A stretch of 64,000 bases of DNA, taken from positions 558,001 to 622,000 of the forward strand of contig NZ_AP024202.1 in the NCBI RefSeq assembly GCF_021654855.1. The letters run 5' to 3'. Source of the stretch: Thiomicrorhabdus immobilis (GTDB lineage Bacteria > Pseudomonadota > Gammaproteobacteria > Thiomicrospirales > Thiomicrospiraceae). This document shows, piece by piece, positions 1 through 64,000 of this stretch. The notes under the pieces were generated by a model that saw nothing but the letters and a program-made list of their open reading frames with translations, did no database searches and had not been told where the DNA came from. The position numbers were made by a program, and so were the translations under genes. Positions within the stretch are counted from its first letter, which is position 1. Each line of letters starts with the position of its first letter.

Positions 1-630
1 GGTAAACCGATGATTGGCTATTCCATTGAGGCGGCATTGCAATCCAATTGTTTTGATCAGGTGGTGGTTTCTACGGATGATAAAAAAATTGCCGAGATGG
101 CAAAATCATTTGGTGCATCTGTGCCGTTTATGAGGCCGGATGAACTGGCGAATGATTATGCAGGAACCATTCCGGTCATTAAACATGCGATTGAATGGTT
201 TGAAGAACAAGGTGAAACACCAAGTGTAGTTTGCTGTCTATACGCTACGGCCCCCTTTGTTCAAGCAGGTGTGATTCAACGAGCCTATGAACAGCTTCAG
301 GAAACCCAAGCGGAATACTGTTTTACGGTGACTAGCTTTGCATTTCCCATCCAAAGAGCCATTAAATTAACAGAAGAGAGACGTGTGGAAATGTTCTATC
401 CAGAACATTTCAGTACACGATCGCAAGACCTAGAAGAAGCCTATCACGATGCTGGACAGTTCTATTGGGGTAAAGCGATGGCATTTAAGCAACAAAAACC
501 TTTATTTTCGGGGGATGCCAGTCCTTATATTTTACCACGCCATTTAGTACAAGACATCGATACAGTTGAAGATTGGAAAAGAGCAGAATTGATGTATCAA
601 GTGCTAAAGCAAAATGGAGATATTGCTTGA
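1..630 (+). CDS. pseF: Pseudaminic acid cytidylyltransferase PseF, 5' end outside window
   Basis: Activates pseudaminic acid with CTP to CMP-pseudaminic acid, the last cytosolic step before transfer to glycan or flagellin. The reading frame is already open at base 1 (GKPMIGYSIEAAL), which matches the start of the nucleotidyltransferase fold just after the usual GGxSxRxPxKN nucleotide loop, so roughly 20-25 residues lie upstream of the window. Visible signatures are VVSTDD, LYATAPF and the C-terminal DIDTVEDWKRAE of CMP-sugar synthetases. Stop TGA at 628-630 overlaps the TTG start of pseG. Next genes (pseG, pseI) confirm the pathway. PseF is preferred over NeuA because of these neighbours. Confidence 0.9.
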   Translation, partial: GKPMIGYSIEAALQSNCFDQVVVSTDDKKIAEMAKSFGASVPFMRPDELANDYAGTIPVIKHAIEWFEEQGETPSVVCCLYATAPFVQAGVIQRAYEQLQETQAEYCFTVTSFAFPIQRAIKLTEERRVEMFYPEHFSTRSQDLEEAYHDAGQFYWGKAMAFKQQKPLFSGDASPYILPRHLVQDIDTVEDWKRAELMYQVLKQNGDIA

Positions 631-1706
631 AACTTGTATTCCGAACCGACGCTTCAATTACAATCGGCACGGGTCATGTAATGCGTTGTTTGACCTTGGC
701 CAAAGCTTTAGCTAAAAAGGGTGCAGACGTTCAGTTTATTTGTCGTGATCATGTAGGCAATTTAATCGCAAAAATTCGCCAAGAAGGGTTTATCGTTCGT
801 ACGCTTAACACAAGGTCTAGTCATTCTGAACAAACAGAATCAAAAGAAGCGCCGAGGTTATTTCATTCAGAATGGCTTGGTGTCACGCAACAACAAGATG
901 CAAACGACTGTCATTCAATTTTGGAAGCAATCCAGCCGGATTGGTTGGTTGTGGATCATTACGCAATTGACCAGGCCTGGCAGAAAGCCTTAAAACCTAA
1001 TTATCAAAATCTTATGGTGATTGATGACCTGGGTGATAGACAACACATTTGTGATTTGTTGCTGGATCAGAACTATGGCGCAACAGCCGATAAGTACCAA
1101 AGCCTTGTGCCCGAACATTGCAAAATTCTTGCTGGTGCACAGTATGCCTTGTTAAGACCTGAGTTTGCAAAGTGGCGGCAAGTCAGCTTAAAACGTCGTG
1201 AATATGAACAGAAGGTTAAAAGCATTTTAATCACATTAGGTGGTGTTGATCCAGACAATTACACTGGAAAAATACTTCACCAATTGGCTAAAACAGAGTT
1301 AGACCCTAATCTTGAAATAACAGTGATCATGGGCGCAACTGCCCCACATTTTGAAACAGTAAAACAACAAGCTGAAAGCATGAATGTCAAAACCCGTGTT
1401 AAAACTAATGTTATCAATATGGCTGAGCTAATGGCGAATGCGGATTTAGCCATCGGTGCCGCAGGGGCAACCACTTGGGAACGTTGTTGCTTAGGGTTGC
1501 CAACAATCCAGCTAGTGATTGCTGACAACCAGCGGCAAATAGCGCAAGCTTTGGCAAAAGACAATGCTATTAAGCTATTGGTGAATATCCAAGAACTACC
1601 AGGCCTAGTGAAAACTGCTAAAGATTGGAAGAGTGCAGTTTTTCATACTTGCAAGAATCTAACTGATGGTTTGGGTTGTCAAAAAGTAATCGAGTTAATC
1701 AGATAA
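627..1706 (+). CDS. pseG: UDP-2,4-diacetamido-2,4,6-trideoxy-beta-L-altropyranose hydrolase PseG
   Basis: Removes UDP from the 2,4-diamino-trideoxy-altrose nucleotide so that PseI can condense the free sugar. The open frame reaches back to 573, but TTG at 627 gives the family N-terminus LKLVFRTDAS and a 4-base overlap with the pseF stop, so it is taken as the start. His17 lies in the GTGHVMR motif (residues 14-20), the presumed catalytic histidine of the family. The GT-B-like C-terminal nucleotide site is seen as GAAGATTWERCCLGLP (about 275-291). About 359 residues, normal length. One copy of the CCAGGCCTGG palindrome falls inside the gene and is read as QAW. Confidence 0.88.
   Translation: MKLVFRTDASITIGTGHVMRCLTLAKALAKKGADVQFICRDHVGNLIAKIRQEGFIVRTLNTRSSHSEQTESKEAPRLFHSEWLGVTQQQDANDCHSILEAIQPDWLVVDHYAIDQAWQKALKPNYQNLMVIDDLGDRQHICDLLLDQNYGATADKYQSLVPEHCKILAGAQYALLRPEFAKWRQVSLKRREYEQKVKSILITLGGVDPDNYTGKILHQLAKTELDPNLEITVIMGATAPHFETVKQQAESMNVKTRVKTNVINMAELMANADLAIGAAGATTWERCCLGLPTIQLVIADNQRQIAQALAKDNAIKLLVNIQELPGLVKTAKDWKSAVFHTCKNLTDGLGCQKVIELIR
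971..980. repeat. CCAGGCCTGG palindrome, in pseG
   Basis: Exact 10-bp core of the dispersed palindrome (flanks A and C, so 11 of 12 to ACCAGGCCTGGT). Codons read D-Q-A-W-Q. Confidence 0.9.
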
Positions 1707-1707
1707 A

Positions 1708-2352
1708 ATGAAAATAACCATATTAAACAGTTCAGAAACTCATCCAATTAACCCATGGTTGAAACGTTGGATGGAAGAAAAATCTTCAGAACATGAGCTT
1801 ACTCTAGTTAGACAAAAAAATAAGCTCATTGGTGGGGATTTACTTTTTTTGATTTCATGCAGTGAAATCATTAACGCAGTAGATAGAGAAAAGTTTAAAC
1901 ACGTATTAGTTATTCATGCCAGTGATTTGCCTAAAGGGCGTGGCTGGAGTCCGCATATTTGGGAAATTGTGAATGGCGCTTGTGAAATGACGGTGAGTTT
2001 ACTTGAAGCTGATGATGCGGTGGATACAGGTGATATTTGGCATAAACTAAAGTTAAAAATACCTTCTACTGCACTTTACGATGAAATAAATCAGTTACTC
2101 TTTGATGCAGAAATTGCATTAATGGATTATGCCGTTAAAAATTTCGGAAAGGTTATCCCTAAACCACAAGGTGAAAGTGTTGAGCCATCTTATTGGTCTA
2201 AACGCACGCCAAAAGACAGTGAACTTGATATAAAAGGCTCCATTGAAGAACAGTTTAATTTAATACGTGTTTGTGATCCTGATCGTTTCCCAGCTTTTTT
2301 TTATAAAGATGGTAAAAAATTCATTTTAAAAATTGAGGCCGACAATGAATAA
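1708..2352 (+). CDS. Sugar N-formyltransferase-like protein of the pseudaminic acid locus
   Basis: 214 residues of the formyltransferase fold that uses N10-formyltetrahydrofolate (as in Fmt and ArnA N-terminal domains). The recognisable block is VIHASDLPKGRGWSPHIWEI (residues about 70-90), with the conserved HxSxLPxxRG-type loop, followed by the DxGDIW segment (about 113) typical of the family. It sits exactly where the acetyltransferase pseH is often found, between pseG and pseI, and no pseH is seen in this window. I infer that it formylates an amino group of the pseudaminic acid precursor. It overlaps pseI by 8 bases, so the two are probably translationally coupled. The family call is secure; the exact substrate is inference. 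Confidence 0.75.
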   Translation: MKITILNSSETHPINPWLKRWMEEKSSEHELTLVRQKNKLIGGDLLFLISCSEIINAVDREKFKHVLVIHASDLPKGRGWSPHIWEIVNGACEMTVSLLEADDAVDTGDIWHKLKLKIPSTALYDEINQLLFDAEIALMDYAVKNFGKVIPKPQGESVEPSYWSKRTPKDSELDIKGSIEEQFNLIRVCDPDRFPAFFYKDGKKFILKIEADNE

Positions 2353-3394
2353 ATTTATCAATATCGATAATCGTAAGATTGGACAAGACTATTCTCCCTA
2401 TGTCATTGCAGAAATGTCAGCCAATCATAACGGCAATATCGAAAACGCTTACAAAATCATTGATATGGCAAAAAGATCGGGTGCAGATGCGATTAAAATG
2501 CAAACTTATACGCCAGATACTCTTACTATAGATTCTGATCTACCTGATTTTCAGCTGACTGATGGCTTATGGGCTGGACGTAGCTTATATCAGCTTTATC
2601 AAGAAGCTTATACCCCATGGGATTGGCATAAACCCTTATTTGAATATGCTAAAAAAATTGGCATCACTATTTTTAGCTCACCATTTGATAATACATCGGT
2701 TGATTTGTTAGAAGAATTAAATGCACCAGCATATAAAATTGCGAGTTTTGAAGCAGTTGATTTGCCCTTGATTAAATATGTGGCACAAACTGGTAAGCCG
2801 ATGATTATTTCAACAGGCATGGCCGATGCTGAAGAAATTCAAGAAGCAATTGATGCGGCTAGAGAAGGTGGCTGCAAACAACTTGCTATTTTACATTGTG
2901 TTAGTGGCTATCCCGCGCCGGCGGAAGACTATAACTTATTGACGATTCAAGATATGCAAAAACGCTTTAATCTACCAGTAGGCTTATCCGATCATACATT
3001 AGATAATACCACCGCCATCACCAGTGTTGCATTGGGTGCCTGCATTATCGAAAAGCACGTTACGCTGGATCGCAATGGTGGTGGTCCTGATGATAGTTTT
3101 TCACTGGAAGAAAGCGATTTACAGCAACTCTGTTCAGGCACAAAAACAGCCTGGCAAGCATTAGGAAAAGTGGACTACGGTCGTAAATCCAGCGAGCAAG
3201 GTAATGTTAAATTCCGCCGTTCCTTATATTTTGTAAAAGACATCAGAACAGGCGAAGTGATCACTGCAGAGCATGTGAAAAGTATCCGACCTGGTTATGG
3301 GCTGGCACCAAAGTATTTAGAAACGATAATTGGACAAACCGCAATACAAAATATCAAACACGGTACTCCAGTTAGTAAAGAAATGACAGAGTAA
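2345..3394 (+). CDS. pseI: Pseudaminic acid synthase PseI
   Basis: Condenses phosphoenolpyruvate with the PseG product to give pseudaminic acid. About 349 residues. An N-terminal NeuB-type barrel shows VIAEMSANHNGN near the start, KMQTYTPDT, HCVSGYPAP and LSDHTLDN, then a C-terminal SAF antifreeze-like domain (about 285-349; RSLYFVKDIRTGEVIT). The ATG at 2345 is chosen over the in-frame codon at 2333 because MNKFINI matches the usual short N-terminus and it overlaps the formyltransferase end by 8 bases. EMSANHNG and the pse neighbours favour PseI over sialic or legionaminic acid synthases. Confidence 0.92.
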   Translation: MNKFINIDNRKIGQDYSPYVIAEMSANHNGNIENAYKIIDMAKRSGADAIKMQTYTPDTLTIDSDLPDFQLTDGLWAGRSLYQLYQEAYTPWDWHKPLFEYAKKIGITIFSSPFDNTSVDLLEELNAPAYKIASFEAVDLPLIKYVAQTGKPMIISTGMADAEEIQEAIDAAREGGCKQLAILHCVSGYPAPAEDYNLLTIQDMQKRFNLPVGLSDHTLDNTTAITSVALGACIIEKHVTLDRNGGGPDDSFSLEESDLQQLCSGTKTAWQALGKVDYGRKSSEQGNVKFRRSLYFVKDIRTGEVITAEHVKSIRPGYGLAPKYLETIIGQTAIQNIKHGTPVSKEMTE

Positions 3395-3395
3395 T

Positions 3396-3629
3396 ATGCT
3401 TATAAAGTTGCAAATTTCTGACGTGATGCCTTTTATGCCAAATGTATTTGTGGACATCACTAAATTTATTGACATAAACAAGCAAGTGCTAGAGATTTAC
3501 ACAGAAGAAATGCGCAAGCCACTACATTCAAGAAGTTTCGACAATGCAATCAAGTTGAATTCTATGAGAGTTAATACTGTCGAATTTAATTATGTTGAAG
3601 CGTTTCAACTGATGAGAGAGATAAAATGA
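3396..3629 (+). pseudogene. C-terminal remnant of a PIG-L/LmbE family deacetylase
   Basis: 77 codons only, where the family is usually about 220-240. The text NVFVDITKFIDINKQVLEIY, then a HSRSFDNAIKLNSMR segment and a final YVEAFQLMREI, matches the last third of PIG-L N-acetyl-sugar deacetylases found in sugar loci (a VDI...K..AL..Y..EM...RS...I......G...AEAF pattern). The catalytic HPDDE segment is absent and cannot be found upstream because pseI ends two bases earlier. I read it as the 3' end of a gene whose 5' part was deleted. Whether the short frame is still translated is unknown; it overlaps the next gene by 4 bases. Confidence 0.6.
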
Positions 3630-4933
3630 AATCGGTTGCTTTTGTTGCTAATTATCAAAAAACTATATTCTTCCATAAGATAGCAGAAAAATTGACTGAA
3701 AAAGGTATTAAGATTTATTGGGTTTCTGTATCTAAAACTTGGACTGATTACCTTCTAGAGCAAGGTGTTCATCAAGAAGAAATTCTTTTTCTGCCTCGTT
3801 CGATTTCAAAACAAAACAACTCTGCACTAGGTGACTTTAAATTAAATGAGTTGATATATTCAGATCGTGTTTTAAGACATGAAACTATATTTGGTCAGAA
3901 TTATTTAACATCAATTCAAAAACCTGTGTATGACTTTATTGTAAAAAACAAAATTTCTATTGTCTTCGGTGAAATTACTTGGGCACATGAGGTTTTAATT
4001 AATAGGATGTGTAATTCTATAAGTGATTTGAATTGCCAGTACTTAAAGCCTCATACCATACGCATTCCAAATGGTAGGTTTGCCTTTTTTAAAGATGAAT
4101 ACGAAAAAGAAATTTACGAGGTTGAATCAAACCCAGCTCATCCTGTTATGTGGGACTTTGAGCTTAAGAAGCCAGATTATTTTCACTTAAATAATCTTAA
4201 AAACTCTTTAACAAACCGTATTAAAGGAATATTGAAAAAAATAACGCTAGTCTTTCACAAAGAAAAAAATGATTTTGAAGATCCAACTCAAAGGGTTAAT
4301 AAATTCCAATTTTTAATTAATAAGGCTCAGGAAGAAATAAATTTTTACTTGTATAGGTTTTTCGTAAAAAAATTAAGCTATGGAGATTTACCGGAAAAGT
4401 TTTGGGTATATTACCTTCATAAGCAACCTGAAGCTTCAATTGATGTTATAGGCCGTTATTATGAGGATCAGCTAAAAAATATATATTGGTTAGCAAGGCA
4501 ATTGCCTGATGATTGTTTTTTGCTAGTTAAAGAGCATACCAACGCGATTGGTGATCGATCCCCTAGCTTTTTTAGAAAAATAAGCGGTATTAATCGAGTC
4601 GAATTGATTGATGAATCAATTGATTCATATACATTAATTAAGAAATCGAGAAAAACATCTACTGTGTCAGGTACAGTTGCTTATGAGGCTGCACTTTTAG
4701 GAAAAGATGTTATTTTATTTAGCAATGCGTTTTTTTCTTCATTGCCTACTATTCAAAGTGTTAGTCAGGATCTTTCTCTAAATAAAAAAACTATAGATCA
4801 ATTTAAAGCCTACATATTTGCTAATTCCTTTGAGGGAATAATAAGTGATCCGCTAAGTGATGAACGATGTATAGAACAAAAAAATATTGATAAAATTACT
4901 TTTGCATTCATGTGTGTTTTAAATCATGGTTAG
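3626..4933 (+). CDS. Capsule-type glycosyltransferase, unknown specificity
   Basis: 435 residues, AT-rich. The C-terminal half looks like the capsule polysaccharide biosynthesis fold (KpsC/KpsS/CDP-glycerol transferase type): LVKEHTN near residue 303, then SGTVAYEAALLGKDVILF near 347-365, which is the usual nucleotide-sugar-binding GT-EA loop. The N-terminal half begins VAFVANYQKTIFF and has no clear match that I recognise. No signal peptide or membrane span is seen, so it should be cytosolic or peripheral. Start overlaps the PIG-L remnant by 4 bases and its stop overlaps the next gene by 8, so it is part of one operon. Confidence 0.6.
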   Translation: MKSVAFVANYQKTIFFHKIAEKLTEKGIKIYWVSVSKTWTDYLLEQGVHQEEILFLPRSISKQNNSALGDFKLNELIYSDRVLRHETIFGQNYLTSIQKPVYDFIVKNKISIVFGEITWAHEVLINRMCNSISDLNCQYLKPHTIRIPNGRFAFFKDEYEKEIYEVESNPAHPVMWDFELKKPDYFHLNNLKNSLTNRIKGILKKITLVFHKEKNDFEDPTQRVNKFQFLINKAQEEINFYLYRFFVKKLSYGDLPEKFWVYYLHKQPEASIDVIGRYYEDQLKNIYWLARQLPDDCFLLVKEHTNAIGDRSPSFFRKISGINRVELIDESIDSYTLIKKSRKTSTVSGTVAYEAALLGKDVILFSNAFFSSLPTIQSVSQDLSLNKKTIDQFKAYIFANSFEGIISDPLSDERCIEQKNIDKITFAFMCVLNHG

Positions 4934-6098
4934 AAAACTATGGTTCATATCATTTCTTTCTTTTTCTGCCGCAAAAGCAGTGGTTTTCTTGGTACCTTTC
5001 CTTATATTATGGTCAGAAGGTCAAGAATATTATGTTATGGCCGAACAGGTGATTGCCATTGCATTGCTGTCATGGCCAGTAGTAGCATTTGGAATGACAG
5101 CGGTTTATCCTTATTTCACTCTCGAAAAAAAACATTCTCCTTTTCAATATCATTTTTATAAACATTTACTTGTTTCTCTTTCCTTGATTTTGATTGTTTA
5201 CCTGTTATCCATTCATGTGTTTAATTTGGGGATAAAGGTTAATACAGCAATCTTGTTGGTTTTGTTAATGGTTTTTTCCTATTTCTTTTCTATTACATAT
5301 AAATGTAGGAATGATGTAAAAATATCATCTTTTTTTGACGCATTACCTTACGTGTTCATCTTTTTATTTATAGTTGTGGGAAGTCAATCACTTTTTTACG
5401 CTGAGTTATTTTCAATTTTTATCATTATTTTTTTAATTTATGTTGTTTTTAAAGAATTACAAACACAAAACAAAGAAGGTTTACAAAACACGAAGAAAAG
5501 AAGCCTTGGGGTTTATTACAAAAAAAGCTTTTATAGTTTTTTAGTTAGTTGGATTGCGATAGTAGTTGTGATGTTTCCCAGAGCATACATTCCTGAGATA
5601 TTGTCTAATGATGAATCCCAAACACTTTATTTATCTTTAAGGGTTGCAGCAGTTTTAGTTTTGGGATATCAATTTTTACAAATAAGCTTTTATTCTGAGC
5701 TATATAAGATTTCTAATATCGCCTTTTTTAAACTTTGGTGGGTATTTTGGGTGGGTGGTTTAATTTTTTTCTTAGTTATTATGTTTTTTATGAAAAGTCA
5801 GTTGAGTGTTTGGTCCGTTTTTTACACCTTTCTTTGGATTTCGGTATCTTTCTTAGAATTGCAAGTTGTTCGAAAGTCAGCACAGAAAAAAGTATTATAT
5901 CGTGGGATTTTCCTGCTCCCTTTAATTTTGATATTTTTGTTTATAGATAACTTCTCAGGTTTTGCGTTAATTTCAGCTGCTTTATTGTTGATGTATATTT
6001 TTATCCAATTGACTTCGGTATTTGATGTTCGTATCACTAGTAGGCTGATTCAACTTCCCGTATTGATTTTTGTCTTGTTCGGAGTAGCTTATGTTTAG
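4926..6098 (+). CDS. Multi-spanning membrane protein, probable Wzx-like flippase
   Basis: 390 residues with about ten to twelve hydrophobic segments distributed over the whole length and a small charged loop near residues 180-195. The gene lies between a glycosyltransferase and an acyltransferase in a glycan locus, where the lipid-linked repeat-unit flippase Wzx is expected. Sequence similarity to named Wzx proteins cannot be judged by eye because the family is very divergent. Overlaps both neighbours by 8 bases. Strongly AT-rich with T-rich runs. Alternative: a polymerase, but a better polymerase candidate lies at 7209. Confidence 0.5.
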   Translation: MVRKLWFISFLSFSAAKAVVFLVPFLILWSEGQEYYVMAEQVIAIALLSWPVVAFGMTAVYPYFTLEKKHSPFQYHFYKHLLVSLSLILIVYLLSIHVFNLGIKVNTAILLVLLMVFSYFFSITYKCRNDVKISSFFDALPYVFIFLFIVVGSQSLFYAELFSIFIIIFLIYVVFKELQTQNKEGLQNTKKRSLGVYYKKSFYSFLVSWIAIVVVMFPRAYIPEILSNDESQTLYLSLRVAAVLVLGYQFLQISFYSELYKISNIAFFKLWWVFWVGGLIFFLVIMFFMKSQLSVWSVFYTFLWISVSFLELQVVRKSAQKKVLYRGIFLLPLILIFLFIDNFSGFALISAALLLMYIFIQLTSVFDVRITSRLIQLPVLIFVLFGVAYV

Positions 6099-6831
6099 AT
6101 TATTTCTAATTAATTGTATTGTTTTATTGGTATGGATTCCTAGGTTAAGAAATTTTTTTTTGAATCTGTGCGGATTAAATCTTCACAAAACTTCTAAAGT
6201 TGGCCTTTCATTCATTCTGAACAAAAATATCAAGCTTGGTAAATATTCAAAAATTTCACATTTTAATTTTTTACAGTGTGATTCAGTTACTCTTCTAGAA
6301 AACTCTACCATAGGAAGATTGAACTTTTTTAGGGGTAGATTTGATGTTTATATGGAAGATAATAGCCACATTGGTAATTCAAATATACTTAAAAATAATG
6401 GCTTAAGGGTGATACCTAAGGTATCTAGTCTTAAGTTAGGATTTTGTTCAAAAATTACAAGTGCTCATTATATAGATCTGTCTTGTAATGTTATATTTGG
6501 TAATAACTGTATTGTTGGTGGGCGTAATTCAACTTTATGGACTCATGGGTTTGTACATTTTAATAAGGGTACTAAACGTTTGATAAAGTTAGAGGGAATC
6601 CATATTGGAGATGGGGTCTATATTGGTTCGAACTGTGTCTTAAATCCTGGAACTGTTATATGTGATGAGATCAATATCGGCTCTGGTACCTCTATTGCTG
6701 GCCACCTCAAAGAGGCTGGTCTTTATGTTAATCAGAAGGTGAGATATGTTAAGTTGGGTAGTTTGGATGAATTTCTAGAAAATAGGGAATATGATCCTAA
6801 ATACAAAACGGGAAATATAAGGGTTTTGTAA
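6091..6831 (+). CDS. Left-handed beta-helix (hexapeptide) acyltransferase
   Basis: 246 residues. A short hydrophobic N-terminus (LFLINCIVLLVWI) is followed by many imperfect hexapeptide turns with the [LIV]-G-x-x pattern (IKLGKYSKI, IHIGDGVYIGSNCVLNPGT, INIGSGTSIAG). This is the parallel beta-helix of sugar O- or N-acetyltransferases. It probably decorates the repeat unit made by this locus; acceptor unknown. Start overlaps the flippase-like gene by 8 bases. It is the last intact gene before a decayed 377-base spacer. Confidence 0.65.
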   Translation: MFRLFLINCIVLLVWIPRLRNFFLNLCGLNLHKTSKVGLSFILNKNIKLGKYSKISHFNFLQCDSVTLLENSTIGRLNFFRGRFDVYMEDNSHIGNSNILKNNGLRVIPKVSSLKLGFCSKITSAHYIDLSCNVIFGNNCIVGGRNSTLWTHGFVHFNKGTKRLIKLEGIHIGDGVYIGSNCVLNPGTVICDEINIGSGTSIAGHLKEAGLYVNQKVRYVKLGSLDEFLENREYDPKYKTGNIRVL

Positions 6832-7208
6832 GTGTTATTGCAGTTAGTCTTTACTAGACAATCAGAGATTAATGTGAGGATTACGATGGATATGAATGTG
6901 ATGAGGTTTCTGTGAAGAAATATTTGCTTAGACAAGCCTATCAAGGAGAGCTTGATAATTCTCTTATTTATAGGGATAAGGCGGTGTGTTTGACGGCACA
7001 GATTTTTTAATGGTGATTTGAAAGACACCTTAGCGAATTTATAAATGATAAAGATCTGATTCGGGATGACAGAGCGAAGCAGCTATATTTGGATGAAATT
7101 CAAAATTTTTGTAAAACTAAAAATCAAATATGACGAGAACAAGACCATTGGTTAATAATGGTGGTATTTAATGCTCTAGTTGTTTATGGATTTTTAAAGG
7201 GAATTTAA
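6832..7208 (+). pseudogene. 377-base spacer with a decayed coding remnant
   Basis: No intact gene is seen. From 6912 a 32-codon stretch reads VKKYLLRQAYQGELDNSLIY and then RDKAV before a stop at 7008-7010. This resembles the KYLLRKAF...LP..I..R.K segment near the C-terminus of asparagine-synthase-like amidotransferases common in glycan loci. Further downstream, 7053-7133 is also free of stops. I read the stretch as a badly decayed asparagine-synthase-like gene. The match is short, so confidence is low. Confidence 0.3.
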
Positions 7209-8438
7209 TTGAAGTTTACTATAAATAGTTTACATCCGATAAAGATGTTGGTATTTGCTTGGCTGTTATGGCTTATAGGTTTCTTTTTAATACCAGCTTC
7301 ATACGGCAATGTTGAGTACACGGCTTCAGGAATTGTTACATTATTGTCATTAATGTTTTTATTTGCTCTTGGAGTTAAATTTGTAAAGTACCTACCATTT
7401 AAAAACATATCAACGGGTGATATGTTATATGTTCAACAGCCTGGCAAGAGGGTTTTAAACTTCCTTTTTGTATTAGGTGTGTTAGGCGTTGTATTAAAAT
7501 TTTTTGAACACATTTTTTTGCACTCTGCATTTTCTTACTCGTCGTTATTTGAATATAAAATGTCAAGAATGTATAGCGAGCTTAATTCAGGGGGGCTCGG
7601 TGTTTTATCTGCACTTTTGTATCCTTTCGGTTTAGTGGTTTTGATTTTTCAGATTAATGGGAGATATTTTAGAAATAAAATAAAGGTCTTGTTTGTTTGG
7701 TTGGTAGGGGTTTATTGGTTTTTTGATGCACTTATCATGTCTTCCATGACTGCCATTGTTTATGTCTTTTCTATGGTTTTTGTGGCGCATGTTATTGCAA
7801 ATGGCTTGAAAGGTAACCAAACAAATATTCCCTTTTTTAGGGTTTTATTATTAACGGTTTTAACTATTTCATATTTCGTTTACCTAACTTTTTTTAGGGT
7901 TGATGTTGATTTTATTTCGGTATCTTTAGAATCAAAAGCCTTGTTTCCAAATTTTGAAGTTAATAGCGTATTTTTATTTTCGTTACTAAATTTTTTACAC
8001 TATGTGGTGCATGGAGTTGTGGAGTGGTTTCGTCTATTTAATCATGTTGGTTTGTCAAATTATTATTTTGGAATGTATGAATTTTACCCATTTGTGAAGC
8101 TATTTGCATTTTTAGGGTTCGAAGTTCCGACTTTTTCCGAACTTGCCTCAGTTGCACACAAAACAGGTGTCTATACTTCATTTTGGGGGCCATTTATTCT
8201 AGATTTTGGCGCATTGTCTTTTGGTATGGCTTTTTTCTCTGGAATTGTTTCAAGTTATTTCTATAAAGGGTTATTTTCAGGTAACCTTTCTAGTCTTTTG
8301 ATTTATCCCGTTATTGCCATGCAAATAATATTTTCTCCAATTATTAATATATTTTCTGGAGTAATTATCTATTATTTATTATCTGCAATTATTTCGGTAT
8401 TTCTAATAAAAACATTAAGTAAGCGGATAGTACATTGA
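7209..8438 (+). CDS. Multi-spanning membrane protein, probable Wzy-like polymerase
   Basis: 409 residues, about ten membrane segments, starting with a hydrophobic pair (residues 14-31 and 38-60) and ending with IIYYLLSAIISVFLI. A long non-hydrophobic stretch between about residues 85 and 120 and another between about 285 and 325 fit the large periplasmic loops of O-antigen or oligosaccharide repeat-unit polymerases. Assignment rests on topology and position beside the flippase-like and glycosyltransferase genes. The start is TTG at 7209, after an AAAGGGAATT sequence that can serve as ribosome-binding site. The stop TGA overlaps the next start (TTG at 8435). Confidence 0.5.
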   Translation: MKFTINSLHPIKMLVFAWLLWLIGFFLIPASYGNVEYTASGIVTLLSLMFLFALGVKFVKYLPFKNISTGDMLYVQQPGKRVLNFLFVLGVLGVVLKFFEHIFLHSAFSYSSLFEYKMSRMYSELNSGGLGVLSALLYPFGLVVLIFQINGRYFRNKIKVLFVWLVGVYWFFDALIMSSMTAIVYVFSMVFVAHVIANGLKGNQTNIPFFRVLLLTVLTISYFVYLTFFRVDVDFISVSLESKALFPNFEVNSVFLFSLLNFLHYVVHGVVEWFRLFNHVGLSNYYFGMYEFYPFVKLFAFLGFEVPTFSELASVAHKTGVYTSFWGPFILDFGALSFGMAFFSGIVSSYFYKGLFSGNLSSLLIYPVIAMQIIFSPIINIFSGVIIYYLLSAIISVFLIKTLSKRIVH

Positions 8439-9562
8439 AAAAAATTGCTGTTATTCATGACTGGTTAGTAACCTATGCCGGTGCCGAAAGAGTACTAGAG
8501 CAGATATTGGAAGTTTATCCTGAAGCCGATTTGTTTAGTATTGTAGATTTTTTGCCTTCTGATGAGCGTGGTTTTATTTTGAATAAACCTGTCAAAACTT
8601 CATTCATCCAAAAGTGGCCAAAAGCAAAAAACAATTATCGAAGTTATTTACCGCTAATGCCCTTGGCCGTTGAACAGTTTGATCTTTCTGAATATGACCT
8701 CATTATTTCATCTTCTCATGCGGTTGCTAAAGCGGTTTTAACAGGTCCAGATCAGTTACATATTAGTTATGTTCACTCACCTATTCGCTATGCTTGGGAT
8801 TTACAGCATCAATATTTGCGTGAGTCAGGATTGAATAAAGGTTTGAAAGGTTGGGTTGCAAAGTATTTATTGCATCGGATTCGTAAATGGGATGTGGGTA
8901 CGGCTAACCGGGTTGATGTTTTTGTAGCGAATTCGAATTTTATAAAACGCCGAATTGAAAAGGTTTACCGTCGTGAATCTGATGTTATATTCCCCCCAGT
9001 ATCCGTTGATGAGTTTGATTTATTTGAAGATAAAGAAGAATTTTATTTAACCGCTTCGCGTATGGTTCCGTATAAAAAAATGGATATGATTGTTGAGGCA
9101 TTTGCTCAAATGCCTGAAAAAAAATTGCGTGTTATCGGAACTGGGCCTGATTTTGAAAAAATTAAAAAGGTTGCGCAGTGTTATTCGAATATAGAGTTGC
9201 TGGGATACCAACCTTTTTCAGTTTTAAAAGAATCTATGCAAAAAGCAAAGGGATTTATGTTCGCTGCCGAAGAAGATTTTGGTATTACACCTGTCGAGGC
9301 TCAAGCCTGTGGCACGCCTGTGATTGGTTTTGGTAAAGGTGGTTTGTTAGATACTGTGATCGATGGGAAAACGGGAATCTACTTTAAAGAACAAACAATG
9401 GGTTCTCTAATGGAAGCAATCAACCGTTTTGAGCAAGTTAAGTTTGAACCTCAGGTTATTCGTAACCATGCACTTCAATTTTCAAATGAAGTCTTTAAAC
9501 AAAAGTTTTCTGATTTTGTAGAACAAGAGTGGGGCAAATTTCAGGAAAAATTAAATGATTAA
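8435..9562 (+). CDS. GT4-family glycosyltransferase (WbaZ/mannosyltransferase-like)
   Basis: 375 residues, GT-B fold. The N-terminus IAVIHDWLVTYAGAERVLEQ is typical of WbaZ-like GT4 enzymes that add mannose or related sugars; HSPIRYAWD follows at about 110-118. The C-terminal donor site EEDFGITPVEAQACGTPVIG (about 277-296) has the E-x7-E pair. Starts at TTG 8435, overlapping the polymerase stop by 4 bases. A mannose donor would fit the manC remnant directly downstream and manB at 27.4 kb, but with manC broken here GDP-mannose would need another manC outside the window. Confidence 0.8.
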   Translation: MKKIAVIHDWLVTYAGAERVLEQILEVYPEADLFSIVDFLPSDERGFILNKPVKTSFIQKWPKAKNNYRSYLPLMPLAVEQFDLSEYDLIISSSHAVAKAVLTGPDQLHISYVHSPIRYAWDLQHQYLRESGLNKGLKGWVAKYLLHRIRKWDVGTANRVDVFVANSNFIKRRIEKVYRRESDVIFPPVSVDEFDLFEDKEEFYLTASRMVPYKKMDMIVEAFAQMPEKKLRVIGTGPDFEKIKKVAQCYSNIELLGYQPFSVLKESMQKAKGFMFAAEEDFGITPVEAQACGTPVIGFGKGGLLDTVIDGKTGIYFKEQTMGSLMEAINRFEQVKFEPQVIRNHALQFSNEVFKQKFSDFVEQEWGKFQEKLND

Positions 9563-9830
9563 TATATCATATTGTTAGGAGGTATCGGCACTCGCCTTTG
9601 GCCTTTAAGTCGTAAGGTGCTACCCAAGCAGTTTGTAGGCTTATTCGATGGAAAATTGTTTTTACTCAAAGCAGTATTTTTTTAATGGTAAATTAGTTAG
9701 ATAAGTTTTTTATGTGTTGAAGTCCCTGGATCAAGCCCGAGGATGTGTACCGCTACAGATTAAAGTACTAGTCGGTGAATATACTGGTTAAGACGATATC
9801 GTTAGAATTGATGATATTTATGGAAGATAA
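9555..9830 (+). pseudogene. manC: manC (mannose-1-phosphate guanylyltransferase) remnant
   Basis: Two pieces of one gene remain. 9569-9685 reads ILLGGIGTRLWPLSRKVLPK and continues QFVGLFDGK before a stop: this is the N-terminal GTP-binding loop of ManC (GGxGTRLWPLSR). An ATG at 9555 is one frame off, so a frameshift separates it from this piece. Near 9750-9830 another stretch reads QIKVLVGEYTG-stop-DDIVRIDDIYGR-stop, the C-terminal end of the ManC cupin domain with one internal TAA at the usual GEDD glutamate. The roughly 400 codons between are deleted. This explains nearly all of the 306 bases between the glycosyltransferase and wcaJ. Confidence 0.85.
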
Positions 9831-9856
9831 CAAATTAGATAAAATATGATATTGTA

Positions 9857-9880
9857 AATGCCTACAACTTAGTAGGCATT
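9857..9880. terminator. Hairpin between convergent transcripts
   Basis: Perfect 9-bp stem AATGCCTAC / GTAGGCATT with loop AACTTA, followed on the plus strand by CTTGTTT. The wcaJ stop codon (9869-9871) lies in the loop, so the hairpin could end both the plus-strand glycan operon and minus-strand wcaJ. The T tract is weak on both sides. Confidence 0.5.
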
Positions 9881-11260
9881 CTTGTTTATAAAGCCTTTAA
9901 AAATCGTAAGAATGATAATTCTTATGTCAAACCACAATGTCCAATTGTTAATATAGTGAAGATCGAATTCGATACGTTTTTCCATTTTTTCTACGGTATC
10001 TGTTTCACCTCTCCAGCCGTTGATTTGTGCCCATCCCGTAATACCCGGCTTTACTAAATGACGTTGCATATATTTAGGAATGATTTTTCTGTATTCTTCG
10101 TTATGTGCAATGGCATGCGGTCTAGGGCCAACGATACTCATTTTGCCTTGTAGTACATTAATAAACTGTGGAAGTTCGTCAAGACTCGTTTTTCTTAGAA
10201 AAGCTCCTAATGGCGTTATGCGTGTATCGCCCTTAGTTGCTTGTTTTACGATAGAGCCATTATCTTGGGTTGTCATTGATCTAAACTTATAGACCTCAAT
10301 TTCTTTACCATTTAAACCATAGCGTTTTTGTTTGAATATGACTGGCCCTGACGAAGTCAGTTTTATGGCAATAGAGATAACAAGTAAAATAGGGCTAATT
10401 AATATTAGTATGAGCAATGATAGTAAGACGTCTTCAAGTCGTTTAATAACCAGAGAAGAGTTACAACTAAGCGGTGTATCAAAGACACTGAATACAGGCA
10501 TGCCTTTTATATCTTGCATCTTGGCATGCATTAAATCAAAGGTAAAAAGGTCGGGTACGTATTTTACAATGGCTGTTGTATCTGTAAGTTCGTCTAGTAG
10601 GTGTTTGATTTTTAGATCAGCCCCCAAAGGAAGGCAGATGTATATTTCATCATACTTTATGTTTTTAGTATCTTCTGCAACAACTTCAATTGAACCAATC
10701 ACAGGGATATCATTTATTTTTTGATTAAGTATTTTAGGGTTGTCATCGTAAAAAGCGGTGACTTTATACCCCATCCAAGGGTTTTCATTAATATTCTTGG
10801 CTAGTTGCTTACCAATTTTTCCAGCTCCTATTATGGCTATTTTTTTATGATTTTGGGCTGATTTTCGAAGGTAAATTAAGGCGAGTCTAATTGCTATGCG
10901 GTAGGCGATTAAAATAAACATAACGAATATGGCCCAAGTTGTTACAGCAAGCCTAGAGTAATTTACAGTATCTTTGTACCAGAAAGCTAAGATAATAAGA
11001 ATTGCCCATGTTATTAACCAAGCTTGCATGATTAATTTGGCACTTTGAAATATTGAGCGACCTCTCCAGTTCGTATAAACTCCCGTAAATTGAGAAGTTA
11101 GTAGGAGTAAGACTCCTGCACTAGCTCCCATGATTTGATAGCGTTCATGGAAGGGGGTATTAAAAAGTAAAGTAATTAATGAAAGCAATATGAAAGGAAG
11201 TACTAAATCAATAGCCCTATGAAGATAAACAAAAATAGAGCGGTCAGGGAATATTTGCAA
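9869..11260 (-). CDS. wcaJ: Undecaprenyl-phosphate glucose phosphotransferase (WcaJ/PssY type)
   Basis: 463 residues. Transfers a hexose-1-phosphate from a UDP-sugar to undecaprenyl phosphate, starting repeat-unit assembly at the inner membrane. Four N-terminal membrane segments (to about residue 125), a Rossmann-like CoA-binding domain (IAIIGAGKIGKQLA about 142-155), a fifth hydrophobic segment near 280-300, then the catalytic bacterial-sugar-transferase domain: VYKFRSM, TSLDELPQFINVLQGKMSIV followed by GPRPH, and VKPGITGWAQINGWRGET. Alone on the minus strand and convergent with the glycan operon it probably serves. Identity of the transferred sugar is inferred. Confidence 0.92.
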   Translation of the reverse strand: MQIFPDRSIFVYLHRAIDLVLPFILLSLITLLFNTPFHERYQIMGASAGVLLLLTSQFTGVYTNWRGRSIFQSAKLIMQAWLITWAILIILAFWYKDTVNYSRLAVTTWAIFVMFILIAYRIAIRLALIYLRKSAQNHKKIAIIGAGKIGKQLAKNINENPWMGYKVTAFYDDNPKILNQKINDIPVIGSIEVVAEDTKNIKYDEIYICLPLGADLKIKHLLDELTDTTAIVKYVPDLFTFDLMHAKMQDIKGMPVFSVFDTPLSCNSSLVIKRLEDVLLSLLILILISPILLVISIAIKLTSSGPVIFKQKRYGLNGKEIEVYKFRSMTTQDNGSIVKQATKGDTRITPLGAFLRKTSLDELPQFINVLQGKMSIVGPRPHAIAHNEEYRKIIPKYMQRHLVKPGITGWAQINGWRGETDTVEKMEKRIEFDLHYINNWTLWFDIRIIILTIFKGFINKNAY

Positions 11261-11473
11261 AACGTAACACCTAAATTAATGAAAGATGAATTAATGGTTC
11301 GTATTATAACTTAGTTTATTTTTCGGTGTTTGATCTTGAATTAAGTTACGTATTTTGAGTTTTAGTGGTGTAAAAAATACTTAATTTATTTTCTAGGGTA
11401 TGTTATTGTAATTTCTGTCTTTGAGTAAATTCAATGACTTAAGTTTAATGAATACATGATTTTGGAGAATGAA

Positions 11474-11764
11474 ATGGTAATTAAAAATCGTTTTTTGGTT
11501 GTTTTATTTAGTACTCTATCAATTGGTGTTTTATCAATTTTAAGTTTTTCTGTTTCTGCTAGCCCTGTGAATGTCAATACGGCTTCTGCTGAGGAGATTT
11601 CTGCAGCACTTTCTGGTATTGGTCCTGCAAAGGCGGCGGCAATTTCTGAACATTGTCAAAAGATGGCTTGTAGCAAGCCAGAAGATCTATTAACGGTTAA
11701 GGGTATTGGTGAGAAGACCTTGGCCAAAATCTCAGCTGATTTGCGTTTTGAAGATGAAAAATAA
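11474..11764 (+). CDS. ComEA-like helix-hairpin-helix protein
   Basis: 96 residues. N-terminal signal peptide (hydrophobic FLVVLFSTLSIGVLSILSF, probable cleavage after SVSAS), then a DNA-binding pair of helix-hairpin-helix motifs: PVNVNTASAEEISAALSGIG and LLTVKGIGEKTL. ComEA homologues hold incoming DNA in the periplasm during transformation; small exported versions are common in Gammaproteobacteria. ATG at 11474 is preferred to the one at 11456 because GGAG at 11463-11466 is well spaced. Directly followed by an intrinsic terminator and by a periplasmic DNA ligase, both suggestive of a competence role. Confidence 0.85.
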   Translation: MVIKNRFLVVLFSTLSIGVLSILSFSVSASPVNVNTASAEEISAALSGIGPAKAAAISEHCQKMACSKPEDLLTVKGIGEKTLAKISADLRFEDEK

Positions 11765-12741
11765 TGCACAGCGGTTTTAACAGTTCTTTCTATGAAAATA
11801 TTCCAAAAAGCCTGGTCAAATTGCCAGGCTTTTTGGTTTTTAGAGTCTGCCTTTTTTGGTTATTGCTGGTTTTAAGTCAGCTTAGCGCTGCAGCGGAAAA
11901 CCAGAATGTTGCGTTAAAACTTAAATCAAAGCCAGATTTAATGCTCTTAAAGATCTATCAACCAGGCCTGGAGGTTTCTGGTTGGGTAATGAGTGAAAAG
12001 CTGGATGGTGTAAGAGCCTATTGGGATGGTAAAAACCTGATAAGTCGTCAAGGTAATGTATTTAACGCCCCTGCTTGGTTTACTGCGGAATTTCCTGATT
12101 TCGAATTAGATGGTGAGTTATGGCTAGGTCGCAATCAATTTGCAGAAACGGTCTCCATTGTTCGCCAACAGGTTCCTGATAATCGTTGGAGTCGAATTAC
12201 CTATAATGTTTTTGAAGTACCTGGTCAGCAGGGTAATTTAATGCGAAGGCTAAAAGTAGTTGAGCGGTTTGTAAATGAGAAATCGGCAAAATATCTGAAG
12301 GTCATTCCTCAAAAAGCCATTATTCAGGATACAGATATACAGTTAGAGCTTAAGCGTGTTTTGGGGCTTAAAGGTGAAGGGCTGGTCGTTAGAAATCCTA
12401 ACCTGCCTTATCAAACAGGAAGATTGGATTCCGTGCTTAAAGTGAAACTTAAGCAAGACGCTGAATGCATGGTGAAAGGTTATTCAAATGGTCAGGGTAA
12501 ATACCTGGGTAAAGTGGGCGCGATAATTTGTGAATTATTGCCTGAACAACTAAGCCAGTTATTTCCAAGCTTGAGTGATAAGAATAATATTACGATTAAT
12601 ATCGGCAGTGGTTTAAATGATGAACAAAGAATTCATCCACCTAAAATAGGAGCAATCATTACCTTTCAGTACATGGGATTAACCAAACATGGCTTACCAC
12701 GTTTTCCGGTGTTTTTGCGTGAGAGAAGCTCGGTAGAGTGA
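11764..12741 (+). CDS. Exported ATP-dependent DNA ligase (LigE type)
   Basis: Up to 325 residues. Seals nicks using an adenylated lysine: Lys79 in EKLDGVRA is the nucleotidyltransferase motif I, followed by ELDGELW (motif III), GEGLVVR (motif IV) and VLKVKLK (motif V), then a short OB-fold. A hydrophobic signal (about 24-42, ending LSAAAE) points to the periplasm, as for LigE-type ligases linked to DNA uptake. ATG at 11764 overlaps the comEA stop, but a strong terminator hairpin lies over codons 14-24, so TTG at 11821 or 11833 may be the real start. The palindrome CCAGGCCTGG at 11962 is read as PGL. Confidence 0.82.
   Translation: MHSGFNSSFYENIPKSLVKLPGFLVFRVCLFWLLLVLSQLSAAAENQNVALKLKSKPDLMLLKIYQPGLEVSGWVMSEKLDGVRAYWDGKNLISRQGNVFNAPAWFTAEFPDFELDGELWLGRNQFAETVSIVRQQVPDNRWSRITYNVFEVPGQQGNLMRRLKVVERFVNEKSAKYLKVIPQKAIIQDTDIQLELKRVLGLKGEGLVVRNPNLPYQTGRLDSVLKVKLKQDAECMVKGYSNGQGKYLGKVGAIICELLPEQLSQLFPSLSDKNNITINIGSGLNDEQRIHPPKIGAIITFQYMGLTKHGLPRFPVFLRERSSVE
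11805..11834 (+). terminator. Intrinsic terminator after comEA, inside the ligase 5' frame
   Basis: Perfect 11-bp stem AAAAAGCCTGG / CCAGGCTTTTT with an 8-base loop and a run of five T. It lies 40 bases after the comEA stop and within the longest ligase frame. Either the ligase starts downstream of it, or it attenuates read-through. Confidence 0.8.
11962..11971. repeat. CCAGGCCTGG palindrome, in the DNA ligase gene
   Basis: Exact core, 11 of 12 to ACCAGGCCTGGT. Codons read P-G-L-E. Confidence 0.9.
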
Positions 12742-12822
12742 GCTTGTATCATTCATTGTTAGTTTTAACAAAATTACAATTTAAGTGTATGATAGTAATG
12801 AATTATAAAAAGGATGTTGCTC

Positions 12823-13353
12823 ATGGCATTGGCCTATTCAGAACACTATACAGTTAGAGATTATGCACTTTGGGAAGGTGATTGGGAGTTGATTCATGGA
12901 GCCCCTTATGCAATGGCTCCTTCACCGTCGATTTCACATCAACGTATTGAAAAAGGTTTTTTATTTCAATTTGATTTATCCTTAAAGAAATGTACCAACT
13001 GCGAGGTCTTAGCTGAAATTGACTGGCAAAGTTCAGATGATACCGTGGTGCGCCCTGATGTATTGATTGCTTGTAATATTGAAGGCGAAAAACTCACAAA
13101 AACTCCAGAGCTAATTGTTGAAATTGTTTCGCCTACATCGGCAAAACGCGATGAGTTAACTAAGTTTGAACTTTATCAGCAAGAAGGGGTGAAGTTTTAT
13201 ATCTTGGCCTATCCTGATGAAAAGATGGCAAAAGTGTATCGTTTACATGAAGGTCGTTTTATTAAAGAAGCCGATTATAGTAATGAACGGTTTGATTTTA
13301 AGATTAGAGAGTGTGATTTAAGTATAGATTTTAGTCAAATATGGCGTGACTAA
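12823..13353 (+). CDS. Uma2 family (DUF820) putative endonuclease
   Basis: About 176 residues of the PD-(D/E)XK-like Uma2 family. The core shows VVRPDVLIAC (catalytic aspartate), then PELIVEIVSPTSAKRDELTK (E-x-V/L-S...K), and YILAYPDEK. The reaction and target of this family are not well known; nuclease activity is predicted only from the fold. The ATG at 12823 is chosen over 12814 because AAAAAGGA lies about 8 bases before it. Stands alone between the ligase and the convergent aminotransferase. Confidence 0.8.
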   Translation: MALAYSEHYTVRDYALWEGDWELIHGAPYAMAPSPSISHQRIEKGFLFQFDLSLKKCTNCEVLAEIDWQSSDDTVVRPDVLIACNIEGEKLTKTPELIVEIVSPTSAKRDELTKFELYQQEGVKFYILAYPDEKMAKVYRLHEGRFIKEADYSNERFDFKIRECDLSIDFSQIWRD

Positions 13354-13376
13354 ATCTTATTCAAGATTTTTAAGAG

Positions 13377-13430
13377 CCAGGCCTGGTTCTTATTTATTAG
13401 AAGGTATTTCTAGAACCTACCAGGCCTGGT
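13377..13430. repeat. Two CCAGGCCTGG palindromes between convergent genes
   Basis: 13377-13388 GCCAGGCCTGGT and 13419-13430 ACCAGGCCTGGT. The first is part of a 20-base imperfect hairpin (AAGAGCCAGG / CCTGGTTCTT) and the second follows 30 bases later. They occupy the 113-base gap between the Uma2 gene and the aspartate aminotransferase gene and may double as a bidirectional terminator, although T tracts are short. Confidence 0.75.
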
Positions 13431-13466
13431 TATTTGTACCGATGCGTTTTTTGGTTTTGAAACAGA

Positions 13467-14648
13467 TTAGCTTTTCATAAAGGCTTCAACACGGTCAATC
13501 GCATTGATCAGGTTTTCCATGCTGGTAGCAAAAGAAAAACGCATGTGTTTATCTGCACCAAATGCGGAACCTGGCACGGCGGCAACCAATTGCTCTTCAA
13601 GTAAAGCGCCGACAAAATCGGTATCGGTTTTATAGCCTTTAAGCGCCATCGCTCCAGAAATATCCATAAAGGCGTAAAACGCGCCTACGGCATGGATGCA
13701 CTTGAAGCCTGGCAATGAGTTGATACGTTCAACCACATATTGATGGCGTTTCTTGAATTCCACCAACATGGTTTGAATACACTCTTGCGAGCCATTTAAG
13801 GCTGCGACCGAGGCCGCTTGGGAAATTGAGCAAGGGTTTGAAGTGCTTTGTGATTGAACTTTGCGCATACCCGCAATCAAATCAACCGGCCCGCCCGCAT
13901 AACCAATTCGCCAGCCTGTCATAGAGTAAGCTTTAGATACGCCATTCATCACTACGGTACGGTCATAAAGTTCAGGGCACACTTCTAGGATGTTGGTAAA
14001 TTTGCTGTCGTCCAACATGATGTGTTCATACATGTCATCTGAGGCTATGATGATATTAGGGTATCGAATTAGAACATCCGCCAAAGATTTAAGTTCTTCT
14101 GCGGTATAAACCGCACCCGTTGGATTTGATGGGCTGTTTAATACCAACATTTTCGTTTTAGGGGTAATCGCCGCCTCTAATTGCTGTGCATTGATTTTGA
14201 AACCTTGCTCAATGCTGGCTTCAATAATGACTGGTTCACCGCCTGCCAACAGAGCCATGTCTGGGTAAGAGACCCAGTAAGGAGCAGGGATAATGACTTC
14301 ATCGCCATCATTCAAAACGGCTTGGCAAAGGTTATAGAAACTTTGTTTACCACCGGAAGAAACCAGGATTTGGTTCATCTCATAATCAATGCCGTTATCA
14401 CGTTTAAATTTGGCTTTAATCGCCTCTTTAAGTTCGGCCGTTCCGTCTACCGCAGTGTAACGTGTATCGCCATTTTGAATCGCAGAGATACCTGCGGCTT
14501 TAATGTGTTCTGGTGTGTCAAAATCAGGTTCACCGGCACCAAGGCTAATAATGTCTTTACCTGCGCGTTTTAATTCTTGGGCTTTTGCAGTAATTACAAG
14601 TGTAAGAGAGGGTTTTACACGATTGACACGGTCAGATAAGTTGGCCAT
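13467..14648 (-). CDS. Aspartate aminotransferase (class I, PLP-dependent)
   Basis: 393 residues. Transfers the amino group between aspartate and 2-oxoglutarate (some relatives also use prephenate). Fold type I landmarks: GAGEPDFDTPEHIK, LNSPSNPTGAVY, DDMYEH and the PLP lysine in NGVSKAYSMTGWRIGYAGG. The frame extends upstream to 14714, but MANLSDRVNRVKPS at 14648 is the family N-terminus, with TGGAGA about 11 bases before it. Divergent from uvrB with a 177-base spacer, convergent with the Uma2 gene. Confidence 0.9.
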   Translation of the reverse strand: MANLSDRVNRVKPSLTLVITAKAQELKRAGKDIISLGAGEPDFDTPEHIKAAGISAIQNGDTRYTAVDGTAELKEAIKAKFKRDNGIDYEMNQILVSSGGKQSFYNLCQAVLNDGDEVIIPAPYWVSYPDMALLAGGEPVIIEASIEQGFKINAQQLEAAITPKTKMLVLNSPSNPTGAVYTAEELKSLADVLIRYPNIIIASDDMYEHIMLDDSKFTNILEVCPELYDRTVVMNGVSKAYSMTGWRIGYAGGPVDLIAGMRKVQSQSTSNPCSISQAASVAALNGSQECIQTMLVEFKKRHQYVVERINSLPGFKCIHAVGAFYAFMDISGAMALKGYKTDTDFVGALLEEQLVAAVPGSAFGADKHMRFSFATSMENLINAIDRVEAFMKS

Positions 14649-14825
14649 TGATTGAATTTCTCCACAGGTGGTTGAGCGGGTATAATATCGAGCTGAATTA
14701 CCAAATGTCGCCAAAATTTGAGTGGCTAAAAGTTTTGGTAAAGACGCGGAAATTTACTCTAAGCTCTAAAAAAGTTAATACCCTCCATTCTACTGGAAGT
14801 TATAGGTATTTTTAAAGGAAAAAAT

Positions 14826-16856
14826 GTGTCAAAAGCGTTTGAATTAGTTTCACCTTATCAACCTAGTGGAGATCAGCCTACTGCGATTGCCGAATTGGTC
14901 GAAGGAATCCGCGATGGAGAGGCTTATCAGACCCTATTGGGGGTAACCGGTTCAGGTAAGACGTTTACGATTGCCAACGTCATTCAAACCGTGCAACGTC
15001 CCACGATTATTTTGGCTCATAACAAAACTTTGGCGGCTCAGTTATATGGCGAGATGAAAGGCTTTTTCCCGAATAATGCGGTGGAGTATTTTGTCTCTTA
15101 TTATGACTATTACCAGCCAGAAGCCTATGTGCCTGCTTCGGATACCTATATCTCTAAAGACTCTTCGGTCAATGAACAGATAGAGCAATTGCGTTTATCG
15201 GCCACCAAAGCCTTGCTAGAACGTGAAGATGTGATTTTGATTGCGACTGTGTCAGCCATTTACGGCTTGGGCGATCCGGAAATGTACCTGAAGATGATTT
15301 TGCAGTTACGTTTAGGCGATGCGATTTCGCAACGGGATATTTTAGCGCGTTTGACCTCAATGCAATACACACGTAACGATGTTGAATTATGGCGGGGTAC
15401 CTTTAGGGTTCGCGGTGATGTGATTGATGTTTTTCCGGCCGAAGCGGAAGAGTATGCGGTGCGTATTGAGTTGTTTGATGACGAAGTGGAAAGTATCGCT
15501 TGGTTTGACCCGCTAACGGGTGAGGTATTAAGTCGTCCAACTCGGGTTACGGTTTACCCTAAATCGCACTATGTGACACCACGCGAACGTGTGTTGGAAA
15601 TGGTGGAGAAGGTCAAGGTTGAACTCAAAGAGCGTTTAGAACAATTGCGTTCTATGAATAAACTTGTTGAGGCGCAGCGTTTGGAAGAGCGCACCAAACT
15701 CGATATCGAGATGATGGTGGAGCTGGGTTACTGCACCGGGATTGAGAACTATTCACGTTATCTATCCGGTAGAAACGCAGGTGAACCACCACCGACCTTA
15801 ATGGATTATTTTCCAAAAAACTCGTTGTTAGTCATTGATGAAAGCCATGTCACCATCCCCCAAATTGGCGGCATGTATAAAGGCGACCGTTCAAGAAAAG
15901 AGAACTTAGTGGGGTATGGTTTTAGACTGCCGTCGGCTTTGGATAACCGACCGATGATGTTTGAGGAGTTTGAACGTGCCATGCCGCAAAGTATTTTTGT
16001 GTCGGCCACTCCCGGTAAATACGAGGCGGAGCATTGCTCCCATATGGTCGAGCAGGTGGTGCGTCCTACTGGATTATTAGACCCGATTATTGAGGTTAGA
16101 CCAGCAACCACCCAGGTGGATGATTTGTTGGGAGAGATAAAGTGGCGCGCCGACTTAGGGCAACGAATTTTGGTCACTACCTTAACTAAACGTATGGCGG
16201 AAAACCTCACTGAATATTTTGAAGACCATAATGTACGTGTGCGTTACATGCACTCGGACATCGACACGGTTGAGCGCATTGAGATTATTCGTGATTTACG
16301 CTTAGGTGAGTTTGATGTATTGGTGGGGATTAACCTGTTGAGGGAAGGGTTGGATATCCCAGAAGTCGCCTTGGTGGCAATCTTAGATGCGGATAAAGAA
16401 GGTTTCTTACGTTCGGAGCGTTCTTTGATTCAGACCATAGGGCGTGCGGCACGAAATGTTGAAGGTAAGGCGATTTTGTATGCGGATAAGATAACTCGCT
16501 CAATGGAAACCGCTATAGGGGAAACCGAGCGTCGTCGAGCTAAACAGATTCAATACAATCTGGAACGTGGAATAACACCTAAAGGTCTGAATAAAAAGGT
16601 CAGCGATATTTTGGAAGATTCACCTTATGCATCCAAATCAACCAGGCCTGGTAAGTCTAAAAAAGTGGCTGAAAACTCTACGGAATATGCTCACCAAAAA
16701 CCGATGACACCAGCAGAAATGGCCAGCCATATCAAGAAAATTGAAAAACAGATGTACAAGGCGGCTAAAGAGTTGGATTTTGAAACGGCCGCACAACTTC
16801 GTGATGAGCTTAAAACTTTGAAAAGTAATATGGTTGGGATTGGCGATTTACGTTAA
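14826..16856 (+). CDS. uvrB: UvrABC excision nuclease subunit UvrB
   Basis: 676 residues, normal length. DNA helicase-like damage-recognition subunit of nucleotide excision repair. Walker A GVTGSGKT near residue 39, beta-hairpin region [21 protein letters not shown] motif, [23 protein letters not shown] (motif VI), and a C-terminal UVR domain ([20 protein letters not shown]) that contacts UvrC. The start is GTG at 14826 after TAAAGGAAAAAAT; the ATG at 14824 is in another frame. A copy of ACCAGGCCTGGT at 16641 falls in the variable linker before the UVR domain and is read as TRPG. No clear LexA box is seen upstream. Confidence 0.97.
16641..16652. repeat. ACCAGGCCTGGT palindrome, in uvrB
   Basis: Exact 12-mer; codons read T-R-P-G in the linker before the UVR domain. 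Confidence 0.95.
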
Positions 16857-16908
16857 AATACCAAGCTATTTTTTAACTTTCTTATTATTGTTAAGTGTTC
16901 ATTATTTT

Positions 16909-17775
16909 ATGTCTTTATTTTCAAGTAGTTACAATCTGATTGGTAGGTCATTACGTTTGTTTTTGATCATTAACGTCATGCTGATTGCATCTGTGCAAGC
17001 GAGTCAGGTTGAAGAAAAAAACCTAGTAAAGCAAGCGGAAGTTTTTCAACAAGGGCTTGATGCCGCTCAAAAGGGCAATTTAGAGCAAGCATTGACTTTA
17101 TGGAATAACTTGAATAAGTCTGGTGATCTAATTCCGGAATTAAAGCGTGCCATTGAAAATAATATTGCGGTTATCTTAATTAAACAAAAGCGTTATGAAG
17201 AAGCTAAAAAACGTCTAGATTCTGCCTTACAGGCTGATGTCCAGGTAGCGACTACGTTAGAAAACCTCAATCAAATTTACGCTTATGATGCTCAGCAAGC
17301 CTATCAACGTGTTTTCAAAGAAACGCCTGTGATTTTACCCAAAGCGCAGTGGCTTTATTTTGATGTTAAACAAGCTAATTTACCTAGCGATAACGTGATT
17401 ACCGACGCCCAAAATGCGGATGCCGTTCGTCTGGTTAAAAATAGGTTGGAGCAGTGGCGCCAGGCCTGGTCTGAACAAAATGTTGAAACTTACCTCGGTT
17501 TTTACGACGATAAGGCGTTTATACCCAAAGATGGCATGTCATTTAACACTTGGAAGAACAGCCGTTACCGTAGTTTGCAAAACCCTAAATTTATTAAAGT
17601 GTTTTTGGATAAAATCCAGATGACACCGATTTCGCCGACAATGATGCGGAGCCGGTTTTTGCAGCGTTATCATTCAGACCGCTTCAAAGATGATGTTTAC
17701 AAAGTATTGTTGTGGCAAAAGCATGATGGGGCATGGAAGATTGTCCAAGAGGTCGTGATGTATGAAGGCCACTAA
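16909..17775 (+). CDS. Exported TPR protein with C-terminal NTF2-like (Cds6-type) domain
   Basis: About 288 residues from ATG 16909; the frame is open back to 16834 and the true start is uncertain. A signal peptide is visible (LRLFLIINVMLIASVQAS). Next is a tetratricopeptide-like region (about residues 40-130; AEVFQQGLDAAQKGNLEQAL then a second helical pair), and a C-terminal domain from about 190 (VKNRLEQWRQAWSEQNVETY) that resembles the NTF2-like domain attached to some L,D-transpeptidases. The following gene, 38 bases on, is an L,D-transpeptidase with a similar end, so both probably act in the periplasm on peptidoglycan. Direct function unknown. Confidence 0.6.
   Translation: MSLFSSSYNLIGRSLRLFLIINVMLIASVQASQVEEKNLVKQAEVFQQGLDAAQKGNLEQALTLWNNLNKSGDLIPELKRAIENNIAVILIKQKRYEEAKKRLDSALQADVQVATTLENLNQIYAYDAQQAYQRVFKETPVILPKAQWLYFDVKQANLPSDNVITDAQNADAVRLVKNRLEQWRQAWSEQNVETYLGFYDDKAFIPKDGMSFNTWKNSRYRSLQNPKFIKVFLDKIQMTPISPTMMRSRFLQRYHSDRFKDDVYKVLLWQKHDGAWKIVQEVVMYEGH
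17460..17469. repeat. CCAGGCCTGG palindrome, in the TPR protein gene
   Basis: Exact core, context GCCAGGCCTGGT (11 of 12). Codons read R-Q-A-W. Confidence 0.9.
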
Positions 17776-17812
17776 TCATATGTATTCGGTTCCATTCAAC
17801 AGGGTCTTTAAT

Positions 17813-18886
17813 ATGCGTAACCTGTTTAAAACGTCTTTAATGGCATCTTTGATGACAACCAATCTACTAGCGTTATCGGTGCAGGCGGACGACGTCGTTA
17901 AGGTGGAGCAACAACTGTTGTCGAGTTTAAATGCCATTAACAGCTTGGAGTTGGATAAGGCGTTATCCAATATTTCGGATTTGCAGAAAAACTACCCTAA
18001 ATACAAGCTTGCCCAACTTTTAAAGGCCGATTTACTGGCCGCAAAATCCGGGCAAACAGCCTTGATGCAAAAGGTGCATCAAGCCAATCCTAAAACGGTT
18101 GATAGGCTACTTTCTGAAGCAGAGGTGCGTTGGCAGTTTTCCAAAGACAGTTTAGATAGCTCAACCGGGTTTGAAGATTTTGTTCTCAAAACGGCGAATC
18201 AAAAACATGTCATTTTAGTCTCGCTTGAAGAGAGTCGTTTATACCTGTTTGAACGTAATAAAACTGGTCAGATGCAGCGGGTTGCCGACTATTATGTGAC
18301 GATGGGCAAAAAAGGAAGTGGAAAACAAAAAGAGGGCGACCAGAGAACGCCTATCGGCGTTTATCACATGGTCGACTTGCTTCCTGGTTCAACTTTACCG
18401 GACTTATACGGGGTAGGCGCTTTGCCACTCAACTATCCCAATCTTTGGGATAAAGCACATGGTAAGACAGGGTCTGGTATTTGGTTGCATGGCGTACCAA
18501 GCGACACCTATACCAGAGCGCCAAGAGCAAGCCGAGGTTGTGTGGTTTTGAATAATGCAGCGATGCAGCGTTTATTGGCTGATTATCAATTGCCCTATTC
18601 AACACCGGTTGTCATTGTCGATAAAAAACACTCTGCTTTAGGGATTTCTGAAAGTAAAGAGCGTCTTTTAGCGGATGTTAGAGCCTGGTTGCAAGACAAT
18701 AATCATATCGTTGATTGGAATTCGGTCAGTGTTTATCGCTATCCAAATGAAAACAACCTGTTTTATGTCACCTTTCCAGGGAAAACAAGTAACAGCCTTA
18801 AACAGCAGTTCTGGCAAAGAGATCCAGACGGCGACTGGAAAGTCGTAGTTCAATCTGAAGACACTATTCAGGTTGCGGCTAAGTGA
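17813..18886 (+). CDS. L,D-transpeptidase (YkuD family), exported
   Basis: About 357 residues. The signal peptide (SLMASLMTTNLLALSVQA) ends before ADD. A helical region follows, then the YkuD catalytic domain (about 135-280) with KKGSGKQKEGDQRTPIGVYH and the active-site run IWLHGVPS ... RASRGCVVLNN, where His and Cys are the conserved pair. The C-terminal part (YRYPNENNLFYVTF ... DGDWKVV) resembles an NTF2-like accessory domain. Such enzymes make 3-3 cross-links or attach proteins to peptidoglycan. ATG 17813 is chosen because it directly precedes the signal peptide; it lies 38 bases after the TPR gene. Confidence 0.85.
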   Translation: MRNLFKTSLMASLMTTNLLALSVQADDVVKVEQQLLSSLNAINSLELDKALSNISDLQKNYPKYKLAQLLKADLLAAKSGQTALMQKVHQANPKTVDRLLSEAEVRWQFSKDSLDSSTGFEDFVLKTANQKHVILVSLEESRLYLFERNKTGQMQRVADYYVTMGKKGSGKQKEGDQRTPIGVYHMVDLLPGSTLPDLYGVGALPLNYPNLWDKAHGKTGSGIWLHGVPSDTYTRAPRASRGCVVLNNAAMQRLLADYQLPYSTPVVIVDKKHSALGISESKERLLADVRAWLQDNNHIVDWNSVSVYRYPNENNLFYVTFPGKTSNSLKQQFWQRDPDGDWKVVVQSEDTIQVAAK

Positions 18887-18937
18887 GATTTTCATAAGAA
18901 TCAATCGTTAGAGAGTGACTGATGGCTAGGTCGGCTT

Positions 18938-18974
18938 AAAAGGCTTAATTTGTTAAACAAATTAAGCCTTTTTT
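18938..18974. terminator. Strong bidirectional intrinsic terminator
   Basis: Perfect 16-bp stem AAAAGGCTTAATTTGT / ACAAATTAAGCCTTTT with a 3-base loop, T-rich on the plus strand and, reading the other way, also ending in a T run. Separates the convergent L,D-transpeptidase and M14 peptidase genes. Confidence 0.93.
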
Positions 18975-19001
18975 ATTGGTCTTGTTGGTTTTGCTCACGG
19001 G

Positions 19002-19952
19002 TTATTCGTTTTTTAGGCTTATTAGCTGCCGGTTAAAACCTTTTGGAGGCTCCTGGATGTTTTGGCCTTTGATTTTGGTAATGGTCCATTGCTCAACGTC
19101 TTTCCACATGCCATATATCTCCTTTTGGCTTGGCATACTTCCGGCAGAACGCAACTCTAGGGTTAACACTGGAATGTTTAAATACTCGCCCGCATAACGA
19201 CCTAGTGATCCTGGATAGGTTCCTAAGGCCCTATGCTTTAGAGCACCGATTTTGTTGGGAACAGCATGGTCAGGCCCGTCATAATCTAATAGACCGTAAG
19301 GCGCATGGATAGAGATAATCGCATCGGGTTTGAACTCTTCGATGGTTTTTACCAGCCATTGGGTTTCAGGTTCTGAGTTAGAGCTGTCTCCTGGGTAACG
19401 ACGTGGATTTTCTTTGGTGTATTTTTTCCAGTACTTTAAAGCCAATTCGTCCCAGTCGGGAGAAGGAAAATTGCGGTTTAAATCGGTATTGTTGGCATTC
19501 ATGCGTGTTGCCGGATTTCGGTATAAGCCATCAGGATTGACCAACGGATAAAACAGCCAGTGTTGACGATTTTCATGTTGGTGCTTAAGCATATTCTGCA
19601 TCCATAAATAGGTGATGCTTATCGCCGAGTATTCATCTCCATGGATACCGCTAATAAATAAAATACGCCCTTCAGGGATGTTTTGATTCAACTGTGACGG
19701 TTTGAAGTGACGTTGGGTTAGTAAGCGCCCTTGAGCACTTTTGGCATCGCTCGCTTCCAAGCCCAAATCCAAGCAGCCTTGGTATTTAACGGTACGCAGT
19801 TTTTTTGACCACTCTTTACAATAGTTTTCAATGCTTGTTGAAACCGTTTCGGAGTTAATTGAATTATTTACGGGTTGATTAGAGGCCATGGCATTTAATG
19901 ACCAGGCCTGGTAAAAGGTTAATGCAATTAACCCTGTTGTTCTTAAAAACAT
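19002..19952 (-). CDS. Exported M14-family zinc carboxypeptidase (MpaA-like)
   Basis: 316 residues with a short signal-like N-terminus (GLIALTFYQAWSLNAMAS). Zinc ligands are visible in ISGIHGDEYSA (HxxE) and IISIHAPYG; NPDGLYRNPATR and NNTDLNRNFPS give the substrate arginine region, and VLTLELRSAGSMPS carries the catalytic glutamate. The pattern matches murein-peptide amidases such as MpaA; together with the neighbouring L,D-transpeptidase this suggests peptidoglycan-peptide trimming in the periplasm. The palindrome at 19901 lies within the signal peptide and is read as YQAWS. Confidence 0.82.
   Translation of the reverse strand: MFLRTTGLIALTFYQAWSLNAMASNQPVNNSINSETVSTSIENYCKEWSKKLRTVKYQGCLDLGLEASDAKSAQGRLLTQRHFKPSQLNQNIPEGRILFISGIHGDEYSAISITYLWMQNMLKHQHENRQHWLFYPLVNPDGLYRNPATRMNANNTDLNRNFPSPDWDELALKYWKKYTKENPRRYPGDSSNSEPETQWLVKTIEEFKPDAIISIHAPYGLLDYDGPDHAVPNKIGALKHRALGTYPGSLGRYAGEYLNIPVLTLELRSAGSMPSQKEIYGMWKDVEQWTITKIKGQNIQEPPKGFNRQLISLKNE
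19901..19912. repeat. ACCAGGCCTGGT palindrome, in the M14 peptidase signal peptide
   Basis: Exact 12-mer; minus-strand codons read Y-Q-A-W-S. Confidence 0.95.
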
Positions 19953-19972
19953 ATGCTTAACTTTATTGTTGT

Positions 19973-21127
19973 CTATTCTTGTTTCAAACTAAATGTGACG
20001 TTTTCATTTAAAAGCTCACCTTCGTCATCGGTTGGTTTCGGTAGTTTGCTATTTAATTTGATATTAAGGCGTAAATCATTCATTGAGTCAGCGCCTCTAA
20101 GTGCATCCTGGTAGGTAATGAGACCATTTTCATATAGCTCAAACAAAGCTTGGTCAAATGTTTGCATGCCTAAGGCACCAGAACTCTGCATGAGTTGTTT
20201 TATCTCACTGACCTTGCCTTTAAAAATCAACTCTGCGACACGTGGAGTATTGATTAGCACTTCTACTGCGGCAATTAATCCACCCCCTATTTTAGGAATC
20301 AGACGCTGAGAGACAATCGCTTTAAGGTTCAGAGATAAATCCATCAAAATGTGGTCGCGTTGGTTTGCAGGGAAGAAATTAACAATACGGTCAATGGTTT
20401 GGTTGGTGTTGTTTGCGTGTAGAGTAGACAAGCACAAGTGACCTGTTTCCGAGAACGCAATGGCATGCTCCATGGTCTCTTTACTACGGATTTCCCCAAT
20501 CAATATGACATTTGGTGCTTGTCGTAAGGTATTTTTCAAGGCATTTTCATAGCTATCGGTATCCACCCCAACTTCACGCTGAGTAATAATACTTTTCTTA
20601 TGGCTATGGACAAATTCGATAGGGTCTTCAATGGTAATGATGTGACCATCCATCGTACTGTTTCGTACATCAAGTAAGCTTGCCAAGGTGGTTGATTTAC
20701 CTGATCCCGTTCCACCAACAATCAGTATCAGTCCGAGTTTGTCCATAATGGATTCTTTAAGAATCGGAGGAAGGTTCAAACTTTCAAAATTGGGTATTTC
20801 AGTACGAACTGAACGGATAACCATGCCAGGGGTTCCACGTTGTACAAAGACGTTAACACGGTAACGGGCTATCCCCGCAATGTGATAGGCAAAGTTACAT
20901 TCCTGTGTGTTTTCAAAGATTTCCGTTTGATCTTCATTCATCAACTCAAAAGTCAACTTTCTCGACATCTCCGCCGTGAGTTTGTCTTCGGTTAATGAAA
21001 TCAGTTTGCCATCCTTTTTCATGGTGGCTGGTCGGCCTGCGGTGATGAAAAGGTCAGACCCCCCATTGTTAGAGAAATAGACTAAAAGTTTATCCAGTTC
21101 GGAAAGGCTTTCTGTGACAGACATCAT
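19973..21127 (-). CDS. pilU: Type IV pilus retraction ATPase paralogue PilU
   Basis: 384 residues of the PilT/PilU secretion ATPase family. An N-terminal PAS-like domain (GGSDLFITAGRPATMKKDGK) precedes a RecA-like core with Walker A VGGTGSGKST (about 135), the Asp box TIEDPIEFVH, Walker B APNVILIGEIR and the His box TGHLCLSTLHANN. The C-terminal extension beyond the PilT end (to LKQE) is typical of PilU. It follows pilT after 8 bases, so both are one transcript; AAAGGAAATC precedes the start. Confidence 0.93.
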   Translation of the reverse strand: MMSVTESLSELDKLLVYFSNNGGSDLFITAGRPATMKKDGKLISLTEDKLTAEMSRKLTFELMNEDQTEIFENTQECNFAYHIAGIARYRVNVFVQRGTPGMVIRSVRTEIPNFESLNLPPILKESIMDKLGLILIVGGTGSGKSTTLASLLDVRNSTMDGHIITIEDPIEFVHSHKKSIITQREVGVDTDSYENALKNTLRQAPNVILIGEIRSKETMEHAIAFSETGHLCLSTLHANNTNQTIDRIVNFFPANQRDHILMDLSLNLKAIVSQRLIPKIGGGLIAAVEVLINTPRVAELIFKGKVSEIKQLMQSSGALGMQTFDQALFELYENGLITYQDALRGADSMNDLRLNIKLNSKLPKPTDDEGELLNENVTFSLKQE

Positions 21128-21135
21128 GATTTCCT

Positions 21136-22173
21136 TTAAGCAAATGCTGCTTTATTTGCGGCTTTTGAACGCGCATCTTCTCGAGTTATCAGGTTTTTAG
21201 CGACTAGGTCTTGCAAGTTTTGGTCCATGGTTTGCATGCCCAATTTTTTTGAGGTTTGAATAACCGAATACATTTGTGGCACCTTGGCTTCACGTATTAA
21301 GTTACGGATGGCTGAATTGACCAGCATGATTTCATGTGCGGCTATTCGGCCCCCCGTGGTTTTCTTGAGCAGGGCTTGCGAAATAACCGCTCTTAAAGAT
21401 TCAGACAGCATCGAACGCACCATCTCTTTTTCTTCCGCAGGAAAAACATCGATTATACGGTCAATGGTTTTTGCAGCAGAACTGGTATGCAAAGTACCAA
21501 AAACCAAGTGCCCGGTTTCTGCAGCGGTCAGAGCGAGACGGATGGTTTCTAAATCACGCATCTCACCCACTAAAATAACGTCAGGGTCTTCACGTAATGC
21601 GGAACGTAAGGCATTGTTGAAACCTTTGGTATCTCTATGCACTTCACGTTGGTTTATCAGTGCTCGAATCGGCTGGTGTACAAATTCAATCGGATCTTCA
21701 ACCGTCAAGATGTGTGCGGGGTCTTTTTTATTGATGTAATCAATCATTGCGGCCAAGGTGGTTGATTTACCCGAACCGGTAGGCCCGGTAACCAATACCA
21801 AGCCTCTTGGAAAACTGGAAATGTCTTTGAATATCTCTGGCGCACCGAGTTCTTCAAGGGTAATGATATCGCTAGGAATAGTACGAAATACCGCTCCAAT
21901 TCCGCGATTGTGCATGAATACATTGGCACGGTAACGAGCGATTTTCGGCAGTTCAAAGGAAAAGTCGGCTTCAAGTTCCGATTCAAACCCTCGGCGCTGT
22001 TCATCATTCATCACATCGTAAATCATGTTTTGGAGTTGCTCAGCCTCCATATTAGGCGCTTCAACACGCTGAATATCGCCGTTTATACGGATAATCGGTG
22101 GTTGGCCTGTAGATAGATGTAAATCTGAGGCACCTTGTTGAACACTAAATTCAAGAAGCTGGGTAATATCCAT
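21136..22173 (-). CDS. pilT: Type IV pilus retraction ATPase PilT
   Basis: 345 residues. Hexameric ATPase that depolymerises pili, giving twitching and DNA uptake. N-terminal QGASDLHLSTGQPPIIRING, Walker A GPTGSGKST near residue 130, DPIEFVHQPIRALINQREV, Walker B DPDVILVGEMRDLET, His box TGHLVFGTLHTSSAAKTIDR and the AIRNLIREAK motif near the C-terminus that is needed for retraction. Spacing of 8 bases to pilU. Confidence 0.97.
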   Translation of the reverse strand: MDITQLLEFSVQQGASDLHLSTGQPPIIRINGDIQRVEAPNMEAEQLQNMIYDVMNDEQRRGFESELEADFSFELPKIARYRANVFMHNRGIGAVFRTIPSDIITLEELGAPEIFKDISSFPRGLVLVTGPTGSGKSTTLAAMIDYINKKDPAHILTVEDPIEFVHQPIRALINQREVHRDTKGFNNALRSALREDPDVILVGEMRDLETIRLALTAAETGHLVFGTLHTSSAAKTIDRIIDVFPAEEKEMVRSMLSESLRAVISQALLKKTTGGRIAAHEIMLVNSAIRNLIREAKVPQMYSVIQTSKKLGMQTMDQNLQDLVAKNLITREDARSKAANKAAFA

Positions 22174-22326
22174 AAAAGTAAGCCTTTATTGTTAGGTTAG
22201 CAACATCTTGACATTATAGAGAACCTTGTGGGTAATTAGAATAAAAACCTTAAATCCTTGTTGATACGTAATTTATCTGTTTTATTGTGTATAATCTTTG
22301 CAGTTTTAAAGATAAGGGGTTGTAAA

Positions 22327-22932
22327 TTGAAAGATCACCAGCTAGAAAATAATCAATACATTGATGATGAAATAGATTTATTTGAATTATGGGATGGACT
22401 CGTTCAAGAAAAAACTACTATTTTGGTTACGGTTTTTCTTTCCCTGTTGTCTTCATTGGTTTATGTTTTTGGGGTCGATGACATATATGAAGCATCGGTA
22501 AAGATGCAGGTACAACAGGTACAACAGGTACAACTAGGTGATGAAGCTAAGCCATATTTGTCTATTGAGCCTGCGAATAAAACGGCAGAAATTTTAAATG
22601 GAATTGCGCCTGCTAATTTAAGTGAGATTAAAAAAGTTGATGGGGTTTTATTGGTGACGAGTCGAGGAACTAATAAATCTAAAATAATTGACCAGGTCAA
22701 AAATACTGTAGCCTTAGTCGAACAAAGACATCAAAAAATATATGAAGCTTTAGTAAATAGTGGAGGGGTAAAAAGCATTTTACCTACAGAAATGGTAGGT
22801 TCTATTTCGGTAACGGATAAGCCAGTGAGTCCCAAACCTAAATTAATATTGGCTGTTGCTGGTGTTTTGGGCTTAATGTTGGGTGTATTTATTGCGTTGA
22901 TTCGTCGAGCGGTTAAAAATCGTAAACAGTAG
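22327..22932 (+). CDS. Short Wzz-like polysaccharide chain-length regulator
   Basis: 201 residues from TTG 22327, preceded by AAGGGG about 9 bases upstream. Topology is that of Wzz/PCP proteins: a cytosolic N-terminus with DEIDLFELWDGLVQEKTTI, a first membrane span (LVTVFLSLLSSLVYVFGV), a periplasmic part, then PVSPKPKLILAVAGVLGLML before the second span and a basic tail. The periplasmic part is only about 100 residues, whereas Wzz usually has over 200, so much of the coiled-coil helix is missing. A three-fold 9-bp direct repeat (22507-22533) encodes VQQVQQVQ. Stands alone, far from wzy. Confidence 0.7.
   Translation: MKDHQLENNQYIDDEIDLFELWDGLVQEKTTILVTVFLSLLSSLVYVFGVDDIYEASVKMQVQQVQQVQLGDEAKPYLSIEPANKTAEILNGIAPANLSEIKKVDGVLLVTSRGTNKSKIIDQVKNTVALVEQRHQKIYEALVNSGGVKSILPTEMVGSISVTDKPVSPKPKLILAVAGVLGLMLGVFIALIRRAVKNRKQ
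22507..22533 (+). repeat. Three tandem copies of CAGGTACAA
   Basis: Perfect 9-bp tandem repeat in the Wzz-like gene, coding for repeated Q-V-Q. A site for in-frame copy-number change. Confidence 0.9.
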
Positions 22933-22986
22933 GGTTTAACATGAGCTTAGATTGATATTTAAATTAGACTAAGAGTTGTGGTTTAC

Positions 22987-23014
22987 AAAAAAACGGCTGT
23001 ATAGCCGTTTTTTT
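22987..23014. terminator. Intrinsic terminator, bidirectional
   Basis: Stem AAAAAAACGGCT / AGCCGTTTTTTT with loop GTAT. Lies between the convergent Wzz-like gene and holC; T runs occur on both strands. Confidence 0.95.
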
Positions 23015-23038
23015 GTCTTTAGATTTTATGGGGGAGGG

Positions 23039-23479
23039 CTAGAATCCGATTTTATGAACGGTTGGTTCTATGCCTGCCTGTTTATAGGCTTTCCAGCGTT
23101 CACGTCCCATTTTTATCAGGTAATCGGATTGATCTAATACTTCGATGGTACGTTGATATTGGCTGTGAATTTCTGGAAATTCCGGGTGTAAGTTAATCAG
23201 TACATCGTTGCAAGTTTTGGTAATTTTCTCCCCGTAAAGTTGAATGGGCGCAGAAACATTCCATTCTAAACCATGATGAATAAAGCTTTGGGGTTTTGCG
23301 CCCCAAAGCGTTAAGTCATAACGTTTTGCATCTTGTTGGTTGGCAAAACGCACATCACACTGACGTTGTTGTTTCCAGATGGTGTTTAACAGCTTACTTA
23401 AAAATGCCTCTCTTTCAGCTGGTTCGGTGCTGTTCAAAACATAAAACAACACATCTGGATTTTGAATTGGCTCAGACAT
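23039..23479 (-). CDS. holC: DNA polymerase III chi subunit HolC
   Basis: 146 residues. Links the clamp loader to single-strand binding protein. Typical features: DVLFYVLNSTEPAEREAFLS, WKQQRQCDVRFANQQDAKR, LWGAKPQSFIHHGL and the C-terminal RERWKAYKQAGIE. Found 14 bases downstream of pepA, the usual pepA-holC order in Gammaproteobacteria. Confidence 0.92.
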   Translation of the reverse strand: MSEPIQNPDVLFYVLNSTEPAEREAFLSKLLNTIWKQQRQCDVRFANQQDAKRYDLTLWGAKPQSFIHHGLEWNVSAPIQLYGEKITKTCNDVLINLHPEFPEIHSQYQRTIEVLDQSDYLIKMGRERWKAYKQAGIEPTVHKIGF

Positions 23480-23493
23480 TGAAAGTATTAACC

Positions 23494-24984
23494 TTAGTTA
23501 GCTTGTTTTAACAGGTATTCAACTAAAGCAGGTACCGGACGCCCAGTTGCGCCTTTGTTGGCGCCGCTGACCCAAGCTGTGCCGGCGATATCCAAATGCG
23601 CCCAATCAACGTCTTTGGTATAACGGGCCAAAAACTGTGCGGCGGTAATCGAACCACCTGCGCGACCTCCAATATTCGCCATGTCGGCAAAGTTGGATTT
23701 CAATTGCTCATCCCACTCTTCACCCAATGGCATTTGCCAAAAACGGTCATAGGTGGCTTGTCCAGCCGCCAATAGTTCATTGACCAACTCTTGGTTGTTA
23801 CCCATTATCGCTGAAACATGATGGCCTAATGCAATGATACAAGCACCTGTCAGGGTCGCCATATCAATCACTTTGGCCGGTTTATACGTTTGTTGAGTGT
23901 AGGTTAGGGCATCACATAGAATCAAACGGCCTTCGGCATCGGTGTTTAAAATCTCAATGGTTTGGCCTGATAAGGAGGTGACTACATCGCCAGGTTTAAT
24001 CGCATTGCCAGAAGGCATGTTTTCGGTTGCAGGAATCACTCCCACTACATTGATATTGGGTTTTAATTCACCTAAAGCCTTGAACACACCCAATACGGTC
24101 GCCGCACCACCCATATCGTATTTCATCTCATCCATGGCTTCGCCCGGTTTGAGTGAAATCCCACCGGTATCGAATGTTACCCCTTTACCGACCAACGCAA
24201 TCGGAGCATCGCCTGCTTTACCGCCTTGGTAAGACAAGCAGATCATTTTTGGCGGGGTGATGCTGCCTTGAGCCACCGCCATAAACGAGCCCATGCCCAT
24301 TTCAATCATCTCTTCGCGGTCGAGAATGTTGACGTCATAACCGTAATCCTCACCTAATTGAATCGCGGTTTCTGCTAGGTAAGTAGGGGTACAGAAATTA
24401 CTCGGCATATTCGCCAAGTCTTGGGTCAACGCCATTCCCAATGCGGTTGCCTGGCCTTGTTTTGCCGCGATGGTTTGGTCGCCGCAAGGGAAAACCATGC
24501 TCTCCAGTTTGGGTTCTTTGACCGGGTGCTCGCCACGGCTTTCATGGCTATAGTCATAAAAACTTCTTTGGAATACCTGCGCAATCTGCATGGCTGACCA
24601 GGCCTGGGGGTTTTCAGCAATATTGTTCGGTGCAACAAACACCAATGCATTTACCGTATTAACCGAACCGCAATGGTCTAAGGCATCGGCAGTGGCTTTA
24701 AGTGAGGCCAAATAGCTTTTAGCGGTAAGCTTTTCCAATTCACCAATGCCTACCAATAATAGACGTTTGATTGAGAAATCTTTAGGTTTAATCAGTAGTA
24801 AGGTCTTGCCGACTTTTCCTGAGAAGTCTCCTGCATGAAAAAGTTCTTCTACAAAATTTTCTATTTCCGGCAAGTGTTGAATGTTTTCGATGCCTTGCGG
24901 TAATTTACCAGCTGACGTCACCGGTAAAATAAGCGTGTCGATATTGCTTAGCTGAGTATCAAAAGAAAAATGGATAGATTTCAT
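23494..24984 (-). CDS. pepA: Leucyl aminopeptidase PepA
   Basis: 496 residues, M17 family. Hydrolyses N-terminal amino acids with two metal ions; PepA can also bind DNA in site-specific recombination. Metal-site signatures: LVGKGVTFDTGGISLKPG, MKYDMGGAATVLG, and NTDAEGRLILCDALTY. C-terminal region ends PVPALVEYLLKQ. The palindrome at 24598 is read as PQAWS. Divergent from lptF, with 102 bases between starts. Confidence 0.96.
   Translation of the reverse strand: MKSIHFSFDTQLSNIDTLILPVTSAGKLPQGIENIQHLPEIENFVEELFHAGDFSGKVGKTLLLIKPKDFSIKRLLLVGIGELEKLTAKSYLASLKATADALDHCGSVNTVNALVFVAPNNIAENPQAWSAMQIAQVFQRSFYDYSHESRGEHPVKEPKLESMVFPCGDQTIAAKQGQATALGMALTQDLANMPSNFCTPTYLAETAIQLGEDYGYDVNILDREEMIEMGMGSFMAVAQGSITPPKMICLSYQGGKAGDAPIALVGKGVTFDTGGISLKPGEAMDEMKYDMGGAATVLGVFKALGELKPNINVVGVIPATENMPSGNAIKPGDVVTSLSGQTIEILNTDAEGRLILCDALTYTQQTYKPAKVIDMATLTGACIIALGHHVSAIMGNNQELVNELLAAGQATYDRFWQMPLGEEWDEQLKSNFADMANIGGRAGGSITAAQFLARYTKDVDWAHLDIAGTAWVSGANKGATGRPVPALVEYLLKQAN
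24598..24607. repeat. CCAGGCCTGG palindrome, in pepA
   Basis: Exact core, context ACCAGGCCTGGG (11 of 12). Minus-strand codons read P-Q-A-W-S. Confidence 0.9.
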
Positions 24985-25086
24985 GTACAGGTTGCCTTTT
25001 GTTTATGTCTCCAACAAGGGTTGGGTATAATGACTGAATCAGAGAACATGGAAAGTTTCTCAAAATATTTAATCATTTTAATATGA

Positions 25087-26199
25087 GTGAACCCGTTTTT
25101 GCGAATTCTCGACAAATATATTTTGAAAGAGCTCACCTTGACCTTTTTAGCGGTTTTGGTAGTTTTGCTACTCATCACTTTTGGCAGTGAGGCAACCAAG
25201 CTTTTGGCCGATGCCATGCAGGGCAAGATACCTGCATCGGTTGTGTTGCAGGTGTTGTTGCTTAAAATCCCTCCCGCATTAGAGATTATCTTGCCTTTGG
25301 TTGCGCTAATTGGCGTGATGTTGGCGGTTGGGCGTCTTTACCAAGACCAAGAGATGGTGGTGCTGAATAGTTGTGCGATTGGCCCTGCCTATTTTAAAAG
25401 GGTGGTGTTTCTATTTTTGATACCTGTGGCCTTGATTACAGCCTGGATTAGCTTGCAGGTCACGCCATGGAGTTATCAACAAGAACGTTTGCTGATCAGT
25501 CAGGCACAAACCATCTCGCCGATAGCCGGTCTGGTTCCGGGTAAGTTCAATTCTTTACCTAATAATCAAGGTGTGCTGTATACCAAATCGATTGCTGAGA
25601 GCGGCCAGATGGAATCGATCTGGTTGAAATTTGCCGATAAAGAGAACGACGTTATCTTGGTTGCGCCCGTTGGGCGTTTTGAATGGATTGAAAATCGCGT
25701 GGTTTTGGTTTTGGAGAATGGGTTCAGCTATCGTGGTCTACATGCGGCTAAGGATGTAACCGTACAAAAGTTTGCTCGTTTTGAAGGTTACTTACCAGAA
25801 CTTGCACAGGCTAAATTACGCGCCAAAGTCTTCGAAAAACCGACTATGGAGTTGTTTAAATCAACCGACTTGAATGAATTGGCGCTATTGCAATGGCGTT
25901 TGGTTACTCCGTTTGGCATTATTGTGCTTGGCTTGCTGGGGCTTAAAATGAGTCGCACCGGGCCTAGAGAAGGACGTTTTGCCAAACTGTTTATCGCTCT
26001 GGTGTTATACATCGTTTATAACCAGTTATTGGTGGTGGGGCGTGATGGAATCTCCAATGGTGGTTGGCCGGTTTGGCTAGGCCTCTGGCCTGTAACGGTT
26101 ATCTTTTTGTGGTTTGCAGTAACGGATATGAAAAAGTTACCAATCAATAAAGCGAAAGATTGGAAAAGCCGGTTGCCTTTTATCGGGGAGGCGAAATAG
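25087..26199 (+). CDS. lptF: LPS export permease LptF
   Basis: 370 residues. Inner-membrane half-permease of LptB2FG, which extracts lipopolysaccharide. Begins LRILDKYILKELTLTFLAV, with two spans in the N-terminal part (about 15-35, 55-80), a third near 100, a periplasmic jellyroll (about 130-270) and three C-terminal spans. Start GTG at 25087; an ATG at 25083 is out of frame. The lptG start follows the stop by two bases. Divergent from pepA, the common arrangement. Confidence 0.93.
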   Translation: MNPFLRILDKYILKELTLTFLAVLVVLLLITFGSEATKLLADAMQGKIPASVVLQVLLLKIPPALEIILPLVALIGVMLAVGRLYQDQEMVVLNSCAIGPAYFKRVVFLFLIPVALITAWISLQVTPWSYQQERLLISQAQTISPIAGLVPGKFNSLPNNQGVLYTKSIAESGQMESIWLKFADKENDVILVAPVGRFEWIENRVVLVLENGFSYRGLHAAKDVTVQKFARFEGYLPELAQAKLRAKVFEKPTMELFKSTDLNELALLQWRLVTPFGIIVLGLLGLKMSRTGPREGRFAKLFIALVLYIVYNQLLVVGRDGISNGGWPVWLGLWPVTVIFLWFAVTDMKKLPINKAKDWKSRLPFIGEAK

Positions 26200-26201
26200 C
26201 C

Positions 26202-27293
26202 ATGAATCGAATCGAGCGTTATTTGGGTGGTGTGGTTCTCGGTCACTCTTTGTTGGTCATGTTGGTTTTAATGGTGATTTTTTCATTTTTTGAATTTATG
26301 AACCAGGTCGGTAAATTAACCGAGGGTTATACCTTAGGTTTAGCGTCTTTTTATACTTTATTGAAAGTACCCGTCTATAGTTATGAAGTCTTTCCCATTG
26401 TCTTGTTAATAGGCACTTTGATGGGGCTGGGTAGTTTAGCCAATCAATCTGAATTAACCGTGTTGAGGGTTACAGGGTGGTCTATTAAACGAATTTTATG
26501 GGCTGTACTGAAAACCGCCTTTTTAATGTGGTTGGTCATGGCCGTCATCGGTGAGTTTATTGCTCCTAAAAGTGAGGCCTATGCAAAAAATATGCGGGCA
26601 GAAGCATTGAATCAGAGCTTTTCAATCGGTTCAAACAGCGGTTTATGGGTTAAAGATGAGTATCGCTACATTCATGTCGGGCGCATTATTTCCAGTCAAG
26701 ACTTAAGGGATATCGAAGTGTATGACTTGGATCAGGGAAGGATCAAAGGGCTTATACAGGCGAAACAAGCTCATTATGTTAACGATAGCTGGGTGTTTAA
26801 AGAGGTTAAGCAGGTTGATTTAACTCTACTGCCGGCAGATCAACAATTACCTGCACGAATAGAGTATTCAAGCAAAAATCTGCAAAAGATGGCCGAAATT
26901 TTTCCGCTAAAACCGGAAGACTTAACCAAGTTGGATATTGAAACCCGTTATTTAAGCGGCTGGGATTTATATCATTATGTGGCGTTTTTGGAAGACAATG
27001 GCTTAGATGCGAGTAGTTATCTGCTTTCATTATGGCGCAAAATTGCTACACCCATCGTGGTGTTGGCGATGATTGCCGTGGTATTTCCGCTGATTTTCGG
27101 TTCTATGCGTCAGGTGAGTGTGGGACAACGAATCTTTTTGGGCGTACTGATTGGTATGGGCTTTCATCTTATCAATCAGCTGATTGGAAATATTTCCGTA
27201 GTGTATCAATTGCCGATTGTCTTGGGGGCGCTAGGGCCGTCAATTGCCTTGCTGTTATTCTCTTGGTATTGGCTACGTAAGGTAGATGGATAG
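26202..27293 (+). CDS. lptG: LPS export permease LptG
   Basis: 363 residues from ATG 26202, which gives the typical MNRIERYLGGVVL N-terminus; the in-frame codon at 26160 lies within lptF. Partner of LptF with the same topology. Motifs include YEVFPIVLLIGTLMGLGSLA and NQSELTVLRVTGWS (coupling helix to LptB), and C-terminal GQRIFLGVLIGMGFHLINQL. Followed by a spacer with a small inverted repeat. Confidence 0.95.
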   Translation: MNRIERYLGGVVLGHSLLVMLVLMVIFSFFEFMNQVGKLTEGYTLGLASFYTLLKVPVYSYEVFPIVLLIGTLMGLGSLANQSELTVLRVTGWSIKRILWAVLKTAFLMWLVMAVIGEFIAPKSEAYAKNMRAEALNQSFSIGSNSGLWVKDEYRYIHVGRIISSQDLRDIEVYDLDQGRIKGLIQAKQAHYVNDSWVFKEVKQVDLTLLPADQQLPARIEYSSKNLQKMAEIFPLKPEDLTKLDIETRYLSGWDLYHYVAFLEDNGLDASSYLLSLWRKIATPIVVLAMIAVVFPLIFGSMRQVSVGQRIFLGVLIGMGFHLINQLIGNISVVYQLPIVLGALGPSIALLLFSWYWLRKVDG

Positions 27294-27296
27294 TGT

Positions 27297-27354
27297 TTGG
27301 TCGATGGTCAATGATTGTTTAACCAAGGACTAACGACCAAAGACCATTGACCAA
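27297..27354. repeat. TTGGTC-type inverted repeat after lptG
   Basis: TTGGTCGATGGTCAATG at 27297-27313 is mirrored by the complement of 27337-27354 (TTGGTCAATGGTCTTTGG). Fills the 66-base gap between convergent lptG and manB. Related words occur at 41758-41810 and 55105-55128. Confidence 0.7.
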
Positions 27355-27359
27355 CTCAT

Positions 27360-28715
27360 TTAGTCCGCAAAGATAATCGCTTCAATCTCTTTCACTTTTT
27401 GAGTGACCAGGCCTGGGTCACCTCGCGATTCCACATTCAATCTTAACAAAGGTTCGGTGTTGGATAAACGAATGTTCATACGCCAATCGGCAAACTCCAA
27501 ACTAATACCGTCAGTTTCATCCAATACAGGCTTTTCGGGTTGATATTTGGCTTGCACGGCCTTCAAAATCTTTTGACTGTCTTTGACGGTGTAATTGATT
27601 TCACCACTGCAAGGGTAGGCTTTCATGCGCTCTTCGATTAACTGTGAGAGTGATTTTCCGGTTTTTCCCATTAACTCTGCGATGAGTAGCCAAGGAATCA
27701 TGCCGCTATCGCAATAGAAGAAGTCTTTGAAGTAGTGATGGGCAGACATTTCACCACCATAAATTGCATCTTCTTTACGCATGCGTTCTTTGATAAAAGC
27801 GTGTCCGGTTTTAGATTGTATCGGCAGGCCACCAGCTTGCTGGACCTGTTCAATCGTATTCCAGGTTAGGCGAGGGTCGTGTACGATTTTTTCTCCCGGA
27901 TTATTCTTTAACAAGGTTTCCGCTAACAGTCCTACTAAATAGTAGCCTTCAACAAAATGACCGTTTTCATCAAATAGAAAACAGCGGTCAAAGTCTCCAT
28001 CCCAGGCTACCCCCATGTCGGCTTTTTTCGCCACAATGGTGTCTGATGTTATGGCACGGTTTTCAACAATCATCGGGTTTGGAACACCGTTAGGGAAGTT
28101 ACCGTCTGCTTCATGATGTAGTTTAATTACGTTGAAGGGTAATTTTTCAGCAAGGCAGTCAAACGTTGGACCCGCTGAACCATTACCGGCATTGACCACG
28201 ATATTGAGTTTAGGTAGGTTGGCGACATCCACATACGTTAATAGGTGCTCAACATAGGCGGATTTGTCTTCTCTTTTCTCAAGTTTGCCTTTTTGAGAAG
28301 CTAAAGCCGTAAAGTCTTGATTGATAACACGGGCTTCAATCGCTTTTAAACCTGAGTCGCCACTAATCGGTTGCGAACCTTTAGAAACCAATTTCATGCC
28401 GTTATAGCCTTTTGGATTATGACTGGCGGTAATCATAATCCCACCGTCAGAGTGATAATGGCTAGTGGCAAAATAGACTTCTTCGGTTCCGCATAGTCCA
28501 AGGTGAATGATGTCTACGCCAGAATCGAGTAGGCCGTTACATAAGGCATTGGATAATCCAGGGCTTTCCAGGCGGATATCATGGCCAATCACGATGTTTT
28601 TTGGCTGAAATTCACTCGCGAAAGCACGGCCAATCTTATAGGCTAAGTCTTCGTTGAGGTCTTGAGGCACAATGCCTCGAATGTCATAGGCTTTAAATGC
28701 GCTAAGGCTTGTCAT
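27360..28715 (-). CDS. manB: Phosphomannomutase / phosphoglucomutase
   Basis: 451 residues of the alpha-D-phosphohexomutase family (AlgC/CpsG type). Interconverts hexose 6- and 1-phosphates, supplying mannose-1-P or glucose-1-P. Phosphoserine loop ITASHNPKGYNGMK (active Ser near residue 97), metal loop WDGDFDRCF, sugar-recognition GGEMSAHHYF (glutamate and serine as in PMM/PGM enzymes) and phosphate-binding RLSNTEPLLRLNVE. Lies at the end of the minus-strand galU-pgi-dehydrogenase-manB run. The palindrome at 27407 is read as DPGLV near the C-terminus. Close relatives use both sugars, so substrate is not settled. Confidence 0.92.
   Translation of the reverse strand: MTSLSAFKAYDIRGIVPQDLNEDLAYKIGRAFASEFQPKNIVIGHDIRLESPGLSNALCNGLLDSGVDIIHLGLCGTEEVYFATSHYHSDGGIMITASHNPKGYNGMKLVSKGSQPISGDSGLKAIEARVINQDFTALASQKGKLEKREDKSAYVEHLLTYVDVANLPKLNIVVNAGNGSAGPTFDCLAEKLPFNVIKLHHEADGNFPNGVPNPMIVENRAITSDTIVAKKADMGVAWDGDFDRCFLFDENGHFVEGYYLVGLLAETLLKNNPGEKIVHDPRLTWNTIEQVQQAGGLPIQSKTGHAFIKERMRKEDAIYGGEMSAHHYFKDFFYCDSGMIPWLLIAELMGKTGKSLSQLIEERMKAYPCSGEINYTVKDSQKILKAVQAKYQPEKPVLDETDGISLEFADWRMNIRLSNTEPLLRLNVESRGDPGLVTQKVKEIEAIIFAD
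27407..27416. repeat. CCAGGCCTGG palindrome, in manB
   Basis: Exact core, context ACCAGGCCTGGG. Minus-strand codons read P-G-L. Confidence 0.9.
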
Positions 28716-28762
28716 AAGGTAAAAATCTTTTGCTGAATGAGTTTATGAAATAAGAGGGTTGC

Positions 28763-30013
28763 TTAACGTCCAACACCGTAATAGATGAATTCATTATCTT
28801 CAACCCAGAATTTATTATAAAGGTTGCGGCCATCTAAAATAATGGGTGTTTGCATATTCTCTTTAAGTACAGCAAGGTCTGGCGACCAAAACGCTTTGTA
28901 TTCGGTTAACACACACAAAGCATCCGAATTTTCAGTGGCGTCATACATTTCTGAGTGGAAAGAAATTTGTTGCTGCTGATGGTTGGAAAGGTTTTTATGT
29001 ACCCACTCTTTAGAAGCTTCTAAAGCGAAGGGGTCATGCAGCTTCAATGAACAGCCTTGATTGATAAAGGCGGTAATCAAAGTTAAGCTCGCAGAGCTTT
29101 CGATTGAGGTGGTATGCGGTTTATATCCTAGACCCCATAAAGTGATAGTTTTACCTTTCAAGTCACAATCGAAGTGTTGCCAAAGCTTTCTAAAGAACAG
29201 TTCCTTTTGGTTTTCGTTAATGTCGATAACCGATTGCAGGAGGCTTTTTCCTCCGTGGTGATGGGCTTGCGGCAATAGCGATTTGATACGCTCCAAGTCA
29301 CGGGTGAAGTTATCGCCACCAAAGCCGATACCAGGATAAAGGTAAGCGCGTCCAATACGTTTGTCGGCTCCTAAACCTAAACGAACTTCTTCAATATCCG
29401 CATCAATCACTTCAGAAATCGTGGCTAATTCGTTCATTAAAGAGATTCGTGTCGCCAACATCGCGTTAGTCGCATATTTAGTAAGTTCAGCGGACGCGGG
29501 CGTCATATTAAGAATGACATCACGGTTGCGGTTGAAAGGGGCAAAAATCTGTTTTAGTTGCTCTCTAATCTTTTCACTAGAGGTGCCAATGATAATTCTA
29601 TCTGGGCGCGTAAAGCGTTGAATTGCATGGCCGTCAGCCGCAAAGTCAGGGTTGACTGCAAATTCAAGTTTGGCGGTTTGCGCCAATTCTTTCGCCAAGC
29701 CAATGGTAAAGTTACTGCGCACGATCAAAGTGCTTTCCGGTGAGGCGGACTGTGCTAGCTGATTGGCAATGAGTTTGGCATTATGACAATCATCCGGTTC
29801 CAAGGCGATAATATGACATTCTGCCTGAGGGTTTAACTTATCGGTAATGGTTAAACGACCACTGGTTAACTGATTATCTAACAGTGCTACCAGGCCTGGT
29901 TCAGCAATATCATCAGGGCGTTTGCCAATGAGGGTGACGTTATTCCCCGTTTCAGCTAAACAGCCTGCACAAACCATGGCACTGATGGTGTTTCCAAAAA
30001 CGTTAATTTTCAT
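28763..30013 (-). CDS. UDP-glucose/GDP-mannose dehydrogenase-like protein lacking the catalytic cysteine
   Basis: 416 residues with all three domains of the family: an N-terminal Rossmann fold, a central helix (AELTKYATNAMLATRISLMN, with the Lys and Asn of the active site) and a C-terminal UDP-binding domain (LWGLGYKPHTTSIESSAS). The active-site run is PGIGFGGDNFTRDLER, whereas UDP-glucose dehydrogenases have GFGGSCFPKD; the thioester-forming Cys is Asn here. The dinucleotide loop is also altered (FGNTISAM instead of GxGYVG), and the usual PEFLREG is NPDFAADG. It should not carry out the normal two-step oxidation. It overlaps pgi by 11 bases. Function may be altered, regulatory or lost. Confidence 0.8.
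   Translation of the reverse strand: MKINVFGNTISAMVCAGCLAETGNNVTLIGKRPDDIAEPGLVALLDNQLTSGRLTITDKLNPQAECHIIALEPDDCHNAKLIANQLAQSASPESTLIVRSNFTIGLAKELAQTAKLEFAVNPDFAADGHAIQRFTRPDRIIIGTSSEKIREQLKQIFAPFNRNRDVILNMTPASAELTKYATNAMLATRISLMNELATISEVIDADIEEVRLGLGADKRIGRAYLYPGIGFGGDNFTRDLERIKSLLPQAHHHGGKSLLQSVIDINENQKELFFRKLWQHFDCDLKGKTITLWGLGYKPHTTSIESSASLTLITAFINQGCSLKLHDPFALEASKEWVHKNLSNHQQQQISFHSEMYDATENSDALCVLTEYKAFWSPDLAVLKENMQTPIILDGRNLYNKFWVEDNEFIYYGVGR
29889..29900. repeat. ACCAGGCCTGGT palindrome, in the dehydrogenase-like gene
   Basis: Exact 12-mer; minus-strand codons read E-P-G-L-V. Confidence 0.95.
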
Positions 30014-31568
30014 TTTGTGTCTTCCATATGCTCTGTAAGATGCCTTGTGTTGAAGAGTCTAAGCCTTCGGTATCTTTAGCTTCAATTTTTTGAAATATTT
30101 CTAGGGCAATTTTTTTACCCAGTTCTACACCCCATTGGTCAAATGGATTGATATCCCAAATGACCGATTGTACAAATACGCTGTGTTCATACAGGGCAAT
30201 CATCATGCCTAAGTGTTTGGCATCTAATTTATCAAATAGAAGCGTGTTGGAAACTTGGCCACCAGGGTAATCCTTGTTTGGGTCATCATCGGTTTTACCC
30301 ACCATCAATGCTCGGCTTTGTGCCAAACAGTTGGCGATATTCAGGTGGTGGTGAAAGGTGTGGCGTTCACTTTTACCACTGGCTTCGGCATACAGAATAA
30401 AGTCTGACATGACTCTTTCTGTTCCTTGGTGCATGAGCTGGTAAAAGGCGTGCTGGGCATTCGGACCCACTTCACCCCAAAGAATCGGACAGGTGCGATA
30501 ATCAATCATTTCGCCGCTTCTTGAAACATGTTTACCATTACTTTCCATAACCAACTGTTCAAGATAGCTGGCTAGATATTTCAAACGAGAGTCATAAGGC
30601 AGGATCGCTTGCCCTGCTAAGTTTAAGAAGTTGATGTTCCAAACACTGATTAAACCTAACATAACGGCAACGTTATCTTTAAAAGGGGTCGTTCTAAAAT
30701 GCACATCTATTTCATGTGCACCTTGTAAAAAGGCCTTAAAGCCTTGCATTCCTTGTTGTAACGCAATGGTCAAACCAATCGTTGACCAAAGTGAGAACCG
30801 GCCACCGACCCACTCCCAAAACAGCAGTTGATGCTCTGGTAACAATCCCCACTCTTGCATCATCGGCGCATTGGTCGAAACACCAATAAAATGCTGCATG
30901 GTGCCAGCTTGAGTCGGAGAAAAACTCTCTACCCATTCTCGAGCCGTCTTCGCTAACGACAAGGTATCGATAGTGGTAAATGATTTGGATGCAATTATGA
31001 ATAGGGTGGTTTCTGCAGATAGATTTTTCAGTAATCTTTGGAGTTGTTTACCATCCAAGGTGGATACAAAGTGCAACTCAGGAGCAAGAGGACTTCTAAC
31101 GCCTTTTAATGCGTGGGTCACCATAAGAGGCCCTAAGTCACTACCCCCAACACCAATATTAACCACATCGGTAATCGCTTTGCCCGAATAGCCTCTAAGT
31201 TGCTTGGTGTGAACACGCTCCACCAACTCTTCCATCTTGGCCCATTGTTCACTGACTTCGGCTTTAGGGTCGGCTAAATCGCGTAAAAAAGTGTGGCCTG
31301 CGGCACGCCCTTCAGTATGGTTTATCTTCTCACCAGTAAAGAGTTTTTCAATCCACTCCGTCAGCTTGGCTTCTTCTGCTAAATTAAGCAGAGATTGTCT
31401 GTCTTCAGCGGTTAAGTTTTGCTTGGAATAGTCTAATATCAGGCCTGGTAGCTTTACATTAAACTCCTCAAAACGATTGGTATCATCACCAAACAAGCTG
31501 GCTAAGTGGCGATCTTTAGCCTGTTTGCTTAAGTTCTCTAAAATACGATAAGAAGGGAGTTGCTTCAT
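30003..31568 (-). CDS. pgi: Glucose-6-phosphate isomerase
   Basis: 521 residues. Interconverts glucose-6-P and fructose-6-P, feeding GalU and ManB products. Signatures: VNIGVGGSDLGPLM, IIASKSFTTIDTL, VGGRFSLWSTIGL, the catalytic glutamate in VMESNGKHV, GEVGPNAQHAFYQLMHQGTE, and the active-site lysine near the C-terminus (VELGKKIALEI). Its end overlaps the dehydrogenase-like gene and its start overlaps galU by 4 bases, so the set is one operon. A variant palindrome ATCAGGCCTGGT lies at 31438. Confidence 0.95.
   Translation of the reverse strand: MKQLPSYRILENLSKQAKDRHLASLFGDDTNRFEEFNVKLPGLILDYSKQNLTAEDRQSLLNLAEEAKLTEWIEKLFTGEKINHTEGRAAGHTFLRDLADPKAEVSEQWAKMEELVERVHTKQLRGYSGKAITDVVNIGVGGSDLGPLMVTHALKGVRSPLAPELHFVSTLDGKQLQRLLKNLSAETTLFIIASKSFTTIDTLSLAKTAREWVESFSPTQAGTMQHFIGVSTNAPMMQEWGLLPEHQLLFWEWVGGRFSLWSTIGLTIALQQGMQGFKAFLQGAHEIDVHFRTTPFKDNVAVMLGLISVWNINFLNLAGQAILPYDSRLKYLASYLEQLVMESNGKHVSRSGEMIDYRTCPILWGEVGPNAQHAFYQLMHQGTERVMSDFILYAEASGKSERHTFHHHLNIANCLAQSRALMVGKTDDDPNKDYPGGQVSNTLLFDKLDAKHLGMMIALYEHSVFVQSVIWDINPFDQWGVELGKKIALEIFQKIEAKDTEGLDSSTQGILQSIWKTQNEN
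31438..31449. repeat. Variant of the palindrome (ATCAGGCCTGGT), in pgi
   Basis: One mismatch to ACCAGGCCTGGT; read L-P-G-L on the minus strand. Similar one-mismatch copies: 1598-1609 in pseG and 52285-52296 in rmlC. Confidence 0.7.
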
Positions 31569-32446
31569 TGCATGTACTCTTTTAACCAGGTTGTAAATTC
31601 ATTGCTAAGTTCAGGATGTTGCATGGCAAACTCAACTGTTGCTTTTAAGTATCCTAGCTTATCACCACAGTCATAACTCTTACCAGCTAAACAGTAGGCA
31701 TCGACATCGGCGATTTCCATCAATTGAGCGATCGCATCCGTTAATTGAATTTCATTGCCGGCACCCTTTGGGGTGACCTTTAATAAATTCAATATTTGAT
31801 TGTTGAGAATATAACGCCCGGTTACGGAAAGGTTTGATGGTGCTTCATCGATTTTTGGCTTCTCAACGATGGCCGACATTTTTGAGGCTTTTCCAGGCTG
31901 TAAATCCACCCCTAGACAGTCCGCAATACCATATTTATCAACATCAGAAGTGGGAACGGGTTCAACCATGATTTGGCTGTGTTTGGTTTTCTCAAACGCA
32001 ATCGCCATGTTTTTAAGATCATTCGAGTCATTGTTTAAAATGACGTCTGGTAGCATGACTGCAAAATCCTCATCACCAATAATCGGTGCCGCACATAACA
32101 CCGCATGCCCTAAACCTAATGCTTGAGGTTGCCTAACCGAGATGATATTGGCTTCCTCAGGAAGGATGTGTCCCACTTTAGCCAAAAGCGCGGTTTTATT
32201 TTTAAACGCTAAGGTCTTTTCTAATTCAAAATTGTGGTCAAAGTGGTTTTCAATCGCACCTTTAGATGAGTGTGTTACCAAAATGATATCTGTAAAGCCT
32301 GCTGAAACCGCTTCTCTAACCACGTATTGAATCAATGGCTCATCAACCAGGGTAATCATCTCTTTTGGAATCGCTTTGGTAGCAGGCAAAAAGCGAGTTC
32401 CAAGACCTGCAACAGGGATAACAACTTTACGAAGGGATGAAGACAT
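31565..32446 (-). CDS. galU: UTP-glucose-1-phosphate uridylyltransferase
   Basis: 293 residues. Makes UDP-glucose from UTP and glucose-1-P. N-terminal VVIPVAGLGTRFLPATKAIP (nucleotide loop), EMITLVDEPLIQYVV, LGLGHAVLCA, VEKPKIDEAPSNLSVTGRYI and the ENG-less loop GAGNEIQLTDAI. First gene of the minus-strand operon; the promoter should lie in the 547-base spacer upstream. Confidence 0.96.
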   Translation of the reverse strand: MSSSLRKVVIPVAGLGTRFLPATKAIPKEMITLVDEPLIQYVVREAVSAGFTDIILVTHSSKGAIENHFDHNFELEKTLAFKNKTALLAKVGHILPEEANIISVRQPQALGLGHAVLCAAPIIGDEDFAVMLPDVILNNDSNDLKNMAIAFEKTKHSQIMVEPVPTSDVDKYGIADCLGVDLQPGKASKMSAIVEKPKIDEAPSNLSVTGRYILNNQILNLLKVTPKGAGNEIQLTDAIAQLMEIADVDAYCLAGKSYDCGDKLGYLKATVEFAMQHPELSNEFTTWLKEYMQ

Positions 32447-32932
32447 AATGAATAATCCTAAATTTAATTTTGCGTTGATTGTGCTCTATATGATTTTGTC
32501 AGTATAAATCAAAATTTTTAGTAATGAAGCGTACTTTAAGGCTGTTTACTAAATTAATGCGTGACGTTTCTATTAAAATTTTCCGCCATAAAATAGATTC
32601 ACCAGGCCTGGTGATTTTAATTTTGCTTTTTGTGTGATTTTAGCAATATACAAGCCATTTAAGCGGTTTTAAAGAGGGTGTTGGTTCTAAGGTGTTGTAT
32701 TTAAAGCGGTTGTTTTATAGAGTTAGTGCGTTTTTAAAACAAGCAAACTCTGCTTTGGGGTGAGGAGATGGTTAAATCTGCATAAAAAACAGGCATGATT
32801 ATTCTATTGGTGCACCAATTTGAAAAAGCGAATGGATTTATATTTTGAATTTTTGGATAAATGACAACTGATTGATATTTAGAGAAGTTTTAAAAAAAAC
32901 AGTAAAATCATTAAAAAATTATAAAAAATCTG
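32447..32932. other. Spacer between galU and tRNA-Asn, no gene seen
   Basis: About 490 AT-rich bases without a convincing frame. It holds one exact palindrome (32601-32612) extended to a perfect 16-base palindrome TCACCAGGCCTGGTGA at 32599-32614. The galU promoter must lie here but no clear boxes stand out. Confidence 0.6.
32601..32612. repeat. ACCAGGCCTGGT palindrome, intergenic
   Basis: Exact 12-mer within the longer palindrome 32599-32614; not inside any gene, so its conservation cannot be explained by coding. Confidence 0.95.
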
Positions 32933-32960
32933 TTGCACAGCTGAAATAAATCCCTATAAT
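32933..32960 (+). promoter_or_regulatory. Sigma70-type promoter of tRNA-Asn
   Basis: TTGCAC at 32933-32938, 16-base spacer, TATAAT at 32955-32960, then a discriminator ACGCACCC as in stable-RNA promoters. Transcription would begin near 32967, about 27 bases before the tRNA. Confidence 0.85.
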
Positions 32961-32993
32961 ACGCACCCATACAGAGCGTTGCTCAGTATCTAT

Positions 32994-33069
32994 TCCCCAA
33001 TAGTTCAGTTGGTAGAACACCGGACTGTTAATCCGTATGTCCCTGGTTCGAGTCCAGGTTGGGGAGCCA
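32994..33069 (+). tRNA. tRNA-Asn (anticodon GUU)
   Basis: 76 bases with encoded CCA. Acceptor stem TCCCCAA / TTGGGGA, D-loop AGTTCAGTTGGTAGAAC, anticodon loop CTGTTAA with GTT, T-arm CTGGTTCGAGTCCAG. Closely matches tRNA-Asn of enteric bacteria in layout. Own promoter and terminator, single-gene unit. Confidence 0.98.
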
Positions 33070-33074
33070 AATTC

Positions 33075-33106
33075 AAAAGCCCTAGTCGAAAGACTGGGGC
33101 TTTTTT
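33075..33106 (+). terminator. Intrinsic terminator after tRNA-Asn
   Basis: Stem AAAAGCCCTAGTC / GACTGGGGCTTTT (one G-T pair) with GAAA tetraloop and six T. Confidence 0.92.
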
Positions 33107-33306
33107 GTTTCTATCCCTTCTTATTTTCTACGCTTGTTGTAATCTTTGTTTTGTTCTTTATCTGTGTCGTTTTAAAAATTGACGCTTATTTGTATTAAAT
33201 ATAGACTGAATTTGGTTATTTACCCTTAAACCAGGTCTTTTGCGTTTTAAAACGCGTTTTTAGGTCGGGTAACCAGTCTGTGGGTTTTCTAATTCTGGAT
33301 ATAAAA

Positions 33307-34314
33307 ATGAAGTTAGCTACGTTAATACCTGTTCTTTTGTTTTTGGTCATTCCATCCTTTTTTATGTGTGGTTGTCAGCATGAAAATGAACTTGATAAAG
33401 TTGTTGGGACTTTAGAGTGGGATCGGATTGAGCTAACGAATGAAGTCAGTGAGCCGATTGTTAAGTTGCATGTTCGTGAGGGTGAGAAAGTCAACCAAGG
33501 AGATGTTGTTCTTGAGTTTGATAAGCGTCGTGCTCAGGCTACTTTGAACAGCTTTATTGCCATAGAAGAGCAGTTGCAAGCGAGATTGGATGAACTGGTT
33601 GCCGGCTCAAGGATAGAGGTAATGGAGCAAGCTAAACAAGCTGTGGTGCAAGCCAAAAGTGAGTTGCATCTAGCGGAAATCGATTTAGCTAGAATCAAAG
33701 CTTTAGTTAAGAAAAATTTAACCAGTCAGGCTGATCTGGATAACAGCTGGGCTATTTATAAAAAAGCGAAAGCGCAACTAGCACTGGAAGAGGCCAAATT
33801 GGATGCGTTGTTGGCAGGAACCCGTAAAGAGCAAGTTGAGCAAGCCCGAAAAGCACTGCAATCCGCTCAGGCTCAAGTAGCGCATCAACAAATTAATCTA
33901 GAGCATTTAACGCTTTTAGCGCCTGCAAAAGGTTTGGTGGATAGCTTGCCTTATAAAGAGGGGGAAGAGCCTAAAACAGGAAGTGTCGTAGCGGTGATGT
34001 TGGTCGGAAATAATCCTTATGCCCGAGTTTATATTCCAGAACCTTTACGTGCGCAAATCAAGCCAGGGCAATCCGCCAAAGTTTTTGTCGATGGTGTTGA
34101 AAGCCCCTTTTCAGGCAGGGTGAGGGTGGTTAGTAATGACCCGGTATTTACACCATATTATTCTTTAACCGAAGCTGACCGTTCACGTTTGGCTTATTTG
34201 GCCAAGGTGGATTTAGTCGATGATGAAGCCAATCAGTTGCCTGCGGGCTTGCCGTTAAATGTTGTTTTCGAATCCTCTGAAACAGCGATTTTTCAAAGCG
34301 ATGTTAAACACTGA
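33307..34314 (+). CDS. HlyD-type membrane fusion protein of an ABC exporter
   Basis: About 335 residues from ATG 33307. N-terminal hydrophobic segment ending FMCGCQH; the cysteine may be lipidated, although the box is not canonical. A biotinyl-lipoyl hairpin (VSEPIVKLHVREGEKVNQGD) follows, then a long coiled coil (about 85-195, with two similar RxEQ-rich halves containing LVAGSR and LLAGTR) and beta-barrel domain (ARVYIPEPLRAQIKPGQ). Similar to YbhG-like adaptors. The next two genes encode the ATPase and permease; together they form an efflux or export system of unknown substrate. Confidence 0.82.
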   Translation: MKLATLIPVLLFLVIPSFFMCGCQHENELDKVVGTLEWDRIELTNEVSEPIVKLHVREGEKVNQGDVVLEFDKRRAQATLNSFIAIEEQLQARLDELVAGSRIEVMEQAKQAVVQAKSELHLAEIDLARIKALVKKNLTSQADLDNSWAIYKKAKAQLALEEAKLDALLAGTRKEQVEQARKALQSAQAQVAHQQINLEHLTLLAPAKGLVDSLPYKEGEEPKTGSVVAVMLVGNNPYARVYIPEPLRAQIKPGQSAKVFVDGVESPFSGRVRVVSNDPVFTPYYSLTEADRSRLAYLAKVDLVDDEANQLPAGLPLNVVFESSETAIFQSDVKH

Positions 34315-34315
34315 G

Positions 34316-35254
34316 ATGTCAACCGAATTTGCGATTCAATGCCGACAGCTAACACGTCAATTTGGCGATGTTAAGGCTGTCGATGGTCTTAATCTGACGA
34401 TTCCGAAAGCCAGTATTTACGGATTTTTAGGTCCTAATGGTTCAGGTAAGTCAACGACTATTCGTATGTTGTGCGGTCTGCTGTTGCCTACTCGTGGCGA
34501 GGTAGAGGTTTTAGGGTTGCATATACCCGGACAAAGTGAGCAGTTAAAGAGACACATCGGTTATATGCCGCAAGAATTTTCTCTGTATGAGGATTTAACG
34601 GTAAAAGAAAACTTGAGTTTTATGGCTTATGTATATGGGTTGTCTGCCAAGCAACAGCGCCAACGGGTTGCTGAAGTCATATCTATTTATAATTTAGAAG
34701 CCAAACAAAATACCTTGGCCGGACAGATGAGTGGTGGACAGAAGCAACGTCTAGCCTTAGCGGCGGCAATTATCCATAAACCAGACCTGTTATTTCTTGA
34801 TGAGCCTACCAGTGCGGTTGACCCTCAAAGCAGGCGAGATTTTTGGGAGTCTTTATTCGATTTGGTAAATCAGGGTACGACTATTTTAGTTTCATCACAT
34901 TATATGGATGAAGCCGAGCGTTGCCACTCACTGGCTATTTTAGATCATGGTATTAAAGTAGCGGATGATACGCCGAGTAATTTAATGGCGAATTTAGCCG
35001 CCTGGGTTTTAAAGGTTGAAGGTGGGTCGGTTAATTTAATGCGCAAAACTTTATTGGCAATGCCGGATGTCATTAGTGTGACCCAGTTGGGGATGCATTT
35101 GCGGGTTTTATTGAATAAAGAGCTCAAACATCCAGTCCATTTTATTGAAAATGGCCTTTCCGATTTTGATGGTTGTAAGGTTCTCCAGGTTGAAGCATCT
35201 CTTGAAGATGTTTTTGTGGTTTCCACAAGTCAACAAACAATGGTTGCACAATGA
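34316..35254 (+). CDS. ABC transporter ATP-binding protein (YbhF/CcmA type)
   Basis: About 312 residues from ATG 34316, two bases after the adaptor stop. Walker A GPNGSGKST, Q-loop YMPQEFSLYEDLT, signature MSGGQKQRLALAAA, Walker B LLFLDEPTSAVDP and H-loop SSHYMDEAERCH. A C-terminal regulatory part (about 215-312) is typical of drug- or polysaccharide-type ATPases paired with ABC-2 permeases. Has one ATPase domain, unlike YbhF, which has two. Overlaps the permease start by 4 bases. Confidence 0.92.
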   Translation: MSTEFAIQCRQLTRQFGDVKAVDGLNLTIPKASIYGFLGPNGSGKSTTIRMLCGLLLPTRGEVEVLGLHIPGQSEQLKRHIGYMPQEFSLYEDLTVKENLSFMAYVYGLSAKQQRQRVAEVISIYNLEAKQNTLAGQMSGGQKQRLALAAAIIHKPDLLFLDEPTSAVDPQSRRDFWESLFDLVNQGTTILVSSHYMDEAERCHSLAILDHGIKVADDTPSNLMANLAAWVLKVEGGSVNLMRKTLLAMPDVISVTQLGMHLRVLLNKELKHPVHFIENGLSDFDGCKVLQVEASLEDVFVVSTSQQTMVAQ

Positions 35255-36348
35255 TTTCCTGGTATCGATTGTTTGCCGTTTTACGAAAAGAGTTTTGGCA
35301 GTTAAAACGAGACCGCCTCACTATAGGGATGATTGTCGGTATTCCTGTGATTCAGATATTGATGTTTGGTTTTGCCATCAATACCGATGTCCGCCACCTA
35401 CCTATGGCTGTGGTAAATCAAGAAAACTCTCAGCTATCCAGAGAGTTGATTGCCGATATTCAGGCCTCTCAAGTCGCGCTGATAAAATATAGGGTTAAAC
35501 AAGTCAGTGAAATCGAAACCTTGTTACGAGAGGGTAAGGTCAGTATCGGGTTGGTTATTCCACACGATTTTGAACGCCGCTTGCAAGATGAAAAGCGGCC
35601 TGCCGCCCAGTTGCTGGTAGATGGGTCTGATCCATTGATTTTGGCTTCTGCACATCAGTTGACTGCTATGCGGCTACACCATAAAACCCAAGAAACAGCT
35701 CAATCAAATAAGCTTTTTGAGGTTCGGAACTACTACAATCCTGAACGACGTTCTGTTATTAATACGGTGCCAGGATTGATTGGTGTCATCTTGACGATGA
35801 CCATGATGATATTCACCGCAGTTTCCATTGTCAGGGAAAGGGAGCGCGGAAACCTTGAGTTGTTAATCAATACACCGATTACCCGTACCGAACTGATGGT
35901 TGGAAAAGTCGTGCCTTATATCGTCATTGGTTTTATCCAGGTCACTTTGGTCGTGGTGCTTGGTGCCGTTATCTTCAAAGTGCCTATTCACGGCAGTATT
36001 GCCGATGTTTACATTGTTTCACTTCTGTTTGTATTGGCAAATTTAGCACTCGGTTTGTTGTTTTCCACTATCGCTAAAAGTCAGTTTCAAGCCTTGCAAA
36101 TGGCAATTTTCGTGATGTTGCCTTCCATCCTGCTCTCGGGCTTTGCATTTCCTTTTGATGGCATGCCAAAGCTGGCGCAGTGGTTTGCGGAAATCTTGCC
36201 CATGACACATTTTGTGCGGTTGATACGCGGGATAATGCTTAAAGGTGCAAATATTACCGAGTTATATCAAGAGTTGGCGATATTGATGGTTTTCACTGTT
36301 TTAGTGTTGGTCTTGGCGATAAAACGTTTTCATAAACGACTTGATTAA
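35251..36348 (+). CDS. ABC-2 type permease (YbhS/YhhJ-like)
   Basis: 365 residues. Starts with an N-terminal KEFWQLKRDRLTIGMIVGIP span, a large periplasmic domain (about 50-175) and five C-terminal spans. Typical segments are PGLIGVILTMTMMIFTAVSI, RERERGNLELLINTPITRTE (coupling helix) and PFDGMPKLAQWFAEILPMTH. Only one permease gene is present, so it should act as a homodimer. Transport substrate unknown; the P450/acyltransferase operon that follows 188 bases later is a possible partner, but this is inference from position. Confidence 0.88.
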   Translation: MISWYRLFAVLRKEFWQLKRDRLTIGMIVGIPVIQILMFGFAINTDVRHLPMAVVNQENSQLSRELIADIQASQVALIKYRVKQVSEIETLLREGKVSIGLVIPHDFERRLQDEKRPAAQLLVDGSDPLILASAHQLTAMRLHHKTQETAQSNKLFEVRNYYNPERRSVINTVPGLIGVILTMTMMIFTAVSIVRERERGNLELLINTPITRTELMVGKVVPYIVIGFIQVTLVVVLGAVIFKVPIHGSIADVYIVSLLFVLANLALGLLFSTIAKSQFQALQMAIFVMLPSILLSGFAFPFDGMPKLAQWFAEILPMTHFVRLIRGIMLKGANITELYQELAILMVFTVLVLVLAIKRFHKRLD

Positions 36349-36535
36349 AAGCTTTGACAGGATTCGGTATACTCTCAAGAAGTTAAGCGATTATTAGCTG
36401 AGCGGGGTAGTGATTCATTCCGTTTTTTGCTTCATCTTTTTTCTAAAGCTATTTAGTGTCGTTTCGAGACATGAATTTTTAATTAATTCGCTTACAATAC
36501 TTGCCTGTATCTTTAATTAAGAGCCTTCTTTTACG

Positions 36536-37942
36536 ATGAATGATGTCAAATTTCCTGTAATGGCGCCTAGACCAGAAAAGTCTTCAAGCATGTTTAAAAG
36601 GCTTTTATGGGCTCGCAAAAATTTGCTTTCTGTTTGGTCTGAACAGGAGTATGAGTTGAAGTTTTTTCAATTCAAAATCTTAAATAAGCAATATGTTGTT
36701 TGTAACTCTCCAGAAACCGTCAAAACGGTTTTTCTTGAGGAGCATGATAATTATGATAAAAAAAGTCCACAAATGCGCCATGCCCTTGAGCCTTTATTAG
36801 GGGATGGGCTATTTGTTAGTGATGGTAAGTTGTGGAAAGAACGAAGAAATTATTGTGCACCAGCGTTTAACAATAAGCTGATGTCCGGTTATTTTGATGT
36901 CATGGTTGATTCAAGCAACGAGCTCATCCAAGAATGGGAGCAAAAAGCAACGCTAGGGCAGGTTGATATCTTAAATGAGATGGCTAGGTTGACCGCTAAA
37001 ATCATTGGTAGAAGCATTTTTGGAGATGAAACACAGGATTCAGAGGTAAGAACAATTGTGCGTGAGTTTTCAAAATACCAAAAGAATGTCGATCAGATTA
37101 ATCTGGCAGACTCTCTGGGTATTCCAGCGTTATCTTTTATGAAAAACCCTTACCGTCAATACAAACTCAAATTGTCGACGCATCGCATTCATAATGTAAT
37201 TGACACTATTATCGAACGTGCAAAAACAGTGAAAGAAGAAAAATTCAATTTAGTGTCGATGTTTTTAACCGGGTCAACCGGTCAACTAGGTAAAGGTCAT
37301 GCTTGCCCTTTAAGTTTAGAGGCCGCTAGAAACGAATCGATTGTTATGTTCATGGCAGGACACGAAACTACTGCAAATTCACTGTCATGGACTTGGTATT
37401 TATTGAGTGAATATCCAGAAGTAATGAAAAAACTACAAACGGAGTTAGATGAAGTCCTAGGTGGGCGGGAGCCGACACTGGATGATATTGATAAACTTCA
37501 TTACACCAGAGCCGTTTTTGAAGAGTCTATGCGCCTATATCCTCCCGTGCCTCTTTTGAGTAGAGAGGCAAGGGAAGACGCTGAAATTAATGGCAAAAAA
37601 ATTACAAAAGGTGCCAATATTCTGGTTGTTCCGTGGCTATTACATAGACATAAAAAATATTGGGATAATCCTGATGAATTTAGACCAGAAAGATTTTTAC
37701 CCGATGCACCTCAGCCAGATAAGTTTGTTTATATTCCTTTTAGTGTCGGTTACCGGGTGTGTCTTGGAAAACGTTTTGGACTCATTGAAGGCATAACTTG
37801 CCTGGCCATGCTTGCCCAAAAGTTTACCCCAAAACTCACACAGCCTGAAAAAGTTGAAATCGAATGCAGGCTTACTTTAAGACCTAAAAAAGGCGTGCCA
37901 ATGATGCTTCATAAAAGAGAGGTTTCTTTACATGCATCCTAG
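36536..37942 (+). CDS. Cytochrome P450 (first of two)
   Basis: 468 residues, no membrane anchor. Heme ligand Cys409 in PFSVGYRVCLGKRF, I-helix oxygen motif AGHETT, K-helix EESMR and PERF. The sequence style (ETTANSLSWTWYLLSEYPEV, RLYPPVPLLSREA) is that of class II-like fatty-acid or lipid hydroxylases (CYP4/CYP102-like heme domains). No ferredoxin or reductase gene is visible nearby, so electrons must come from elsewhere. Overlaps the acyltransferase gene by 11 bases. Confidence 0.93.
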   Translation: MNDVKFPVMAPRPEKSSSMFKRLLWARKNLLSVWSEQEYELKFFQFKILNKQYVVCNSPETVKTVFLEEHDNYDKKSPQMRHALEPLLGDGLFVSDGKLWKERRNYCAPAFNNKLMSGYFDVMVDSSNELIQEWEQKATLGQVDILNEMARLTAKIIGRSIFGDETQDSEVRTIVREFSKYQKNVDQINLADSLGIPALSFMKNPYRQYKLKLSTHRIHNVIDTIIERAKTVKEEKFNLVSMFLTGSTGQLGKGHACPLSLEAARNESIVMFMAGHETTANSLSWTWYLLSEYPEVMKKLQTELDEVLGGREPTLDDIDKLHYTRAVFEESMRLYPPVPLLSREAREDAEINGKKITKGANILVVPWLLHRHKKYWDNPDEFRPERFLPDAPQPDKFVYIPFSVGYRVCLGKRFGLIEGITCLAMLAQKFTPKLTQPEKVEIECRLTLRPKKGVPMMLHKREVSLHAS

Positions 37943-38819
37943 ATTTGAACTGATTTTGGCTTGGTTAATGAAATTTTTACCGGTAAATATTACTTCTAAA
38001 ATTGGAGCGATATTGGGGCGAATGGAGGTTTTGAGAGCGGCAAAAAAAGACAGAAAATGGGTGGCGAGATTTTATAATAATCTTGAGCAATTACACGCAG
38101 TATCCGCCGAAAAGGATAAAAAGAAGTGGCTCATAGAATTTGGTGAGGAGTTTGGACGGCTCTATGCCGAAACAACGATTTTGCAAAAAATAGATAAACT
38201 GAATCGAATTAAAATTGAGGGGTTGGAAAACCTTCAAAACCGAACTCGCCCCACCATTTTCATTGCTCCTCACATATCAAACTGGGAAATCATCCTAAAG
38301 GTTTTTACACAACTCGACAATCCAACCTGCGCGCTTTATGAACCTAGAGAAAATGAACAGAGAATGAAGATTGTTAACAGCGCACGTCTGGGTTGGGGGA
38401 AAAAAATCCACTTAATTTCAACCGAACAACCAATGGCAATGAAAAAATTACAGTCTATGCTTAAAAACAACTCCAACCTGTTTGTTTTGCCGGATGAAGA
38501 AAAAGAGGGTATGGTTTTTGCCCCCTCTTTGGGTAGGCATATACCTTATGCAGGTAATCGATGGATGTTAAGTCGCCTGGCGGTTAAGTTTTCGGCTGAC
38601 GTGATTCCTATTCATGTAGAGCGAGTGAAATCTACCCATTTTGTGATTTATATTGATAAAAAAATTCAATATTCAGATATTGATAATCGAGCGATTGATA
38701 AAGTTGAGCAGGCAAAATTAATTGCAGATGAGATTGATGTTAGATTGAATCAACTTGTACGTAAATCCCCTCATCTATGGTATTGGCTGCCTTACTTGGA
38801 TTTAAAAAAGAATAGGTAA
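37932..38819 (+). CDS. LpxL/HtrB-like lysophospholipid acyltransferase family protein
   Basis: 295 residues. The HxxxxE/D acyltransferase motif is seen as HISNWE (His114, Glu119), then VLPDEEKEGMVFAPSLGR (LxDQ-like region) and RLAVKFSADVIPIHVER. This is the lipid A acyltransferase fold, but the usual N-terminal membrane helix is weak. It starts within the end of the P450 gene, so they are translationally coupled, suggesting that a P450-oxidised fatty acyl group or a lipid is the shared substrate. Actual acceptor unknown. Confidence 0.78.
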   Translation: MHPRFELILAWLMKFLPVNITSKIGAILGRMEVLRAAKKDRKWVARFYNNLEQLHAVSAEKDKKKWLIEFGEEFGRLYAETTILQKIDKLNRIKIEGLENLQNRTRPTIFIAPHISNWEIILKVFTQLDNPTCALYEPRENEQRMKIVNSARLGWGKKIHLISTEQPMAMKKLQSMLKNNSNLFVLPDEEKEGMVFAPSLGRHIPYAGNRWMLSRLAVKFSADVIPIHVERVKSTHFVIYIDKKIQYSDIDNRAIDKVEQAKLIADEIDVRLNQLVRKSPHLWYWLPYLDLKKNR

Positions 38820-38952
38820 GGTTATGTTGATTGAATTTATTTGATCGTAAATTGCCGTTTATTTGGTTTAAATAGTTTAGAGATTTATTCAATATCGCTT
38901 AACAACACTTATAATTGCCCATCCCAACATAAAAAATACTGAATTTAGATTT

Positions 38953-40035
38953 ATGAACCCAGTGACTAAGCGTAAGATTTTTTACATTCCAGGATTTGAT
39001 CCAAGAAGTGAGTCTTATTACAAAAAGTTGTTGTTGCAGAACTTTCCAGAAATAAAAGCAAGTTTGTCTGGGCAGACTAAATCGCAATTAAGTTATCAGC
39101 TTGGGGGGTTAAGTGTGGATTATGAAATTCTAAGCTGGCATGAAAGTGTTCGTAATCATTGGCTTAGTGGGTTTAAAGGTAACTTGATTAATGTCGCAAC
39201 GCTTTTTACTGAATTTGTTTTCAAAGGCGGTTATTTAAGAGGCAGTAAAGTCACTTTAAGAGATGCGATTCAAAAAGGGTTCTCTGTTTATCTTTTTTTA
39301 GCCTGGTTTTTGTTGGCAGTAGGTTTGCTGTTTTATATAAAACAAAGTATTTATGATGTTTATGGAGGGTTTGCAACGGTATTGGCAATGATTGCCTGGT
39401 TTTTTCTAAACGCGTTAATCTATCGAGGTTTTGAAAAAACACATATATTTTGGGTGACAAGAATCATGCGTTTTTTTGCTCTTTACGCAAAACAGCAAAC
39501 TGTAGATGTCATTGAGAAAGAGAAGCAGTTTCAAGCAAAAATTGCCTACACATTGCAATCAAAAGCGTTTGATGAAGTTGTTTTGGTGGGGCATAGTGTA
39601 GGTACTATATTAACCCTTAATATTCTGTCTGAACTTGAAAAAAATGGTCAAGCAAAGGCTTTATCTGTTTTTACTTTAGGTCACTGTGTAACCGGTGTTT
39701 CAGTTGTGAAAGGTGCGGCATGGTTCAACCAAAAACTAGCCTCTATTGAGTATAGACAGTCTTATTGGGTTGATGTCACCTCTGGAAAAGATGCGGTTAA
39801 TTTCTATAAAGTGAATCCAGGTTTTGATACAAAAGCTAAACCTGATAGAGTTTTATCAGCGGGTTTTCACAAAATTTTTTATAAAAAGTTTTACAAAAGT
39901 TTGAGGTGGGATTTTTACAAAGTTCACTTTTTATATTTATACAAACCTGATTTGCCCGATAAAAGTGTATTCAATTATCAAAAATTATTAACTGAGCCGC
40001 TTCTATTGAAAAGATTGAAAGAAGGTGCTGAATGA
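38953..40035 (+). CDS. Membrane-associated alpha/beta hydrolase-like protein
   Basis: 360 residues. Begins IFYIPGFDPRSESYYKKLL, has two adjacent hydrophobic segments (about 112-132 and 139-158), and a nucleophile elbow VLVGHSVGTILTL with Ser215. The order resembles lipase/esterase proteins of the inner membrane. The gene lies between the acyltransferase and second P450, with 133 bases before it and a 4-base overlap with the P450. Substrate is unknown; a lipid ester is likely. An acidic residue and His of the triad were not identified with certainty. Confidence 0.6.
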   Translation: MNPVTKRKIFYIPGFDPRSESYYKKLLLQNFPEIKASLSGQTKSQLSYQLGGLSVDYEILSWHESVRNHWLSGFKGNLINVATLFTEFVFKGGYLRGSKVTLRDAIQKGFSVYLFLAWFLLAVGLLFYIKQSIYDVYGGFATVLAMIAWFFLNALIYRGFEKTHIFWVTRIMRFFALYAKQQTVDVIEKEKQFQAKIAYTLQSKAFDEVVLVGHSVGTILTLNILSELEKNGQAKALSVFTLGHCVTGVSVVKGAAWFNQKLASIEYRQSYWVDVTSGKDAVNFYKVNPGFDTKAKPDRVLSAGFHKIFYKKFYKSLRWDFYKVHFLYLYKPDLPDKSVFNYQKLLTEPLLLKRLKEGAE

Positions 40036-41393
40036 GTCGTTGTCCAATATTTCCAAAACCATCTGAGAAACGAGCATCATTATTTAAAATTTTTTTTAAG
40101 AAAAGTCGTTCATGGATGGATGCTTTGTATGCTCGAAGTTATATCATGAAAATGGGGGAGATTCGTTTCCCAACAAGCAAGTTGTTTATGGTTAACGATC
40201 TATCTCAAGTAAAAAAAATGATGATAGAAAAACCAGAAAACTACCCCAAGCACCATGTTCTTTACGAAGTCTTAGAACCGTTGTTGGGAGGAAATTTATT
40301 TACCTCTAATGGTCAAGAATGGTCACGACAAAGGGACGTGTTAATGCCAGGTTTTAAGCAAAATAATGTTAATAAAGTCTTTGAAAAAATGGTTGAGGCA
40401 ACGAATTCTATGCAGCAGCGTTTAGCTCAATATGAAGAAAATAAGGCTTTTGATATTGCTTCAGAGATGACATTGGTTACGGCGGATATTATTTTTAGGG
40501 CTATTTTGTCTTCGAATATTAACGAAGAGGAGGCTAAACAGGTTATGCATGCCTTCTCAGATTTTCAGAAACAGTCTCCCAAGATTACTATTTTAAGAAT
40601 GTTCGGTATACCAAAAAATAGACTTTTCGATTTTTATGATCGCAAGAGAATTGAAAATGCCAAAAAGGTGCGTAAGGTTATAGAAAAGGTTGTTCAAGAG
40701 CGTATGCTTTCTTTTGAAAATGGAGATGAGAAAGATGACATTCTCCATGCGGTTCTAGTAACCGCAAGCCAACTGGAACACGATTTTTCTGTAAAAGAAA
40801 TATCAGATCAAATGGTGACTTTGTTTTTAGGTGGGCATGAGACTTCAGCAGCGGCTTTAACATGGACTATTTATCTAATAAGTTTATTTCCTGAAGAGCA
40901 AGAAAAGCTTTTTGATGAGATTAATAGTGTAAACCCATTGCAGGTTTTAACCTCCAATGATGTAAAGCAGTTCAAGTTGTTGAAGCAAGTGTTTATGGAA
41001 TCATTACGTTTGTATCCTCCTGTTGGTTTTTTAGCGAGAGAGGCAACAGAAAATCAAGAAATGAGAGGAAAAAAAATTACCACCAAAGATGCTATTGTAA
41101 TTGCCCCTTGGTTAATTCAAAGAAATGAGAATTACTGGGACAAGCCTCATGAATTTTGTCCTCATCGTTTTGACAATGGTGATCCTTCAGAGCGGGGGGC
41201 GTATATCCCTTTTGGCATGGGGTCAAGAGTATGTATAGGGATGTCTTTTGCCATTCAAGAAGCTATGCTTGTTTTATCAACATTAATACGTGAATATCGT
41301 TTTGAACTGGAAGAAGGTTTTGAGCCCAAGCCTGTAGGAAGTCTTACAATACGCTCTGAAAACGGTATGCGTGTTAAAAAATATAAAAGGTAG
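40032..41393 (+). CDS. Cytochrome P450 (second of two)
   Basis: 453 residues. Heme ligand Cys401 in PFGMGSRVCIGMSF, I-helix GGHETSAAALTW, K-helix ESLRLYPPVGF. It is clearly related to the upstream P450 (same ERxx placement and lengths) but diverged, so they probably act on different positions or substrates. Overlaps the hydrolase gene by 4 bases. As with the first, no redox partner is encoded nearby. Confidence 0.93.
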   Translation: MSRCPIFPKPSEKRASLFKIFFKKSRSWMDALYARSYIMKMGEIRFPTSKLFMVNDLSQVKKMMIEKPENYPKHHVLYEVLEPLLGGNLFTSNGQEWSRQRDVLMPGFKQNNVNKVFEKMVEATNSMQQRLAQYEENKAFDIASEMTLVTADIIFRAILSSNINEEEAKQVMHAFSDFQKQSPKITILRMFGIPKNRLFDFYDRKRIENAKKVRKVIEKVVQERMLSFENGDEKDDILHAVLVTASQLEHDFSVKEISDQMVTLFLGGHETSAAALTWTIYLISLFPEEQEKLFDEINSVNPLQVLTSNDVKQFKLLKQVFMESLRLYPPVGFLAREATENQEMRGKKITTKDAIVIAPWLIQRNENYWDKPHEFCPHRFDNGDPSERGAYIPFGMGSRVCIGMSFAIQEAMLVLSTLIREYRFELEEGFEPKPVGSLTIRSENGMRVKKYKR

Positions 41394-41399
41394 TTTTGA

Positions 41400-41759
41400 G
41401 TGAGGTTTTCTTGGAAAGAGTGGTTTACTGGCTTTGGCTTAATGTGTCTAGTCGTTCCTTTGGCTGTGTTTGGGTATTTCTTGATTGTGATTTTTAGTTT
41501 CACTGGTCGTGCGAATCGAGTTCGTCAGGGTGTAAGAGCGATGGATCATTTTGTAAATGCCACCGTGTTTGATGGCTACGCTTGGGAATCAGTTTCCTCA
41601 CATGCTTGGCGTGAACGTAACAATAAAAAGTGGGCGCGTAGAGTCATTGCATTTACTGACTACTTTCAGCCTAATCACTGCCAAAGAGCTAATAAGCGTG
41701 AACAGCCTATTGTTGACTTGGTGTTGGCAAAAGGTCTTGAAAAGCAAACGATTAAATAG
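41400..41759 (+). CDS. Small membrane protein of unknown function
   Basis: 119 residues, GTG start six bases after the P450 stop. One hydrophobic segment (WFTGFGLMCLVVPLAVFGYF, continuing to about residue 35), then a conserved-looking soluble part with SSHAWRERNNKKWARR, DYFQPNHC and QPIVD. Short proteins with an ordered S-S-x-x-x-x-R ... D-x-x-F ... H-C pattern exist in phages and bacteria with unknown role; I do not recognise a defined family. Could be an accessory to the P450 operon or an unrelated gene. Confidence 0.5.
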   Translation: MRFSWKEWFTGFGLMCLVVPLAVFGYFLIVIFSFTGRANRVRQGVRAMDHFVNATVFDGYAWESVSSHAWRERNNKKWARRVIAFTDYFQPNHCQRANKREQPIVDLVLAKGLEKQTIK

Positions 41760-41810
41760 TCGATAGTCGATAGTCGTTGGTCTATGGTCGATAGTTGTTG
41801 GTGTATGGTT
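41758..41810. repeat. Low-complexity GATAGTC/TTGGTC repeat
   Basis: Tandem-like run of AGTCGATAGTCGATAGTCG then TTGGTCTATGGTCGATAG and a third decayed unit, just upstream of kpsC. Same vocabulary as 27297-27354 and 55105-55128. Confidence 0.7.
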
Positions 41811-41832
41811 TTATGATTATTTTTGGAAATGA

Positions 41833-43890
41833 ATGAACCCTTTTAATATAAAAAGCGGTTATCAGTTTTACTGGTACAACTTAAAAGCCTTGTTTACCGA
41901 TAAGCATTTTGTGGGTTGGGGGCGTAAACGTACGGGGCGGCTTGCTTCTTGGTGCGCAAAAACCTTTAACGGACAATGCACCTTGTATGAAGATGGTTTT
42001 ATACGTTCAATTGGTTTGGGTGTAGATGGTGCTCCGCTGTTTTCTGTGGTGGAGGATGATAAAGGTATTTATTACGATGCTACCCAGCCTTCTAAACTTG
42101 AGAATTTACTTAACGAAACTGATTTTGGTGATTTACCAGGCCTGGTAAATCAGGCTGAACTTGCAATCGAGCAAGTGATTAAACATCAAATCTCCAAATA
42201 CAATTTGGCTCAAGATGTGCCAAATGATTTCTTTCCAAAAAATGAAAAACGCATTTTAGTCATTGCTCAAACCGCAGGTGATGCCTCGCTTAAATATGGA
42301 CTGGCTGAACAAATCACCACACAACAAATATTACAAGCGGCGATAGATGAAAACCCTGATGCTAAAGTCTATTTAAAAGTTCATCCAGATGTCGCATCAG
42401 GCAAGAAACAATCAGATATTTCAATTGATTCAGTCAAGCAATATGCGCAGATTATTACTGAGAGTTTTAATCCAATCTCACTGCTAAAGTTTTTTGATAA
42501 GGTGTATACCAAAACCTCGCAAATGGGTTTTGAAGCATTATTGCTCAATAAACAGTGTGTTTGTTTTGGGATGCCGTTTTATGCTGGCTGGGGCTGTACG
42601 GATGATCGGGTTAAGCTTGAAAGGCGAACCAAAAAACGCAGTGTATCTGAGATATTTGCCATAGCGTATATGCTCTACCCAAAATACTTTAATCCTTACA
42701 CTCAAAAAGAATCCGATATTTTTGATACGATTTCGACGATTGCTCGAATACAAGCTAAGTCTCGACAGCTTAAGTATTTAAGTAATACCCAAGCTTTTTT
42801 ATTTGGCTTTTCGCGCTGGAAACACAATTATATTAAGCCCTTCTTGCGGAGTCGTAACCATCAAAGCTTGCAGTTTATTAATCCTTTATTTGGTCAGTCA
42901 CATCTTAAAATTGCACAGCAACAAGGCTTAAACTCAGAATCGACCAGGCCTGGTGTATTTTACATTTGGGGTAAAAAGGCGTTTGCAGAAGTAGAGTCTT
43001 ATGCGAAAAAACACAATATTCCCATTTTTAGAGTAGAAGATGGTTTTATCCGCTCCAATTCGTTAGGTTCAGATTTAACGCAACCCTATTCTTTGGTCAT
43101 CGATTCGCAAGGTATTTATTTTGATCCAACTCAGCCGAGTGATTTAGAAATAATTTTGCAAACCTATGATTTTGATTCTGACAGTAAACTAATAGAACGT
43201 TCTCAGCAGGTAATTGATTATCTAGTTGAAAATAAGCTTTCAAAATACAACCTGTATGAAAACAAACTGTTACAGTTGCCTGCCAATCAAAAATTTGTAC
43301 TGATTCCAGGTCAAGTGGAGGACGATGCCTCTATAAAATATGGTGCCAATAGTATGACCAATTTAGCTTTACTAAAACAGGTTAGGCTGAATTGTCCAGA
43401 GGCTTACATTATTTACAAGCCGCATCCAGATGTCTTAGTGGGCAATAGAATAGGTCATATTGAAGAAGAGGTGGCTTTACAGTATTGTAATCAAGTTATT
43501 ACCAAAGTCGGTATTGATACGGTTTTAGAGCATGCGTATGAAGTGCATACTATGACTTCATTGGTTGGTTTTGAGGCGTTATTACGCAATAAGAAAGTAG
43601 TTACCTATGGAATGCCTTTTTATGCTGGTTGGGGGCTAACTGAGGATAAACAAATCTGCAATCGCAGAACTCAAAGACTATCCTTGCCAGGCCTTGTAGC
43701 GGCAACCTTATTGATGTATCCAACCTATATTAATCCAAAAAATCATGCTGAGTGTGAGCTTGAAGCGGTTTTTGTCGGTTTGCATGAACAAAAACAAAAC
43801 TTAGAGAATTCGTTTTTTTTGCGTTTTAAACAGAATCTTAGAAATAAAGTTGTGCGTTTTTTATTGAAAATAGTAAGTAGATTTAGTTAG
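41833..43890 (+). CDS. kpsC: Capsule polysaccharide beta-Kdo transferase KpsC
   Basis: 685 residues with two homologous glycosyltransferase halves. EDGFIRSIGLG (about 53) and EDGFIRSNSLG (about 403), and FGMPFYAGWG (about 245) and YGMPFYAGWG (about 592), mark the repeat. KpsC alternates beta-Kdo linkages on the lyso-phosphatidylglycerol anchor of group 2-type capsules, with KpsS starting the chain. Starts the capsule operon. Two exact palindromes (42135, read PGL; 42943, read TRPG) lie inside. No Kdo synthesis genes (kpsF/kpsU) are seen in this window. Confidence 0.94.
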   Translation: MNPFNIKSGYQFYWYNLKALFTDKHFVGWGRKRTGRLASWCAKTFNGQCTLYEDGFIRSIGLGVDGAPLFSVVEDDKGIYYDATQPSKLENLLNETDFGDLPGLVNQAELAIEQVIKHQISKYNLAQDVPNDFFPKNEKRILVIAQTAGDASLKYGLAEQITTQQILQAAIDENPDAKVYLKVHPDVASGKKQSDISIDSVKQYAQIITESFNPISLLKFFDKVYTKTSQMGFEALLLNKQCVCFGMPFYAGWGCTDDRVKLERRTKKRSVSEIFAIAYMLYPKYFNPYTQKESDIFDTISTIARIQAKSRQLKYLSNTQAFLFGFSRWKHNYIKPFLRSRNHQSLQFINPLFGQSHLKIAQQQGLNSESTRPGVFYIWGKKAFAEVESYAKKHNIPIFRVEDGFIRSNSLGSDLTQPYSLVIDSQGIYFDPTQPSDLEIILQTYDFDSDSKLIERSQQVIDYLVENKLSKYNLYENKLLQLPANQKFVLIPGQVEDDASIKYGANSMTNLALLKQVRLNCPEAYIIYKPHPDVLVGNRIGHIEEEVALQYCNQVITKVGIDTVLEHAYEVHTMTSLVGFEALLRNKKVVTYGMPFYAGWGLTEDKQICNRRTQRLSLPGLVAATLLMYPTYINPKNHAECELEAVFVGLHEQKQNLENSFFLRFKQNLRNKVVRFLLKIVSRFS
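42135..42146. repeat. ACCAGGCCTGGT palindrome, in kpsC
   Basis: Exact 12-mer; codons read L-P-G-L-V. Confidence 0.95.
42943..42954. repeat. ACCAGGCCTGGT palindrome, in kpsC
   Basis: Exact 12-mer; codons read T-R-P-G. A decayed third copy (two mismatches) is at 43686-43697. Confidence 0.95.
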
Positions 43891-43912
43891 TTTTAGACTA
43901 GAATACGTTTCT

Positions 43913-45112
43913 ATGAAATTGAATAAAATCGGCGAGATTAAACATAAAAATATTCTGTTGCTGCAAGGGCCAATGGGCTCTTTTTTTAAGCGATTAGATA
44001 AAGTGTTTCGAGAAAAAGGAGCGACAACCTACCGAATTGGATTTAATGCCGGCGATGCTTTTTTTTCCTACCGTGATAATTACACTCCTTATAAAGACAC
44101 CCGAAAAAACTGGGTGAGTTTTATTGAAGCTTTTCTGCATCAAAAGAAAATAGATCAAATCTATCTGTTTGGTGATTGTCGGTTCTATCAATCACAGGCA
44201 ATTCAAGTGGCTAAGGCCTTAGGTATTGATGTGTTTGTGTTTGAAGAAGGGTATTTGAGGCCAAACTACATTACTTTAGAAAAATTTGGCGTGAATCATT
44301 TTAGTGTTATGAGAAGGGATCGAGCTTTTTATGACCAATTAGATTTAAATCATTTTCCTGATCCTAGCTCTGAAGATGCACATTTTAGTGCTTATAAGAT
44401 GATTTTTAGCGCCATAGTCTATTATTTTATGGGTAATGTTTTATATTTTCTGTATCCACATTATCAACATCATCGAGGGTTTTCTGGGTTTAGGGAGGCG
44501 TTTTTCGGTATCCGTAATCTTTATAGAAAACAAAAATATAAAATCACAGAAAGGGGTTTACTAAAATCTTTGGTGTTGGAGAGAAAAAAACAATACTTTT
44601 TTGTGCCGCTACAAACCCATAATGATTTTCAAATTTTGCAACATTCAGGTTATAGATCACTAGAAAAATTCATTATCGAAGTTATCGAATCCTTCGCTAA
44701 ACAGGCTAATCAAGATGATTATCTGTTATTCAAACATCACCCCGTTGATAGGGGGCGCATGGAGTACTCCGCTTTTATTAACCGCCAGGCAAGTAAGTAT
44801 GGGGTTGAGCATAGAGTGAATGTCGTACATGATCTTTATTTGCCGACTTGTCTGCAAAATGCAAAAGGTACTATTACTATTAACAGCACAGTGGGGTTGT
44901 CATCCATTTATCACGGTACTCCGGTTTTAACCCTGGGGTATGCTTTATATGATATAGAAGGGTTAACGAATAAAGGCGTAAAACTGGATGATTTTTGGCA
45001 TTCACAAGCTAAACCCGATAGCGTACTTTTTGAAAAGTACCGACGTTATCTCATCCAAAACACTCAGCTTAATGGTAGTTTTTATGGCAAAATGCCAGAC
45101 TTTGAAGATTAA
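43913..45112 (+). CDS. kpsS: Capsule polysaccharide Kdo transferase KpsS
   Basis: 399 residues. Adds the first Kdo to the lipid anchor. NILLLQGPMGSFFKRLDKVF, EEGYLRPNYITLEKFGVN, VPLQTHNDFQI and the donor-site run TITINSTVGLSSIYHGTPVL are typical. Follows kpsC after 22 bases; the pair is a hallmark of ABC-transporter capsule systems. Confidence 0.93.
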   Translation: MKLNKIGEIKHKNILLLQGPMGSFFKRLDKVFREKGATTYRIGFNAGDAFFSYRDNYTPYKDTRKNWVSFIEAFLHQKKIDQIYLFGDCRFYQSQAIQVAKALGIDVFVFEEGYLRPNYITLEKFGVNHFSVMRRDRAFYDQLDLNHFPDPSSEDAHFSAYKMIFSAIVYYFMGNVLYFLYPHYQHHRGFSGFREAFFGIRNLYRKQKYKITERGLLKSLVLERKKQYFFVPLQTHNDFQILQHSGYRSLEKFIIEVIESFAKQANQDDYLLFKHHPVDRGRMEYSAFINRQASKYGVEHRVNVVHDLYLPTCLQNAKGTITINSTVGLSSIYHGTPVLTLGYALYDIEGLTNKGVKLDDFWHSQAKPDSVLFEKYRRYLIQNTQLNGSFYGKMPDFED

Positions 45113-45169
45113 AAATATAATTGCTATATGGTTCGTAGAGGCTGTAAGGCACTAGAAATGGTAGGTAGT

Positions 45170-45541
45170 ATGCTCATCAAAAAACGTATTTTATTACTTG
45201 TTATAGGAAGTTTGTTTGTTGCGGGTTGTAGTTTTCCGGTTAAGAATGAACAAAATGAAGTTAAAGAAAGTATAGCTAAAGCAGGTGAAATGAAACAAAG
45301 TGTGGTCATTATTCCTAAAGACGCACTTTATATCGATGGTCAGGTTCAAGTGTTAAAGAAAAATTCAACCGATTACCAAAGTGCAAAAATAGAGCAACTT
45401 TATTTTTCCGCGCTTGGTCAGCAATGCATTCAAGTGGTGGTTATCGATAATCTACAAAAAAGACTATTTTGCCAAAAATCCAAAACTACATGGAAAGAGA
45501 TGCTACTGCTAGATAATCTTGTCATTGAGCCAATTGAGTGA
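45170..45541 (+). CDS. Small lipoprotein of the kps operon
   Basis: About 123 residues from ATG 45170, which directly precedes an obvious lipoprotein signal LLLVIGSLFVAGC (lipidated Cys20); the frame extends upstream to 45128. The mature part (VVIIPKDALYIDGQVQVLKK, then a C-terminal domain with two cysteines) is not a family I can name. It lies between kpsS and kpsD and ends within the region where kpsD begins, so a role in capsule export at the outer membrane is likely by position only. Confidence 0.55.
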   Translation: MLIKKRILLLVIGSLFVAGCSFPVKNEQNEVKESIAKAGEMKQSVVIIPKDALYIDGQVQVLKKNSTDYQSAKIEQLYFSALGQQCIQVVVIDNLQKRLFCQKSKTTWKEMLLLDNLVIEPIE

Positions 45542-45548
45542 GAAAAAC

Positions 45549-47231
45549 ATGATGTTACGTTTAACAAAAATACTATTTTTTATCACATCTAGCTTTATCG
45601 CTTTTAATAGCTTCGCGTTGGGTGAAACGGCTGGAAACCTCCCCGCTGACCAACAAGTGCAATCTTTACAGGTTGATCAGCAAGTATCAAATAGTAATAC
45701 CGTCTGGAGCAGTAAAAACTACTCATCTAAACAAGAATCGCTTAGCCAAATAAAAGTATTTGGTGAGCAAGTTTTTAGTGGTGGTTTTTCGGGATTACGC
45801 TCTGACGGTTTAAATCAAGACTATAAAATCTTGCCAGGCGACCAAATTATTGTGAGAGTTTGGGGGAGTGTTGAAATTGATCGTGTTTTACCCGTCGATT
45901 CACAAGGCAATATTTTTATTCCTTCTATTGGACCGGTATATGTTCAGGGTACAACCAATTCTCAATTAACGCCAAAAGTAAAATCGGCTATTAAAACCAT
46001 CTATACAGAAGGGGTTAATGTCTACACCCAGTTACAAGGTGTTCAACCTATTTCGGTTTACGTTACCGGATTTGTGAATAATCCAGGACGATATTCAGGT
46101 ACGCCGACCGATTCCATTATCAATTATTTAAATCAAGCAAATGGCATTCAGCCCAAATCGGGTAGCTATCGACACATTCATGTTGTGCGTAAAGGTAAGC
46201 AAGTTGCCGCGTTGGATGTGTATGCATTTTTAATCAATGGCGCAGTGCCCAATATTCAATTACAAGATGGCGATACCATTGTGGTTCAACAGCGCGGGTC
46301 TATGGTGAGCGTGGTAGACAGCCAAGAGACTGAGGTGTTGTATGAATTAGCCAGCGGTAAAGAGCTCGGCAATGAATTGTTTCAATTTGTGGTGTTAGAT
46401 GCAGGCATTTCTCATGTGCTGATGAGAGGGTTTAACTCCTCCGGCCCAGTTACTGAGTATATGGATTTAAGCGAATTTAAAAACCGACTAATCCAAAATG
46501 GCGATCAAATCGTATTTGCACAAGATCAACGGGCTCAAACTATTCTGGTACAGGTCGAGGGTAGTTACTTAGGAAGGTCGAGTTTTATTGTGCCTAAAAA
46601 TACACGCTTAAAAACAGTATTGGCCAATATTGCCGTCGATCAAGAACTTGCGGCCTCAAACAATGTTTCTATTCGTCGTAAGAGTATTGTAGAACAGCAA
46701 AAACAATCGTTGGAGTCTAGCTTAAAGCGCCTAGAAAGAACGTATTTAACCGCGACATCCTCAACGGCAGAAGAAGCCGCTATTCGTGTGAAAGAAGCGG
46801 AGCTAATCATGGATTTTGTGAAGCGAGCAGGCCAGGTTGAACCTAATGGTCGCTTGGTTGTTGCTAATGGTCAAAGGCTTGCTGACGTACGCTTACAAGA
46901 TGGTGATGTGATTACTATTCCAACCAAAAGCGATTCTATTTTAGTCAGTGGGCAAGTGTTAGTACCCACTTCGCTGGTGTATCAAAAGAATTGGACACTT
47001 GAAGACTATATTAATAAGTCTGGCGGTTTTACTGAACAAGCTGATGAAGACAAAATTGTGTTGATTCGTCAAAGTGGAGAGGTGTTGGCAGATGCAAGTG
47101 CGCTGATTAAACCGGGCGATGAAATTTTAGTCCTTCCTAAAGTTCCGACTAAAAATATTCAGTTAGCGACCAGCGTTACCCAAATTATGTATCAGCTTGC
47201 AATTGCCGCTAAAGTCGCTTTTGACCTTTAA
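45549..47231 (+). CDS. kpsD: Polysaccharide export protein KpsD
   Basis: About 560 residues from ATG 45549 (codons M-M-L-R-L-T), with signal peptide ending SFALGE. The Poly_export domain (YKILPGDQIIVRVWGSVEID) and SLBB repeats (about 170, 330 and 470: VYVTGFVNNPGRYSG, ILVQVEGSYLGRSSF, ILVSGQVLVPTSLV) are present. A coiled-coil insertion lies about 390-420. KpsD forms the outer-membrane exit with KpsE. Ends with a hydrophobic stretch. Frame open to 45519 but the start there would overlap the lipoprotein gene. Confidence 0.9.
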   Translation: MMLRLTKILFFITSSFIAFNSFALGETAGNLPADQQVQSLQVDQQVSNSNTVWSSKNYSSKQESLSQIKVFGEQVFSGGFSGLRSDGLNQDYKILPGDQIIVRVWGSVEIDRVLPVDSQGNIFIPSIGPVYVQGTTNSQLTPKVKSAIKTIYTEGVNVYTQLQGVQPISVYVTGFVNNPGRYSGTPTDSIINYLNQANGIQPKSGSYRHIHVVRKGKQVAALDVYAFLINGAVPNIQLQDGDTIVVQQRGSMVSVVDSQETEVLYELASGKELGNELFQFVVLDAGISHVLMRGFNSSGPVTEYMDLSEFKNRLIQNGDQIVFAQDQRAQTILVQVEGSYLGRSSFIVPKNTRLKTVLANIAVDQELAASNNVSIRRKSIVEQQKQSLESSLKRLERTYLTATSSTAEEAAIRVKEAELIMDFVKRAGQVEPNGRLVVANGQRLADVRLQDGDVITIPTKSDSILVSGQVLVPTSLVYQKNWTLEDYINKSGGFTEQADEDKIVLIRQSGEVLADASALIKPGDEILVLPKVPTKNIQLATSVTQIMYQLAIAAKVAFDL

Positions 47232-47243
47232 GGACGTTTAGCC

Positions 47244-48029
47244 ATGCAACAACGTACCTCATGGCAAGTAACTAAAAGTGTATGGTATGCGCTGTTTATG
47301 CGTGAGATGTTGTCTCGAGTAATGACTAGTCGTTATGCATGGTTTTGGTTGCTTGCTGAACCCGTCATTTTTATCTTAGTTATGATGTCTATTAGGCTAT
47401 TTATTCGTGGAGGAGAAACTGTTGCAGGTTCAGATAGGGTGACTTGGTTAATACTTGGTTTAACTGCTTTTTTTATGTTTCGTGATAGTGCATTACGAGC
47501 CATGGCGGCTATTACAGCTAATAAAGGGTTGTTTGGCTATCGCCAAGTGAAGCCCATTGATACTGTTTTTGTAAGAATCTTTGTAGAAGGTTTTTTGCGA
47601 ACAATTGTCTTAATTACACTGCTAATTATATTTGGTTTGATTGGTCAAGATGTTATCCCCATTGATCCTTTAGGTGTAATGGTGGCTTGGACTTCTGTTT
47701 TTTTATTAGGGGCTGGGGCAGGTGTTTTATTTTCTATGCTTGCAGCTTTGATACCAGGAATTGATAAAGGTGTCCGAATGATGACGATGCCTTTATTGCT
47801 TTTATCAGGAGTCATTTTTCCCATAAATAATTTGCCTGTTGAGGTACAACATTACTTGCTTTACAACCCAGTACTGCATAGCTTAGAGCTGCTCAGAGAG
47901 GCTTTTCTTAAAGGGTATTGGACAATTAGTGGTGTCAGTTATTTATATTTATATTATTGGGTGCTTGGTATGTTGTTATTCGGTCTCTCACTCTATCTAC
48001 GCTATCCATATAAAGTGAAACCAACGTGA
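47244..48029 (+). CDS. kpsM: Capsule exporter permease KpsM
   Basis: 261 residues, ABC-2 type permease with six spans. N-terminal amphipathic TSWQVTKSVWYALFMREMLS, then AWFWLLAEPVIFILVMM, and near the C-terminus PLLLLSGVIFPINNLPVEVQ and LHSLELLREAFLKGYW, the KpsM/RfbA signature. Works with KpsT. Overlaps kpsT by 4 bases. Confidence 0.95.
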   Translation: MQQRTSWQVTKSVWYALFMREMLSRVMTSRYAWFWLLAEPVIFILVMMSIRLFIRGGETVAGSDRVTWLILGLTAFFMFRDSALRAMAAITANKGLFGYRQVKPIDTVFVRIFVEGFLRTIVLITLLIIFGLIGQDVIPIDPLGVMVAWTSVFLLGAGAGVLFSMLAALIPGIDKGVRMMTMPLLLLSGVIFPINNLPVEVQHYLLYNPVLHSLELLREAFLKGYWTISGVSYLYLYYWVLGMLLFGLSLYLRYPYKVKPT

Positions 48030-48676
48030 TTAAAATTGAAAACTTGTATAAAAGATACCCTGGTCATAACGATAATAAATGGGTTCTTGAAAACATTAAC
48101 TTAACAATTCCAACAGGTGTAAGTGTCGGATTGATTGGACCTAACGGTGCAGGTAAATCAACTTTGCTAAAAATGATTGGTGATTTAGAGTTGCCTGATA
48201 AGGGAAAAATAATAAGAACAAGTAAAGTTTCATGGCCTATTGGGTTGTCAGGCGGTTTTCAGCAAACATTGACGGGCCGGCAGAATGTTAAATTTGTTGC
48301 CAATATACATGGTTATAAAAACGTTAAAGAGGTGATGAGTTTTGTTGAGGCGTTTGCTGAAATTGGTAAGTCTTTCGATGAACCTGTAAGAAGTTATTCT
48401 AATGGGATGAAGAGCCGTTTAGCATTTGGATTATCTTTAGCATTCGATTTTGATGTGTATTTGTCTGATGAAGCAACCGCGGTAGGTGATAATAAATTTA
48501 AACAAAAAGCGCGCGCTATATTCAAAGAAAGAGTGGGTAAAGCAAGTTTAATTATGGTCTCTCACGCTGAAGGCATACTTAAAGAGTTTTGTGAGGCAGG
48601 GATTCTTTTGAATAATGGTCAAGCAATATGGTTTGATGATATTAATGAGGCGCTAAAAGCGTATAAGCAAAGTTAG
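48026..48676 (+). CDS. kpsT: Capsule exporter ATPase KpsT
   Basis: 216 residues, GTG start. Walker A GPNGAGKSTLLKMIG, signature SYSNGMKSRLAFGLSLAF, Walker B DVYLSDEATAVGD (D-E with A as in KpsT rather than DEP), H-loop VSHAEGIL. Powers export of lipid-linked capsule. Confidence 0.96.
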   Translation: MIKIENLYKRYPGHNDNKWVLENINLTIPTGVSVGLIGPNGAGKSTLLKMIGDLELPDKGKIIRTSKVSWPIGLSGGFQQTLTGRQNVKFVANIHGYKNVKEVMSFVEAFAEIGKSFDEPVRSYSNGMKSRLAFGLSLAFDFDVYLSDEATAVGDNKFKQKARAIFKERVGKASLIMVSHAEGILKEFCEAGILLNNGQAIWFDDINEALKAYKQS

Positions 48677-48682
48677 AAATTC

Positions 48683-49783
48683 ATGAAAAACTATAAACAA
48701 ATTCTAAAAAAATATCCTATTTGGTTTTTAAGTTTAGTAATAGCCATTTTAATAAGTGTTTACTGGTCCTTCTTTGCAACAGATCGGTATGTATCAACTG
48801 CTCATATTGTTTTACAAACACCTGATGTTGCTCCGCCTGAACTGAGTTTTTCTAGTTTAATGACAGGTACCTCTACTTCAAATAAATCCGATTTATTGCT
48901 ACTTAGAGACTTTTTGTTATCTACAGATATGTTGAAAGCATTAGATGCTGAATTGGACTTAAGAAGTCATTTTTCAGATGAGACGATAGATTATTTTTCG
49001 AGAATGAGAGAAGCAAATCTGCCAATTGAATATTTTCATGATTATTATCTAAGAAGAATCAATATTGAGCTTGATGATTATGCAGGTGTTTTGGTGGTTA
49101 AGTCTTCAGCTTTTAAGCCTGAGGTAGCAAAAGCTATTACGGATCGACTGCTGAAATATGGTGAGCAACATATGAATCAAATGGGGCAAAAATTAGCAGC
49201 AGATCAGGTAAGTTTTATAGAAAAACAAGTTGAAAAGTTAAATCAAAACCTGCAATTAATACGTATTAAAGTACTTGCTTATCAAGATGATAATGAATTA
49301 ATTTCACCTACATCGACTGTAGAAAGTTACAGCGGAATTATTTCTCAATTAAGAACGGATCTTGCGGGACTTTACACTCAGAAATCTGTTTTAGGTAATT
49401 TTCAAAGTCAGCGCTCACCAGAAATGATTAAGTTGAATAGTCAAATTAAGGCACTTCAAAAGCAAATTGCTATCGAAAATTCAAAATTAACCGCGAAACA
49501 AGGCCAATCTCTAAATAAAGTCTCTGCTGAGTATGAAACGTTGTTATTGCAAGAGAGATTCGCTCAAGAACTCTATTCAAATGCTTTAGCGACTCTTGAA
49601 GGAACAAGAGTCGAAGCCGCTAGAAAATTGAAGCAAGTTTCAGTTACGCAGACTGCCGCGATACCTGAGTATCCAATAGAGCCTAATAGGTTGTATAACA
49701 TCACGGTAACGATTTTATTATTGTTATTGGTTACCATTATTCTCAGTATGATTTACGAAATTATTCGTGATCATCGTGACTAA
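48683..49783 (+). CDS. kpsE: Capsule export inner-membrane protein KpsE
   Basis: 366 residues. A PCP-3-type protein: N-terminal span (PIWFLSLVIAILISVYWSFF), large periplasmic coiled-coil (about 170-320), PxxP-like element PEYPIEPNRL and a second span (YNITVTILLLLLVTIILSMI). Links KpsMT to KpsD. Follows kpsT by six bases and ends the kps operon; 49 bases to rmlA. Confidence 0.93.
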   Translation: MKNYKQILKKYPIWFLSLVIAILISVYWSFFATDRYVSTAHIVLQTPDVAPPELSFSSLMTGTSTSNKSDLLLLRDFLLSTDMLKALDAELDLRSHFSDETIDYFSRMREANLPIEYFHDYYLRRINIELDDYAGVLVVKSSAFKPEVAKAITDRLLKYGEQHMNQMGQKLAADQVSFIEKQVEKLNQNLQLIRIKVLAYQDDNELISPTSTVESYSGIISQLRTDLAGLYTQKSVLGNFQSQRSPEMIKLNSQIKALQKQIAIENSKLTAKQGQSLNKVSAEYETLLLQERFAQELYSNALATLEGTRVEAARKLKQVSVTQTAAIPEYPIEPNRLYNITVTILLLLLVTIILSMIYEIIRDHRD

Positions 49784-49832
49784 ATAAATATATGTATCAA
49801 GCTACAAAAGTACTAAAAAGAAGGGTGATTTT

Positions 49833-50717
49833 ATGAAAGGCATTATTTTAGCTGGCGGCTCAGGCACACGTTTATATCCAATCACCAAAGGGGTCTCTAA
49901 ACAGCTAGTACCAATTTATGACAAGCCAATGGTGTACTATCCGCTTTCTGTTTTGATGTTGGCTGGAATTACTGAAGTATTGATTATTACCACCCCAGAA
50001 GATCAAACCAGTTTTCAACGTCTGTTAGGCGATGGTTCAGAAATCGGTATGCGTTTTGAATATATCGTACAGCCGTCACCAGACGGTTTGGCTCAAGCCT
50101 TTATTCTAGGCGATGAGTTTTTAGGGAATGACGATGCCTGTTTGGTGTTAGGTGACAATATCTATTACGGTCACGACCTAACCTCTACACTTGCCAATGC
50201 GGTACAAAACGCCAAACAAGAAAATAAAGCCACGGTCTTTGGTTATCACGTTACTGATCCAGAGCGTTATGGTGTAGCTGAATTTGATGACAATGGTAAT
50301 GTAATCTCATTAGAAGAAAAACCAGAAATACCAAAATCCAACTATGCCGTAACGGGTCTGTATTTCTATCCAAATGACGTCATTCAAAAAGCTAAAGAGG
50401 TAAAACCCTCGCACCGTGGTGAATTAGAAATCACCACCGTTAACCAAATGTACCTAGAAGAAGGTCGTCTAAAACTAGAAACCATGGGACGAGGTTACGC
50501 CTGGTTAGACACAGGAACACATGAGAGCCTATTAGAAGCTTCGGCTTTTATTGAAACCATTGAAAAACGCCAAGGCCTGAAAGTCGCGTGTATTGAAGAG
50601 ATTGCCTTTGAGATGGGCTACATCAGCAAAGAGCAGCTTATCGAGCTGGCACAACCGCTTAGCAAAAACCAATACGGTCAATACCTACTAAAACGTGCAG
50701 AAGAAGGAAGAGTATAA
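49833..50717 (+). CDS. rmlA: Glucose-1-phosphate thymidylyltransferase RmlA
   Basis: 294 residues. First step of dTDP-sugar synthesis (dTTP + glucose-1-P). [79 protein letters not shown]. Together with rmlC, rmlD and rmlB it gives a full dTDP-L-rhamnose pathway, though the genes are separated by repeats. AAGAAGGG lies before the ATG. Confidence 0.97.
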
Positions 50718-50718
50718 A

Positions 50719-50927
50719 TAGATTGCTTCACTCCGTTCGCAATGACAAACCTTAAACAGTCATTGCGAGGGCTTTAGCCCATGGCAATCTAGAGATGTGT
50801 GGCATGAGTGGATTGCTTCACTGCGTTCGCAATGACAAACACCCACACTGTCATTGCGAGGGCTTTTGCCCGTGGCAATCTAGGGATGTGTGGCATGAGT
50901 GGATTGCTTCACTCCGTTCGCAATGAC
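50719..50927. repeat. GTCATTGCGAG palindromic element array, left of GIY-YIG gene
   Basis: A right half-unit at 50719-50745 and two full units, 50758-50835 and 50849-50927. Each unit has outer arms GTCATTGCGA... and ...TCGCAATGAC and two inner arms GGCAATC / GATTGCTTC around a short centre (ATGTGTGGCATGAGT type). Units are separated by 12-13 bases. Starts one base after the rmlA stop codon. Confidence 0.95.
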
Positions 50928-50944
50928 AGGTGGATCTCAAAAAC

Positions 50945-51232
50945 ATGAAGCAAGGTTATATTTACATAATGACCAATAAAAAGAATGGCACTCTTTATGT
51001 AGGTGTTACCAGCAATCTTGTGCAAAGAATTTATCAGCATAAAAACCACCTAGTTGATGGCTTTACAAAGCGGTATAGTTTAGATCAATTTGTTTATTAT
51101 GAACAATATGATGATATCGTTACTGCCATTGAACGAGAGAAGCAGCTAAAAGCTGGAAGTAGAAAAAAGAAAATAGCCCTAATTGAAGCTACAAATCCTA
51201 ATTGGCAAGATTTATATTCGGCAATAGTATGA
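50945..51232 (+). CDS. Single-domain GIY-YIG nuclease (UPF0213-like), inside the repeat array
   Basis: 95 residues from ATG 50945. GIY-YIG core: YIYIMTNKKNGTLYVGVTSN, catalytic Arg in LVQRIYQHK, and Glu in TAIEREKQLKAGSRKKKIAL. The reaction would be metal-dependent DNA strand cleavage; stand-alone members are widespread with little known role. The gene starts 17 bases after one palindromic unit (ends 50927) and stops 4 bases before the next (starts 51237), so it is packaged with the repeats and may be linked to their spread. Confidence 0.88.
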   Translation: MKQGYIYIMTNKKNGTLYVGVTSNLVQRIYQHKNHLVDGFTKRYSLDQFVYYEQYDDIVTAIEREKQLKAGSRKKKIALIEATNPNWQDLYSAIV

Positions 51233-51236
51233 CTCC

Positions 51237-51730
51237 GTCATTGCGAGGAGAGTAGCGACGCGGCAATCTAGGGATGTGAGGTTCGGATGGATTGCTTCAC
51301 CGCGTTCGCAATGACAAAACCCAAACCGTCATTGCGAGGGCTTTTGCCCGTGGCAATCTAGGGATGTGAGGTTCGAATGGATTGCTTCACTCCGTTCGCA
51401 ATGACAAAACCCAAACCGTCATTGCGAGGGCTTTAGCCCGCGGCAATCCAGAATGGCGAAGTAAGGTATGGGTTGTAATAGATTGCTTCACTGCGTTCGC
51501 AATGACAAACACCCACACTGTCATTGCGAGGGCTTTTGCCCGTGGCAATCTAGGGATGTGTGGTACGAATGGATTGCTTCACTCCGTTCGCAATGACAAA
51601 CACCCACACTGTCATTGCGAGGGCTTTTGCCCGTGGCAATCCAGAATGGCGAAGTAAGGTATGGGTTGTAATAGATTGCTTCACTGCGTTCGCAATGACA
51701 AACCTTAAAAAGTCACCGCGTTCGCAATAA
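51237..51730. repeat. GTCATTGCGAG palindromic element array, right of GIY-YIG gene
   Basis: Five full units: 51237-51315, 51328-51405, 51418-51506, 51520-51597, 51611-51699, then a decayed end at 51712-51730. Two length classes appear: about 78 bases (centre GGGATGTGAGGTTCG or similar) and 89 bases (centre GAATGGCGAAGTAAGG). The last three alternate long, short, long. Small open frames across this array on both strands consist only of repeat sequence and are not genes. Confidence 0.95.
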
Positions 51731-51766
51731 TAAATATAAAACAAACACAAAGTATTAAGGTAAAAA

Positions 51767-52351
51767 ATGGAGTTTATTAAACAAACCATCGAAGACGTTA
51801 TTCTCATCAAACCCAAAGTATTTGGTGATGAACGTGGTTACTTTGTAGAAACCTTTCGTCAAGACAAGTTTGAAGAAGCCGTAGGCCATCAGGTTAACTT
51901 TATTCAAGACAACGAATCCAAGTCCACTGGAGGTGTGTTAAGAGGATTACACTTTCAATTACCACCTTACGCTCAAAGTAAACTGGTCAGAGTCATAGAA
52001 GGTAAAGTGTTAGATGTTGCGGTGGATATACGTCAGGGCAGTCCAACCTTCGGTAACGTCGTAACCGCAGAGTTAAGTAGCGACAATAAACATCAACTTT
52101 TTATCCCAAGAGGGTTTGCCCACGGTTTTGTGGTGTTAAGTGAAACAGCGATATTTGCCTATAAAGTCGATAACTACTATTCCCCTGAGTGCGATAGAGG
52201 CTTAGCGTTTAATGACCCGCTGCTAAACATAGACTGGCAAATACCCGCAGAAGAACTCAAACTATCCGACAAAGACCAAAAACAACCAGGCCTGTTAGAA
52301 ATTAATGACGAATGTTCAATCTTTAATGTTGAATTAAACCTCTATGAATAA
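51767..52351 (+). CDS. rmlC: dTDP-4-dehydrorhamnose 3,5-epimerase RmlC
   Basis: 194 residues, cupin fold. Epimerises dTDP-4-keto-6-deoxyglucose at C3 and C5. VFGDERGYFVETFRQDKF, GGVLRGLHFQLPPYAQSKLV (catalytic His), VLDVAVDIRQGSPTFG, FIPRGFAHGFVVLSE, YYSPECDRGLAFNDPLLNID. The variant palindrome at 52285 is read as QPGLL. Separated from rmlA by the repeat array. Confidence 0.97.
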   Translation: MEFIKQTIEDVILIKPKVFGDERGYFVETFRQDKFEEAVGHQVNFIQDNESKSTGGVLRGLHFQLPPYAQSKLVRVIEGKVLDVAVDIRQGSPTFGNVVTAELSSDNKHQLFIPRGFAHGFVVLSETAIFAYKVDNYYSPECDRGLAFNDPLLNIDWQIPAEELKLSDKDQKQPGLLEINDECSIFNVELNLYE

Positions 52352-52357
52352 TTTTAA

Positions 52358-52973
52358 ATGAGTGTTTATATCCAAGAATTGATTAATCAAGGAGAAACCG
52401 ATGTCCTTGAGTTTAAGGCCTCTTTTCAAAAAGAGGTTATTGAGTCCGCCGTTGCTTTCGCTAATGCGAGGGGGAGGCAAGATTGTCGTTGGTGTAGCAG
52501 ATGATAAACAAATTCTTGGACTGCAGTTAGGTGTAGAAGCACTGTTAAAAGGCGACTACTCCTCAAAAGTACGCAATAGAGGGGTGACTAACATGTTTAA
52601 AGAAGCGGGCATTATTGAAAAGTACGGCTCTGGCATTAAAAGAATTCAGCAGGCCTGCTTAGCACATGATGTGATTGAACCCAGGTTCGAAGAATTTCAA
52701 CATGGTTTTAGAGTGACTCTTTATAAGCAAAGAATCGTAGATGATCTGAGTGGCGGTGTAAGTGAGGGTGTAAGTGAGGGTGTAAGTGAGGGTGTAAGCT
52801 TACTGTTAAATTTAATTACAAAGCACCCTGGTTTACGTTCTACCCAAATGCAAAAAGAGCTTTCAGTTCCCGTTAAAACACTTGAGCGCTGGCTAAAGTA
52901 ATTAAAAGAACAAGATAAAATAGAGTTTAAAGGAGCTCCCAAAACTGGCGGTTATTATGCAAAATCAAATTAA
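52358..52973 (+). pseudogene. Broken AlbA_2/Schlafen-type DNA-binding protein gene
   Basis: Starts ATG 52358 and reads MSVYIQELINQGETDVLEFK as in AlbA_2 (divergent AAA_4) transcriptional regulator-like proteins. A frameshift in the G run near 52470 moves the coding to another frame (GGKIVVGVADDKQILGLQLG). The middle of the gene (about 200-250 codons) is deleted, after which KYGSGIKRIQQACLAHDVIE continues. An in-frame TAA at 52900-52902 interrupts the winged-helix end, whose last codons (EFKGAPKTGGYY) run into the rmlD start at 52957. Three independent lesions show it is dead. Confidence 0.88.
52755..52799 (+). repeat. 12-bp tandem repeat GGTGTAAGTGAG
   Basis: Three full copies and a partial one inside the broken AlbA_2-type gene, encoding G-V-S-E repeated. 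Confidence 0.95.
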
Positions 52974-53919
52974 AATACTCGTAACAGGAAAAAATGGTCA
53001 ACTAGGCCAAAGCTTAAATCAACTAACTGCTAACTACCCACTGTTCACTATGCACTTCGTCGGTAGAGATGAACTCGATTTATCTAGTGCAGAGTCAATT
53101 CAAGCCTATTTTGCGAATAATGAATACGATGTCATTATCAATTGCGCCGCTTATACAGCAGTAGATAAAGCCGAGTCTGAACCCGGTCTAGCAGATCAGA
53201 TTAATCACTTAGCCGTAAAACAGCTAGCTGAAATAGCAAAACAACAAGATGCAATGCTCATTCATATCAGCACTGACTATGTTTTTAACGGACAAAACTT
53301 CAAACCCTATAGTGAATCAGATGCAACTGATCCACAAAGCGTTTACGGTTTAACCAAGCTTAAAGGTGAGCAAGCCATTCAAGCCATCAACCCTAAAGGC
53401 TGTATTATCCGCACCAGTTGGGTGTATTCAGAATTTGGTAATAACTTTGTCAAAACCATGTTGAGATTAGGTAAAGAAAAAGAGCAGCTAGGAATCATCT
53501 TTGACCAAGTGGGTACACCAACCTATGCTGGAGATCTAGCAGAAGCTATTTTGCAAATAATAGACCGCACTGTCATTGCGAGGAGCGCAAGCGACGTGGC
53601 AATCTATGAAGCCAGTAGTGGGCTTAAGATGGATCGCCACACTACGCTCGCGATGACAGAAGGTGATGCACCCACTAAAAATGAAGTCTTTCATTTTTCT
53701 AACGAAGGAGTTTGCTCTTGGTATGATTTTGCCAAAACAATATTTGAATACGCTAAAATACCCTGCGTTGTTTTACCAATAGAGTCTAGGTGTTATCCAA
53801 CGCCTGCAACAAGGCCACATTACAGCTTAATGAATAAAGCAAAAATTAAACAAGCCTATAATTTAGAAATACCATACTGGAAAGACAGTTTAAAAAAATG
53901 TTTAGTGAATATTTCTTAA
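52957..53919 (+). CDS. rmlD: dTDP-4-dehydrorhamnose reductase RmlD with an in-frame palindromic-element insert
   Basis: 320 residues, short-chain dehydrogenase fold. Last step of dTDP-L-rhamnose synthesis. NAD(P)-binding GKNGQLGQSLNQL, NCAAYTAVDKAE, STDYVFNG, YGLTKLKGEQA (Tyr and Lys), and RTSWVYSEFGNNFVKTMLR. Between LAEAILQII and VFHFSNEGVCSWYDFA about 35-40 extra residues (DRTVIARSASDVAIYEASSG onward) are coded by one copy of the GTCATTGCGAG element at 53570-53659, exactly 90 bases. The catalytic residues lie outside. Whether the enzyme is active is not known, but the frame is intact. Confidence 0.95.
   Translation: MQNQIKILVTGKNGQLGQSLNQLTANYPLFTMHFVGRDELDLSSAESIQAYFANNEYDVIINCAAYTAVDKAESEPGLADQINHLAVKQLAEIAKQQDAMLIHISTDYVFNGQNFKPYSESDATDPQSVYGLTKLKGEQAIQAINPKGCIIRTSWVYSEFGNNFVKTMLRLGKEKEQLGIIFDQVGTPTYAGDLAEAILQIIDRTVIARSASDVAIYEASSGLKMDRHTTLAMTEGDAPTKNEVFHFSNEGVCSWYDFAKTIFEYAKIPCVVLPIESRCYPTPATRPHYSLMNKAKIKQAYNLEIPYWKDSLKKCLVNIS
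53570..53659. repeat. GTCATTGCGAG palindromic element inserted in rmlD
   Basis: 90 bases with outer arms CTGTCATTGCGAG and CTCGCGATGACAG. Same family as the arrays. Its length is a multiple of three, so the host reading frame continues through 30 codons with no stop. Confidence 0.95.
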
Positions 53920-53947
53920 ATTTGAATGATTATGTTGGGAGATAAAT

Positions 53948-54247
53948 ATGCGGTTGTCACCTGAGCAGATACAAGCAATCAGATCCAGTTTTATAAACGT
54001 GTTTTGCAAGGGGGAGGTTATACTTTTTGGTAGCCGTGTAGACGACAATAAAAAAGGGGGTGATATTGACCTCTACGTCAGCGCTTCTGAACCTATTAAT
54101 GACTTGTTTAAGCTTAAATTGAAGTTTTTAGTTGATTTGAAATCTAAGATTGGTGAGCAAAAAATCGATTTGGTGTTAGAGCCTTTTGCTTCAAATGAAT
54201 TGAAGCAAGAAGTACAAAGAACGGGTATCAAGATATGTCAGATTTAG
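53948..54247 (+). CDS. MNT-type nucleotidyltransferase antitoxin (MntA-like)
   Basis: 99 residues. Minimal nucleotidyltransferase: ILFGSRVDDNKKGGDIDLYV (GS-x10-DxD motif). In the MntA/HepT (type VII) toxin-antitoxin systems the MNT protein adds nucleotides to the HepT toxin and silences it. Overlaps the next gene by 13 bases, as usual for the pair. Lies between rmlD and a repeat array. Confidence 0.87.
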   Translation: MRLSPEQIQAIRSSFINVFCKGEVILFGSRVDDNKKGGDIDLYVSASEPINDLFKLKLKFLVDLKSKIGEQKIDLVLEPFASNELKQEVQRTGIKICQI

Positions 54248-54711
54248 CTGAAATTAAAATAAAAAAGTTAATCGATGAGTGTGATAAACATCAATATCGA
54301 ATAAATTCGGCTTATTCTAAAATTGCATACAAACTGCCATTAACAGAACAGGTTTATAAACAACTAACCGATGAAGATATTGAGCATATTGACCAATTTA
54401 TATTTCGTTTTTCAAAACTACAGGATGCAATTGGTCAGAGACTGTTTAAAGCGATGTTGACTTTTTTAGAAGAAGACGTCGAGACTCTACCGTTTATAGA
54501 TGTTCTAAATAAACTGGAAAAGCTCAGGCTTATTGAATCGACCGAACAATGGAAGCAGTTAAGAGAAATTAGAAACGCCATTGCGCACGAATATGATGAT
54601 TCGCCAGAGCTAATGTCACAAGTGCTAAACACTGTGTTTGATGCAAGAATAGACTTATTTGCTATTTACGAAAATTTGAAGAACACTTATCAGGATAGGC
54701 AGTCTGAATAA
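54235..54711 (+). CDS. HepT-like RNase toxin
   Basis: 158 residues, all-helical HEPN fold. The RNase motif R-x4-H-x-Y is RNAIAHEY (Arg113, His118, Tyr120). Probably cleaves RNA unless modified by the upstream MNT partner. The pair is likely mobile and sits in the gap of the rml cluster together with the repeats. Confidence 0.85.
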   Translation: MSDLAEIKIKKLIDECDKHQYRINSAYSKIAYKLPLTEQVYKQLTDEDIEHIDQFIFRFSKLQDAIGQRLFKAMLTFLEEDVETLPFIDVLNKLEKLRLIESTEQWKQLREIRNAIAHEYDDSPELMSQVLNTVFDARIDLFAIYENLKNTYQDRQSE

Positions 54712-54732
54712 GTTCAAGATAGAAAAGCAACA

Positions 54733-55107
54733 CAGATATTGCGAGGAGCAAAGCGACGCGGCAATCTAGGAATATGAGGCATGAATGGATTGCTTCACTT
54801 CGTTCGCAATGACAAACCTTACACCGTCATTGCGAGGAGCTAAGCGACGTGGCAATCCATAGCGGCAAAGTACGGTAAGGTTTGTAAATAGATTGCTTCA
54901 CAACGTTCGCAATGACAAAACCTACACAGTCATTGCGAGGGCTTTAGCCAGCGGCAATCTAGGAATATGAGGCATGAATGGATTGCTTCACTGCGTTCGC
55001 AATGACACCAATACCTGTCATTGCGAGTAACGAAGTTACGCGGCAATCTAAAAAGGCAAAGTACAGTAAGGGTTGTAAATAGATTGCTTCACTATGTTCG
55101 CAATGAC
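54733..55107. repeat. Second GTCATTGCGAG palindromic element array
   Basis: Four units: 54733-54813, 54826-54916, 54929-55006, 55017-55107. They alternate strictly between a short class (about 78-81 bases, centre AATATGAGGCATGAAT) and a long class (91 bases, centre GGCAAAGTACGGTAAGG). No gene in this 452-base gap between hepT and rmlB. Confidence 0.95.
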
Positions 55108-55212
55108 TATCGACCAAAGCCTAAAGACAATTAACAAAAACAACACAGTCAAGAAATTAAAAATTGAGAATTAATAAAGTGTCATTAAAAACTAAAAATT
55201 CATCATTAAAAA
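55105..55212. repeat. AT-rich repetitive leader and start region of rmlB
   Basis: GACTATCGACCAAAGCCTAA (GATAGTC-family word) is followed by several copies of (C)ATTAAAAATT/AATTAAAAATTGAGAATT at 55154-55212. The rmlB start codon and its first codons lie inside this sequence, so the extra N-terminal residues derive from the repeat. Confidence 0.6.
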
Positions 55213-56408
55213 TTATAGTAACCGGTGGAGCAGGCTTTATTGGTTCTGCGGTTATACGTGAACTCATCAATAATTCAAATCACCATGTAGTGAATGTCGA
55301 TAAACTCACTTACGCAGGTAACCTAGAATCTCTATCGACCATCGATCAAGATTCACGTTATGCGTTCGAACAAGTTGATATCTGCGATGCAACTGAAGTA
55401 AAAAGAGTTTTTGAACAACACCAACCAGATATTGTGATGCACTTGGCCGCCGAGTCTCATGTTGACCGTTCGATTGATGGTCCTGGTGAGTTTATTCAAA
55501 CCAATATCGTGGGTACTTATACTTTACTAGACCAAGCCAGAGCCTATTGGAATCAACTTGAAGGTGACAAAAAAGCCAACTTCCGTTTTCATCATATCTC
55601 AACAGACGAAGTCTACGGCGATCTTCCTCACCCTGATGATTTTACTAGCAGTCATTGCGAGGAAACGAAGAACTCGACGCCTGCAAGGGTAAGTCGAGAA
55701 CAAAGCGACGCGGCAATCTCCCAAAGTAGAGCGACTAACGACCAAGCATTGCCGCTCTTCACTGAAACAACGGCCTACGCTCCAAGCTCCCCTTATTCAG
55801 CGAGTAAAGCGGGAAGTGACCATTTAGTAAGAGCCTGGAACAGAACCTTCGGTTTACCAACGCTGGTGACTAACTGCTCAAATAACTACGGTCCTTATCA
55901 CTTTCCAGAAAAGCTGATTCCGTTGGTTATTCTTAATGCTTTAGAAGGCAAGCCACTACCTATTTACGGAAAAGGCAATCAAATCCGTGACTGGCTATAC
56001 GTAGAAGACCATGCCAGAGCCCTGATTAAAGTCGCTACAGAAGGCAAAATCGGTGAAACCTACAATATAGGCGGCCACAACGAAAAACAAAACATAGAAG
56101 TAGTAAAAACCATATGTAACATTCTAGATGAATTAATGCCTCCTGAAAAACGCGGTATTAAGAGCCAAGATGGTCAGTTGCTTACTACACACCACTCACT
56201 ACTCACTTACGTGAGTGACCGCCCCGGCCACGACATGCGCTACGCTATAGATGCCACCAAAATCCAAAAAGAACTGGGTTGGACACCTCAAGAAACATTT
56301 GAGAGTGGGATTAAAAAAACCGTACAGTGGTATTTAAATAACCAGGCCTGGTGTAAACATGTGCAGGATGGAAGTTATCAAAGAGAAAGGTTAGGGTTTT
56401 CAAAATAA
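55164..56408 (+). CDS. rmlB: dTDP-glucose 4,6-dehydratase RmlB with repeat-derived inserts
   Basis: Up to 414 residues (usual about 355). Makes dTDP-4-keto-6-deoxyglucose, used for rhamnose and for amino sugars. [79 protein letters not shown] and [14 protein letters not shown] are all present. Extra residues: an N-terminal tail (start TTG 55164 or GTG 55179), about 30 residues after DLPHPDD coded by a GTCATTGCGAG-type element (55651 on), and about 11 residues before [10 protein letters not shown]. The palindrome at 56341 is read NQAWC. Confidence 0.94.
55651..55720. repeat. GTCATTGCGAG-type element fragment inserted in rmlB
   Basis: Begins GTCATTGCGAGG, has its first hairpin tip enlarged by an internal inverted repeat (ACTCGAC ... 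GTCGAG), and returns to consensus at AAAGCGACGCGGCAATC. The right half is missing or unrecognisable. Read in frame without a stop. Confidence 0.85.
56341..56352. repeat. ACCAGGCCTGGT palindrome, in rmlB
   Basis: Exact 12-mer; codons read N-Q-A-W. The last copy in the window; none follow in 56.4-64 kb. Confidence 0.95.
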
Positions 56409-56409
56409 G

Positions 56410-59250
56410 ATGAAGAAGAAAAGAGAAGTAATTGGTGTCATAGATAGTTACGATGGTTCTTTGCTTAGAGGTTGGGCACATGAAGTTGATTCAAATGAAC
56501 CTGTACTATTGCAACTTTTGATTAATAATGAAGTGGTTGCCGAATTTAAAGCTGATAAATATAGAGATGATTTACTTTTACATGGCATTAATAAAGGAAA
56601 AGCATCTTTTAGTATTCCGCTGGATATCAGAAGGCTGTTATTAAAGCTTGAAGATGAAGGTAAAGATGAGATTAAACTAGATGTTAAGCCAAAAGATGAT
56701 AGTTGTAAATCAAGAATAACAAATAGTTTGAATTCGATAAAAGCTCCAGATATTCATTACAATATAGATAGTTGTGAATATGAGGGTATAAATGGTTGGA
56801 TAGCGGATTTTAATAACTATTCTTTAACGATACTCCTTGATATATGGATTAATGATCAGAAAATTAAATCAATTCCAGCAAACCATAGTCGAGAAGATCT
56901 AATCACGAGAGGATTAACTAATACGGATAAAGGCTTCAATATTAATATTGGCCAATTGGCAGAAGGTGCTGAGTTTGTTGATGTGAAAATAACGTGTGGT
57001 TATCTAGATGAAACGATACTACTACCTTCTACAAGCTTATCCTCTTTCCAATCAAAAATTGAGGCTTTTACAGATTTACAAGTTTTACTCCGAGGTTCTC
57101 AAGATTTAGCGAACAATCCTAAATATGATTTTTTACTCAAGTCTTTAATACCAGCTGTAATTGATCGTTATCGCAAAGATAGAAAAGTTGAACAGAAAAG
57201 TATCAAATGCCTTGATTCAAGTGATGAAAAGAAACCTGTAACAATCGTTATTCCTGTCTATAAAGGTATCGCCGAGACTAAAAACTGTATTTACTCTGTA
57301 GTAAATAGTAAAAACAGATCAGATTACCGATTGATTGTAATTTCAGACTTTTCTCCAGAAGAAAAAATGTTGCCAGAATTACTGAATTTACAGAAAAAAT
57401 ATGACTTTGATTTACTCGCGAATGATCGAAATTTAGGTTTTGTCGCTACAGTTAATAAGGGGATGAAATACGCGGGTAATGCTGATGTTATTTTACTAAA
57501 TTCCGATACTGTTGTTCCAGATGGTTGGTTAGATGCTATACAGCAAGCAGCTTATTCATCACCAACTATTGGTACTGTAACGCCAATGTCAAATAACGCG
57601 ACAATTTGCAGCTTTCCAGGATTCTGTATAGATAATGATTTACCAACTGGATATAGTGTGGAGTCATTGGCTTATTTATGTAAGAAAAATCAAGAAGCTG
57701 AAATAGACCTGCCTACTGCACATGGTTATTGCATGTTTATCAAAAGACAGGTTCTTAATGAAGTTGGTTTGTTTGATGAGCAGAAGTGGGGTAAAGGTTA
57801 TGCCGAAGAAAATGACTTTTCTCTAAGAGCAAATAAGATTGGATGGCGTCACGTGATGACTAACAAAACATTCATTCATCATTTGGGTTCAGTTTCATTT
57901 GCCTCTGATGCGGAAGGTTTTATTGCAAAAAACTTGCAAAAACTGAATGGTTTATACCCTGATTATCCAAAGTTAGTTGAAAAATTTATAAGGAAAGATC
58001 CTGCAAGGCGCTTGAGAAATGAACTTGCTGTCAAAATATTAAAAGATGAATCTATGGCTTTTGACCCAAAAACATCTGCTAAAGGTAAATCGATTTTATT
58101 TGTATCACTGTCAATTGGCGGGGGAACTAAAAAAGCAACAGATGATTTGATAAAGCTTCTGAAAAAAGAAGGTCAAAATGTCTACTATCTTACTCCTCAA
58201 AAGCAAGGCTCGATATGGCGTTTATCAAGCACTAATTCGAATGTTTATGCGGACTATGATTCTGATATCGAAGTAAATGACCTTGTAAAAATACTTCAGG
58301 AATTAGATGTCTGGCATATTCATTATCATAATGTTCTTGGATTCAAAGATGGAATTTGGAGTTTACCCAACCTTCTTAAATGCGAATACGATATAACTGT
58401 TCATGATTATTATGCTGTTTGTCCGAGGGTAAATTTTGTTTCATTTAACGATGAGTATTGTGGTGAAAAAGGGTATGTTCAATGTCAAAATTGTTTAGCT
58501 GACCTTGGAGTGCATGACAGTTCGGTAATCTCTTTTACAGATTATGATGAAGACATTAATTTATGGCGACAACATTTTTATAAAAAATATAAATTAGCAA
58601 GAAAAGTATTTACACCTAGTCAGGACACTAAACAAAGGCTTCAAAGTTATTTTGATTTAGAAAATGTATTTCATAACTATCATCCAGAACCGGTAGATAG
58701 GGTGGTTTTAAGTAAATTTAGTAAAAGTAGTAATGAAAATATTAATCTAGGTTTTTTAGGGGCACTTGGGCCTCATAAAGGAGTAAATGTTATCAAACAA
58801 CTGGCGAGCAAGATATCTGAACAGAGGTTGCCAATTAATTTAAAAATTATTGGTTACACAAGCGATGATGATTTCTTCAAAAAATTTGATTTTATAACGC
58901 TCACTGGAAAATATGATAGTTCACAGCTTCAGGAATTAATCAAACGTGAACAAATTGATGCAGTTTTCTTAACAAGTATATGGCCTGAAACATATAGCTA
59001 TACTTTAAGTGAGGCAATATCGAATGGCAAGTATGTTGTCTCATTTGACATAGGGGCAATAAAAGAAAGGCTAGACTTTATGAATGTTAAGAGCAGACTG
59101 CTTTTTTCCGTAGATGAAAAACCTGAAACAATGTTGAAAATGATTATAGAATTTTTTGGTAAAAATGATGTTGAAGTGATTAAAAACGGCGTTGAGTATG
59201 ATTCAATTTTAAATGATTATTTTGCTCTGAGTCGAGGTCTGAAAGCATGA
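56410..59250 (+). CDS. Multidomain glycosyltransferase (GT2 plus GT4-like) with N-terminal modules
   Basis: 946 residues. Two N-terminal modules of about 100 residues each (GWAHEVDSNEPVLLQLLINN ... YRDDLL and GWIADFNNYSLTILLDIWIN ... SREDL) share a GWxxD...R-x-DL pattern seen beside glycosyltransferases. A GT2 domain follows (about 275-510; VTIVIPVYKGIAETKNCIYS, NDRNLGFVATVNKG, LNSDTVVPDGWLD). The last part (about 555-940; ILFVSLSIGGGTKKATDDLI, LGFLGALGPHKGVNVIKQL, WPETYSYTLSEAISNGKYVV) is GT4-like. The two catalytic domains may add two sugars. First gene of the AT-rich block; overlaps the next by 4 bases. Confidence 0.82.
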   Translation: MKKKREVIGVIDSYDGSLLRGWAHEVDSNEPVLLQLLINNEVVAEFKADKYRDDLLLHGINKGKASFSIPLDIRRLLLKLEDEGKDEIKLDVKPKDDSCKSRITNSLNSIKAPDIHYNIDSCEYEGINGWIADFNNYSLTILLDIWINDQKIKSIPANHSREDLITRGLTNTDKGFNINIGQLAEGAEFVDVKITCGYLDETILLPSTSLSSFQSKIEAFTDLQVLLRGSQDLANNPKYDFLLKSLIPAVIDRYRKDRKVEQKSIKCLDSSDEKKPVTIVIPVYKGIAETKNCIYSVVNSKNRSDYRLIVISDFSPEEKMLPELLNLQKKYDFDLLANDRNLGFVATVNKGMKYAGNADVILLNSDTVVPDGWLDAIQQAAYSSPTIGTVTPMSNNATICSFPGFCIDNDLPTGYSVESLAYLCKKNQEAEIDLPTAHGYCMFIKRQVLNEVGLFDEQKWGKGYAEENDFSLRANKIGWRHVMTNKTFIHHLGSVSFASDAEGFIAKNLQKLNGLYPDYPKLVEKFIRKDPARRLRNELAVKILKDESMAFDPKTSAKGKSILFVSLSIGGGTKKATDDLIKLLKKEGQNVYYLTPQKQGSIWRLSSTNSNVYADYDSDIEVNDLVKILQELDVWHIHYHNVLGFKDGIWSLPNLLKCEYDITVHDYYAVCPRVNFVSFNDEYCGEKGYVQCQNCLADLGVHDSSVISFTDYDEDINLWRQHFYKKYKLARKVFTPSQDTKQRLQSYFDLENVFHNYHPEPVDRVVLSKFSKSSNENINLGFLGALGPHKGVNVIKQLASKISEQRLPINLKIIGYTSDDDFFKKFDFITLTGKYDSSQLQELIKREQIDAVFLTSIWPETYSYTLSEAISNGKYVVSFDIGAIKERLDFMNVKSRLLFSVDEKPETMLKMIIEFFGKNDVEVIKNGVEYDSILNDYFALSRGLKA

Positions 59251-60476
59251 AAAAACTAATCTTGCACGTTGGAATGGGAAAGTGTGGAAGTAGCGCCTTG
59301 CAGGAATATTTATCATTTAATAATAGTCTTATTGATACGCAGGGAAATAAATATTTATATGCATGTATGAATACAGATGGAACAGTCTACTCCGGCAATC
59401 TACTTGAGGAAAAAGCTAGCAACTCGCCTTTTAACTACGCATCTTCTCCAAATTTAAAACAAATTAATGATAAAGGTTTGTTTATTAATAACTTTCAAAC
59501 GTCCATGAAAAAAATAAATTCTAATGTGATTTTTTCATCTGAAGGTTGGAGTTCAGAATTAGAGCTTTTTAATGATTTAATTTTTAAATCTGTGACAGAT
59601 TACCAAATAGAAGTTGTATTCTTTGTAAGACCACCAGTAGCTTGGATTAATAGTGCCTGGTGGCAGTGGGGCGCTTGGGCTGATGTCAGTTTTGACAAAT
59701 GGATTGATAAAAATATACCAGCAACTCTATGGTCTGGACACATTAGAGAGTGGTTTGCTAGTGAGCATATAGATAAAACTCATGTAAAGTTACTAAATAA
59801 AAATGTAATTGAAAGTTTTAGTGAAATATTTAATCTGAAGCTGAATAAAAAACTGTTAAAAAAATCAAATGTTAGTTTACCTGGAACTGTACTGAGGTTT
59901 TTTCAAAATAATCGTGATTTAAGGCCCGGTCCTCATGACTCATCAATTGATTTTATTCTTTCTAAATATATAAATATTGATTCAAAACCAGATTGGGTAA
60001 TACCTGAAGTGATGGTTAAAGATATTGTTCAAAAGACTTTGGATAGTAATACTAAACTTTTAGAATATCTTACTGAAAATGATCGTTTAGCCATGAAAGA
60101 TGACCCTAAGTGGTGGCAAGTTGATGCGTTTCAAGACTTGTATTCAGGTGTACCTAAAAATTTTAGTCAATTTGCGACACATGGTGAATATACCCAAAAT
60201 GATATGGAGGTATTAACAAAACAGTTAATAAACTCGATTATTACATTAGATAAAAAACTCAAAAATATTCCAGTCATTAAGAATCAAAACCATAACCAAT
60301 TACAACAATTTTTGGATGAAAACTATCCTGACAAAGCTGATATGTACAGAGATTTAGCTATTTATTTCGGTAATGATATTGATATAGGAAAACTTTTAAT
60401 AGATAAGGCCTATTCTCTCAGACCAAAGGGTCCGGTCATAAATAAAATTAGAGAAAAGTTAAATGCTTCAAGATAG
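59247..60476 (+). CDS. Sulfotransferase-like P-loop protein (first)
   Basis: 409 residues. N-terminal ILHVGMGKCGSSALQEYL is the PAPS 5'-phosphosulfate loop of sulfotransferases (HxGxxKxGSxxLQ), and IFSSEGWSSE followed by VVFFVRPPVAWINSAWWQW matches the 3'-phosphate loop (FVR...). The C-terminal part beyond about residue 300 resembles no family I know. Probably sulfates a sugar of the surface glycan. ATG overlaps the previous stop by 4 bases; its end overlaps the next by 14. Confidence 0.7.
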   Translation: MKKLILHVGMGKCGSSALQEYLSFNNSLIDTQGNKYLYACMNTDGTVYSGNLLEEKASNSPFNYASSPNLKQINDKGLFINNFQTSMKKINSNVIFSSEGWSSELELFNDLIFKSVTDYQIEVVFFVRPPVAWINSAWWQWGAWADVSFDKWIDKNIPATLWSGHIREWFASEHIDKTHVKLLNKNVIESFSEIFNLKLNKKLLKKSNVSLPGTVLRFFQNNRDLRPGPHDSSIDFILSKYINIDSKPDWVIPEVMVKDIVQKTLDSNTKLLEYLTENDRLAMKDDPKWWQVDAFQDLYSGVPKNFSQFATHGEYTQNDMEVLTKQLINSIITLDKKLKNIPVIKNQNHNQLQQFLDENYPDKADMYRDLAIYFGNDIDIGKLLIDKAYSLRPKGPVINKIREKLNASR

Positions 60477-62058
60477 TAATCACCTATTAATTGATGAGCA
60501 AATTTATAGAGAACTGTGTAAGGTTTTTAATTTTCAATTAGATGAGAGCTTAATTGGAAACTCTTTTGAAATAACTGCAGATGATTTACTCAGTGATTTT
60601 AAACCGTCATCATTTTTAAATGGGTTTTCAGAAAATCATTATGAAAATATTTTTATTCCTTTTATGGTGGGTATTCGTTATCTCAAAAAAGAAGGTTCAG
60701 AATTAATATTAAATAAGCTAATTTATGAAATTAAGGATGTTGATAAATTAAGGGAGATATTTGTCAATTGCAAGATGTATCTCAAAGCTACTAAAGATTT
60801 AAGTTTAGCTAAGATTATAAATAAGCAAATTAAATTATTGACGAAAGAAATTTTTAGGCGTCTTGATAACATTAAGATTTCAACAAACAATAACCATAAC
60901 AAAAAAAGAAAAAAAATAGTTATTGTTTCTGGGTTTTTAATGCCAAAAGAAAAAAATACTCATGTAAAGTTCTTAAAAGATTTGGCTTCAAATTTTTTAG
61001 AAGATAAACAAGATTATGAAATATTTCTTGCTGTAACGGGAGATAAAACGGGGGATACAATATTTGGGGAATCATTTATAGCAAAAGATACAGAATTCTA
61101 TGAAGAAAGCTGGAGTTATTTTACTAAACAAAAAAATAGTAGTTATCAATCTGTTGGCAAAGCATCATCTCTTAATAAAATACAAGATTTTGTGAAATGG
61201 ATTAATCAAATAAAACCTGATTTTGCTATTATTCATGGTTCTGGTTCAGAAGCTATTTTTAATGGGCATCTTATGTTCAATAAAATACCTAGCTTTTATT
61301 ATCCCTCAAATGTACTGAATATTCCTTCATTTTCTGTTGATTATGTTATAGCAAGAACTGATTATATGTTTAATAGACTTGTCAAGCATTATGAAAATAT
61401 GGAAATTGACCATTTGAATAGACCAAGAATAATTAGTGCTAAACTTCCATGGAAAAAAGAGTTTAATAAAAATCATCCAGAAACAAAACATAATCAAATT
61501 GCGAATAAAAGCAAGCTTCGTTTTGTTTTATGCATTGGAAGGAATCTTATCTCCGAGGCATTTAATAAACTTACTAATAGTCAACTTATTTTATTGGATA
61601 ACTTTCTTTTAGAGCATGAAAATGTAGAATTGTATTTTATTGGTGAAAAAAATTGTGATAAGAGCTTTAAAAATAACATGGTTGTTTCTAAAGCGATTAC
61701 TAATAATAGAATTATTTGCCTTGGACCTATGCCCCCTGATGAGTTGTCTACTTTCTACGTGCATTCAGAGGTTGTTTTTTCGCTTCCTGGTTTAACAGGT
61801 GGGGCTGGGGCTATTATTAAAGGTATTGAGCAAGGTTGTGCCGCCACTATCCCCTATGATAATGATGCTGTAAATTTTTGTGATGAAAATTATATTGTTG
61901 GAAGCTTTGAGGAGCTGCTTGTCAAATTGAGTGACTTGGCTGAAAACACTCATAATATTTTTCTTAATGCCACTGAATGTACTAAAAAGATTAATTGGCT
62001 GTCCAGTTCTGTATATAAAAAGGAATTCATTAATCATTTTATTGGTAGTAAACCCTGA
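60463..62058 (+). CDS. GT-B-like protein, probable glycosyltransferase
   Basis: 531 residues, AT-rich. An N-terminal helical part of about 140 residues is followed by a Rossmann-like start (KKIVIVSGFLMPKEKNTHVK) and an acceptor half ending FAIIHGSGSEAIF ... PSFYYPSNVL. A donor half has FVLCIGRNLISEAFNKLTNS, CLGPMPPDELSTFYVHSEVV, and FSLPGLTGGAGAIIKGIEQG in place of the GT4 E-x7-E loop. Fold seems clear; the specific family is not recognised. Confidence 0.55.
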   Translation: MLQDSNHLLIDEQIYRELCKVFNFQLDESLIGNSFEITADDLLSDFKPSSFLNGFSENHYENIFIPFMVGIRYLKKEGSELILNKLIYEIKDVDKLREIFVNCKMYLKATKDLSLAKIINKQIKLLTKEIFRRLDNIKISTNNNHNKKRKKIVIVSGFLMPKEKNTHVKFLKDLASNFLEDKQDYEIFLAVTGDKTGDTIFGESFIAKDTEFYEESWSYFTKQKNSSYQSVGKASSLNKIQDFVKWINQIKPDFAIIHGSGSEAIFNGHLMFNKIPSFYYPSNVLNIPSFSVDYVIARTDYMFNRLVKHYENMEIDHLNRPRIISAKLPWKKEFNKNHPETKHNQIANKSKLRFVLCIGRNLISEAFNKLTNSQLILLDNFLLEHENVELYFIGEKNCDKSFKNNMVVSKAITNNRIICLGPMPPDELSTFYVHSEVVFSLPGLTGGAGAIIKGIEQGCAATIPYDNDAVNFCDENYIVGSFEELLVKLSDLAENTHNIFLNATECTKKINWLSSSVYKKEFINHFIGSKP

Positions 62059-62067
62059 AGGAAAATA

Positions 62068-63036
62068 ATGCTAAATAAAATTTATCTTCATATTGGAATG
62101 AATAAAACAGGAAGTACTTCTATTCAGAATTATTTAGCTTCTAATTTCGAATATTTGAAAAATAAAGGTTTTTTATACCCGCGGACAGGAAGAGCGAAGC
62201 ATGCGCATTTTGGTTTGAGTACTGCACTTGGTTTTCACAATCAAAAAGAACAGCCGGATGAAAATCAATTACAAGCTTTAAAAGAAAAATTATTATCTGA
62301 AGTTCATGATTTTGAAGGTTCATTGATTTTCAGTTCTGAAAATTTCATAAAAAACAAAACGCTAAACTATGTAGAACAGTTTTTTAGAGATTATGATGTT
62401 TACATAATTATATACCTTCGGAGACATGATTTATGGTGGGAATCATCATATAGTCAAGCCTTAAAAATGGTGAATAATCCGCCGTGGGATGAAGGAATAG
62501 AGAATTACATTAACTTCAGTAAGAATAGGGGTATTGGAAACTATCGTTCTATTGTTGATAGGTGGGCTAAAGTCTTTGGTAGTGAAAAAATAATAGTGAA
62601 ACCTTTTGAACAATCTAACTTTCCTAATGGATTAGTAAATGACTTTGTTAAAAGTATAGGGTTTGTTCCTGATAAAACCGTGTCTGAACCAGTTTTATTA
62701 AATTCATCATTGTCATATAGGGCGCTCCAATTTTTAGAAATCCTCCAAAGGCTTGATGTCAGCGCTAAAGAAAAAAATAATCTTGTTAATTTTGTTAGTA
62801 AAAATAAAGCAATGAGTTCAAAGGACTCTTTGCTCAGTATTGAACAAAGAACTGAAATTTACAAAGATAATATTGAAGATTATGAATATATTGCGAAAAA
62901 GTACCTAAATAGAAAGAGTGGTGTTCTTTTTAATGATTTAAATTTTGAAAAGTACGAGTGTAATCATGATCATCAAAAAGTTATTACTAGAAGTGAAATT
63001 TGTGAAATCTTTTTAGATTATATTAAGAATTGCTAA
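62068..63036 (+). CDS. Sulfotransferase-like P-loop protein (second)
   Basis: 322 residues. IYLHIGMNKTGSTSIQNYLA is a clear PAPS-binding loop, IFSSENF and VYIIIYLRRHDLWWESSYSQ give the second and third parts of the site, and VKPFEQSNFPNGLVNDFVKS is typical of bacterial sulfotransferases (Sulfotransfer family in glycan loci). Separated from the previous gene by 9 bases. Together with the first protein it suggests a doubly sulfated or two-position sulfated polysaccharide. Confidence 0.78.
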   Translation: MLNKIYLHIGMNKTGSTSIQNYLASNFEYLKNKGFLYPRTGRAKHAHFGLSTALGFHNQKEQPDENQLQALKEKLLSEVHDFEGSLIFSSENFIKNKTLNYVEQFFRDYDVYIIIYLRRHDLWWESSYSQALKMVNNPPWDEGIENYINFSKNRGIGNYRSIVDRWAKVFGSEKIIVKPFEQSNFPNGLVNDFVKSIGFVPDKTVSEPVLLNSSLSYRALQFLEILQRLDVSAKEKNNLVNFVSKNKAMSSKDSLLSIEQRTEIYKDNIEDYEYIAKKYLNRKSGVLFNDLNFEKYECNHDHQKVITRSEICEIFLDYIKNC

Positions 63037-63079
63037 TTTCAGAAAAGTTTTGTGTGTAAAAAACTCGGAAACATCATTT

Positions 63080-64000
63080 ATGATTAATGTAACAAAAACT
63101 TATTTACCTAAACAAGACAGGTATATGGCATACGTATCGCAGATTTACCAAAACGGGTGGGTTACTAATAATGGTCCTTTAGTTCAGGAGTTAGAGAAAC
63201 GTTTGGCTGAATTTTTAGGTGTCAAGAATATCATTTTGGTTTCAAATGGCACGGTTGCTTTAGAAATTGCCTATCGAACATTAGATTTAAAAGGATTTGT
63301 AATTACTTCTCCATTTAGTTTTGTTGCCACTACTAGCTCTTTAGTAACCAATAATTTATTACCTATTTTTTGCGATATAGATAAAAAAACTTTCAACTTA
63401 AATCCAGCTAACATTGAAAAAAATATAACACCGAACACGTCTGCTATTGCGCCAGTTCACGTTTTTGGAAACCCATGCAAGGTAGAGGAAATAGACAAAA
63501 TTGCAAAAAAACATAACTTAAAAGTGGTTTATGATGCTGCACATGCTTTTGATGTTAGTTTTAAAGGAACTAATGTTTTAAATTATGGTGATATTTCAAC
63601 CTTGAGTTTTCATGCAACCAAACTCTTTCATACCATTGAGGGAGGAGCAATCATAATTAATGATGATTCTTTGGTTGAAAAAGCAAGGTACTTAATTAAT
63701 TTTGGAATTAAGGATGCCGAGAATATTCCGCATTTGGGTACCAATGCCAAAATGAATGAATTTGAGGCTGCAATGGGACTGTGTTTGCTTGATGATTTGG
63801 AGTTTATCAAAGAAAAAAGAGAGAAAATTACAGAATATTACTTAGCAGAGCTTAAGGGAATTGTTGAATTTCAACAACGCAATCCTAGCGCAACTGATAA
63901 CCATTCCTATTTTCCAATCTTATTGAAAACTGAAAAGCAATTGTTAAAGGTTCAACAGGCTTTAAATTCGGAATCTATTTTTCCAAGACGCTATTTCTAC
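63080..64000 (+). CDS. DegT/DnrJ/EryC1 sugar aminotransferase, VioA-like, 3' end outside window
   Basis: 307 codons visible from ATG 63080. Fold-type I PLP enzyme: MINVTKTYLPKQDRYMAYVS, QNGWVTNNGPLVQELEKRL, LVSNGTVALEIAYR, TSPFSFVATTSSLV, APVHVFGNPCKVEEIDKIA, VVYDAAHAFDV and the PLP lysine in LSFHATKLFHTIEGGAIII. The start and TNNGPL are like VioA, which aminates dTDP-4-keto-6-deoxyglucose at C4. That substrate is the RmlB product, so the locus probably makes a dTDP-aminodeoxysugar such as viosamine. 43 bases after the sulfotransferase gene. Confidence 0.85.
   Translation, partial: MINVTKTYLPKQDRYMAYVSQIYQNGWVTNNGPLVQELEKRLAEFLGVKNIILVSNGTVALEIAYRTLDLKGFVITSPFSFVATTSSLVTNNLLPIFCDIDKKTFNLNPANIEKNITPNTSAIAPVHVFGNPCKVEEIDKIAKKHNLKVVYDAAHAFDVSFKGTNVLNYGDISTLSFHATKLFHTIEGGAIIINDDSLVEKARYLINFGIKDAENIPHLGTNAKMNEFEAAMGLCLLDDLEFIKEKREKITEYYLAELKGIVEFQQRNPSATDNHSYFPILLKTEKQLLKVQQALNSESIFPRRYFY

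Follow-up and report, generated by a model that had tools for sequence, protein, structure and literature searches.

A REP-like palindrome translated in frame within rmlD of Thiomicrorhabdus immobilis, and a linked GIY-YIG nuclease gene as its candidate mobiliser

The window analysed here, 64,000 nucleotides of the Thiomicrorhabdus immobilis genome, holds a rhamnose gene cluster in which a DNA palindrome sits inside an enzyme gene and leaves its frame open (Table 1). How did a repeat come to be translated within rmlD, and what, if anything, moves it? A sequence-only reading had placed a 90-base unit with matching arms in this gene, and its coordinates prove exact: the element runs from CTGTCATTGCGAG to CTCGCGATGACAG, with arms that pair at 12 of 13 positions. 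Of 200 dinucleotide shuffles, 199 fold less well as single-stranded DNA than the 90-mer does (z -3.8). Two inverted units make up the element, TGTC-ATTGCGAGGAGCGCAAGCGACGTGGCAAT-C and, on the opposite strand, TGTC-ATCGCGAGCGTAGTGTGGCGAT-C; with their tags facing outward they form a head-to-head dimer. The left arm, TGTCATTGCGAGGAGCG, occurs four times in the window at up to three mismatches, where 0.09 copies are expected, and none of 100 shuffles reached four. Arrays of the same element, with + and - units alternating, fill the intergenic spaces among the rml genes. No Rfam family matched across 50600-56500, and the literature retrieved for the repeat sequence itself was unrelated.

Table 1. 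Genes and repeats of the rml region, in window coordinates
Feature	Position	Strand	Description
rmlA-type nucleotidyltransferase	49833..50717	+	PF00483
Repeat array between rmlA and nuclease gene	50719..50929		window copies
GIY-YIG nuclease, 'GSR' subgroup	50945..51232	+	95 aa, PF01541 E 1.5e-16; between two repeat arrays; proposed mobiliser
Repeat array between nuclease gene and rmlC	51236..51743		window copies
rmlC, dTDP-4-dehydrorhamnose 3,5-epimerase	51767..52351	+	PF00908 E 1.7e-71
rmlD, dTDP-4-dehydrorhamnose reductase	52957..53919	+	320 aa; TIGR01214 above cutoff, PF04321
Palindrome in rmlD	53570..53659	+	90-nt head-to-head dimer, CGTC-REP-like; from sequence, window copies, fold and absence in orthologues
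Repeat array between MNT/HEPN gene pair and rmlB	54735..55108		window copies
rmlB, dTDP-glucose 4,6-dehydratase	55164..56408	+	NF007490 above cutoff
Second in-frame copy, in rmlB	55651..55719	+	single REP, extended stem, 23 codons; DLPHPDE-LPLFTE loop

As the earlier reading had claimed, the element is translated in frame, as the 30 residues at about 205-234 of RmlD (TVIARSASDVAIYEASSGLKMDRHTTLAMT), and the open reading frame continues on both sides. The multiple-of-three length to which this was attributed is a property of the rmlD copy (90 nt) and also of the rmlB copy (69 nt). Aligning RmlD with its relatives, we did not find the segment in orthologues at 64-69% identity or in the RmlD of nine congeners, and no repeat-free orthologue with the same residues came to light. 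At the DNA level the segment matches the intergenic copies, and the class of repeats that it resembles is known to enter genes. These comparisons support the view that a repeat has turned into protein sequence, as in the Rickettsia palindromic elements.

The class in question is that of the CGTC-tagged REPs, which include RPE-4 and RPE-6 of R. conorii and dRS3 of Neisseria, occur in at least five phyla, mostly as head-to-head dimers, and in some cases lie within genes in frame (Di Nocera et al. 2013, PMC3733652). With these the window repeat has in common a (C/T)GTC tag, AT/AT first stem pairs, a short tail, head-to-head dimers and some in-frame copies. The tag is TGTC at both ends of the rmlD copy and CGTC, TGTC or AGTC in other window copies; the stem of the left unit opens as ATTGC..GCAAT, giving the complementary AT pair; and dimers predominate, in the rmlD copy as in the alternating arrays. 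The stems differ: that of the CGTC REPs is 8-9 bp long with a loop of 4-5 nt, whereas in the ATTGCG..GCAAT type of the window the outer stem spans 5 bp and encloses a long and variable interior, and shuffles fold as well as its single halves do. Since the outer stem measures only 5 bp, we call the window type REP-like and not a member of the CGTC REPs. The REPs that flank most other nuclease loci in our survey do have the CGTC stem. CGTC REPs were described without a dedicated transposase, and no tyrosine transposase was found flanked by them (PMC3733652); here, in contrast, a GIY-YIG nuclease gene is linked to the repeats.

The cluster contains other unusual sequence. Between rmlD and rmlB, at 53948-54711, lies a nucleotidyltransferase/HEPN-like gene pair of the MNT-HEPN toxin-antitoxin type (Pfam). 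An open frame at 52401-52901 carries a RecG C-terminal-like ATPase domain (PF13749), appears to be a truncated remnant, and includes 12-nt repeats encoding GVSE (52752-52799). The start of rmlB falls in an AT-rich repeat (ATTAAAAACTAAAAATTCATCATTAAAAATT, 55150-55215) and gives the protein an unusual N-terminal extension.

The 2.54-Mb genome has 12 copies of the GTCATTGCGAG core, and all of them fall at 608759-613661, a span of 4.9 kb around the nuclease gene. That every core copy falls within the rml region, and that related species such as G030 hold dozens of copies, would fit an import of the rml cluster, repeats included, from a repeat-rich relative in which the in-frame copy arose, with nothing moving here now. 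We regard such an import as plausible, at somewhat less than an even chance. It is compatible with mobilisation by the nuclease and does not exclude it; against it, in the nearest RmlD among congeners (G030, 76%) the REP is missing and another insert, of low complexity, is found at that place.

Three things go beyond the sequence-only reading: the rmlB copy, the repeated occupation of the same loops by different repeat families, and the nearby GIY-YIG gene. Probably the spread of the repeat hinges on this gene, which lies upstream in the cluster. Its product belongs to a set of 15 aligned sequences in which Y7, Y18, R28 and E65 are invariant. It shares the GIY-YIG catalytic domain, with its conserved Tyr, Arg and Glu, with GIY-YIG homing endonucleases and with UPF0213/YhbQ (1zg2). 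It differs from them in that its roughly 95 residues are too few to include a DNA-binding domain besides and in that the gene is not intronic. Members of the subfamily, at 42-79% identity, are distributed patchily among 95 related genomes. Another group of GIY-YIG proteins, about 33% identical, is commoner there and was used as a control; we take it to be of the YhbQ/UPF0213 kind, 1zg2 (UPF0213) being the only solved relative found.

Reading the flanks of the subfamily members, we found CGTC REPs beside nearly every one, with a REP family that differs in many genomes. To quantify this, we surveyed 398 Pseudomonadota genomes, 99 of which have the subfamily, and examined 60 loci, each from a different genome and at most 18 kb long. 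An initial hairpin detector did not pick up the ATTGCG type; the strict detector used here combines the published CGTC description with one explicit pattern for ATTGCG, so that this type is detected by sequence and not by stem. At 38 of 60 loci a REP lay no more than 200 bp from the nuclease gene, where segments drawn at random from the same contigs predict 1.75, and at 24 of 60 there were REPs on both flanks, against 0.05 expected. Their density was 2.8 per kb within 300 bp of the nuclease and 0.10 per kb at 1-9 kb, a 27-fold difference. Among other genes of at least 150 aa on the same contigs, 4 of 507 had REPs on both sides (Fisher 5e-22). A looser detector matched at 51 of 60 loci but had a 23% background in random segments, and for that reason the claims use the strict one. 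At 21 loci the strict detector registered no REP within 300 bp; by eye, nearly all of these have near-canonical REPs, for example with a GACC instead of a GATC close; these were left out of the statistics. The sole locus among the 21 with no REP visible beside the nuclease is L254. YhbQ-like paralogue loci yielded one REP match in 41 kb, and RmlD loci, as a further control, five in 897 kb.

The sampled loci come from Pseudomonadota, several of them MAG contigs, and one cyanobacterial plasmid. Named members with CGTC or near-CGTC REP flanks include those of Neisseria gonorrhoeae (dRS3-like), Novosphingobium aromaticivorans, Sinorhizobium meliloti (with a CCTC tag) and Aeromonas caviae; the member in the cyanobacterium Planktothrix agardhii is flanked by a less regular palindrome. 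At one locus (L108) a long ATTCAAC run adjoins the nuclease and its REPs, and a 1.6-kb stretch of G030 (C1:909569-911120) carries three nearly identical genes of this GIY-YIG subfamily.

REP type and nuclease type correspond. ATTGCG..GCAAT REPs flank 9 of 9 nucleases that carry K-x-G-(S/N)-R close to the C terminus, and 0 of 54 others. The held-out set drew on 369 additional Gammaproteobacteria and comprised 27 new loci; the ATTGCG type flanked 8 of 8 GSR nucleases with detected REPs and 0 of 17 others, a match that supports recognition without proving it, since it may stem from joint inheritance. The GSR groups are weakly resolved on the nuclease tree. REPs 1-9 kb away tend to be of the same type as those near the gene (59 of 77, against 21 expected, P 5e-4). 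Repeats of the ATTGCG type also occur in 13 of 78 genomes that lack the nuclease, which means that they can persist after its loss or spread by other means.

Might the nuclease be a passenger, with REPs gathering round a small mobile or dispensable gene, or ending or stabilising its transcript? Linkage alone is no proof of function, and REPs downstream of genes were already known (PMC3733652). Nevertheless, the linkage is two-sided and begins tens of bases from the open reading frame, and where both flanks could be scored the tags mostly point outward (14 of 24 with the strict detector, 24 of 38 with the looser one), unlike in the window, where the REPs nearest the nuclease gene have their tags inward. 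In addition, the nuclease motif predicts REP type in held-out genomes, and other mobile genes, such as Y1_Tnp, have no such flanks. We therefore consider a passenger role unlikely.

In two cases close relatives differ in whether they have the nuclease-REP unit. In some Sphingobium strains, plasmids carry the nuclease gene within an exact 31-bp inverted REP pair (CGTCACCCCGGGCTTGACCCGGGGTCCCGCT); at the same site two strains have one lone REP, and two others have neither REP nor nuclease. In Azospirillum lipoferum the nuclease gene is found between sufB and sufC, accompanied on either side by two REPs; the corresponding site in A. ramasamyi, A. oryzae and strain B510 is free of a nuclease gene. 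Because the intergenic flanks have diverged, the insertion boundaries and target duplications at these filled and empty sites cannot be fixed to the base.

The obvious precedent for a mobiliser is the RAYT, or IS200-type, tyrosine transposase thought to move GTAG REPs, beside which the GIY-YIG gene would be a bystander. The REP-RAYT/REPIN systems (PMC2817692, PMC3116915) resemble the present one in their inverted pairs, in a gene for a DNA-cutting enzyme (here a predicted one) bracketed by palindromes, and in non-autonomous copies elsewhere; they differ in using an HUH tyrosine transposase and a GTAG tag, where the window system has a hydrolytic GIY-YIG enzyme and a CGTC-like tag. CGTC and GTAG REPs do look alike, and Y1_Tnp genes, of the RAYT superfamily, are present in 56 of the 95 related genomes. 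Their presence, however, shows no association with the ATTGCG repeat (Fisher p 0.63), whereas that of the GIY-YIG subfamily does (p 7e-4; GSR subgroup 6 of 6, p 1e-4). Only 1 of 30 Y1_Tnp loci in these genomes had a CGTC REP nearby, the T. immobilis genome has just a broken Y1 fragment, and PMC3733652 reports no tyrosine transposase with CGTC REP flanks. Tested in this way, a RAYT is disfavoured as the mobiliser and appears very unlikely.

We return to the proteins in which the repeats came to rest. As rmlD is the single close RmlD match in its genome, the protein is probably in use with its insert. In an AlphaFold2 model (mean pLDDT 82) the RmlD fold is intact, and the insert, among the least certain parts (pLDDT 46-65), lies between a helix at 191-209 and a strand at 243-246; 279 of 320 residues of the model align with solved RmlD structures (VIA Z 32.5, 8ctr). 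REP-like DNA occupies this RmlD loop in three species of the genus (G000; G023, L139; G024, L142) and in a Helicobacteraceae MAG (L016) from another phylum. The inserts of G023 and G024 begin at the same codon and may reflect one common insertion. In RmlB, the DLPHPDE-LPLFTE loop carries ATTGCG-type REPs in G000, G011 and G023, the ATCCCGAC type in G025 and the ATTCCGGA type in G024. Judging from the protein, SHSELDPES, the loop of G018 probably contains a related REP, which would bring the count to six species. At least three REP families are represented. The loop is short and without a repeat in the ten other congeners examined. A single ancestral insertion at the RmlB loop is ruled out, as sister species hold different REP families there. 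The different families at one site, together with the many repeat-free sisters, point to recurrent insertion, or very strong tolerance, at both loops. The unit here is shorter than Rickettsia palindromic elements, which are put at about 150 bp (PMC10969869), and differs from them in that repeats of several families have repeatedly occupied the same two loops among sister species; shared with them are the in-frame entry of palindromes into unrelated protein genes and their retention as extra residues, here in rmlD and rmlB. That the 30 residues of RmlD are an ancestral or selected protein segment with a coincidental DNA palindrome, as the open frame and the intact predicted fold would allow, is scarcely credible given the orthologues that lack them, the intergenic copies that match the DNA and the sister species with different repeats at the site.

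Other repeats are found in the same proteins. The C-terminal part of rmlB has a second odd in-frame insert at 56160-56215, with DNA like CACTCACTACTCACT, and the G030 RmlD (L138) has an insert, LLTTHHALLT, that resembles it, at the place of the window's REP. These inserts appear to come from another class of repeat, one that uses the same loops. Further repeat-derived residues in the C-terminal RmlB loop are a long HHDETPLRYDETPLRHSGLDPESS stretch in G018 (L304) and NVIPSEVEGSS in G025 (L289), and the residues NIQHSTF, related to ATTCAAC units, are found in variable RmlD loops of L007, L018 and L019.

Collectively, we favour, as moderately probable, a model that makes the 90-nt unit a mobile but non-autonomous palindrome like the CGTC REPs, which the GIY-YIG subfamily would mobilise as RAYTs are thought to do for GTAG REPs. 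The window copies would belong with the GIY-YIG gene that lies between their arrays. The nuclease would recognise its own REP type and cut at or near the tagged hairpin, or at the cruciform of a head-to-head dimer; repair of the break would then copy or insert the REP, or a REP pair with the nuclease gene inside, elsewhere. In this way a palindrome would have entered the rhamnose gene cluster, by chance left the rmlD frame open and persisted because it sits in a tolerant loop, with RmlD, like RmlB, presumably still active. GIY-YIG enzymes cleave DNA by hydrolysis and have no strand-joining activity, so that the insertion step must rely on host repair, and this is the weakest link of the model. 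In the open-access literature we found no paper that pairs GIY-YIG with REPs, palindromic repeats or dRS3; an earlier report elsewhere is possible.

A broader proposal, which we consider as likely as not, is that CGTC REPs across many bacteria are the non-autonomous part of a GIY-YIG-driven system in which each nuclease subgroup would recognise its own REP through a motif (GSR as opposed to W-x-R-x-W), and which would repeatedly add in-frame segments to enzyme loops. A specific candidate enzyme for CGTC REPs would make their origin, spread and effects open to experiment. The rml case shows repeats of this kind giving rise, time and again, to new protein segments at particular loops, and comparison of sister species would allow neutral repeat-derived segments to be told from useful ones.
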